NCBI GenBank assembly: GCA_027858835.1
Contig: JAQIBY010000060.1
Span: 1-38,000 of the forward strand
Length of the DNA stretch: 38,000 nt
Direction of reading: 5' to 3'
DNA from: Bacteroidales bacterium
GTDB lineage: Bacteria > Bacteroidota > Bacteroidia > Bacteroidales > ML635J-15
Part shown: piece after piece, positions 1 through 38,000 of the stretch
How the letters are laid out: every line of letters starts with the position of its first letter
How positions within the stretch are numbered: the first letter of the stretch is position 1
The notes under the pieces: generated by a model
Seen by the model: only the letters and a program-made list of their open reading frames with translations
Told to the model about the DNA's origin: nothing
Database searches by the model: none
Position numbers and translations under genes: made by a program

Positions 1-30
1 TGATACGCTTAAATAATATCTTACGAGTAT

Positions 31-104
31 TATGCCGATAGATATTTAAAACCCAGAGATAAGCGAAGTGAAATCACTGGGTGATTTAAATACTTATCGG
101 TATA
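31..104. repeat. Long imperfect inverted repeat (hairpin)
   Basis: Arms at 31-56 and 77-104 are complementary over about 26 bases (TATGCCGATA... against ...TATCGGTATA, with TATTTAAA and ACCCAG/CTGGGT also pairing), with a few mismatches and a 2-base bulge. The 20-base loop contains GCGAAG. There is no following T-run, so it does not look like a simple terminator. It could be one copy of a dispersed intergenic repeat or the end of an upstream transcript; a genome-wide search is needed to tell. Confidence 0.6.
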
Positions 105-136
105 ACCCATGGTGATTAAAGTTTATAAAATACTGT

Positions 137-181
137 TTTGGCGCATATCTTTGAGGCGAAGCAATCAAAGATTGTGACAAA
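137..181. repeat. Second imperfect inverted repeat with GCGAAG loop
   Basis: ATCTTTGA (147-154) pairs perfectly with TCAAAGAT (165-172), and the pairing continues imperfectly outward (TTTTGGCGCAT against TGTGACAAAA). The loop GGCGAAGCAA again contains GCGAAG, as in the hairpin at 31-104. Together with the stem at 299-330 it makes 1-413 a structured non-coding stretch. A 61-codon minus-strand frame (195-380) crosses it but has no recognisable domain. Confidence 0.5.
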
Positions 182-298
182 ACTTTTGACAGAACTACCA
201 GACAGTAGGCTGAGGTTTAAGTAAATAGCCCCAGTCCTTCTGATAAGCATGTAGGAAAGTGAAGCCATGAGTTAATTTTATTCGAGCTTGCAAAAAGG

Positions 299-330
299 CA
301 AGAGCCGGTCGTTTGCACAGCCGGCCCTTG
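299..330. repeat. GC-rich stem-loop in the first intergenic region
   Basis: CAAGAGCCGG (299-308) and CCGGCCCTTG (321-330) form a 10-bp stem with one A-C mismatch and a 12-base loop. It is conspicuously GC-rich for this AT-rich intergenic DNA, which suggests a selected RNA or repeat structure. No RNA family was recognised. Confidence 0.4.
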
Positions 331-378
331 TTGAAACCACATGAAAACTGCAAGAAATTGGATGATAAACTACCACCC

Positions 379-399
379 AATTTAGATAGATTCTAAATT
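379..399. promoter_or_regulatory. Perfect 8-bp inverted repeat upstream of the galE operon
   Basis: AATTTAGA (379-386) and TCTAAATT (392-399) are exact reverse complements around the 5-base spacer TAGAT. It lies 15 bases before the small ORF at 414 and about 90 bases before galE. It may be an operator or a weak hairpin; no regulator can be assigned. Confidence 0.3.
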
Positions 400-413
400 A
401 TAAACAGGGTGAA

Positions 414-494
414 ATGAAAAAAGTTCAAACAAAATATTTCTTTTTCCTGTTTCACTCATTTTTTATAGCTTTAAGCTGTAATTTTTGCGTATGA
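414..494 (+). CDS. Short ORF with lipoprotein-like leader, overlapping galE by ATGA
   Basis: A 26-codon frame opens with ATG at 414. It reads as a typical signal peptide: MKK start, a Phe/Leu-rich hydrophobic core, then a lipobox-like IALSC with Cys at residue 22, and a stop four residues later. Its TGA (492-494) overlaps the ATG of galE (491-493) in the ATGA arrangement used for translational coupling. It could be a translated leader for the operon or, perhaps as likely, the surviving 5' end of a lipoprotein gene truncated against galE. No product function can be given. Confidence 0.35.
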   Translation: MKKVQTKYFFFLFHSFFIALSCNFCV

Positions 495-1531
495 AAAAAC
501 ATAAAATACTTGTCACAGGCGGCACCGGATACATTGGTTCGCATACAAGTGTAGAACTGATTCAGGCAGGATATGAACTTGTGATAATTGACAATTTATC
601 AAACTCATCCGAAAAGGTTTTATCAGGAATTGAAAGCATTACGGGTACAAAACCGGAATTTATTCAACTCGATATGCGGGATGAAGCCTTAATGAAGCAA
701 GTTTTTGAATCTCATCCGGATATTTCAGCCTGCATTCATTTTGCAGCACTCAAAGCTGTTGGGGAATCTCACGAAAAACCGCTGGAGTATTACGATAACA
801 ATTTAAAATCGCTACTGAATTTATTGAAGTTTTTTCCGGAGCATCATCCTGTGAAAATTGTATTCAGTTCATCCTGCACCGTTTATGGAAATCCTGATGA
901 ATTACCGGTTTCCGAGCAATCGCCTATAAAACCGGCCATGTCTCCTTACGGAAATACAAAACGCATTGCCGAAGAAATTTTGCAAGATTACGTGAGTAGC
1001 ACAAAAGCCGCATGCATCGCTTTGCGATATTTTAATCCGATTGGGGCACATCCCAGTGGAATAATTGGCGAATTGCCACAAGGAGTTCCTAATAATTTAA
1101 TGCCATTTATTACTCAAACCGCACTTGGTGTTCGTGAAACGCTGCAAATTTTTGGAAAAGATTACGATACGCCTGATGGTACCTGTGTTCGGGATTATAT
1201 TGATGTGCTTGATTTGGCAAAAGCCCATGTCATTGCATTGGAACGGATTTTAAATAAAAATCAGGAAACAAATTACGAATTTTTCAATCTGGGAACCGGA
1301 AAAGGCGTTTCTGTACTGGAAATGGTAAATCATTTTCAGGATGTCACAGCACAAAAATTAAATTACAAATTTGCTCCCCGTCGTGCCGGCGATGTGCCTT
1401 CAGTTTATGCTGACACAACAAAAGCAAACCAAATTTTGGGATGGAAAGCTGAAAAAAGCATTGCAGAAACCATTGCCAATGCTTGGAAATGGGAAATGAA
1501 CTATAGAAAACAAGAAAATCATGAAAAATAA
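491..1531 (+). CDS. galE: UDP-glucose 4-epimerase
   Basis: Extended short-chain dehydrogenase/reductase that interconverts UDP-glucose and UDP-galactose (or the N-acetylated forms) in the cytoplasm, using tightly bound NAD. Counting from ATG 491 (346 aa), the Rossmann motif TGGTGYIGSH is at 9-18, the serine/threonine stretch SSSCTVYG is at about 126-133 and the catalytic YxxxK is Y153/K157. Full family length. An in-frame TTG lies two codons upstream (485), but the ATG at 491 gives the usual MKK-type start and overlaps the preceding short ORF. The 3' end overlaps rfbB by 11 bases, so the two are surely co-transcribed. It supplies sugar nucleotides for surface glycan synthesis; UDP-Glc versus UDP-GlcNAc preference cannot be settled from sequence. 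Confidence 0.95.
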   Translation: MKKHKILVTGGTGYIGSHTSVELIQAGYELVIIDNLSNSSEKVLSGIESITGTKPEFIQLDMRDEALMKQVFESHPDISACIHFAALKAVGESHEKPLEYYDNNLKSLLNLLKFFPEHHPVKIVFSSSCTVYGNPDELPVSEQSPIKPAMSPYGNTKRIAEEILQDYVSSTKAACIALRYFNPIGAHPSGIIGELPQGVPNNLMPFITQTALGVRETLQIFGKDYDTPDGTCVRDYIDVLDLAKAHVIALERILNKNQETNYEFFNLGTGKGVSVLEMVNHFQDVTAQKLNYKFAPRRAGDVPSVYADTTKANQILGWKAEKSIAETIANAWKWEMNYRKQENHEK

Positions 1532-2579
1532 ATGCATTTTAATCACCGGAGGCGCCGGATTTATCGGTTCGCATGTTGTACGAAATTTTGTAACAAACTA
1601 TCCTGAGACACAAATTGTGAATTTGGATTTGCTGACTTATGCCGGCAACCTTGAAAATCTCAGAGACATTGAAAATGCTCCCAATTATCGCTTTGAAAAA
1701 GGGGATATCTCTGATGAAGCGTTCATTTCAAAATTGTTTGACAAATATCCCATCGATGGAATTATTCATCTTGCAGCAGAATCCCATGTGGATCGCAGCA
1801 TTACAAATCCCATGGAATTTATCCGCACGAATATTTTAGGGACAGTAGTTTTGCTCAATCATGCCAAACAATCCTGGCAAGGAAATTTTGAGGACAAATT
1901 ATTTTACCATATTTCCACTGATGAAGTATATGGGTCACTTGGTAATACCGGTTTATTTACCGAAGAAACTGCCTACGATCCCAAGTCACCGTACTCTGCA
2001 TCCAAGGCAAGCTCCGATCATTTGGTAAGGGCTTATTATAACACATATGGTTTACCGATTGTGATTTCAAATTGCTCAAACAATTACGGACCCAATCAGT
2101 TTCCTGAAAAGTTGTTGCCCTTGGCGATTAACAACATCAAAAACATGAAACCAATCCCGATTTACGGGAAAGGAGATAATATCAGAGATTGGCTGTTCGT
2201 AAAAGATCATGCATCGGCTATTGAGCAGATTTTTAATGATGGTAAAACCGGAGAAACCTATAATATTGGCGGAAATAATGAGTGGACAAATCTGGATTTA
2301 ATCCATCTGCTTTGCAAAATTCTGGATGAAAAGCTCAATCGTGAACCGGGAACTTCAGCTTCACTGATTAGCTTTGTTAAAGACAGAGCCGGACATGACA
2401 AACGTTATGCAATCGACTCTACAAAAATTCAGGAAGCATTAAACTGGGAACCCTCATTGCAGTTTGAGGAAGGACTGGAAATCACTGTGGATTGGTATCT
2501 CAAAAACCAAAAGTGGATGGAACGTATTGTCTCAGGAGCTTATCAGGAATATTACAAAACCATGTACGATAATCGATAA
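1521..2579 (+). CDS. rfbB: dTDP-glucose 4,6-dehydratase
   Basis: Converts dTDP-D-glucose to dTDP-4-keto-6-deoxy-D-glucose, the entry step to dTDP-rhamnose and other deoxysugars of surface polysaccharides. The 352-aa protein shows the NAD motif GGAGFIGSH (10-18), the catalytic TDE (133-135, in YHISTDEVYG) and Y158/K162 in YSASK, together with SDHLV and NYGPNQFPEKLLP, which are typical of this enzyme rather than of epimerases. It overlaps galE by 11 bases and is followed after 2 bases by the PHP phosphatase gene. The partner enzymes RfbA, RfbC and RfbD are not in this window, so the pathway must be completed elsewhere. Confidence 0.95.
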   Translation: MKNKCILITGGAGFIGSHVVRNFVTNYPETQIVNLDLLTYAGNLENLRDIENAPNYRFEKGDISDEAFISKLFDKYPIDGIIHLAAESHVDRSITNPMEFIRTNILGTVVLLNHAKQSWQGNFEDKLFYHISTDEVYGSLGNTGLFTEETAYDPKSPYSASKASSDHLVRAYYNTYGLPIVISNCSNNYGPNQFPEKLLPLAINNIKNMKPIPIYGKGDNIRDWLFVKDHASAIEQIFNDGKTGETYNIGGNNEWTNLDLIHLLCKILDEKLNREPGTSASLISFVKDRAGHDKRYAIDSTKIQEALNWEPSLQFEEGLEITVDWYLKNQKWMERIVSGAYQEYYKTMYDNR

Positions 2580-2581
2580 AT

Positions 2582-3325
2582 ATGGGATTATTCTCTCGAA
2601 AAAAGCGAAATACGATTGGTTTTGATTTACCGATAATGCGTTTGCAAACGGATATACATTCTCATATTCTCCCGGGAATTGATGATGGCGCACAAAGTAT
2701 AGAGGAAAGTCTTATGATGGTAGAATCTTTTATTGAGCAAGGCTACACAAAAATCATAACCAGCCCACATATTCACTCAACGAGATATCAAAACACCAAA
2801 AATAGCATTCAGGAAGCTTATGGACAGCTTCAGAGCGCAATGATTCAGCGAAATCTTAATTTAAATATTGAATACACGGCAGAATATCATTTTGATCAGG
2901 AGTTGCTGGCGCTAATCAAAAAAAATGAAATTATTTCTTTTGGAAAAGATAATTATGTCTTGATTGAATTTTCATTTCTGATGCCACCGGTTGGAGTTGA
3001 TAGAGTTTTTAATATGCTTGCAGAGAAAGGATATCAGCCGGTTGTTGCACATCCCGAGCGATATGAATATTGGTACGGAAACATGGAATTATTTGAAAAA
3101 CTGCGGGATATCGGATATTTATTTCAGTCGAATATTCATGCTGCTGCCGGATTTTATGGAGGTGTTTCTCAGCGGATTTTTACCATGTTGGCAAAATATG
3201 GATGGATTGACTTTCTCGGCTCCGATGCGCATGACACGCCTTCTGTAGATATTTTAGAGCAGAGTATTTCCTTACCTATTGTACAAACCGTTTTGCAAAA
3301 GGGCGTTAGAAATCATTTGTTATGA
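2582..3325 (+). CDS. CpsB/CapC-family (PHP) protein-tyrosine phosphatase
   Basis: 247-aa metal-dependent phosphatase of the polymerase-and-histidinol-phosphatase fold. Family members (CpsB, YwqE) dephosphorylate the tyrosine-rich tail of capsule/exopolysaccharide chain-length kinases. Visible metal-binding motifs are DIHSHILPGIDDG (H26, H28), SPHIHSTRY, VVAHPERY and GSDAHD, in the family order. It sits directly behind galE-rfbB, fitting a role in polysaccharide assembly, although no Wzc-type kinase is seen here. The stop overlaps the next gene's start by 4 bases (ATGA). The short basic N-terminus (MGLFSRKKR) could bind membrane; this is inference. Confidence 0.85.
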   Translation: MGLFSRKKRNTIGFDLPIMRLQTDIHSHILPGIDDGAQSIEESLMMVESFIEQGYTKIITSPHIHSTRYQNTKNSIQEAYGQLQSAMIQRNLNLNIEYTAEYHFDQELLALIKKNEIISFGKDNYVLIEFSFLMPPVGVDRVFNMLAEKGYQPVVAHPERYEYWYGNMELFEKLRDIGYLFQSNIHAAAGFYGGVSQRIFTMLAKYGWIDFLGSDAHDTPSVDILEQSISLPIVQTVLQKGVRNHLL

Positions 3326-3735
3326 AACGATTTGTAGCACATATTGTTTTAGGCATTGGGTTGCTGTGTCTGACACAGTTTGCATTGGCAAATCCACAGC
3401 TAAATGATGATTTTCTTGTGATACAAAGTATTGAACTTGGAGAATTGGAAAATGATACCATTCGGTTTGGGCACTATAATTTAATTTTGCAGGGGCAGGA
3501 TACAGTGAGTCGAAAAAAACGAAGTAAACTTATTGCCATTGCTGCCGATTTACTGACGGGACCTCTTGGCGGACATCGCATTTATCTTGGTACAGAACCC
3601 TATGTGCCGGTGGTTTATGCACTCACACTTGGTGGCGGGATGGGTTTTCTTCCGGTTGTTGATTTATTTGTGATTATTTTCACCCGCAATCTGGGAAAAT
3701 ACTGCGATAATTCACAGGTTATTATGTGGTTGTAA
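3322..3735 (+). CDS. TM2-domain membrane protein with signal peptide
   Basis: 137 aa. Residues 1-23 form a signal peptide ending in FALA. The C-terminal half (about 65-120) resembles the TM2 domain: a basic KKRSK, then a first hydrophobic helix with GPLGGHRIYLG and a second helix ending in VVDLFVIIF, matching the family pattern of G-x-HRFYLG followed by an Asp in the second helix. TM2 proteins are small membrane proteins of unknown function that are common in Bacteroidota. The 4-base overlap with the phosphatase gene makes it the last gene of the galE operon. No enzymatic role is apparent. Confidence 0.7.
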   Translation: MKRFVAHIVLGIGLLCLTQFALANPQLNDDFLVIQSIELGELENDTIRFGHYNLILQGQDTVSRKKRSKLIAIAADLLTGPLGGHRIYLGTEPYVPVVYALTLGGGMGFLPVVDLFVIIFTRNLGKYCDNSQVIMWL

Positions 3736-3857
3736 CACCGATTAAACATCAATCCGAAAGCTTATGGATTGTACAATTTATTGGCTTAGTGGACAAAAAG
3801 GAGGCTGTAAACTTCTATAATGCATGAAAACACTATCTTTGAATCAAATCAAAGCAT

Positions 3858-4030
3858 ATGAATAAAAAAAGTGCTTTTATTTCTTGTATCAGCTTTGATT
3901 CTACAACGGCATTACACCGGAATTTTTGATTTTAAAGTGGTGTAATATCGGCATAAACTACCGAAATGAATTCGGAACAGGAATAGGTAGTTTCAAAATT
4001 TCTTTATCAATTATTCTGAAACACAATTGA
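3858..4030 (+). pseudogene. Decayed remnant of a small secreted/outer-membrane protein gene
   Basis: ATG at 3858 starts MNKKS, but a one-base shift at the A7 run (3864-3870) gives the frame KKVLLFLVSALIL (3865 onward), a clear signal-peptide core that stops at 3945. A third frame from about 3926 reads GINYRNEFGTGIGSFKISL (3950-4006) up to TGA 4028-4030, and has the look of alternating outer-membrane beta-strands. The pieces are consistent with a secreted or barrel protein gene that lost its middle and acquired frameshifts. The family is unknown. This fills most of the 430-base gap 3736-4165. Confidence 0.4.
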
Positions 4031-4114
4031 TATTATTTGTAAAAAAAAAATTGTCTATAAAAATGTGCTTTATCCCATGAATCAAGAAAAACTTTGGATT
4101 TTTCGGATAAAAAA

Positions 4115-4140
4115 AACTTCGCTAAGGATTTAGCGAAGTT
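4115..4140. terminator. Bidirectional intrinsic terminator
   Basis: AACTTCGCTAA and TTAGCGAAGTT pair perfectly over 11 bases around a 4-base loop (GGAT). A run of A precedes the stem and a run of T follows it, so it can terminate in both directions. It lies 25 bases past the stop of the minus-strand C10 peptidase gene and can also stop transcripts arriving from the left. Confidence 0.85.
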
Positions 4141-4165
4141 TTTTTATGTTTAGATTTTTATATTC

Positions 4166-6295
4166 CTATTTTATTATGCTAATTTTCCGTGTGACAGTTT
4201 CTCCATTTGCCTCAATATCAATAAAATACAAACCTGACTCAGAAAAATCAACAAATTGGCTGATTTTCACTTTTTGATATCCGACAGGAGCATCAAGCTT
4301 CGTTTCAGCTAGTGTTTTACCCAACATGTCATAAACTTTAATATGTACAGTTTCCGGTTGGCTTAAGCTAAATGCTAAATTTACATCCTGACTTGCAGGA
4401 TTAGGATAAATGTTGACACCATGCAATAAATTAATGCTTTCGATATCTGACTCTGTTGCAGAATAATCTGCTGTCCAACCTTGTCCAATATTATCATCGG
4501 AATTTGCATAAAATAAAAGGATTGCTTTCGGAGCATTCACAACAATCGATTCTGGAATATTATCAGCGTCAAAGGTTTCAAGTAAATCGGATGTGGAGTT
4601 TGCATACACATTGACATAATCTGATTCGTCAGCGAGGTCAAATTCAGAGAAATCTAATCTCACAGCTTCAGCACCTTCGGGTTCAATATACCAAAAACAA
4701 ACGGTAGATTTTTTGTAATCACAGCTTCCACTACCATCAGATATTGTTCCACTTTGATTGGTATAACTTGGGCTTGAGCCACAATAATCTGTGTCAAAAC
4801 TTACGTCCCATCCTTTTCCAGCACCACTGCCGTTAGTTTGGAAATGCAGTAATAAATTACCGGTATTTGAATTAATTGATGAGCTTCCCGGAAGGTTGTC
4901 TGCATCAAATGTTGCGAGAGGAGTTCCTGAGCTGGTGCTTCCATCATATAAAGTGAGGACATCGCCTTCACCAAGATCAAAACGGTCAAATTCCAAACGA
5001 ATTATATTACCACATTCTGGAGCAATTAAATATTCGCAATCAATATTATTGTTGTAATCTTCATTTGCACTGCCATCCCCAAAAGCACCCTGATGGGCAA
5101 TAATTGTCTTACTACCTGAACAATGTTCGGGATAATTTGCTTCAGGATAAATATTAATTACGGAACTTTGATTATATATAAAATTATATTCATCCCCCCC
5201 TGGAGTTGCAGAAGATACAAGATCATCAAGGGTGTAATATCCGTTACCGGCACCACCCCAGCCCCAATTCATGTGAAATTCATCACCATTATAACCATCA
5301 CAATTCCATGCATGTCCAGATTCAGAACTAGTACCAGAATAAACCATTGGTAGTCCATTATCTATCTGAGTTTTCAGAATATTTTTAAATCCCGTTTCAC
5401 TATAATCTTCCTTATATATCATTTCACAGGAATGGTCATAACGAAAATAATCAATCAATGCATCAGGAACCCTTTCTGTCTGTGTACCAGAAGCGGCTGG
5501 TCCCCAATACATTCTTACAGCGACACCAGCATGAAAATTCACTTTTGCCATTTCATCATTTAAACCGCTGGCTGAGTTAAGCATTCCTTCCCAATCATAG
5601 GTTTGATTTCCGAAATTAACAGTTATGTTTCCGTATCCACCATTTGTAAAATTATAATGGGTATATGATCCGGTTCCTGTTTCAGGATAATTATAATGTT
5701 TCATGACTTGTAACATGGCAGTGGCGACACAACCTACTGGTACACGACCACCTGCTGCTGCAGCATCTTCAGGACACATTGCATTATAAGGAGCAGATTG
5801 GTTCCATGTCACTAACAACAATGGTTCTACATTTCGATAGGATTTAATACCGTTTTCCGGTTTATAATTGATTAAATCAATCCATTGTTTTTCAATTTCA
5901 GCAGATGCAGGTAATCTTACTTCTCCGGCATAAGCAATTTGATTTTCGTACCATTCCAGCAATTCTGCCTGCCCCGGATGTATATTGTCCATGTTAAATG
6001 AACCTTCAAACGCATAGGCAAGTACCGGTTTTACGGAATTTTGTCCGGAAACCAGAACGTAACCATCATCATCATTTACATTAAAAGCATAATAAGTTTG
6101 CTGTGCATCTTTTTGTTTTAATGTTTTTAAACTGAGCTGAATCGATTGCATATCAACTGATTTCACTTGACTCGCTCGTTGATAATAGAAATGCTTTGCC
6201 ACTTTTTCTGCTATAGATTTTGGTACTTCCTTCGCAAAGGAGTTTGCACCAAAAAGGCCAACAAAAAGGACAATCCAAAGTAATTTAATTTTCAT
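4166..6295 (-). CDS. Secreted C10 (streptopain-like) cysteine peptidase with T9SS sorting domain
   Basis: 709-aa extracellular protease. Domains in order: signal peptide (1-21, ending NSFA); propeptide of the Spi/streptopain inhibitor type (about 22-145); peptidase C10 core (about 150-385) with catalytic Cys189 in PVGCVATAM, catalytic His328 in SGHAWNCDGY, and HMNWGWGG following; two CUB-like modules (about 392-505 and 513-612), each with paired Cys; and a type IX secretion sorting domain (about 620-709) containing YPNPASQ and ending in RKISIIK. The sorting domain implies export to the cell surface or medium through the Por/Gld machinery. Monocistronic in appearance: 44 bases separate it from nadB and a terminator follows. 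It probably digests extracellular protein for nutrition; the substrate is unknown. Confidence 0.92.
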   Translation of the reverse strand: MKIKLLWIVLFVGLFGANSFAKEVPKSIAEKVAKHFYYQRASQVKSVDMQSIQLSLKTLKQKDAQQTYYAFNVNDDDGYVLVSGQNSVKPVLAYAFEGSFNMDNIHPGQAELLEWYENQIAYAGEVRLPASAEIEKQWIDLINYKPENGIKSYRNVEPLLLVTWNQSAPYNAMCPEDAAAAGGRVPVGCVATAMLQVMKHYNYPETGTGSYTHYNFTNGGYGNITVNFGNQTYDWEGMLNSASGLNDEMAKVNFHAGVAVRMYWGPAASGTQTERVPDALIDYFRYDHSCEMIYKEDYSETGFKNILKTQIDNGLPMVYSGTSSESGHAWNCDGYNGDEFHMNWGWGGAGNGYYTLDDLVSSATPGGDEYNFIYNQSSVINIYPEANYPEHCSGSKTIIAHQGAFGDGSANEDYNNNIDCEYLIAPECGNIIRLEFDRFDLGEGDVLTLYDGSTSSGTPLATFDADNLPGSSSINSNTGNLLLHFQTNGSGAGKGWDVSFDTDYCGSSPSYTNQSGTISDGSGSCDYKKSTVCFWYIEPEGAEAVRLDFSEFDLADESDYVNVYANSTSDLLETFDADNIPESIVVNAPKAILLFYANSDDNIGQGWTADYSATESDIESINLLHGVNIYPNPASQDVNLAFSLSQPETVHIKVYDMLGKTLAETKLDAPVGYQKVKISQFVDFSESGLYFIDIEANGETVTRKISIIK

Positions 6296-6339
6296 AGAGT
6301 TTATTTTTAGTTTGTGCTTTACAAAGATGTTAAATTTAT

Positions 6340-7917
6340 TTATTTAGTTGCATTTAATTTTTTCGGGTAGTCAATATTGCAATGTAAGCCGATAGATTCT
6401 TTTCGTTGTTTGGCCATTTTAATAATTAAATAGCCCACGTTTATCAGGTTGCGAAGTTCACAAATTTTTACAGTAACTTTTGACTTTTTATACAAGTCCT
6501 CAGTTTCTCTGTACAATATCTCCAAACGGTCTAATGCTCGTTTCATACGTAAATTAGAACGCACAATTCCCACATAATTACTCATAATTGATTGTGTTTC
6601 TTTCCAAGATTGAGTAATTAAAATCATTTCTTCATTGGGAGTGGTTCCTTCGTCATCCCACTTCGGTATATTTTCCTGCCAATTGACAGAGTCTATATTT
6701 TTCAACGCATGTTTAGCCGCTCTATCTGAAAACACAACGGCTTCCAGCAAAGAGTTTGATGCCAAGCGATTTGCTCCATGTAACCCGGTGTGCGCAACTT
6801 CTCCGACTGCATACAATCTGTGAATTGAACTTTCGGAATTTTGATTTACCATAATTCCCCCGCAAAGATAATGTGCTGCCGGCACAACCGGGATAAATTC
6901 AGTAAGTGGGTCAATCCCCATGTTTTGGCATTTTTTATAAATATTGGGGAACTCATTTTTCAAAATATTCGCATCGACAGTTGTTGCATCGAGAAACACA
7001 TGATCTGACCCGGAGTTTTTCATTTCGCTGTCAATTGCGCGGGCTACAATATCTCTGGGAGCTAAAGATCCTCGTGCGTCATATTTCTCCATAAAGGCAT
7101 CGCCTTTGATGTTGCGCAGAATAGCGCCTGAACCTCTTAGTGCCTCAGTAATTAAGAAGGTTTGACTTGCTTTCGGATAATATAAGGCAGTTGGATGAAA
7201 TTGCATAAATTCCATATTCTCAACTATGCCTTTTGCTCGGTATGTCATTGCAATTCCATCGCCGGTTATAACATCTGGATTTGTGGTGTTGAGATACACA
7301 TTTCCGCAGCCGCCGGTTGCCAATAAAGTTGCTTTTGCCAGCACAGTAAAGATTTTCTTTTTCTTTTTATCAAACACATAGGCTCCATAGCATTCTATGT
7401 CAGGAGTATTGCGCTTAATGAGCATACCCATATGGTGTTGGGTAATAATGTCAATGGCAAAATGATCTTCAAACAGCGATATGTTCGGATGCTGTTTGAC
7501 TTGCTTGATGAGTGTTTTCTGAATCTCCTCTCCGGTATTATCCTTATGATGGAGCACACGATTTTCAGAATGTCCGCCTTCACGATGAAGGTTATAAGTT
7601 CCTTTTCTGGTTTTATCAAAAGATGCTCCCCATTGGATAAGCTCTTTAACACGGCTGGGTCCTTCTTCCACCACAATTTTCACAATTTCTTTGTGATTCA
7701 AATAAGAACCAGCATCTAAAGTGTCCGCTACATGTTTTTCAAAACTATCGGGTTCATAGGTTACAGCGGCAATTCCACCCTGTGCATAGGCCGTAGCGGT
7801 ATCATCGAGTTTTGATTTTGTTATTACAAAAACCGAGGATTTTTCTGCAACTTTTAGTGCGAAACTTAAACCTGCAATACCCGAACCGATAACCAGAAAA
7901 TCAATGCGTTTTTCCAT
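6340..7917 (-). CDS. nadB: L-aspartate oxidase
   Basis: FAD enzyme that oxidises L-aspartate to iminoaspartate, the first step of de novo NAD synthesis. From ATG at 7917 (525 aa) the FAD motif is GSGIAGLSFA (11-20), followed by AQGGIA (45-50), HREGGHS (111-117), QFHPTAL with H241, EALRGSG with R261, and GLHGANRLASNSLLEA near the C-terminal third, all diagnostic of NadB. A longer frame begins at 7938, but that ATG lies inside a TACCTTTG -7 box, so 7917 is preferred. nadA and nadC are not adjacent. The end of the frame is 44 bases from the C10 peptidase start. Confidence 0.95.
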   Translation of the reverse strand: MEKRIDFLVIGSGIAGLSFALKVAEKSSVFVITKSKLDDTATAYAQGGIAAVTYEPDSFEKHVADTLDAGSYLNHKEIVKIVVEEGPSRVKELIQWGASFDKTRKGTYNLHREGGHSENRVLHHKDNTGEEIQKTLIKQVKQHPNISLFEDHFAIDIITQHHMGMLIKRNTPDIECYGAYVFDKKKKKIFTVLAKATLLATGGCGNVYLNTTNPDVITGDGIAMTYRAKGIVENMEFMQFHPTALYYPKASQTFLITEALRGSGAILRNIKGDAFMEKYDARGSLAPRDIVARAIDSEMKNSGSDHVFLDATTVDANILKNEFPNIYKKCQNMGIDPLTEFIPVVPAAHYLCGGIMVNQNSESSIHRLYAVGEVAHTGLHGANRLASNSLLEAVVFSDRAAKHALKNIDSVNWQENIPKWDDEGTTPNEEMILITQSWKETQSIMSNYVGIVRSNLRMKRALDRLEILYRETEDLYKKSKVTVKICELRNLINVGYLIIKMAKQRKESIGLHCNIDYPKKLNATK

Positions 7918-7935
7918 TTTTCTGAGTGTAAAATA

Positions 7936-7943
7936 CAAAGGTA
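7936..7943 (-). promoter_or_regulatory. nadB promoter -7 element (TACCTTTG)
   Basis: On the minus strand TACCTTTG matches the Bacteroidota -7 consensus TAnnTTTG exactly. Transcription would start near 7930, leaving a leader of about a dozen bases before ATG 7917 and excluding the upstream ATG at 7938. No clear -33 TTG was found at the usual distance. Confidence 0.5.
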
Positions 7944-8096
7944 AGATTTTATGAGAACTTTTGATAATTATTTAAACTCAGTTCTCAAGCTTTAAATATT
8001 TGCAGCGCTTAATATTGTGAATGATTTTTAAAATGATTGTATTTATTTGTAACTTGCAATCCAACAATTGCGTTAAAAGTATAAAAATGATATTGT

Positions 8097-8336
8097 ATGA
8101 ATAAAGATGATAAACATTTAGTTTGCGTTGCGATATTTCGCTACACACACCGAGCAAATATTTTGCAAGGTTTATTAAAAGAAGTAGGGATTGAATCTTG
8201 GATAAATAGTTCTTCTGTTTTCCGGCAAATTGACTCTGTGAAGCTAATGATAAACAGCGAAGATTTACTTAAAGCCCGCGAAATTATTGATAAAAACCGG
8301 GAAGAGTTTCCTTCAGATGAGATGGAGGCTTTATAG
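8097..8336 (+). CDS. DUF2007-like small protein
   Basis: 79-aa soluble protein resembling the DUF2007 / putative signal-transducing family, a small ferredoxin-like fold. The visible pattern is a beta strand (LVCVAIFRY), an alpha helix in which a copy-number-like ANILQGLLKEVGIE leads to a second strand (SWINSS), then VKLMINSEDLLKAREII near the end; the LxxxGIE and V-x-V-x-x-x-D-xxxA-xxI patterns are characteristic. No catalytic residues and no signal peptide. It is divergent from nadB, with 179 bases between the starts, and its last 6 bases overlap the convergent cyclase gene. Its function is unknown. Confidence 0.6.
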   Translation: MNKDDKHLVCVAIFRYTHRANILQGLLKEVGIESWINSSSVFRQIDSVKLMINSEDLLKAREIIDKNREEFPSDEMEAL

Positions 8337-11300
8337 CATCTTTTTCAATTCTGCCAGACGTTTTTGCTTTTCAGGTTCACGTAATTTTCTTGCACTTGCA
8401 GTGAAATAGCGGTGTTTTTCCATAAACTTCATTTGCATTCGGTTCCATTGTTCAATGGTTCCGATTTTATTGCGATCAAACAATTCTCTGAAAAGATTTT
8501 GTGAGGTTGGAATAAAATCTGGGCGACCGAGATAATCTAAATCTGCATCACAAATAATTTGCTGTAGCAAATTTTGTGGTTTTTGTGGAGCCTTTGTTGC
8601 CAATATTAATTCAGAAATATGAGTAATTTGATCCTGTGAATAATGGTATCCCGGCAAGGTTTTTTGTGCAATCTCTGCCCCTTTTTCTTCGTGATAATCA
8701 TAACTGACAAGGTATCCAATATCGTGGAATAGCGCTGCAGTTTTCAAAAGCAGCATTTGCCTTTCGTTAACACCCTCTAATCTGGCAATGGTTTCGGTCT
8801 GATAAAAGACATTTACCGTGTGTTTTAAATTATGATAATATAGATTTTTCGGCAAATTCTTTTCAAGTTTATCGAGAATATCATTTTGCAAATCCTGCAA
8901 ACGAACCATTTGCAATTTAACGATAAAATTCTCGTTGGGAGCAATTGATGAGCGACCTTTCGCCAGCTCCTGACGAATGCCTTTGATGTAATACATATCC
9001 AAATCGCCTTTGTATTTTACCGGATTTTTCCCCCGATACATGCAATGGAAAAAGTCTTTTACATGTGAATATGTCGTTGATGAAATATTGACTTGTGAAA
9101 CTTCCCCATGCGTTTCCATGCGGCTGGCAATATTTACCGTGTCCCCCCAAATGTCATAAGCAATGCGCTGTGTACCAATAACTCCGGCAACAAGTGGGCC
9201 TGTGTGAACTCCAACCCGCACTTTAAAATCAACCGACTCTTCTTTATTAATTTGAGAAACAACTTTTTGCATTTCTAATGCAGCGAGTACAACTTCAATC
9301 GGATTTGTGCTATTTGGTGATGGAATTCCGCCTGCACACATATAAGCATCGCCAATTGTTTTAATCTTTTCAATGTCATATTTTTCAATAATCTGATCAA
9401 AAGATTTGAAAATTATGTCAAGTTGCTTTATCAATATTTCCGGTCGTGTTTCTTCTGCAATTTTAGTAAATCCCTGAATATCGGCAAAGAGCACTGTTGC
9501 CATTTCATATCGTCTGGAGGTAGCTTTTCCTTTCGTTCGAATTTCTTCTACGGTACTCTTGGGCAATATTCTATTTACCAGACGTTCGGTTTGTTCTTTT
9601 TGTTTAAGCAACTCTTCAGTTCTGGAGGCAATAATGCTTTCAAGTTCGTATTTTTCCTTTGCATGGCGGTATTCTCGGCGTTTATTCAACATATAAACTA
9701 CACTAGAACCAAATGCCACATAAAATATAAATGCCCACCAATCAAGATAAACCGGAGGCTTTACTACAAATTCGAAGCTTGTAGTTTCTGAAACCTGCCC
9801 AAATGGGCTTTTGGCGCGAACTTTAAACACATAATTATTACTTCTCAGATTGGTATATTCTTTATAATATTCAGGCGCCCATTCTGTCCATTCATCCTGA
9901 AAGCCTTTAAGTTTTGTTTGATATGATAGATTGTTACCGGATTGATAGAATGGTGCGGAAAACTCAAAGCGAATGTTATTTTGTCTGTGCGTAAAAACAA
10001 CAGGTGAATTCAGTAATTTATTTTTATTTGTATAAACTGATTTATCAAATAACACAGTATCTCCTTCAATGGAAACATGTCGCAATATGCAAGGAATACT
10101 ACTAGTGTCTTTAGGTGTGTGTTCATCTTGAAAACGAATTAATCCGTTGATGCTACCAAACCAAGTTACACCGGCTTCATCTCTGTATATACTTTCAATT
10201 GTGCGATCAGAGATTAATTGAAAAGGGCTAAATGCCACATGATAACGATTGGCTTCAGTGTCGAGTTTTGCAAAACAGCTTTGCTTGCGGTAAGTATCTT
10301 TTAGTCCGCTTGAGAACCACAAATTCCCTTGCTCATCTTCTTGTATTGGATACACCCATCTGTTATCATCAGAAAAATCCAATCCTAACAAACTGTCTTT
10401 GACAAATAATGAGTTTTCATTGTATCGATAAACTCCATTATAAGTGGAAAATAGAATTCCGGTTCGGGTTTTGTAAACATCAATCCAATCATAATTTGCG
10501 GGAAGTCCATATCCTCGCTGAATATGAACAAATGCAGGACTTAATTCTGCACGTTTTGTAAAATCAATGCGAAAAAGCCCATCATTATTTGATCCCAACC
10601 ATACTTTACCATCTTTATCCTCAGCAATCGTGCGAATACTATAGTCAAGATTATTGATGTATCCGGTTTTTTCCAACTCACCATTTGCATTCTGAGATGC
10701 CAATAACAAACCATTGCTCGTTGAAATATAAATTTGATTTTGATAAAAAGCCGATTCATTTATATCTTCAAAATCGCCTTCAAGCAAAAGCTCTGCCTCT
10801 TCATCCCGAATTAAAAACAAACCATAATCAGTGCAAGCATACAAATAATCATTCAGACTAATTAATTTTTTTACTCTTAAATTTAGGTTTTCCACTTTTT
10901 GAAAAAGACTGAGAAAGTCGGTATAATCAAAACTCACACTTCGCTTTTTTTGATCTAATTTGTAATAAACTCCTTGATTTGTACTTAGGTATAAGCGATT
11001 TTGGTGCTTAGTAACAGACAGGATAGATACATTTAATCGCGGATCACTTGTGAAGTAAGTGAATGGTGAGGAGAAATCAATGTAGCTGATTCCATTAAAA
11101 GTACTGACCCATATTTGTCGTTCTTTATCAACAAAAATATTGGAAATATGATTATCTGCCAATCCACTTGATTTATTCAGGTGAAAAACCAATCTCCCCT
11201 GCTTATCGATAATGAAAATTCCATTCACTTCTGTACCAATGATAAGATAGTTGTTATAATAATTTACCAATCTGGAAACATTCGCATCCTGCAGCATTTT

Positions 11301-12023
11301 GTCAATTTGCGTTTTAAATCGTTTACTCCCTTGCTTTGTTTGTACAAATAAACCAATACTACGACGCGGTTTAAACACTAAATTGCCATCAAAAACCGTA
11401 ATGTCATGAAACCCGTAATCTTTAAACTGAGACATGCTCTCAATAAGCACAAGCTCTTCATTATCATACCGGTAAAGTCCTTTTTCCATGATATGTACAT
11501 ACAACTCTCCAGCAACTTTAAATATTTTCAACGGTTTCCCTGGTGACAAAAAAATTGAAAGCTCATCATTTTGATATTTATACAAACATGTATCAGTGGC
11601 AAAAAAACGCTCCCCGTATAATGCAACAATTTTATTTATTTGTCCCGGAGATTCAATTTCTTGATTTAGGAGCGAAACCAGTTTAGTTCCAAAACGCGTT
11701 TTTTTCAAATAACCAAGGGTATTAAAACCGCCCACAAAAATCTGGGCATAGCCGTCCACATCAATAGATGGAGAGCCTGACATTCGAATAATATCCCATG
11801 AGTGATTATCATACTCGATGATGCCGTTTGTATTTCCAAAATAAATTAATCCATCTTTTCCTTGACTAATATCAAAATTTTGGCTCTCATAACCATAGTC
11901 TTTTGATTCAAAATTTGTAATTTTGGGAACTCCTATGGGGTTATACTGAGAAAATACTGATTTAGCAGGGGAAAGGCTAATCAGGACAGTGGTAAAGAAA
12001 AATAGTTTAACTAGTTTTATCAT
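8331..12023 (-). CDS. Reg_prop/Y_Y_Y membrane sensor with adenylate-type cyclase and HD domains
   Basis: 1230 aa. Order: signal peptide (1-25); periplasmic two-component-type propeller repeats (about 30-640, recurring IWVSTFNG / VWLGSNNDG / TWFGSINGL motifs); Y_Y_Y domain (about 680-755); one membrane helix (about 761-778); coiled coil (785-815); class III cyclase (about 838-1015); HD domain (about 1060-1165). The cyclase keeps both metal aspartates (D848, D892), the adenine-selecting pair K888 and D957 (guanylate cyclases have E and C here), and N964/R968. The HD domain has H1068, H1100-D1101 and Asp residues in CDADLDYLG (1159-1163). Predicted role: an extracellular ligand controls cAMP synthesis, with the HD domain acting as a possible phosphodiesterase or second output. 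Divergent from the stress-protein gene (47-base gap). The cyclase call is strong; the HD activity is inference. Confidence 0.9.
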   Translation of the reverse strand: MIKLVKLFFFTTVLISLSPAKSVFSQYNPIGVPKITNFESKDYGYESQNFDISQGKDGLIYFGNTNGIIEYDNHSWDIIRMSGSPSIDVDGYAQIFVGGFNTLGYLKKTRFGTKLVSLLNQEIESPGQINKIVALYGERFFATDTCLYKYQNDELSIFLSPGKPLKIFKVAGELYVHIMEKGLYRYDNEELVLIESMSQFKDYGFHDITVFDGNLVFKPRRSIGLFVQTKQGSKRFKTQIDKMLQDANVSRLVNYYNNYLIIGTEVNGIFIIDKQGRLVFHLNKSSGLADNHISNIFVDKERQIWVSTFNGISYIDFSSPFTYFTSDPRLNVSILSVTKHQNRLYLSTNQGVYYKLDQKKRSVSFDYTDFLSLFQKVENLNLRVKKLISLNDYLYACTDYGLFLIRDEEAELLLEGDFEDINESAFYQNQIYISTSNGLLLASQNANGELEKTGYINNLDYSIRTIAEDKDGKVWLGSNNDGLFRIDFTKRAELSPAFVHIQRGYGLPANYDWIDVYKTRTGILFSTYNGVYRYNENSLFVKDSLLGLDFSDDNRWVYPIQEDEQGNLWFSSGLKDTYRKQSCFAKLDTEANRYHVAFSPFQLISDRTIESIYRDEAGVTWFGSINGLIRFQDEHTPKDTSSIPCILRHVSIEGDTVLFDKSVYTNKNKLLNSPVVFTHRQNNIRFEFSAPFYQSGNNLSYQTKLKGFQDEWTEWAPEYYKEYTNLRSNNYVFKVRAKSPFGQVSETTSFEFVVKPPVYLDWWAFIFYVAFGSSVVYMLNKRREYRHAKEKYELESIIASRTEELLKQKEQTERLVNRILPKSTVEEIRTKGKATSRRYEMATVLFADIQGFTKIAEETRPEILIKQLDIIFKSFDQIIEKYDIEKIKTIGDAYMCAGGIPSPNSTNPIEVVLAALEMQKVVSQINKEESVDFKVRVGVHTGPLVAGVIGTQRIAYDIWGDTVNIASRMETHGEVSQVNISSTTYSHVKDFFHCMYRGKNPVKYKGDLDMYYIKGIRQELAKGRSSIAPNENFIVKLQMVRLQDLQNDILDKLEKNLPKNLYYHNLKHTVNVFYQTETIARLEGVNERQMLLLKTAALFHDIGYLVSYDYHEEKGAEIAQKTLPGYHYSQDQITHISELILATKAPQKPQNLLQQIICDADLDYLGRPDFIPTSQNLFRELFDRNKIGTIEQWNRMQMKFMEKHRYFTASARKLREPEKQKRLAELKKML

Positions 12024-12070
12024 TAATTTTTTGTATTTTTCGTAAATAATGGATCAAAATAATAAATAAT

Positions 12071-12895
12071 ATGGATAATAAAGAAAAAATTGTTGTAGTA
12101 ACTTGGGATTTTACCGAAGTTTCAGAGTTTGCTCTTGCTCATGCAGAGCGATACGCCGCTGTTTCAGGAGCAAAAATTCATTGTTTGCATATTTCAAACA
12201 CAAAACAAGAAAACACAGAATTGTACGAAAGACTGGAAAAAGAAGTGAATAATTGCATTTCAAATAAGTCCCTTCAGGTTGAGGCACATGTAAAGCACGG
12301 AAAATTATTTTCAACAATTAATGAGTACGCAAATACTGTGAAAGCAGAACTCGTCATTATGGGTACACATGGAAGAATTGGTGTCCAAAAAATATTCGGA
12401 AGCAAAGCACTAAAAGTAATTGTGGGTTCCCTAATCCCGTTTTTAACTGTTCAGCGTAAACCGGTAAATGAATTTAAAGAGCTGGTATTACCTTTCGACG
12501 CTAATATGGTAGGGCGTGAAAAAATGAAATGGGTAATCTATTTTGCAGAAAAATATCAACTTAAAGTCCGAATTCTGAAAAAAGTCTCTGGAATTAAAGA
12601 CATTCAAAAAGTCATTAATAACAATATTGCGTTTGCAAAACGAATTCTCATAGAAAATGATATTCCATTTGAAATCGACATTGAAACAAACCTAAAGGAT
12701 TTTCCTGAAGAAACGGTACAGTTTGCCGAAAACATTTCAGCAGGATTAATTATGATTATGACAACTAAAAACATTGGATTTGCCGATTATATGTTTGGTG
12801 CAGATGAACAAAGAATTATTGCGAACAAAGCAAAAATTCCGGTAATTTGCGTAAATCCACGAACGGATTTAACCAGACTTAGCACGTTTAACTAA
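12071..12895 (+). CDS. Universal stress protein, tandem UspA domains
   Basis: 274-aa cytoplasmic protein with two Usp folds, about 5-130 and 137-270. The first half keeps an ATP-binding-like loop, GTHGRIGVQKIFGS (98-111, a G-x-x-G followed by GS), ending in the strand PFLTVQ. The second half ends in KIPVICV but has lost most of that loop, so only the first domain is likely to bind nucleotide. Tandem Usp proteins are common in Bacteroidota and respond to nutrient or redox stress. It is divergent from the cyclase-sensor gene, and some Usp proteins elsewhere bind cAMP, so a functional link is possible but unproven. Confidence 0.88.
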   Translation: MDNKEKIVVVTWDFTEVSEFALAHAERYAAVSGAKIHCLHISNTKQENTELYERLEKEVNNCISNKSLQVEAHVKHGKLFSTINEYANTVKAELVIMGTHGRIGVQKIFGSKALKVIVGSLIPFLTVQRKPVNEFKELVLPFDANMVGREKMKWVIYFAEKYQLKVRILKKVSGIKDIQKVINNNIAFAKRILIENDIPFEIDIETNLKDFPEETVQFAENISAGLIMIMTTKNIGFADYMFGADEQRIIANKAKIPVICVNPRTDLTRLSTFN

Positions 12896-12980
12896 TGTCT
12901 GTCAATAAACTTGAGTGTAATCTGATTAGAATCATTACAACGTATTTTTAAATCGTTTTGTAAAGACAAAGGACCGAGTA

Positions 12981-15746
12981 ATGAAAAAATGGAGATTGAT
13001 TTTTATTGGTATCTTATTGCTGGCAATAGCAAGCTTACTGGCTGTAACTTTGTTTGGTTCAAAAACGGACAAACAGATGACAGAAACCATCGGCTTGGTG
13101 CCTGTTAATGCCAATATGATTGTGGAAATCCGGGACTTTGAGGCGCTTACTGCTGCACTTGAAAATCAGCCTGATTATTGGGACGATTTATGCAATTATC
13201 CTAAAATTGCACAATTGTACCAACAGATTCAACTTTTGGACAGTTTGACAAATAGTCAAAAAGAAATCCAAAGCCTGTTATGGAATAATCCAATTATAAT
13301 ATCCATTCATAATTTCGGAAAAAATCAATTAGGTGCCATTTTTTTAATCGCATTGCCTGAAAACCAAAAAAAAGAAGCGTTGCAAAAACATATTGAATCG
13401 CTTTTTGCTAATGCTGAAATAACAAAGCGAGAATACGATAATCACAATATTTTTGATATTAAAACCGAAAATCAAAAGCGCTATACCTATACTATCACTA
13501 AACGCAATTTTGTATTTAGCGCAAATTCCCTTTTGGTGGAAGATGTGATTAGACAATCAGGGATTGAAAAGAATTTAACAACCGATATTGCGTTTCAAGA
13601 AACCTACAGAACGGCAGGTGAAAAAGAGATTGCCAATTTTTACATCAACTTATCAAGATTATCCAATTTAATGACGCCATTTTTCCATGCTGAAATCATA
13701 AAAAAACACCCTGCTTTTGAAAAATACGGCACATGGATTGCCCTCGATTTAAGCTTGAAAGAAAAAATTGTTAGCTTAAACGGATTTGCTACAACAACGG
13801 ATTCAAGCATTTATTATCTAAATCATTTAAGTGCTCAAGACAAACAGAAATTTGAGTTTGATAAAATTCTGCCCGAAGGAACTGCACTATACTATGCACA
13901 AAGCCTATCGGATATCGAACAATTTGAAAAAACACGGCGACAATTTTTAGATGAAACAAAATATGCCGATTATTTCAATGAACAGAATAAAACGTTTAAT
14001 GAAACCACAAATGCCGATTTGGCAAAATTAGTTTACGGGCTCAGCAACAATGAAGTCTGCTTTGCAATTAGTAACATCAACCGCCTTGATATTTTTCAAA
14101 ATGCATATTTAATCGTGTCAAGTCAATCCCAAAGTCAGTCTGAAAAAATGATTTCAGAGTTTCTGAAAAAATACACAAAACATACCTCGCAATCATATAA
14201 TGATTACACAGGAACGATTGACTTGGGCCCGAATCACAAATATCCTTTATACCGATTTCCGGTTGAAAACTGGCCTGAGCTGTATTATGGGAGCTTTTTC
14301 TCCGCAGTTGATGCCGCTTACTGTACAATCATTGATAATTATGTGGTTTTTGGTCGCGATAAAGCAGCCCTAACACGCTTTGTTAATGATGTACTTTTAA
14401 ATAAAACCTTAGAAAAATCACCTGTTTATCAAGATTTTAAAAAGAATTTGTCGCGTGAAAGTCAAAGCATTTTTTACTTAAATGTACGGAAAGCAATCCC
14501 ATGGCTTTTAAGTAATCTCAATGTGAAAGCATCAAAAAACATCATGAAACAAGATGAAACATTATCGCATTTCAATGAATTTGTTATCCAACAAGTTGTT
14601 AGCGATGATATGATTTATCACAACATCGCATTACAACATCGGGAAATTGATTCCGAAGCCCCACACACCGTCTGGGAAAGTCGTCTTGACACTGCAGTAC
14701 GGATGAAGCCGGTGATTGTTAAAAATCACAATACAAACGAAAAAGAAATTTTCGTACAAGATGTTAATCATACAATTTACCTGATTAATCGCAAGGGAAT
14801 TATCCTGTGGAAAATACCGCTGGACGAAGAAATTATTAGTGAAGTTTACCAGATTGATGCTTTCAGAAACACAAAATTGCAATATCTTTTTAACACCAAA
14901 TCAAAAATTTATTTAATTGACAGGATTGGAAACCACGTTGATAGATTTCCTGTAAACTTACGCTCGGCTGCCAGTTGTGGACTTGCACTTTTTGATTATG
15001 ACAAATCACGGGATTATCGGATTTGTTTACCCACAGAAGACAAAAAAATATACATGTATAATATTGAAGGAAATCTTGTTAGCGGTTTTGATTTTGAAGG
15101 GAGCGAGCACCCGCTAACAGTTCCACCCCAACACATCCGTAATGGCAGAAAAGATTATATTGTTCTTCATGACAAATACCGGATATACATTTTAAACCGA
15201 CGTGGAGAAACTCGAGTGCAACCAAAACAACAATTTAATGCATCTAAGCGAAACCAGTTTTGGTTTATTCCAAATGAGGCTGAGAAAAAAGCGAGCATTA
15301 CAACAACAGATACTCGCGGTGTGGTTTACCATACCTATCTGGATGGATCTGTTGACACCGTGTTTTTTCGCCCTTACAGTGAAAACCATTACTTTATGTA
15401 CCGTGATTTCGACGCAGACGGAAATGCGGATTATTTGTTTTTCGATCAAAAAACCATGGAAGTTTTTGATCACTATAAAAACCCAATGATGAATTATCAA
15501 TTTGAAAATAATATTACTGAAGAACCGGCATATTATATGTTTTCATCAACAAATCATAAAGTTGGAATTACCGATAAAAGTGCAGAAAAACTCTACCTCA
15601 TTAATTCCAACGGTGAATTACATAAAGGTTTCCCTTTGACAGGAACCAGCCCATTTAGCATAAGCTATATGAGTGAAAGTTCTCAACAATTTAATCTTTT
15701 TGTCGGAGGGAAAGGAAAATTTTTGTATAATTATGAAGTCAAATAA
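12981..15746 (+). CDS. Large N-terminally anchored protein with C-terminal propeller-like region
   Basis: 921 aa; no confident family, although the N-terminal part resembles DUF3352-type proteins (a VPVNANMIVEI motif after the anchor, and repeated lines about FYLNVRKAIPWL). Residues 7-25 form a membrane anchor or uncleaved signal, with the rest outside the cytoplasm. From about 560 on, repeating units such as TIYLINRKGIILWKI, IYMYNIEGNLVSGF and IYILNRRGETRV look like blades of a PQQ-type beta-propeller. It is the first gene of a tight run (gaps of 10, 9, 18 and 9 bases) with a lipoprotein, a DUF5723-like barrel, a Wzy-like fusion and a DNA glycosylase. A role in the envelope is inferred from topology only. 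Confidence 0.7.
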   Translation: MKKWRLIFIGILLLAIASLLAVTLFGSKTDKQMTETIGLVPVNANMIVEIRDFEALTAALENQPDYWDDLCNYPKIAQLYQQIQLLDSLTNSQKEIQSLLWNNPIIISIHNFGKNQLGAIFLIALPENQKKEALQKHIESLFANAEITKREYDNHNIFDIKTENQKRYTYTITKRNFVFSANSLLVEDVIRQSGIEKNLTTDIAFQETYRTAGEKEIANFYINLSRLSNLMTPFFHAEIIKKHPAFEKYGTWIALDLSLKEKIVSLNGFATTTDSSIYYLNHLSAQDKQKFEFDKILPEGTALYYAQSLSDIEQFEKTRRQFLDETKYADYFNEQNKTFNETTNADLAKLVYGLSNNEVCFAISNINRLDIFQNAYLIVSSQSQSQSEKMISEFLKKYTKHTSQSYNDYTGTIDLGPNHKYPLYRFPVENWPELYYGSFFSAVDAAYCTIIDNYVVFGRDKAALTRFVNDVLLNKTLEKSPVYQDFKKNLSRESQSIFYLNVRKAIPWLLSNLNVKASKNIMKQDETLSHFNEFVIQQVVSDDMIYHNIALQHREIDSEAPHTVWESRLDTAVRMKPVIVKNHNTNEKEIFVQDVNHTIYLINRKGIILWKIPLDEEIISEVYQIDAFRNTKLQYLFNTKSKIYLIDRIGNHVDRFPVNLRSAASCGLALFDYDKSRDYRICLPTEDKKIYMYNIEGNLVSGFDFEGSEHPLTVPPQHIRNGRKDYIVLHDKYRIYILNRRGETRVQPKQQFNASKRNQFWFIPNEAEKKASITTTDTRGVVYHTYLDGSVDTVFFRPYSENHYFMYRDFDADGNADYLFFDQKTMEVFDHYKNPMMNYQFENNITEEPAYYMFSSTNHKVGITDKSAEKLYLINSNGELHKGFPLTGTSPFSISYMSESSQQFNLFVGGKGKFLYNYEVK

Positions 15747-15756
15747 TCTATTTATT

Positions 15757-17430
15757 ATGAAAAACTTAAAACTGCTAATTATCCCGTTTATACTGGTTTT
15801 GTTTATACTGGGAATAAACTCTTGCGTCAAAGACAGCTTTGACTTTGATCGTTTATCGGGAGAAATTCACTATGAGCCAAGTCTGGCAGCACCAATTGCA
15901 TATGGAAATTTAGCCATGGTTGATGGGTTGAATGCCTACGATTCGGTAGGTAGAATACAAGTTAATAAAGATGGATTTTTATCTCTGTACTATTTTAATC
16001 ATGCCGAGTCGGATACGGTATCAAGTTTAATGGATATCGGAAATCAGCATGTTACTTCTTTAACACCTGCTGTAGGTGTAGATTTTACGGGGTTTAACAA
16101 TTCAGGTGATGTGTTGACAATAAATCGCAGCGTTGACCTTCATTTCGATTTGTTTAATCCGCAAGCAGAACTTGACTCAATTTGGTTGGATTATGGGACT
16201 TTAGATATGGTTGCAACATCAACTTACGAACATGGCATTCAATTGACAATTACATTTCCAACTATTACGAAAGATGGTGCGCCATTTTCAGATGTTTTAA
16301 ACCTGCTGCCATACGGTAGCACTGACGGAAGCACAAACAACAGTATGATCGGATACCATGTTGATTTAACACAAACCGCACTGGGATACAATGAAATCCC
16401 TGTGGAAATCCAAATTCGTTTTGTACATTCCGGAGGAAATAATACAGGACAATTAAATCTGAATGTTGATCTCTTTGAACCCGATCATGAAGCCATGTTC
16501 GGATATTTTGGTCTCAATACGCTTATCTACGAAAGTGGTAAAATTAATTTAGACCTTTTTGATCCCGGTGAAGGCTGGAATCTTGAGGATTTTTGGTTTG
16601 AAGACCCAAAATTTAAAGTGTATTACAATAACTCCTACGGAATTCCTACGAATTTTTACTTTGATTCAGTTAATGCATATTCATCGTATTACAATCAGAA
16701 TTATAACATAACAGATTACGGTGCAGGTTTACCTATGGATTCTCTTGCTCCACATCAAATGACATATCCAACCGTTTTTGGCACCTCTGTTGATGATAGT
16801 CTTATTCTTGATAAAAACAACTCAAATATCCGTGAAGTCATTCAACAACGACCGGCATGGATAAAATTTATTGCACATGCACATACCAATCCGGCAGGAA
16901 GTGCCGGACATAATAATTTTGTTTGGGACGACAGTAAATTTCGGGCAGATATTGAAGTTGAACTTCCGCTATGGGGATATATCGACAGGTTCCATGGAAC
17001 TGATACAATGGACTTTAATCTGGAAGAAGAATTTGAAGACCCCGGAGTTATTGAACGTTTATTGATAAGAATTAATATTGATAATGGTCTGCCAATCTTT
17101 GTTGAATCACAGGCTTATTTTTTAAATGAAAATTATCTTATCATCGATTCAGTAATACAAGCAAGTGACATTCGACTTATTGAAAGTGCGACAATTGACA
17201 ATGACGGACAAGTAATTAGTAAAACGAATAAAACCATTGATTTAGAAATCACGGGAGAACGGCTTGAGCAAATCATGGAAACTAAATATCTGCTTTATAA
17301 AGCTTCCGCTTCAACAACCAACGCAGCGAACGATGAAGTCATAAAAATCTTCCCAGATTATGAAGTTGACTTTAATGTTGCAATAGAAGCCGATTTAGAT
17401 ATAGATGTGAATCTGGACACCCTTAAATAA
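15757..17430 (+). CDS. Uncharacterised lipoprotein
   Basis: 557 aa counted from ATG 15757. The start was chosen because it gives a canonical lipoprotein signal: MKNLKLL, a hydrophobic core, then GINSC with the lipid-modified Cys at 23. Earlier in-frame ATGs (15733, and 15673 inside the previous gene) would push the signal too far inward. The mature part is rich in Asp/Asn and aromatic residues with many short beta-strand-like segments, consistent with an all-beta extracellular or periplasmic protein. No known domain was recognised. It lies 10 bases after the 921-aa gene and 9 bases before the DUF5723-like gene, so the three products probably act together at the outer membrane. Confidence 0.7.
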   Translation: MKNLKLLIIPFILVLFILGINSCVKDSFDFDRLSGEIHYEPSLAAPIAYGNLAMVDGLNAYDSVGRIQVNKDGFLSLYYFNHAESDTVSSLMDIGNQHVTSLTPAVGVDFTGFNNSGDVLTINRSVDLHFDLFNPQAELDSIWLDYGTLDMVATSTYEHGIQLTITFPTITKDGAPFSDVLNLLPYGSTDGSTNNSMIGYHVDLTQTALGYNEIPVEIQIRFVHSGGNNTGQLNLNVDLFEPDHEAMFGYFGLNTLIYESGKINLDLFDPGEGWNLEDFWFEDPKFKVYYNNSYGIPTNFYFDSVNAYSSYYNQNYNITDYGAGLPMDSLAPHQMTYPTVFGTSVDDSLILDKNNSNIREVIQQRPAWIKFIAHAHTNPAGSAGHNNFVWDDSKFRADIEVELPLWGYIDRFHGTDTMDFNLEEEFEDPGVIERLLIRINIDNGLPIFVESQAYFLNENYLIIDSVIQASDIRLIESATIDNDGQVISKTNKTIDLEITGERLEQIMETKYLLYKASASTTNAANDEVIKIFPDYEVDFNVAIEADLDIDVNLDTLK

Positions 17431-17439
17431 TGATTAACC

Positions 17440-18891
17440 ATGAAAATCACTGCCATGCATAATATCATAAAAACATCAATTGTAATTGCTTTAATTAGCT
17501 TTACCACATTGAGCCTTAAAGCACAACAGGGAAATACATTCTATTTTATGAACAAAGTTTCCCAAACCAATTATTTAAACCCAGCTATGGGCTCTGACTA
17601 TAATTTCACACTCGGAGGTGCTATACTGCCAATTGTCGGACAAATACCACCCCCGATTTATTTCAATTATGCAAATAACGGATTTCAGTTTTCCGATCTC
17701 ATTCATGAAGGTGAAGGTGTTTATGCCGATTCGCTTGTAATTGACCCAGAATTATTTCTGGCAAATTTACGAACGGCAAATCACATCCGCTTCCAAACAC
17801 ATATTGATTTATTTCATCTGGGATTTAAAACCAAAAATGAAGTATATTTGAGTTTTAACATTACCGAAAAAATCAATTATGGATTTACCCTTCCAAAAGA
17901 CTTATTCCGGATGGCATGGTTTGGAAATAATTATTTCCGTGAAAATAACGAAACAATTGTACTTACCGATTTAGGCATGCGAGCAACACATTATCGTGAA
18001 ATTGCCGGAGGTTTCAGCACTGAAGTTATGGATGGACTAATCGTTGGAGGTCGAGCAAAAATATTGTTTGGAATGTCGAATGTTCAAACAAAAATTAATG
18101 AGCTCACGCTTTTTACAAATCAGAATGATTACGGAATTACTGCAGTTGCGGATATGACAGTACATGCAAGCACCCCATTACCAATAGGTTACGACAAGGA
18201 TTCCTTGGAATTTACCTTTGATTCACTCGCTCTGGAAGACTATAATCCGACGAGCTATCCATTTAATTTAAAAAATCCGGGCTTTGCATTAGATTTGGGA
18301 GCAACCTACGAAATTAATTCAGATTTTTCAGCCTACTTCTCTGTCAATGACATTGGTTTTATCAGTTGGAATGACAACCCCATTAGCATGAAAACAGATG
18401 GCACATTTACATTCCGCGGCATTGAAGTTGATTTCTTTGAAGATGAAGAAGAATTCAATCAAAACATAGAAGAGTTTACCGACTCAATTATGCGAATATT
18501 CGCCCCCGATGTCACAGATGGAGGATACCTAACCTGGTTGCCAACAGATATGTATCTTGGTGGACAGTACCATTTTCACGAAATGCTTGATTTTGGTGCG
18601 TTATACCGACTCGAATTTTATCAAAAGAGTGTGATGCAAAGCCTTACCTTATCAGCAAATTCCAATCTGACAAACTGGCTTTCTGCTCACCTCTCATATT
18701 CTGTAATGAACAATTCATACAACAATATTGGTTTCGGATTAATGATTCGCGGTGCCATGTTGCAATACTATATTGTTAGCGATAATATTATGGCTGCATT
18801 TCAACCACAAAATACAAGAAATGTGAATTTCCGCATGGGATGCAATCTCGTATTTGGTTACAAAAAGATTAAATCTGAATCGCTCCTGTAA
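17440..18891 (+). CDS. DUF5723-like outer-membrane beta-barrel protein
   Basis: 483 aa. A signal peptide ends at LKAQ (about residue 28); the second Met (17455) is an equally good start. The mature start, with a QTNYLNPAM motif soon after, and repeated amphipathic strands (LGGAILPIVG, FALDLGATYEI, GGQYHFHEMLDFGALYRLEF, NVNFRMGCNLVFGYKK at the C-terminus) resemble DUF5723/PorV-like barrels of Bacteroidota, in which an NPA motif follows the signal peptide. An acidic insert (EVDFFEDEEEF, about 328-340) is probably a surface loop. It is in an operon with the upstream lipoprotein (9-base gap). Transport or assembly partner roles are possible, but none is shown. Confidence 0.65.
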   Translation: MKITAMHNIIKTSIVIALISFTTLSLKAQQGNTFYFMNKVSQTNYLNPAMGSDYNFTLGGAILPIVGQIPPPIYFNYANNGFQFSDLIHEGEGVYADSLVIDPELFLANLRTANHIRFQTHIDLFHLGFKTKNEVYLSFNITEKINYGFTLPKDLFRMAWFGNNYFRENNETIVLTDLGMRATHYREIAGGFSTEVMDGLIVGGRAKILFGMSNVQTKINELTLFTNQNDYGITAVADMTVHASTPLPIGYDKDSLEFTFDSLALEDYNPTSYPFNLKNPGFALDLGATYEINSDFSAYFSVNDIGFISWNDNPISMKTDGTFTFRGIEVDFFEDEEEFNQNIEEFTDSIMRIFAPDVTDGGYLTWLPTDMYLGGQYHFHEMLDFGALYRLEFYQKSVMQSLTLSANSNLTNWLSAHLSYSVMNNSYNNIGFGLMIRGAMLQYYIVSDNIMAAFQPQNTRNVNFRMGCNLVFGYKKIKSESLL

Positions 18892-18909
18892 TTCAGGAAA
18901 TGACAATAT

Positions 18910-20946
18910 ATGATATCACAACATAAGTTTAATAAACTACTTAAACTGTCATATTTTTTTGCAGTAAGTTTGCTGCTGGCAAGTCTGCCATTCTCTTTTT
19001 ATATGACTAGTGTTTCCATGTTTCTTATGTTGCTTATTTGGTTTATGTCATTCTTTACATTACCAATTAAATCTCGCTTTCAAAAGAATCCGGAAGTGTG
19101 GGCATTTAGCCTTATTGTCATTATTCACTTTGTCTGGCTATTTAATACCAGTAATTTTGAATATGCCTTTGCGGATATTCAAAAAAAGCTGCCATTGTTG
19201 GCAATCCCACTTATTATGGCAAGTATGCCGGCATTTGGTCGTTGGAAACGCAATTTTTTACTCAATCTTTTTGTGCTGACAATCTTTGCTGCCGGAATTT
19301 CCGTTTTGCTGGCGAAATGGAATATTTTGGAAACCAGAGATTCAAACCCGAGAGATTATTCCGTTTTTATTAGCCATATTAGGTTGAGCTTAATGATTGT
19401 ACTATCAATGTTTATTAGTGCATATTTTGTGCTTATTACAAAAATAAAAATACATTATAAAAGCCTACACATTGCTGCATTTGCATTCAATATTTTCATA
19501 TTACTTGTATTGCAAGCATTTACCGGCATGCTTATCTTTTTTATCACCTTTTTGATAATCGCACCCATTTTTATTCGAAAAATTAAACAAGAAAAATTCA
19601 AACGGTTGAGTTATGGCCTTATCAGTATTGGAGTGTTATCGGTTTTTTTGTTTTTAGGATGGTTTGTCTATTCATTTTATCATTCAGATAATCCATATCC
19701 TGAAAATTTAACACTTACAACAGCTAATGGGAATCCTTATACGCATCGACTGAATTCAGTTGAAATTGAAAATGGGAATAAAGTGTATTATTTTATCAAC
19801 CATTATGAATTGAGACAAAGCTGGAATGAAATTTCAACGACAAATATCGATAGCCTTGATGAAAAAGGACACAATATACGTCATACATTAATTCGCTATC
19901 TAACCAGCATGGGCGAATTTAAGGATGCAGAAGCTGTCCACACATTAAGTCAAAAAGACATTGAAGCCATTGAGTCCGGAATATGCAATGTACGCTATAA
20001 ATCAGGAGAAGGAAATGCAGCACGCCTGTATTATACAATCTGGCAATTGCACAATTATTTTCATGGTGGAAATCCTTCAGGACAAAGTATTACCCAGCGC
20101 ATTGAGCATCTAAAAACGGGTTGGCATATTTTTAAAGATAATCCGGTATTAGGAATCGGCACCGGTGATGTCGATGACTATTTCAAACATCAGTATCGAT
20201 TGGATAAATCGCCACTACTACCCGAATTCAGACATCGCTCACACAACCAGTATATGACTTTTATGATTTCTTTTGGAATGCTTGGTTTTATAATCTTCCT
20301 ATTCGCCTGGTTTATGCCGGCAATCCGAAAACAAGGATTTAAAAATTACTTTTTTTTAGTTTTCTTTATTATTGCAAGCCTGAGTATGCTTTCAGAAGAC
20401 AGTTTTGAAACATTAACGGGTTCTGCTTTTATTGCAACATTTTATTCGCTATTTTTATGGGGAACAAATCATAAGCTTATGTTTCAGGAAAAATTTATGA
20501 GAAAAGCCATCGTATTGGCAAAGGAGAATATAAAAACAGGAAACGGTCCCTTTGGAGCTGTCATTGTTAAAGACGGAGAAATTATTGCTGAAACCTCAAA
20601 TTCAGTAACCCGCAATAATGACCCAACAGCACATGCCGAAGTCAATGCAATACGGCAAGCCTGTGAAAAGCTTCAAACATTTGATTTAAGCGGATGTGAA
20701 ATTTATTCATCCTGCGAGCCATGTCCAATGTGTCTGGGAGCGATTTACTGGGCACAACTCGACAAACTTTATTTTGCAAGTAGCCGCCAAGATGCTGCAA
20801 GTGCAGGCTTTAACGATGAGTTTATTTATGAAGAATTAGCCAAAAACATCAGGGAAAGAAAAATACCAACCCGCCAAATCATGAAAGATGAGGCTGATAT
20901 TGTCTTTAAAACATGGAATGATTTTGAAGATAAAATCAGCTATTAA
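18910..20946 (+). CDS. O-antigen-ligase-like membrane protein fused to guanine deaminase
   Basis: 678 aa in one open frame. Residues 1-515: about ten hydrophobic helices with a large external loop (about 255-430) and the Wzy_C/WaaL-type features PVLGIGTGDV and RSHNQYMTFMISFGMLG, indicating a polymerase or ligase that handles lipid-linked glycans. Residues 524-678 (155 aa, beginning at an internal ATG, 20479) match a full-length guanine deaminase of the B. subtilis GuaD type: GPFGAVIVKDG, DPTAHAEVNAI (H575, E577), SSCEPCPMCLGAIYWA (C605, C608), AGFNDEFIYEE and a final ISY. Guanine deaminase makes xanthine and is normally a separate cytoplasmic protein. The join lies just after the last helix, in FLWGTNHKLMFQEKF, over a 12-base palindrome CATAAGCTTATG. 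Fusion, or overlap with an internal start, is undecided. Confidence 0.85.
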   Translation: MISQHKFNKLLKLSYFFAVSLLLASLPFSFYMTSVSMFLMLLIWFMSFFTLPIKSRFQKNPEVWAFSLIVIIHFVWLFNTSNFEYAFADIQKKLPLLAIPLIMASMPAFGRWKRNFLLNLFVLTIFAAGISVLLAKWNILETRDSNPRDYSVFISHIRLSLMIVLSMFISAYFVLITKIKIHYKSLHIAAFAFNIFILLVLQAFTGMLIFFITFLIIAPIFIRKIKQEKFKRLSYGLISIGVLSVFLFLGWFVYSFYHSDNPYPENLTLTTANGNPYTHRLNSVEIENGNKVYYFINHYELRQSWNEISTTNIDSLDEKGHNIRHTLIRYLTSMGEFKDAEAVHTLSQKDIEAIESGICNVRYKSGEGNAARLYYTIWQLHNYFHGGNPSGQSITQRIEHLKTGWHIFKDNPVLGIGTGDVDDYFKHQYRLDKSPLLPEFRHRSHNQYMTFMISFGMLGFIIFLFAWFMPAIRKQGFKNYFFLVFFIIASLSMLSEDSFETLTGSAFIATFYSLFLWGTNHKLMFQEKFMRKAIVLAKENIKTGNGPFGAVIVKDGEIIAETSNSVTRNNDPTAHAEVNAIRQACEKLQTFDLSGCEIYSSCEPCPMCLGAIYWAQLDKLYFASSRQDAASAGFNDEFIYEELAKNIRERKIPTRQIMKDEADIVFKTWNDFEDKISY

Positions 20947-20955
20947 TCACTAATT

Positions 20956-21465
20956 ATGCAAAAATTAGGTGCAGATTTTTTCACGCGTGATGTCCTAATT
21001 GTCGCTCCTGAACTGATTGGGAGAATTATTCAAATAAAAACCGACAAGAAGGTCGAAAACTTTCGCATTACTGAAACAGAAGCATACCGCGGAGAGGAAG
21101 ATTTGGCATGTCACGCTCGAAAAGGGAAAACATCACGAACTGCACCCATGTATGAAACCGGAGGAATTCTGTACATTTATCTAATTTATGGAATGCATTG
21201 GATGCTTAATATCGTTACCGCAGAAAAAAATAACCCTCAGGCGGTACTAATCCGTGGAGTAGCACAATACAACGGCCCGGGAAAACTCACAAAGCGAATG
21301 GGAATAAACAAAAAATTCAATTATCTGAAAATATATGATTCAGAACAATTTCAATTGTTTGATGATGGATTTTCTCCAAATATTGCTGCCGGAAAACGCA
21401 TAGGAATTGATTACGCCGGAGAAGTTTATAAAAATAAAGCGTGGCGTTATTTTCAATCCGAATAA
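20956..21465 (+). CDS. DNA-3-methyladenine glycosylase (AAG/MPG family)
   Basis: 169-aa base-excision repair enzyme that removes alkylated purines. Family signatures: DFFTRDVLIVAPELIG at the start, ITETEAYRG with catalytic-base candidate E42, DLACHARKGKTSR, LYIYLIYGMHWMLNIV (72-87), and NGPGKLTKRMGI. It is slightly shorter than the usual 185-200 residues; the trimming is in the loop and C-terminus, and all visible active-site motifs remain. The last gene of the run starting at 12981 (9 bases after the Wzy-GuaD gene). Its last 13 bases overlap the convergent purN. Confidence 0.9.
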   Translation: MQKLGADFFTRDVLIVAPELIGRIIQIKTDKKVENFRITETEAYRGEEDLACHARKGKTSRTAPMYETGGILYIYLIYGMHWMLNIVTAEKNNPQAVLIRGVAQYNGPGKLTKRMGINKKFNYLKIYDSEQFQLFDDGFSPNIAAGKRIGIDYAGEVYKNKAWRYFQSE

Positions 21466-22028
21466 TCCTGAATAACTTGTTCTATCGCCTGCGGATAATG
21501 TCGATATTCAAGTTTATGAATGCGATTTGCCAGTGATTCGACGCTGTCCTCATCGAAAATAGGACAATAAGCCTGTAAAATTAGCTTTCCTTCATCGTAT
21601 TTTTCATTCACATAATGAATCGATATTCCACTCTGTGTTTCACGATTTGCAAGCACCGCTTTATGTACATTATCACCATACATCCCTTTACCACCATAAG
21701 AAGGAAGCAAAGCCGGATGTATATTTAAAATCCGATTTGGAAACTCTGTTACCATTTTTGAGGGAATTAATGCTAAGAAGCCTGCCAGAATAATGTAATC
21801 AATTTGATGATTTTTTAGACACTCAAGCAACGCATCGGATTTTTTTATCTCGGTATTTGAAAAATAATATGAAGGAATTTTAAGCCGTTTTGCACGTTCC
21901 AGCACACCGGCCTTTTGATTGTTCGCAACAATGCATTTTACGCCAATTTCCTTACTATCTGCGAAATATCTTGCAATATTTTCAGCATTTGTACCCGATC
22001 CTGATGCAAAAATCGCTAAATTTGTCAT
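21453..22028 (-). CDS. purN: Phosphoribosylglycinamide formyltransferase
   Basis: Transfers the formyl group of 10-formyl-tetrahydrofolate to GAR in purine synthesis. From ATG 22028 the product is 191 aa with the phosphate-binding FASGSGTNAENI (7-18) and the catalytic trio N102, H104 (LNIHPALLPSYGG) and D145 (NEKYDEG). The open frame extends another 40 codons upstream to 22148, but that extension (MHFELTKKQ...) is not part of the family and overlaps the acpP promoter area, so the internal Met is chosen. Divergent from acpP, convergent with the glycosylase gene. Confidence 0.95.
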   Translation of the reverse strand: MTNLAIFASGSGTNAENIARYFADSKEIGVKCIVANNQKAGVLERAKRLKIPSYYFSNTEIKKSDALLECLKNHQIDYIILAGFLALIPSKMVTEFPNRILNIHPALLPSYGGKGMYGDNVHKAVLANRETQSGISIHYVNEKYDEGKLILQAYCPIFDEDSVESLANRIHKLEYRHYPQAIEQVIQDYSD

Positions 22029-22099
22029 GTTATTTTTATGTATAATTATTTGAGTTTCAAAGTAAAGCATTTTTTGTTGGTCAAAAAAATGGCTTTTTA

Positions 22100-22132
22100 T
22101 TTGGATAGTTAATTTATAAATTTGTTTCTTTG
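22100..22132 (+). promoter_or_regulatory. Probable acpP promoter (TTTG - 21 bp - TTTCTTTG)
   Basis: TTTG at 22100-22103 and TTTCTTTG at 22125-22132 (one mismatch to TAnnTTTG) are spaced 21 bases, within the Bacteroidota range. Start of transcription would be near 22138, giving a leader of about 40 bases before acpP at 22180. Confidence 0.45.
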
Positions 22133-22179
22133 TAAGCTCAAAATGCATTTTAATTTTTTATTAATATAAATTTATAACT

Positions 22180-22416
22180 ATGTCTGATATTGCATCAAGA
22201 GTAAAAGGTATTATCGTTGACAAACTTGGCGTTGACGAAAATGAAGTGACTCCAGAAGCTAGTTTCACTAACGATCTCGGAGCTGACTCACTTGACACTG
22301 TAGAACTCATCATGGAATTCGAAAAAGATTTCGATATCTCTATTCCAGATGAAGAAGCTGAAAAAATTGCCACTGTAGGTGACGCGATTTCTTACGTTGA
22401 AAACAACGCAAAATAA
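22180..22416 (+). CDS. acpP: Acyl carrier protein
   Basis: 78-aa acidic carrier of fatty-acid intermediates. The phosphopantetheine attachment motif is [14 protein letters not shown] with Ser37, and the helix after it ([18 protein letters not shown]) is standard for AcpP. It is followed after 28 bases by fabF and then rnc, the widely conserved acpP-fabF-rnc order. Richer in C and G at third positions than its neighbours, as expected for a highly expressed gene. Confidence 0.98.
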
Positions 22417-22444
22417 GAATTAGGTATCACTAATTTGAAATCTT

Positions 22445-23701
22445 ATGGAACTCAAACGAGTAGTAGTAACAGGTATTGGTACAATTAACCCATTAGGGAA
22501 TAACATATCTGATTTCTGGGAAAATCTTTCCAATGGTAAAAGTGGAATTGACTGGATTAAAGGATTTGATGCCAGTGAATTTAAAACCCGTTTTGCCTGC
22601 GAAGTGAAAGATTTTGATGCCAAAGAATATCTCGATCGTAAAGAGATTCGTAAGATGGATCGGTTTTCTCAGTATGCCTTGGTATCAGTTGCAGAAGCAA
22701 TTGAAGCATCTGGCTTACTCAGTAACGACAGTGTTGACAAAGATGAAATTGGTGTGATCTGGGCTTCCGGTATCGGAGGCCTGGACACTTTAATTTCAGA
22801 AATGAAATCATATGTTGAAGGAGGATTCAAACCACGGTTTAGCCCATTCTTCATCCCAAAAATGATTTCAGACATCGCTGCCGGACACATCAGCATGAAA
22901 TACGGATTTCGCGGTCCGAATTTCGCAACAGTTTCCGCATGTGCATCTTCATCCAATGCATTAATTGACGCTTTCAACTACATCCGTCTCGGTAAAGCAA
23001 ATGCGTTTGTCGCCGGAGGTTCTGAAGCTGCAGTTAATGAAGCCGGGCTTGGAGGTTTTTCTTCCATGCAGGCAATTTCCAGAAATAATGATGAGTACAA
23101 ATCTGCATCCAGACCATTTTGCGCAACTCGCGATGGGTTCGTAATGGGCGAAGGTGCCGGTGCGCTAATTCTGGAAGAATATGAACATGCAAAAAAACGC
23201 GGAGCAAACATCATCGCAGAATTAATCGGAGGCGGAATGTCTGCTGATGCTCACCACGTAACTGCACCAGACCCGAATGGAGGCGGAGCAAGACTTGTTA
23301 TGGAAAGAGTATTGAAAGACGCCGGCATTGACGGACATCAAGTCGATTACATCAATGTACACGGAACTGCTACTCCAATTGGTGATGTAGCAGAATTAAT
23401 CGGGATCCAACGAGTTTTTGGAGAGCATGCATTCGAACTGAATATCAGCTCAACAAAATCCATGACTGGACACCTGCTTGGTGCGGCCGGAGCACTCGAA
23501 TCTATTGCTGCAATCCTTGCAATTAAACACAACCTCGTGCCACCAACAATTAATCATCAGGAATGGGACGAAAACATTGACAAGCGTTTTAACTTAACTT
23601 TGCATAAAGCACAGGAACGCAAAGTCAATTATGCAATGAGCAACACTTTTGGTTTCGGAGGACACAATACATCTGTATTATTTAAAGCGTTTGAAGGATA
23701 A
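22445..23701 (+). CDS. fabF: 3-oxoacyl-[ACP] synthase II
   Basis: 418-aa condensing enzyme that elongates fatty acyl-ACP with malonyl-ACP. The Cys-His-His triad is visible: C166 in TVSACASSSNA, H306 in NVHGTATPIGD and H343 in KSMTGHLLGAAGA. The N-terminal RVVVTGIGTINPLGN and C-terminal NTFGFGGHN motifs are characteristic. The length is that of the family. It sits between acpP (28 bases) and rnc (5 bases), clearly in one operon. Confidence 0.98.
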   Translation: MELKRVVVTGIGTINPLGNNISDFWENLSNGKSGIDWIKGFDASEFKTRFACEVKDFDAKEYLDRKEIRKMDRFSQYALVSVAEAIEASGLLSNDSVDKDEIGVIWASGIGGLDTLISEMKSYVEGGFKPRFSPFFIPKMISDIAAGHISMKYGFRGPNFATVSACASSSNALIDAFNYIRLGKANAFVAGGSEAAVNEAGLGGFSSMQAISRNNDEYKSASRPFCATRDGFVMGEGAGALILEEYEHAKKRGANIIAELIGGGMSADAHHVTAPDPNGGGARLVMERVLKDAGIDGHQVDYINVHGTATPIGDVAELIGIQRVFGEHAFELNISSTKSMTGHLLGAAGALESIAAILAIKHNLVPPTINHQEWDENIDKRFNLTLHKAQERKVNYAMSNTFGFGGHNTSVLFKAFEG

Positions 23702-23706
23702 TAGCT

Positions 23707-24432
23707 TTGAGAAAACCCAGAGCATATTACACGCTGTTCCTGCTACTTACTAAACAAAAACACTTTATCCGACAATTAAGAAAATTGCTCGGATTTTACC
23801 CTTTGCATTTATCCTATTACAAAACAGCTTTTCGACATCGTTCGGCCAGTCTGCATGAAGGAAATGCAACCATTAACAATGAACGCTTGGAATTTCTCGG
23901 AGATGCGATTCTTGATGCGATTGTCTCTGATTATCTGTACGAACTTTTCCCCGATGAAGATGAAGGATTTCTCACAAGAATGAGAGCAAAAATTGTACAA
24001 CGCAAAACAATGAACCATATCGCAAACTCAATGGACTTGCAAAACTTTCTTGTTATAGACACCAAAAGCAACATGAGTACTGACCGAATTCTCGGAAATG
24101 CACTTGAAGCACTCGTCGGTGCAATTTATCTGGACAGATCTTATCGGGCGACCCGCTATTTCATTGTTAAAAATTACCTGAAACGCATTGACTTTTCAGT
24201 TATTCAGGAAGCACAATACGACCATAAATCCAAATTATATCATCTGATACAAGATAAAAAATGGAAATTAGTGTTTGAAACTCACGAGCATATTGAAGAT
24301 TGCGAACACAGTGCACATTTCTTATCTATTGTAAAAATTAACGATGCATTTATCGCCGAAGGAAAGGCATGGACAAAGAAAGAAGCGGAACAAGAAGCAT
24401 CTAAAATGGCACTTGAAAAAATCATTTCTTAA
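23707..24432 (+). CDS. rnc: Ribonuclease III
   Basis: 241-aa double-strand-specific endoribonuclease for rRNA and mRNA processing. RNase III domain about 20-165 with the signature NERLEFLGDAILDAI (E62 and D66 as metal ligands) and NALEALVGAIYLD; double-stranded-RNA-binding domain about 170-240, ending in AWTKKEAEQEASKMAL. The start codon is TTG at 23707: there is no ATG before the conserved GFYP...AFRHRSAS region, and related proteins have about 25-30 residues there. Follows fabF by 5 bases. Confidence 0.95.
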   Translation: MRKPRAYYTLFLLLTKQKHFIRQLRKLLGFYPLHLSYYKTAFRHRSASLHEGNATINNERLEFLGDAILDAIVSDYLYELFPDEDEGFLTRMRAKIVQRKTMNHIANSMDLQNFLVIDTKSNMSTDRILGNALEALVGAIYLDRSYRATRYFIVKNYLKRIDFSVIQEAQYDHKSKLYHLIQDKKWKLVFETHEHIEDCEHSAHFLSIVKINDAFIAEGKAWTKKEAEQEASKMALEKIIS

Positions 24433-24455
24433 TCGTACTTTTATAAAAAATTCAT

Positions 24456-24875
24456 TTGGTGAAATCGTCTCGATTAAAATATCAACCAATTTCTAATTTC
24501 GCTTTAATTGCAATTTCCAGCAGTGAAGGAATGGCACGCATCAGTTGGATAATCAATCGTGCTCTAAACATCAGTTTAACGCGTTCTGATGAGCTGAAAG
24601 TTTTTAATGAGAAATTGGAAGCCATTCAGGATTTCGCTTGCTACGTACATACCAATATGCATGATGAGATCGTTCACAGACTAATTGAAAACAAATCGAC
24701 CGGTGGATACTTAAGTAAAGAAAATCAGAATATTGATTATTTTCTGCAATGCATTGAGAAAAAGGATGCAGAGATAGAACAAATACTGAAAAAGATAAAA
24801 ACTGCTGAAGATATCCTTTTTGCAAGCATTATAGAATCCACGGATAAAGCATTAACACAAAAATTACTGATATAA
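24456..24875 (+). CDS. IPExxxVDY-like protein
   Basis: 139-aa protein whose position after rnc and pattern suggest the Bacteroidota IPExxxVDY family of unknown function: an early strand FALIAISSS, then a helix with RISWIINRALNISL, and the family's late IPExxxVDYFL segment, here changed to LSKENQNIDYFLQC. Start is TTG 24456 or GTG 24459; no ATG fits. The C-terminal third is helical and highly charged (KKDAEIEQILKKIK). It follows rnc by 23 bases and ends 1 base before the M42 peptidase gene. The diverged motif makes membership probable rather than certain. Confidence 0.55.
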   Translation: MVKSSRLKYQPISNFALIAISSSEGMARISWIINRALNISLTRSDELKVFNEKLEAIQDFACYVHTNMHDEIVHRLIENKSTGGYLSKENQNIDYFLQCIEKKDAEIEQILKKIKTAEDILFASIIESTDKALTQKLLI

Positions 24876-24876
24876 A

Positions 24877-25920
24877 ATGGATTTTAAATTACTGAAAGCA
24901 ATAAGCGAAGCACCCGGAGTGAGTGGCTTTGAGACAAAAATAAGAGCGCTGATTCAAAAAGAAATCATAGGGCTCGCTGATGAAGTTTCCATTGATAACA
25001 TGGGAAATCTGACCGCATTAAAACGCGGTGCAGAGCGTAAAAAACTGATGGTAGCTGCCCATATGGATGAAATCGGATTTCTTGTCAGTCATATTGATAA
25101 AGAAGGATTTATTCGCTTCATTCCACTCGGGGGTTTCGACCCTAAAACCCTTACTGCACAGCGTGTTGTAATTCACGGCAAGAGAGACATTGTCGGCGTA
25201 ATGGGCTCAAAACCCATTCATGTTATGGATGCTGAAGAGCGCAAAAAAAATGCTGAAATCAAAGATTATTTCATTGATACAGGCTTGACACAAAAAGAAG
25301 TACTGGAAATTGTAGAACCGGGAAATGCAGTTACTCGCGAAAGAGAATGCATCCGAATGGGACATTGTATTAACGGAAAATCGCTTGACAACAGAGTGTC
25401 AGTTTATGTTTTGATTGAAACACTAAAAGCTCTGAAAAATGTTGAAATTCCATACGATCTGTATGCCGTTTTTACTGTTCAGGAAGAAGTTGGAATTCGC
25501 GGAGCACAGGTTGCTGCATTGGAAATTGAACCTGACTTTGGAATTGGACTTGATACTACAATTGCGTATGATGTTCCAGGCGCACAAGATTATGAAAAAG
25601 TGACCGAACTAGGTAAAGGAACTGCTATTAAGCTCATGGATTCCTCGGCGATTGCTGATCAGCGAATGATTCAGCACATGAAAAATACAGCAAAAGCTCA
25701 CAATATTACTTATCAAACAGAAATATTGCCGGCCGGAGGAACTGATACTGCCTTCATTCAACGTATGAACAAAAGCGGAGCAATTGCAGGCGCAATTTCT
25801 ATCCCAACAAGGCATATTCACCAAGTCGTTGAAAGCGTGCATGAAGAAGATGTTGAAGCAAGTATAAAACTGCTTGTTGAATGCATCAAAGGCATGAAAG
25901 CAGCAAAATGGACTTATTGA
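24877..25920 (+). CDS. M42-family metallo-aminopeptidase
   Basis: 347-aa cytoplasmic di-metal aminopeptidase of the glutamyl/deblocking (FrvX/YsdC) type. Visible ligands and catalytic residues are H62 and D64 in AAHMDEIGF, D171 in GKSLDNRVS, E203-E204 in VQEEVGIRG, D226 in GLDTT and a late His in RHIHQVVESVH. SEAPGVSGFE at the N-terminus is typical. Older databases call these proteins endoglucanase M, which is not supported by the motifs. One base separates it from the previous gene and 7 bases from the flippase gene, so read-through into the polysaccharide region is likely. Confidence 0.92.
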   Translation: MDFKLLKAISEAPGVSGFETKIRALIQKEIIGLADEVSIDNMGNLTALKRGAERKKLMVAAHMDEIGFLVSHIDKEGFIRFIPLGGFDPKTLTAQRVVIHGKRDIVGVMGSKPIHVMDAEERKKNAEIKDYFIDTGLTQKEVLEIVEPGNAVTRERECIRMGHCINGKSLDNRVSVYVLIETLKALKNVEIPYDLYAVFTVQEEVGIRGAQVAALEIEPDFGIGLDTTIAYDVPGAQDYEKVTELGKGTAIKLMDSSAIADQRMIQHMKNTAKAHNITYQTEILPAGGTDTAFIQRMNKSGAIAGAISIPTRHIHQVVESVHEEDVEASIKLLVECIKGMKAAKWTY

Positions 25921-25927
25921 TTCTGCT

Positions 25928-27412
25928 ATGGGAGTTATTGCCAGACAAAGTGTAAAAGGCTCAATTTACAATTATTTAGGAGCAGCGGTTGCCTTCCTGA
26001 ATACCTTGTTTTTAATGCCAATCTTATTTAGCACTAATCAAGTTGGTTTAATTAATGTGCTTTTGGCAATAAGCTCAATGGTTGCTCAATTTTCAACATT
26101 GGGAGTCAATTATGTTAATATACGACTCTTTCCTTACTTTAAAACAAAAGACAAGTACCACAAAGGCTTTGCTCGTTTGATTTTAATATTTTCTATTGCA
26201 GGTATTGCAATTTCAACAAGCTGGTTTTTTCTCTTTAAAGGAAACATCATTTCCAGTAATATTGAAAAAGCGCCTCTGCTTTCAGAGAATGTATATTACT
26301 TGATTCCCATGATTATTGCTTCTTTGACTTACCTTATTCTTGACGGATATTTTCGCTCAATTTATAAAGCAAGTACATCAATTTTCTTTCGCGAATTATT
26401 TATGCGCTTATTAATCTTTTTTGGATTAATGCTTTATAAATTTAATTTGATTGATTTTCAAAACTTTTTGAATTATTACATGCTGGCTTTTGTCTCTCCA
26501 AGTATTATAATGTTTGCATATCTTATTCGGATTGGAGAGTTTAAAGTCAGAGCAAAATTTAGAGATTTGCCACCAAATATTTGGAGATTAGTTGCAAGTG
26601 TTGCCTTTTTTGGAATGATTTCTGGTTTTACAAATATCTCCATTATGAACATGGATAAATTCCTGATAAGTAAATATCTTGATTTAAGTTCAGCGGGGAT
26701 TTATGCCGTATCTTTTTACTTTGGGACAATGATTCTCATTCCAGGGAAAGCAGTACGAAGGATTTCTTCTGCCGTAATTAGCGAGGGATTTCAAAACAAT
26801 GACCTCAATAAGGTGAAAATGGTTTACGTAAAAAGTAATTTAAATATGTTCATTGGGGGTTTGATTCTATTTGTTTTTCTCTGGGCAAACATCCATAATA
26901 TTTTGAGAATTTTACCGCCTGAATATGCGGCTGGTAAATGGGCAATTTTCATTATCGCAAGTGCATTTGTTCTCAATATGATTTCAGGCTTGAGCAATCA
27001 AGTCATCCTATACTCCAGCGCTTATCGACTACACTCCTTTATTATGTTGGGACTGCTTGCAATACTTATTGTTTCCAACATCATTCTGATTCCCAAAATG
27101 GGGCTGGAAGGTGCTGCTCTGGCAACTTTTATTACCTATTTAATTGATATGTTGTTTAAATGGATTTTTATCTGGAGAAAGTTTAACATTCAACCATTTC
27201 AATGGAAACACTTTTTTATTTTTCTTATTGCAGTTTCAATTTACGCACTATCATTGCTTCTACCCGAGTTATCACTCATTCCAGACATGATTATCAGAAG
27301 TGCAGGAATTGGAATCTTATTTATTATCGGAATACGTGTTTTCAAGCTCTCTGATGATTTGAACGCAATTATTGACAGAGCACTTGAAATTCTACATTTG
27401 AAATCGAGATAA
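25928..27412 (+). CDS. Polysaccharide flippase (Wzx/MVF-type)
   Basis: 494-aa integral membrane protein with about 12-14 hydrophobic helices and very few charged stretches, beginning ARQSVKGSIYNYLGAAVAFL. This opening, the NMDKFLISKYLDLSSAGIYA motif near 240-260, and the C-terminal half matching the polysaccharide-biosynthesis C domain mark it as an oligosaccharide flippase of the MOP superfamily. It would move a lipid-linked glycan across the inner membrane. It stands at the head of the LicD/sulfotransferase/CDP-alcohol region, so its cargo is probably the decorated glycan proposed there; that link is by neighbourhood only. Confidence 0.88.
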   Translation: MGVIARQSVKGSIYNYLGAAVAFLNTLFLMPILFSTNQVGLINVLLAISSMVAQFSTLGVNYVNIRLFPYFKTKDKYHKGFARLILIFSIAGIAISTSWFFLFKGNIISSNIEKAPLLSENVYYLIPMIIASLTYLILDGYFRSIYKASTSIFFRELFMRLLIFFGLMLYKFNLIDFQNFLNYYMLAFVSPSIIMFAYLIRIGEFKVRAKFRDLPPNIWRLVASVAFFGMISGFTNISIMNMDKFLISKYLDLSSAGIYAVSFYFGTMILIPGKAVRRISSAVISEGFQNNDLNKVKMVYVKSNLNMFIGGLILFVFLWANIHNILRILPPEYAAGKWAIFIIASAFVLNMISGLSNQVILYSSAYRLHSFIMLGLLAILIVSNIILIPKMGLEGAALATFITYLIDMLFKWIFIWRKFNIQPFQWKHFFIFLIAVSIYALSLLLPELSLIPDMIIRSAGIGILFIIGIRVFKLSDDLNAIIDRALEILHLKSR

Positions 27413-27460
27413 CATCCATTAATTATCCTGTAATTAAGAGAATAAGTTAACGAAAAAAGC

Positions 27461-27468
27461 TAATTTTG
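27461..27468 (+). promoter_or_regulatory. Possible promoter -7 element before licD-like gene
   Basis: TAATTTTG matches TAnnTTTG exactly in the 127-base gap between the flippase and the LicD-family gene, 72 bases before ATG 27540. No good -33 TTG was found upstream, so it may be weak or regulated. Confidence 0.35.
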
Positions 27469-27539
27469 TACAATTAGGATTGAAATTGTCTCTTAATTAT
27501 TGACATTTTAAAGCGAAGCGCATAAAACAAGCAAAACAA

Positions 27540-28343
27540 ATGAATGAAGATTTTTCGAAATACAATGGAGAAAATACGGTATTAAGAAAAGCCCAGCTTC
27601 GATTGCTTGATATGCTTTTAGAACTTGATAAAATCTGTAAAAAACATAATATTCCTTACTGGATTGATGGAGGTTCCACCTTGGGGGCTCTGCGTCATGA
27701 TGGATTTATTCCTTGGGATGATGATATTGATATTGCTTTATTGAGGAAAGATTATCGTAAACTCACTAAGATTTTAAAAGTAGAATTGCCGGAAAATTTG
27801 GTTTTGCAAAATCATAAAAACGAAAAGCATTATCACATGCTTTATGCGCGAGTTGTTGACAAACACTCTTTGGCAGATTATGGTGTGGAAAAGGCGCCAT
27901 TCCGAAAACACTTTAAATATCAAGGGCTCTTTTTGGATATTTTCTACATCGATCGAGGGAGTCTGGGATTAAAACGATTTGTCGATTTCTTTTACTTTAT
28001 CTCATTTCGCATTATCCGAAAACATAACAAACGAGGAAACAACAAGCTCATGTGGTTATTTTCTCACCTTGTTTGGCTTACATCACGATTTTTTGTCTTT
28101 AGCTTACGCAGATTGTCCTTTTTGTTTCCAAAAGACAAATTGATATATGGTTTCGGCGTTCCTTACAATTGGGAATTTCGCAGACACGAAATTCTGCCTG
28201 TTAAACCTATTAAATTTGAAGGAAAAACCGTTTCCGGACCATCTGATACACACGCTTATTTAACGCGTTGCTTTGGGAATTACATGGAAATACCTCCGAA
28301 AGATCAAAGACCAGCACATGCAAAAACCATTAAAGTCTATTAA
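27540..28343 (+). CDS. LicD-family phospho-ligand transferase
   Basis: 267-aa protein of the LicD/fukutin nucleotidyltransferase-fold family, whose members transfer phosphocholine, phosphoribitol or related groups from a CDP donor to sugars. Signature: WIDGGSTLGALRHDGFIPWD followed by DDIDI (41-65), with the acidic metal site D60-D64. It also has the C-terminal YNWEFRRHEILPVKP and a final GNYMEIPPKDQR segment typical of the family. It is followed by a sulfotransferase gene (9 bases) and a nucleotidyltransferase-aminotransferase fusion that could make its CDP donor. Substrate not determinable; there are no licA or licB homologues nearby, so choline is not the obvious choice. Confidence 0.9.
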   Translation: MNEDFSKYNGENTVLRKAQLRLLDMLLELDKICKKHNIPYWIDGGSTLGALRHDGFIPWDDDIDIALLRKDYRKLTKILKVELPENLVLQNHKNEKHYHMLYARVVDKHSLADYGVEKAPFRKHFKYQGLFLDIFYIDRGSLGLKRFVDFFYFISFRIIRKHNKRGNNKLMWLFSHLVWLTSRFFVFSLRRLSFLFPKDKLIYGFGVPYNWEFRRHEILPVKPIKFEGKTVSGPSDTHAYLTRCFGNYMEIPPKDQRPAHAKTIKVY

Positions 28344-28352
28344 TTAAAAACT

Positions 28353-29264
28353 ATGACACAAAAACGACCAAATCTCTTTATTGTCGGAGCTGCAAAATGC
28401 GGCACAACATCAATATACTATCATTTAATGAAGCATCCTGATATCCATTTTTGCAAAGTGGTTAAAGAGCCATATTACTTTTCAACGAAATATGCCCAAA
28501 TACCTCATCATGGAAAAGAAGATGAAATCAATGATGAAAAACGCACGGGTTTAGCAAGTTTTGATGATTATTTGAAACTATTTAAAGAAGCAAAGGATGA
28601 AAAAATCATTGGGGAAGCATCTACTGATTATTTGTATTTCTATCAGGTAGCAGATGATATCAAAGCAATGAACCCTGATGCGAAAATTATTATCAGTTTA
28701 AGAAATCCTGTGGATAGAGCATTTTCTGCTTATTATCATCAAGTCAGTAAAGACAGAGAAAAGCTTTCGTTCGAGAAGGCACTTGAAGCAGAAGAAAGTC
28801 GAATTAAAGACAATTACAGTTTCATCTGGAGATATAAAGATGTTGGCTTGTACTCAAAAAGAGTGAAACACTTTCTGGATGTTTTTGGTCCTGAAAAAGT
28901 AAAAATTATTCTATTTGACGACATCAAAAATGATATTACCTCTGTTGTACACGAGGTGTTGGAATTTCTCGAACTGGATACAAATTTAAAAGTTAATGCT
29001 TCTGAAAAACACAGAGCTACAGGTGTATATCGCTTTAAAAAATTCAATGATTTGATGTTTAAGAAAACCTTTGTGCGTAAAATTTTGCAAAAAGTATTAT
29101 CGCAAAAAGCAAGAAATCGTTTGTTATTGAAACTCACAAATGTCAATCTGAAGAAACCTCAGATGAATCCAAATACACGGAAATATTTAATCGATTATTT
29201 CAAAGAAGATATTCTTGAAACTGAAAAAATTATTGGAAGAGATTTACAACATTGGTTGAAATAA
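28353..29264 (+). CDS. PAPS-dependent sulfotransferase
   Basis: 303-aa cytoplasmic sulfotransferase of the Golgi/heparan-type fold. The 5'-phosphosulfate loop GAAKCGTTSIYYHL (12-25) and the 3'-phosphate motif ISLRNPVDRAFSAYYHQ (114-130, with R117 and S125) are both intact. EPYYFST (39-45) follows the first, as in related glycan sulfotransferases. Acceptor probably a sugar of the surface polymer, judging by the LicD and flippase neighbours. PAPS-synthesis genes (cysD, cysN, cysC) are not in the window. It lies 9 bases after the LicD gene and 50 bases before the fusion gene. Confidence 0.9.
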   Translation: MTQKRPNLFIVGAAKCGTTSIYYHLMKHPDIHFCKVVKEPYYFSTKYAQIPHHGKEDEINDEKRTGLASFDDYLKLFKEAKDEKIIGEASTDYLYFYQVADDIKAMNPDAKIIISLRNPVDRAFSAYYHQVSKDREKLSFEKALEAEESRIKDNYSFIWRYKDVGLYSKRVKHFLDVFGPEKVKIILFDDIKNDITSVVHEVLEFLELDTNLKVNASEKHRATGVYRFKKFNDLMFKKTFVRKILQKVLSQKARNRLLLKLTNVNLKKPQMNPNTRKYLIDYFKEDILETEKIIGRDLQHWLK

Positions 29265-29314
29265 GTTTTAGCTAATAATTTAAAAATTGAATAAAAACCT
29301 GAAAATCAAATAAA

Positions 29315-31144
29315 ATGCAAGCAATTATTTTAGCCGCCGGAATGGGTAAACGACTGAAGGACTTAACAAAAGATCGTACTAAATGCATGGTAAAAGTTAA
29401 TGGGGTGACTCTCATTGAGCGAATGCTGCGGCAAATTGATGCGTTAAACACATCAAAAATAGTTGTGGTTGTTGGTTATCACGGTCAGGAGTTAATTGAT
29501 TTTATTTCTTCATTGCATATTAAAACGCCTATTGAGTTTATAGACAACAAGATATACGACAAAACAAACAATATTTACTCACTTTACATGGCAAAAAATG
29601 ATTTGCTTAGTGATGATACTTTGTTGTTTGAATCCGATTTGATTTTCGAAGACAGTGTATTGCAACGCATTGTAAATGATCCACATCCAAATCTTACACT
29701 TGTCTCAAAATATGAGAGTTGGATGGATGGAACCGTTGTTACCATTGATGATGACAATAACATTACCAGTTTTTTAGGTAAAAACAATTTCAATTTCAAT
29801 CATATTTCAGAATACTACAAAACCGTAAATATTTATAAGTTTAGTAAAGCGTTTTCCAATACACATTATGTTCCATTTTTAGAGGCATACAGCAAAGCGT
29901 TGGGAAATAATGAATATTACGAGCAGGTTCTGAAGGTCATTACTCCACTGGATAAACCGGAAATCAAAGCCTTGCCACTAGACAATGAAAAATGGTATGA
30001 AATCGATGACATCCAAGATTTGGATATCGCCGAAAGCATCTTTACTCAATCAAATTCAGAAAAGCTACAACGCATACAAAAACGATATGGTGGATATTGG
30101 AGATACCCTCAACTTATCGACTTCTGTTATCTCGTAAATCCATATTTTCCTCCACAAAAATTGATGGATGAAATTAAGGTGAATTTTGAACAGCTTTTAA
30201 CAGAATATCCATCCGGAATGGATGTTAACAGCTTGTTGATTGCAAAGTATTTCGATATGGACATTAAGCATGTTTGCGTCGGAAATGGAGCAGCTGAGAT
30301 TATCAAGTCAATTACAGGCAAATTGAATGGCAAATTTGGCATTGTTATTCCAACTTTTGAAGAATATCCAAATCGCCTTACTAAAGAGGACATTATACAT
30401 TACAAGCCTCAAAATGCCGATTACAAGTACGGTGCTGATGAGTTGATTGAGTTTTTCAGCAAATCTGACAATCAAATATCAAATTTAGTCCTTATCAATC
30501 CGGATAATCCGTCAGGAAATTTTTTGGATAAGAATGATGTACTGAAACTTGTGGAATGGACGAAAGCCAAAAACATGAATATTATTCTGGATGAATCATT
30601 TATTGATTTTGCAGAATCCAGCAAGAGTGAAAGTCTTCTCCTTAGAGAAATTATCCAAAAATATTCCAATCTTATTCTGATTAAAAGTATTTCTAAATCT
30701 TTTGGTGTGCCAGGACTTCGTTTAGGTTTTGCTGCATCATCAAATACAGATTTGATTCAGTTCATGAAAAAGGACTTATCAATTTGGAACATTAATTCAT
30801 TCGCTGAATTCTACTTGCAAATTGCTGAAAAATACCGGTCAGATTATTGGTCTGCTATTGAGCGTTTCAAAACTGAACGCCAACTATTCATAGATAAATT
30901 AAGTCAGCTGGAGATTATCCGCCCAATTGAAACGCAATCCAATTATTTTTTGTGTGAAGTCTTTGGATCTGCTCAAGAATTGACAGAAAAACTCTTAAGT
31001 AATTATAACGTATTTATTAAAGATCTATCCTCTAAAAAGGGCTTTGAAGGGAAAGAGTACATTCGAATAAGTATTAAAACCCAAGAGGAAAACAATAAGT
31101 TAATTGATGCACTAAAGCATATTCAAGAAGCAGCGCATAAATAG
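29315..31144 (+). CDS. Fusion: LicC-like nucleotidyltransferase + HisC/CobD-like PLP aminotransferase
   Basis: 609 aa. Residues 1-245 are a sugar/phosphocholine-type nucleotidyltransferase: IILAAGMGKRLKDLT (4-18), DRTKCMVKVNG (20-30), metal Asp108 in FESDLIF, and WYEIDDIQDL (227-236). Residues 255-609 are a fold-type I aminotransferase with NPDNPSG (395-401), D427 in ILDESFIDFAES, PLP lysine K461 in SISKSFGVPGLRLGF, and R585. DESFIDF and WNIN resemble CobD (threonine-phosphate decarboxylase) and HisC. One chain could therefore produce an amino-alcohol phosphate and activate it with CTP, for example CDP-ethanolamine from phosphoserine, feeding LicD. That reaction is inference; transamination of a phospho-keto compound is equally open. 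Last gene of the plus-strand run; its 3' end is 6 bases from the convergent gene. Confidence 0.88.
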   Translation: MQAIILAAGMGKRLKDLTKDRTKCMVKVNGVTLIERMLRQIDALNTSKIVVVVGYHGQELIDFISSLHIKTPIEFIDNKIYDKTNNIYSLYMAKNDLLSDDTLLFESDLIFEDSVLQRIVNDPHPNLTLVSKYESWMDGTVVTIDDDNNITSFLGKNNFNFNHISEYYKTVNIYKFSKAFSNTHYVPFLEAYSKALGNNEYYEQVLKVITPLDKPEIKALPLDNEKWYEIDDIQDLDIAESIFTQSNSEKLQRIQKRYGGYWRYPQLIDFCYLVNPYFPPQKLMDEIKVNFEQLLTEYPSGMDVNSLLIAKYFDMDIKHVCVGNGAAEIIKSITGKLNGKFGIVIPTFEEYPNRLTKEDIIHYKPQNADYKYGADELIEFFSKSDNQISNLVLINPDNPSGNFLDKNDVLKLVEWTKAKNMNIILDESFIDFAESSKSESLLLREIIQKYSNLILIKSISKSFGVPGLRLGFAASSNTDLIQFMKKDLSIWNINSFAEFYLQIAEKYRSDYWSAIERFKTERQLFIDKLSQLEIIRPIETQSNYFLCEVFGSAQELTEKLLSNYNVFIKDLSSKKGFEGKEYIRISIKTQEENNKLIDALKHIQEAAHK

Positions 31145-31150
31145 TGATAT

Positions 31151-32500
31151 TTAAAACGTAATAATTGTTTGCTGTTCTTTTTGCTTATGAAAAGTATCAA
31201 TAATTTCTGTCACAATTATTGAAGTTTTCTGGCTGTGTTTCCAGCTTTCCTTCTGACCATTTTGAATCAGATCAATAAACTCAGCCAATTCATAACGCAA
31301 ACCGTCACCATAAAATTTATGGAAATACTTGCTATTGTTTGCCGGATTTTCAAAGCGCACTTCAAATTCCTGTGTTTTCCACCATGGAGCAGGAACATAA
31401 ACATATCCTTTTGTTCCGGAGATTGTCATCATGCCTTCCGATTTTACGCCAAGCCCAACTTTCGCCGTTGCAACTGCGTGTTTGTATTGCAGATGAATTC
31501 TGGAAAACATATCAATGGAATCCTTAAAATATGCTTCATTGCGTTGGGCAATTGGTTTTCCGAGTAATTGAACAATTGCCGTTAAGGGATAAGTTGATAA
31601 TTCATTAACACTTCCACCAAATCCGTTATTTTTCATTTCCCGTGTATTGGGATCAGCTAGTTTGGTAAAACATGCCTCGACAGATTTAATGTTCCCGATG
31701 ATTCCTGATTTTGCAATTTCAACCAAGCGAATAAACCCGGGAGCATAAGAGGTTTTAACCGCCTCTATAATCACTGCCTGATTAGCTTCTGCCACTTGGA
31801 AAAGTGCATTTAATTCACTAACAGACAAACAGATGGGTTTCTCACATAAAACATGAATGCCTTTTTCTAATGCTTTTTTTGCCATTTCAAAATGCATTTG
31901 ATGCGGAGTTGCAATATACACGGCATCAACATTTTCCAGTAACAATTCATAATTATCTGTATGAAGATGGAGTTCATATTGTTCTGCAAATCGCTTGGCG
32001 TTTTCAGCTTTAGCTGAACAAACACCAACAATTTGGCAACCGCTCACAAATTTTGATTCAGGAATGAAACGTTGAGCAATCCGTCCTGTCCCAACAACAC
32101 CAAGACTTATAATCTTATGTTTAGCATTCCGCAATTCGGTGCTGGAAATATCTTTTGTGCGCTCAAGATATACCACCTCGCAGTATTCTTTTAAATAATC
32201 AAAACGACCCAGCCAATCAGAACCAATAACAAAAGTGTCAACTTCATACTTTTGCACATCGGAAATTTTTTGTCCCTGATAATTTTCAACAATAATTTGG
32301 TCTGCCAAGCCCGTATCTTTCACATTTTCTATACGTTGCTCCAAACTCTCCTCAACATTTAATTTTCCCCGGTCAAGATCATATTGTTCGCCGGTTACCC
32401 CAACAATGAGCTTGTCGCCCAATGCTTTCGCCCGTTTTAAAATATTTATATGTCCTTTATGGATTAAATCAAATGTACCGTATGTAACGACTGTTTTCAT
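31151..32500 (-). CDS. Fusion: TagD-like cytidylyltransferase + Gfo/Idh/MocA oxidoreductase
   Basis: 449 aa. Residues 1-125 are a glycerol-3-phosphate cytidylyltransferase-type domain: VVTYGTFDLIHKGHI (4-18, the HxGH motif H14/H17), FVIGSDW (90-96) and RTKDISSTELRN (114-125), the counterpart of the RTEGISTT motif. Residues 129-449 are a Gfo/Idh/MocA-type NAD(P) oxidoreductase: LGVVGTGRIAQRF (133-145), CEKPICLS (219-226) and GGSVNELSTYPLTAI. Combining a reductase with a CTP transferase recalls the Bcs1-type enzymes that make CDP-ribitol, but from unrelated families. A likely outcome is a CDP-polyol, used by the TagB/TagF-type transferase encoded just upstream in the same operon (55-base gap). 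The exact polyol cannot be named. Confidence 0.9.
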   Translation of the reverse strand: MKTVVTYGTFDLIHKGHINILKRAKALGDKLIVGVTGEQYDLDRGKLNVEESLEQRIENVKDTGLADQIIVENYQGQKISDVQKYEVDTFVIGSDWLGRFDYLKEYCEVVYLERTKDISSTELRNAKHKIISLGVVGTGRIAQRFIPESKFVSGCQIVGVCSAKAENAKRFAEQYELHLHTDNYELLLENVDAVYIATPHQMHFEMAKKALEKGIHVLCEKPICLSVSELNALFQVAEANQAVIIEAVKTSYAPGFIRLVEIAKSGIIGNIKSVEACFTKLADPNTREMKNNGFGGSVNELSTYPLTAIVQLLGKPIAQRNEAYFKDSIDMFSRIHLQYKHAVATAKVGLGVKSEGMMTISGTKGYVYVPAPWWKTQEFEVRFENPANNSKYFHKFYGDGLRYELAEFIDLIQNGQKESWKHSQKTSIIVTEIIDTFHKQKEQQTIITF

Positions 32501-32555
32501 GACTGTTTCGATTGCTGAATGACAAATTTAGAAAAAATCTCAGGAATGAACATGT

Positions 32556-33737
32556 TTATTTTCTGAGTAGAGTAAATAACCGCTCAGAAGATTTTCCATC
32601 CTGATAAGTAAATGATAAATTCAATATATCTTTACGTGCTGCTTGATAATTATCTTTCCCATTAAAACAAGCTTTAAGTGCTGTTTCCAGTTCTATTTGA
32701 TTAATGCATTTTTCTCCGGGAGCTGTTTGATAAAAATCCGTGCGTAAGCCCACTTCCTGTTTTTGATAGGCTTCAAAATCCGGAATAAAGAAAATTACCG
32801 GCCGATTTGTCAGCAAATAATCAATATAAATGGATGAATAATCGGTAATCATCGCATCACAAATCTTCATTAATGGATAAACATCCTTGCTTTTATCATA
32901 AATAAAAACATTGGACAGATTCTCCGTATAAGGCACCGGGCTTAAAATATGATATTTCAACACCAACAGAAGTTTATTGTCCTGACAAAATTGATTCATT
33001 CGTGCAAAATCAATAAAATTCATGCTTAAATGAGTTCTGTAGGTGGGTGTGTACAAAACAATCTTTGTTTTTTCGTTTTCAGGTTGCTTTATAAGCCTGT
33101 CCAACAATAGTTTATCTGCATTAATGAAATCTACGTCATTTAATTCACGAAAGAAAATATCATTACGTGATTGCCCGATGGGTAAAATGGATTTATGGCG
33201 AAAGGCATTTTTGTACAAATGCTCTGAGTAATAATCAGAAGTGGAAGCAATTAACTCGTACCGCACGATTTGCCCTCGAAGTATGCCATAGCATTTCCGA
33301 AAAAATCGCCATTTCGATTTTGTAAATTGATCGGTATCCAACTCTATTTTCTTTGAACTGACCCCATGCCATAATTGAATTTTAGCTGCTTTTATTGCAA
33401 AAAACGATTTAAAATTGTAAAACCAGGTTGAGGTATCCACAATAAGATAATCTGCACGCATTAATAAAAACACGGCTCGCCATGATGGATAAAACACGGC
33501 ATTCGGAATGGATTGAGTCGCCGGATTTTTGGTTTCAAACACAAAATGCGCATTCTGATACGGTAAATTAAGGAGATAATTATTAAAATATTTTGTGTTG
33601 TCACTGTAATAGCTTGCATCTCGGCCAATAAGAATGTAAAGTCCCTTTTTTTTGGGAACAAGCAATGAAACCGGAACGATGAGGAGCCATCCGAAAATAA
33701 TAGTAACTACTGATATCAAGCGCTCAAGCTGTTTCAT
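32556..33737 (-). CDS. CDP-glycerol:polyol-phosphate transferase (TagB/TagF family)
   Basis: 393 aa from ATG 33737. An upstream in-frame ATG at 33818 adds 27 Cys/Phe-rich residues unlike the family and is rejected. A membrane-binding hydrophobic segment (about 8-27) is followed by the Glyphos_transf domain: KIQLWHGVSSKKIE with H124, YTPTYRTH (229-236), LKYHILSP with H263, and MITDYSSIYIDYLL (296-309) then RPVIFFIPD. These are the conserved wall-teichoic-acid primase/polymerase motifs. It would transfer a glycerol-phosphate-like unit from a CDP donor made by the next gene. Teichoic acids as such are not expected in a Gram-negative cell, so a single or few-unit substitution of a capsule or O-glycan is more likely. 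Confidence 0.9.
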   Translation of the reverse strand: MKQLERLISVVTIIFGWLLIVPVSLLVPKKKGLYILIGRDASYYSDNTKYFNNYLLNLPYQNAHFVFETKNPATQSIPNAVFYPSWRAVFLLMRADYLIVDTSTWFYNFKSFFAIKAAKIQLWHGVSSKKIELDTDQFTKSKWRFFRKCYGILRGQIVRYELIASTSDYYSEHLYKNAFRHKSILPIGQSRNDIFFRELNDVDFINADKLLLDRLIKQPENEKTKIVLYTPTYRTHLSMNFIDFARMNQFCQDNKLLLVLKYHILSPVPYTENLSNVFIYDKSKDVYPLMKICDAMITDYSSIYIDYLLTNRPVIFFIPDFEAYQKQEVGLRTDFYQTAPGEKCINQIELETALKACFNGKDNYQAARKDILNLSFTYQDGKSSERLFTLLRK

Positions 33738-33828
33738 ATGCAATGCGAAGTGAAAATAAATATTTCGACTGAAAATACATAAAAAGTGGGGAAAACAAAA
33801 ACAGGGATTAAGTTGCATTTAGCAGATT

Positions 33829-33847
33829 TCAAACAATGATTGTTTGA
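33829..33847. promoter_or_regulatory. Perfect 19-bp palindrome upstream of the transferase operon
   Basis: TCAAACAA-TGA-TTGTTTGA is an exact dyad with 8-base arms and a 3-base centre, 92 bases upstream of the minus-strand transferase start and 58 bases before the tRNA. There is no U-run, and it is AT-rich, so it suits an operator better than a terminator. Confidence 0.4.
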
Positions 33848-33866
33848 GTATTTTTCTAAAATAATA

Positions 33867-33896
33867 TTGCGTAAAATAAAAATATTAGTAATTTTG
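33867..33896 (+). promoter_or_regulatory. tRNA-Val promoter (-33 TTG / -7 TAATTTTG)
   Basis: TTG at 33867-33869 and TAATTTTG at 33889-33896 match the Bacteroidota housekeeping promoter with a 19-base spacer. Transcription would begin at about 33902, just before the mature tRNA at 33905. Confidence 0.75.
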
Positions 33897-33904
33897 CAGG
33901 TCTT

Positions 33905-33979
33905 GAGCCATTAGCTCAGTCGGTTTAGAGCGCTTGCTTGACAGGCAAGAGGTCACTGGTTCAAATCCAGTATGACTCA
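33905..33979 (+). tRNA. tRNA-Val (GAC anticodon)
   Basis: 75-base cloverleaf: D stem GCTC/GAGC, anticodon stem CTTGC/GCAAG with loop TTGACAG (anticodon GAC at 33940-33942), variable AGGTC, T stem ACTGG/CCAGT with loop TTCAAAT, discriminator A. CCA is not encoded, as usual in Bacteroidota. The acceptor stem GAGCCAT/ATGACTC pairs except for position 4:69, which is C-A. That mismatch and the change in base composition downstream are discussed in the findings. Confidence 0.92.
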
Positions 33980-33980
33980 C

Positions 33981-34006
33981 AAAAGGGAGCGAAAGTCTTC
34001 CTTTTT
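33981..34006 (+). terminator. Intrinsic terminator after tRNA-Val
   Basis: AAAAGGGA (33981-33988) pairs with TTCCTTTT (33998-34005), with one G-T pair and one extra closing G-C, followed by a short T-run. It begins right after the tRNA end. The remaining bases 34007-34172 hold only a short palindrome, ATCTGTAACAGAT (34108-34120), and no recognisable gene. Confidence 0.6.
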
Positions 34007-34172
34007 GGTACCCAAAAACATTTAATGCTTTCGGTTTTAAATTCACGATTACCGTCCTTTCACGCAGAAAAGCAGAAATAAATCTTTATTGAGCAGCAGA
34101 GAAAAACATCTGTAACAGATAAGAATTTGCCGATTTATCATTAATTTAGCAACCAGTAAAACAACGATTCAC

Positions 34173-35294
34173 ATGCATTTTAAAGATATTATAGGTCAAA
34201 CAACCATAAAAAACCATTTAATACACACGGTAAAAACTGGCCGGATCAGTCATGCTCAATTGTTTTTCGGTCCTCCCGGGGTTGGTAAACTTCCGTTGGC
34301 CATAGCATTTGCACAATACCTTTCATGCGAAAACCCATCTGATAATGACAGTTGCGGTGTATGCCCTTCGTGTAAAAAATTTGCGAAATTTGTTCATCCC
34401 GATCTTCATTTCGTGTTTCCCGTGATAAAAGCCGATAACAAAAAGCCGGTAAGTGACAGTTATATTGAACAATGGCGTGAGACACTGATCAACAAGCCGT
34501 ATTTTACCTTTCAGCAATGGTTAGAACAACTGGAAAGCCAAAATAAGCAGGCAAGTATCTATCGTGATGAGGCCACGGAGATCATTCGTAAACTAAGTTT
34601 GAAAACCTATGAATCAGAATTTAAAACAATGATCATCTGGTTGCCGGAAAAAATGAACAGGACAGCAGCCAACAAGTTGCTTAAGATGATTGAAGAGCCC
34701 CCTCCAAAAACTGTGTTCTTGCTAATATCCGAAGACGCAAACAGTGTTTTGCCAACGATATTTTCCCGAACCACACCTGTTAAAATTCCTGCTATAGATA
34801 CAAAAGAGCTGGCAAATTATCTATCAGAAAAATACAATATTGATCATGCAGAAGCTATGACAATCAGCCGCATGAGCCGGGGGAATTTTGCTGAAGCCAG
34901 AAATCATCTCGCTGTATCTGATGCACGGAAAGAACACCTGGATAAAATGAAGACATGGCTACCTGCGATGATAAACAAAAACATAGCGGAATGCATAGAA
35001 TGGGCTGAAAATACCGGGGCCTTAAGCCGTGAAATACAAAAAGGTTTTTTGATTTATACATTGCGGTTTTTCAGGGAAATGCTTATGATGCGTACCAAAA
35101 ACCGGAGCCTTATTTTCCTGACAGAAGAGGAAAAGGAATTTGCAGGAAAAATATCACATCACATCAGCCTGAAAAAAATCCACAATATACAGGAACAAAT
35201 AGAAACTGCACATTACCATATTGAACGTAATGGGACATCCAAAATCATTTTACTGGATTTAAGTTTCAATCTGATTCGGTTGATTCAAAAATAA
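34173..35294 (+). CDS. holB: DNA polymerase III delta' subunit
   Basis: 373-aa clamp-loader subunit. It opens with FKDIIGQ...HTVKTGRISHAQLFFGPPGVGKL; the Walker-type loop GPPGVGK is at 33-39. A four-cysteine zinc knuckle, C52, C61, C64 and C67 in the stretch ending SCGVCPSCKKF, is as in clamp-loader AAA+ proteins. Later come NKLLKMIEEPPPKTVFLLIS, the sensor-1 SRTTPVKIP region, and helical C-terminal collar sequences. It is first in the cluster holB-ricT-gldH-trmB, a combination also seen in other Bacteroidota. It has no conventional promoter match; 44 bases separate it from ricT. Confidence 0.9.
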   Translation: MHFKDIIGQTTIKNHLIHTVKTGRISHAQLFFGPPGVGKLPLAIAFAQYLSCENPSDNDSCGVCPSCKKFAKFVHPDLHFVFPVIKADNKKPVSDSYIEQWRETLINKPYFTFQQWLEQLESQNKQASIYRDEATEIIRKLSLKTYESEFKTMIIWLPEKMNRTAANKLLKMIEEPPPKTVFLLISEDANSVLPTIFSRTTPVKIPAIDTKELANYLSEKYNIDHAEAMTISRMSRGNFAEARNHLAVSDARKEHLDKMKTWLPAMINKNIAECIEWAENTGALSREIQKGFLIYTLRFFREMLMMRTKNRSLIFLTEEEKEFAGKISHHISLKKIHNIQEQIETAHYHIERNGTSKIILLDLSFNLIRLIQK

Positions 35295-35338
35295 GTATTA
35301 ACTTTGAATCATATTTGCAACCCCCAAAGTGATGTAAG

Positions 35339-36487
35339 ATGAATAAAAGCAGGGAATTAGAACACGGATGCAGGGTTTGCGAGATTGATGAAAGCGCCAA
35401 CGAATTTAATATAGCTCACGGATGTTATAAATTAGATGTTTACGATTGGTTAAATTATACTCCGCAAACACCACATCCCTTTGACATAGTAGAGATCCGG
35501 TTTAAGAACACACGAAAATCTTATTTTGAAAATGTCAATGGGTTACCCCTTCGCATAGGAGATATCCTAGCTGTGGAGGGATCACCCGGCCATGATATAG
35601 GCATTGTATCCCTTACCGGTGAACTGGTAAAAAATCAGCTGAGAAAAAAGCACATTCCTTTTGACACAGAATTCAAAAAAGTATATCGCAAAGCAAAGCC
35701 CGCTGACATAAAAAAGTGGAAGGAAGCTGTTGAATTGGAAATCCCCACCATGCTAAGAACACGTGAAATGATTAAAAACCTCGGGCTTGACATGAAACTT
35801 GGGGATGTGGAGTTTCAGGGAGATAAAACCAAGGCTATTTTTTATTACATTGCTGAGGAACGCGTTGATTTCAGGGAATTGATAAAAATCATGGCTGATG
35901 AATTCCGTATTCGTGTCGAAATGAAACAAATCGGAGCCAGGCAGGAGGCCGGCAGACTCGGTGGCATTGGCCCTTGTGGTCGTGAATTGTGTTGCACCAC
36001 ATGGTTATCAGATTTTAAATCAGCAACCACACATGCTGCCAGAACCCAGGAATTATCTCCCAACCCACAAAAACTGGCCGGACAATGTGGTAAATTGAAA
36101 TGTTGCATAAATTTTGAACTTCCTGTTTATCTGTACGAAAGAAAAAAAATCCCAAAGCAACATTTCACACTTAAAACAAAACAGGGAGATGCCAGGCACG
36201 TGAAAAATGATATTTTTAAACACCTGATGTATTATGAAATTATTATTGATAATGCACCCCTTCTTACTGCTTTGCCCATTGAAAGAGTGAAAGAAATTAT
36301 TGAACTTAACAAACAGGGAATTCTCGTTGACAACCTGCTTGACACCAAAACGATCAACACAACACAAAACATTCCCGATGAGAATGATTACACCAGTGAT
36401 CTAAATCAAGGTAATATAAACAGATTTGAAAATAAAGGAAAGCAAAAACGCAGGAAACCCAAATCGAAAAAACACAGGAAAACCTAA
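35339..36487 (+). CDS. ricT: RicT/PSP1-domain protein (YaaT-like)
   Basis: 382-aa protein with the PSP1 C-terminal domain. Members (B. subtilis YaaT/RicT) join an Fe-S complex affecting RNA processing. The domain (about 110-260) has the paired cysteine motifs GPCGRELCCTTWL (C213, C218, C219) and LAGQCGKLKCCINFE (C250, C255, C256), with EMKQIGARQEAGRLGGIG between. The C-terminus (about 345-382) is very basic, ending in KGKQKRRKPKSKKHRKT, and could bind nucleic acid. Partners RicA and RicF are not in the window. Together with holB it forms the well-conserved holB-yaaT pair. Ends 28 bases before gldH. Confidence 0.9.
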   Translation: MNKSRELEHGCRVCEIDESANEFNIAHGCYKLDVYDWLNYTPQTPHPFDIVEIRFKNTRKSYFENVNGLPLRIGDILAVEGSPGHDIGIVSLTGELVKNQLRKKHIPFDTEFKKVYRKAKPADIKKWKEAVELEIPTMLRTREMIKNLGLDMKLGDVEFQGDKTKAIFYYIAEERVDFRELIKIMADEFRIRVEMKQIGARQEAGRLGGIGPCGRELCCTTWLSDFKSATTHAARTQELSPNPQKLAGQCGKLKCCINFELPVYLYERKKIPKQHFTLKTKQGDARHVKNDIFKHLMYYEIIIDNAPLLTALPIERVKEIIELNKQGILVDNLLDTKTINTTQNIPDENDYTSDLNQGNINRFENKGKQKRRKPKSKKHRKT

Positions 36488-36515
36488 CCCCGGAAATCAG
36501 AAAAACAAGCAAAAA

Positions 36516-36995
36516 ATGATAAAACATAAACTATTGTCTTTAAGCATAATATTGTCTTTATTTCTTCTCCAGGCATGTGATAACAAGGAGGTATATAAAG
36601 AATACAAAAATATACCGGATAAAATCTGGGACCGTGATTTTCAACCTGAATTCAACGTTGATATCGAAGAACCTGAAAACACATACAACATTTATCTTCA
36701 TGTCCGTAATGCAAGTATGTATCCGTATTCCAACATTTGGATATTCGTGCATTCCACGACTCCTACAGGAAAATCTTCAACCGATACCGTAGAATGTATC
36801 CTTGCTGATAAATCCGGGGAATGGACAGGTGATGGCATGGGAGATATCTGGGATAAAAAAATTTTATGGAAACAGCATTATTCATTTCCACAGAAAGGAG
36901 AATACAGCTACCGCATGGAACAAGCAATGCGGGTTAAAAAACTGCCAGGCATCATGGATGTCGGTATCTCAGTAGCCAGCGTTGAACAAGAATAA
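36516..36995 (+). CDS. gldH: GldH-type gliding motility lipoprotein
   Basis: 159 aa from ATG 36516; a longer frame to 36426 would overlap ricT and bury the signal peptide. Lipoprotein signal MIKHKLLSLSIILSLFLLQA with the lipobox ending at Cys21 (LLQAC). Features found in GldH proteins are the repeated acidic region after the Cys (EVYKEYKNIPDKIWDRDFQP), NTYNIYLHVRNASMYPYSNIW and the GDGMGDIWDKK segment. GldH is required for gliding in Flavobacterium and is part of the wider Gld/type IX secretion apparatus, in keeping with the sorting domain on the C10 peptidase in this window. It sits 7 bases before the trmB start chosen here. Confidence 0.88.
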   Translation: MIKHKLLSLSIILSLFLLQACDNKEVYKEYKNIPDKIWDRDFQPEFNVDIEEPENTYNIYLHVRNASMYPYSNIWIFVHSTTPTGKSSTDTVECILADKSGEWTGDGMGDIWDKKILWKQHYSFPQKGEYSYRMEQAMRVKKLPGIMDVGISVASVEQE

Positions 36996-37002
36996 ATTTG
37001 CC

Positions 37003-37716
37003 GTGGGTAAGCATAAATTACAACGTTTTAAAGAAAACAAGAGTTTCCCCCATGTCATTCAGCCTCATCACCCGGAATTGTTAAACAACCAGGTAAAGAT
37101 CAAAGGCAGGTGGAACAAAACGCTGTTTAAAAATGACAATCCCCTTGTCCTTGAACTTGGCTGTGGAAAAGGCGAATATGCTGTTGGGCTGGCAAAATTA
37201 AATCAGGATAAAAATTATATCGGTGTGGACATCAAAGGTGCAAGGCTATGGCGGGGAGCCAAAGATTCACTTGAAGCCGGTATGTTGAATGTGGCATTTC
37301 TCCGCATCCGGATTGATTTTATCCAGTATTGTTTTGCCCGCAATGAAGTGGATGAAATATGGTGTCCCTTTTCTGACCCTCACCGGGGTAGGCGTAAAAG
37401 CATCACCAAACGGCTGACATCATCAAAATTTTTAAAACGCTACCAGGCCATTTTGAAAAACAACGGCATCATTCACCTGAAAACAGATGACCCTGTCATG
37501 TATGCTTATACACTGGACGTAATCAGGCATAATAAACTGCCGCTCCTGCACGATATACCCGACATATACGATGGGGACCATACTGACATTGTGCCTCCCA
37601 TAAAAACCCATTATGAATATAAATGGCTTGAAGAAAAACGCACCATCAGATATATCCGCTTTAGATTATTACAGGATATTGAACTTACAGAACCGCCTAT
37701 AGGGGACTTTTATTAA
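37003..37716 (+). CDS. trmB: tRNA (guanine-N7-)-methyltransferase
   Basis: 237 aa from GTG 37003 (reads MGKHKLQRF, a start typical of the Bacteroidota family). A TTG at 36982 is also in frame but overlaps gldH and adds seven residues. SAM-binding motif ELGCGKGEY (51-59), then YIGVDIKGAR (72-81), FSDPHRG (123-129) and KRLTSSKF (136-143), and the terminal acidic/aromatic YEYKWLEEKRTIRYIRFRL region. It methylates G46 of tRNA with SAM. The usual FPDPWPKKRH is here FSDPHRGRRK, a mild variation near the tRNA-contact loop. Confidence 0.92.
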   Translation: MGKHKLQRFKENKSFPHVIQPHHPELLNNQVKIKGRWNKTLFKNDNPLVLELGCGKGEYAVGLAKLNQDKNYIGVDIKGARLWRGAKDSLEAGMLNVAFLRIRIDFIQYCFARNEVDEIWCPFSDPHRGRRKSITKRLTSSKFLKRYQAILKNNGIIHLKTDDPVMYAYTLDVIRHNKLPLLHDIPDIYDGDHTDIVPPIKTHYEYKWLEEKRTIRYIRFRLLQDIELTEPPIGDFY

Positions 37717-37882
37717 TTCTTTCGCATCAAGATTTTCAGCGTTTTTCATAGACAATGAAAATATCACTATGGCTAATGGTTCATAATGGGACGAGATTTT
37801 CACTATGGCCTTACAGATATTTTAATCATCCCTGCAACCAAGGGGTGCGTGTTCACCGCATTAGCCATTTTTTCGTAGTGGG

Positions 37883-38000
37883 TCAAAGCATTTCCAGGGA
37901 TTGTAAATAGTGTCTGTCAATAGAGTCAGTGTTTAGTTCATAATGTTTGAGTTCGAGGCCTGCGAAGTATTTAAAACCAAGGATTTTACTTTCGTAAATG
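37883..38000 (-). CDS. 3' end of an unidentified minus-strand gene (partial)
   Basis: On the minus strand a frame without stops enters at 37999 and runs 38 codons (IYESKILGFKYFAGLELKHY through DRHYLQSLEML) before TGA at 37883-37885. Composition looks protein-like, and it carries many charged and aromatic residues. The gene continues beyond the window; no family is recognised. The gap 37717-37882 holds two copies of a TCACTATGGC motif (about 37760 and 37799) but no gene. Confidence 0.35.
   Translation of the reverse strand, partial: IYESKILGFKYFAGLELKHYELNTDSIDRHYLQSLEML

Follow-up and report, generated by a model that had tools for sequence, protein, structure and literature searches.

A predicted cytidylyltransferase–decarboxylase fusion near a LicD gene in Bacteroidales and a proposed route from O-phosphoserine to CDP-ethanolamine

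Our analysis covered a 38,000-nt stretch of DNA from a Bacteroidales bacterium (the window), in which four genes follow each other on the forward strand with short gaps. The first encodes a Wzx-like polysaccharide flippase (25928–27412), which has no Pfam match and was recognized by a weak NCBIfam match to HfsF. It is followed by two genes assigned by Pfam, encoding a LicD-family phosphotransferase (27540–28343) and a sulfotransferase-domain protein (28353–29264). The last gene of the series (29315–31144), which has the LicD gene two genes upstream, is one intact open reading frame with an ATG start and encodes a bifunctional fusion protein of 609 amino acids. Two convergent genes on the reverse strand, both identified by Pfam and NCBIfam, come next: a second fused CDP-alcohol enzyme, in which a TagD-like glycerol-3-phosphate cytidylyltransferase is joined to a Gfo/Idh/MocA oxidoreductase (31151–32500), adjoins the first, and a CDP-glycerol glycerophosphotransferase of the TagB/TagF type (32556–33818) lies beside it. 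Thus, CDP-alcohol chemistry is already in use in this neighbourhood.

The fusion consists of an N-terminal cytidylyltransferase-type domain (residues 1–245; 29315–30049), recognized by PDB matches and conserved residues, and a C-terminal fold-type-I PLP domain of the decarboxylase-like SMUL_1544/CobD type (residues 263–605; 30101–31129). Pfam assigns NTP_transf_3 to residues 3–126 (8.8e-10) and Aminotran_1_2 to residues 309–600 (2e-31). Together with the intact reading frame and full-length homologues, these matches to both halves bear out a first-pass annotation of the sequence, which had described a nucleotidyltransferase fused to a PLP enzyme; the motifs it quoted lie at residues 426–432 (DESFIDF), 465–471 (VPGLRLG) and 491–494 (WNIN). 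The full-length homologues, with identities of 31–61%, occur in many genomes of several phyla as well as in viral contigs, which excludes a chance or assembly fusion. A survey of 344 genomes from the same order gave about ten with the fusion (49–61% identity) and about nine in which its halves are adjacent genes; one more Bacteroidota genome has the fusion at 33% identity. Outside the phylum, homologues were found in a Clostridiales MAG (44%) and in two genomes from the phylum of that MAG, G1062 (60%) and G1150 (59%), as well as in Fusobacterium vincentii (50%), Gloeothece (35%), Priestia (33%), Pseudonocardia (32%), and Rahnella and Erwinia (31%). Three viral contigs from IMG/VR, with lengths of 321, 47 and 122 kb, also encode full-length fusions with 46–50% identity (L141, 6001–7806; L142, 6001–7815; L143, 6001–7800). 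The 47-kb contig encodes a phage-type DNA polymerase, and both it and the 122-kb contig carry LicD-family and methyltransferase genes. In the phylogeny of PLP domains described below, the window domain pairs with that of G1062 from the other phylum (support 100/95), which points to horizontal transfer of the fusion gene. In genome G678 (L078, 9003–10953), a frameshift lies between the two halves of the fusion and could be an assembly error or a sign of decay.

The identity of the PLP half was addressed by profile, structure and tree comparisons. NCBIfam scored the protein higher for CobD (TIGR01140; 169.9 bits) than for HisC (154.1 bits), both far below the respective cut-offs (290.55 bits for TIGR01140). 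Its top PDB match is 6OUX, SMUL_1544 (3.6e-41), whose sequence is 100% identical to a Sulfurospirillum sp. SP protein annotated as norcobamide serine-O-phosphate decarboxylase and encoded between cbiB and cobU. A phylogeny with CobD, HisC and phosphoserine decarboxylase, as the first-pass annotation had suggested, comprised 44 rows: fusions, split versions, rhizobial relatives, SMUL_1544, CobD proteins mostly from cobalamin operons, and HisC proteins from E. coli and Bacteroidales, four of which are flanked by hisD (4/4) and hisB (3/4). A branch with support 100/98 unites the fusions, split versions, rhizobial relatives and SMUL_1544 and separates them from CobD and HisC; HisC forms a clade of its own (100/100), and an AU test rejected a union of the fusions with HisC (p = 0.003). 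Within its side of the tree, the position of SMUL_1544, a distant relative of the fusion with 31% identity, is less sure due to its own long branch. DESF and WNIN, previously read as a CobD/HisC signature, are in the alignment common to the fusion and SMUL_1544, whereas CobD mostly carries DEAF/WSVN-type and HisC DEAY/YNVN-type motifs; by clade as well as by both motifs, the domain is of the SMUL_1544 type. These results support the assignment of the PLP half to the CobD superfamily as a decarboxylase-type domain rather than a HisC or keto-sugar aminotransferase. Of the CobD/HisC likeness first noted, the superfamily relationship with CobD therefore stands, whereas the clade is apart from both families. 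HisC itself is ruled out as an identity by the tree and the AU test, a keto-sugar aminotransferase by the tree and a fold of the CobD/HisC rather than the DegT/ArnB type, and a true CobD by the position outside the CobD clade and the 169.9 of 290.55 bits. CobD, a threonine-phosphate decarboxylase, has the fold and the decarboxylase chemistry proposed for the fusion, which however lacks a cobalamin context. SMUL_1544, the phosphoserine decarboxylase of norcobamide synthesis in Sulfurospirillum, differs from the window protein in being a stand-alone enzyme of a cobamide operon.

Residues D426, S428, K461, R469, W491, N494 and R584 of the PLP half are invariant across 14 fusions; K461, at the position of CobD K216, is the predicted Schiff-base lysine, and R584 occupies the position of CobD R337. 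At the position of CobD R323, an arginine is found in CobD, HisC, SMUL_1544 and the rhizobial relatives of L046–L048, whereas most fusions and all split proteins have a lysine (K569 in the window). The anion site thus differs, and we speculate that K569 could reflect a CMP-linked rather than a free-phosphate substrate. An AlphaFold model of the fusion, built from five sequences (pLDDT 70.7), has an unreliable domain arrangement, and at full length it matched PntC-AEPT with a TM of about 0.36. For this model, VIA-align gave the highest Z scores to CobD of Salmonella (30.1) and to SMUL_1544 (28.7); HisC-named entries follow at small differences in Z (28.3 and below; named HisC entries with ligands, 26.9 and below). 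The closeness of the HisC to the CobD profile score and the shared Pfam family Aminotran_1_2 would also suit a transaminase, which might, as the capsule enzyme Cj1437 does, make serinol phosphate from a dihydroxyacetone phosphate-type substrate (PMC12409886) and thereby supply a CDP-serinol-type donor. We consider this unlikely, as the domain is placed with a decarboxylase and its union with HisC is rejected.

With high confidence, we conclude that the fusion is a decarboxylase–cytidylyltransferase that makes a CDP-aminoalcohol. As its substrate we infer O-phosphoserine: the protein is probably a bifunctional CDP-ethanolamine synthase, converting O-phosphoserine and CTP to CDP-ethanolamine for use by LicD in glycan decoration. 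The PLP domain would decarboxylate the phosphoserine unit in the manner of SMUL_1544, and the N-terminal domain would join CMP from CTP to the phosphate. The reaction might proceed via phosphoethanolamine, with decarboxylation first, or via CDP-serine, which is the order described for FrbH. The LicD protein encoded two genes upstream would then transfer phosphoethanolamine, perhaps N-modified, onto a surface polysaccharide. Phosphoserine should be available, since a SerC-like gene, which at 419.8 bits falls narrowly short of the cut-off of 443.6, is present in the window genome. Moreover, in Fusobacterium a gene for a DUF1015 protein (L041, 10820–11869) overlaps the 3′ end of the fusion gene; in the PDB, this protein best matches SerK, a free serine kinase from archaea, and this likeness, weak (E = 0.012) and aligned over DGHHR, would be a faint pointer to phosphoserine.

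Both phosphoserine and phosphothreonine had been suggested as substrates in the first-pass annotation. The first is favoured by the phosphoserine decarboxylase clade and the SerC-like gene. Decarboxylation of O-phosphothreonine, leading to CDP-1-amino-2-propanol, appears improbable although CobD is the best-scoring NCBIfam family and heads the structural list. The true CobD proteins of cobalamin operons fall outside the fusion clade, and a query for a PduX-type threonine kinase, which had no positive control there, gave no match in the window genome. Phosphothreonine is not known as a general metabolite.

For the N-terminal half, the best PDB matches are Treponema denticola PntC (62 bits) and Streptococcus pneumoniae LicC (49 bits), whereas sugar nucleotidyltransferases score at most 27 bits (a chain with a generic name, 36 bits). 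R13, K23, E106, D108, E203 and D231 are invariant across the 14 fusions. K23 aligns with the CTP-binding Lys25 of PntC, whose FrbH counterpart K38 is required for activity, and E106 with Glu104, which in PntC is positioned for contact with the AEP amine (PMC6697681). E203 lies one alignment column from PntC Glu196, and the position of PntC Lys153 (K156 in the window) varies across the fusion family. The catalytic lysine and the acidic amine-binding positions of the LicC/PntC type are thus kept, and these features and the top matches support a likeness to amino-alkylphosph(on)ate cytidylyltransferases rather than sugar-1-phosphate nucleotidyltransferases.

The PntC match, together with the two-domain order shared with FrbH, an enzyme acting on 2-amino-4-phosphonobutyrate, and with PEP mutase genes adjoining rhizobial split relatives, could also indicate a phosphonate enzyme similar to FrbH or PntC, with a CMP-aminoalkylphosphonate as its product. 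We rate the chance of this as slight. The first-pass annotation had noted that no PEP mutase is encoded near the fusion, and we found no TIGR02320 match anywhere in the 99%-complete window genome, which argues against a phosphonate route in the source organism; likewise, none is annotated in 46 kb around the Priestia fusion, for which the annotation table is incomplete. A role in nucleotide-sugar metabolism, with activation of a sugar-1-phosphate by the N-terminal domain and amination of a nucleotide keto-sugar by the PLP domain, is highly improbable despite the polysaccharide setting and archaeal GlmU-type and uridylyltransferase profile matches below cut-off, given the higher PntC and LicC scores and a PLP fold outside the DegT/ArnB sugar aminotransferase family.

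The first-pass annotation had assigned a class V aminotransferase to the known fusions of this type. This is not supported, since in FrbH of FR-900098 biosynthesis in Streptomyces a PLP decarboxylase is already fused to a cytidylyltransferase (PMC8976061, PMC6697681), and the novelty of the window fusion is weaker than the earlier claim. According to its published description, FrbH has an N-terminal cytidylyltransferase followed by a C-terminal PLP decarboxylase-type domain, as in the fusion, and performs cytidylylation first (PMC8976061); its substrate is the CH2 (phosphonate) isostere of O-phosphoserine, the substrate proposed here. However, FrbH belongs to a PEP-mutase phosphonate pathway, whereas the fusion lies with LicD in a glycan locus of a genome without PEP mutase. 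PntC-AEPT of T. denticola (PDB 6PD1/6PD2) is likewise a cytidylyltransferase–PLP fusion with a cell-surface tailoring logic, but it has a class V AEP transaminase, rather than an Aminotran_1_2 domain of the CobD/SMUL type, as its PLP half, and its pathway requires PEP mutase. The LicC/LicD phosphocholine pathway pairs a CDP-aminoalcohol donor with a LicD transferase, as proposed for the window; LicC, however, uses phosphocholine from imported choline, whereas the aminoalcohol of the fusion would arise from phosphoserine within the same protein. In Campylobacter, phosphoserine decarboxylation by Cj1436 feeds another capsule pathway (PMC12409886). No fusion of this kind acting on phosphoserine was found in the open-access literature. 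The architecture is therefore known from FrbH, and the novelty lies in the natural substrate that is likely here, in a function in decorating glycans or lipids, in how broadly the fusion is distributed and in the occurrence of split operons.

The main functional argument for the product comes from the genomic context. A LicD-family gene lies within five genes of the fusion in 13 of 22 loci from several phyla and two viral contigs, with the Pseudonocardia LicD counted by a weak match only, to a profile built in this analysis; the LicD gene beside the fusion of G704 was detected by Pfam search. Three further fusions (Priestia, Rahnella and G460) have a CDP-alcohol phosphatidyltransferase gene nearby or adjoining, and all eight split Bacteroidales loci are operons of the cytidylyltransferase, the PLP protein and a CDP-alcohol phosphatidyltransferase, in that order. 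Both LicD and CDP-alcohol phosphatidyltransferases use CDP-activated alcohols. In G143, the fusion and LicD form a two-gene set flanked by genes unrelated to polysaccharides, so that the pairing does not merely result from shared polysaccharide loci. The Bacteroidota fusion genomes checked have between zero and three LicD genes each, and the single LicD gene found in the window genome is the one two genes from the fusion. No LicD was found in three split and four non-carrier genomes of other families, and two family relatives gave weak matches.

Several observations weigh against the CDP-ethanolamine assignment. SMUL_1544 is distant, most fusions have lysine at the anion site, and rhizobial split relatives of the wider clade lie beside PEP mutase. 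LicD proteins are best known for phosphocholine. Moreover, 6/22 fusion loci have neither LicD nor a CDP-alcohol phosphatidyltransferase nearby, and phosphatidylethanolamine synthesis by Psd is present anyway. A replacement of Psd-based synthesis by the split operon was rejected, as Psd is present in 35/35 genomes tested. From the rhizobial relatives it follows that the wider clade is not restricted to phosphoserine, and its substrate range probably includes phosphonates.

Other neighbours suggest N-modified products at some loci, for example of the choline type by methylation. Gloeothece and two viral contigs have a homologous SAM methyltransferase gene together with the fusion and LicD. An ornithine cyclodeaminase/mu-crystallin family gene directly follows the fusion in two loci (L069, 10790–11734; L073, 4699–5610), and an octopine/opine-dehydrogenase-type gene adjoins it in four (L004, 5514; L072, 8043; L076, 6557; L078, 7993), where a reductive N-alkylation of the aminoalcohol is possible. 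An octopine-dehydrogenase-family gene also adjoins a split rhizobial form (L046, 10804).

We put forward, as evenly balanced between true and false, a broader proposal in which a widespread pathway, spreading horizontally, would lead from O-phosphoserine to CDP-ethanolamine and would require neither ethanolamine, ethanolamine kinase nor phosphatidylserine. The fused form would feed LicD glycan decoration and the split form a CDP-alcohol phosphatidyltransferase, as a bacterial Kennedy-like route to lipids; N-modified variants would occur beside the methyltransferase, opine dehydrogenase and ornithine-cyclodeaminase-type genes. If true, CDP-ethanolamine-type donors for surface decoration would be made without uptake of choline or ethanolamine, by genes present in Bacteroidales, Clostridia-related genomes, Fusobacterium and phage-like contigs. 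Furthermore, a family now named “aminotransferase class I/II-fold PLP-dependent enzyme” would receive a specific annotation, and its associations with LicD, CDP-alcohol phosphatidyltransferase and N-modifying genes would become a testable pathway from one amino-acid intermediate.

On plasmid pBM700 of Priestia megaterium (L043, 5954–11638), the fusion occurs with a CDP-alcohol phosphatidyltransferase, a copy of DXP reductoisomerase, an AAC(3)-family acetyltransferase and a putative N-monooxygenase; Rahnella (L045) has relatives of the Priestia monooxygenase, acetyltransferase and ATP-grasp protein. Fosfoxacin is a phosphate analogue of fosmidomycin. As a lead, the Priestia locus is possibly a cluster for a phosphate-type DXR inhibitor, to which a phosphoserine-derived fosfoxacin-like compound would fit. 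In two other loci (L087, 7939–11747; L140, 6733–10873), a stand-alone SMUL_1544-like PLP gene belongs to a conserved set of four, whose other members encode a glutamine synthetase of the GlnII type and two proteins resembling gamma-glutamyl hydrolase and HAD proteins, respectively. The set perhaps provides a gamma-glutamyl-ethanolamine-phosphate route.
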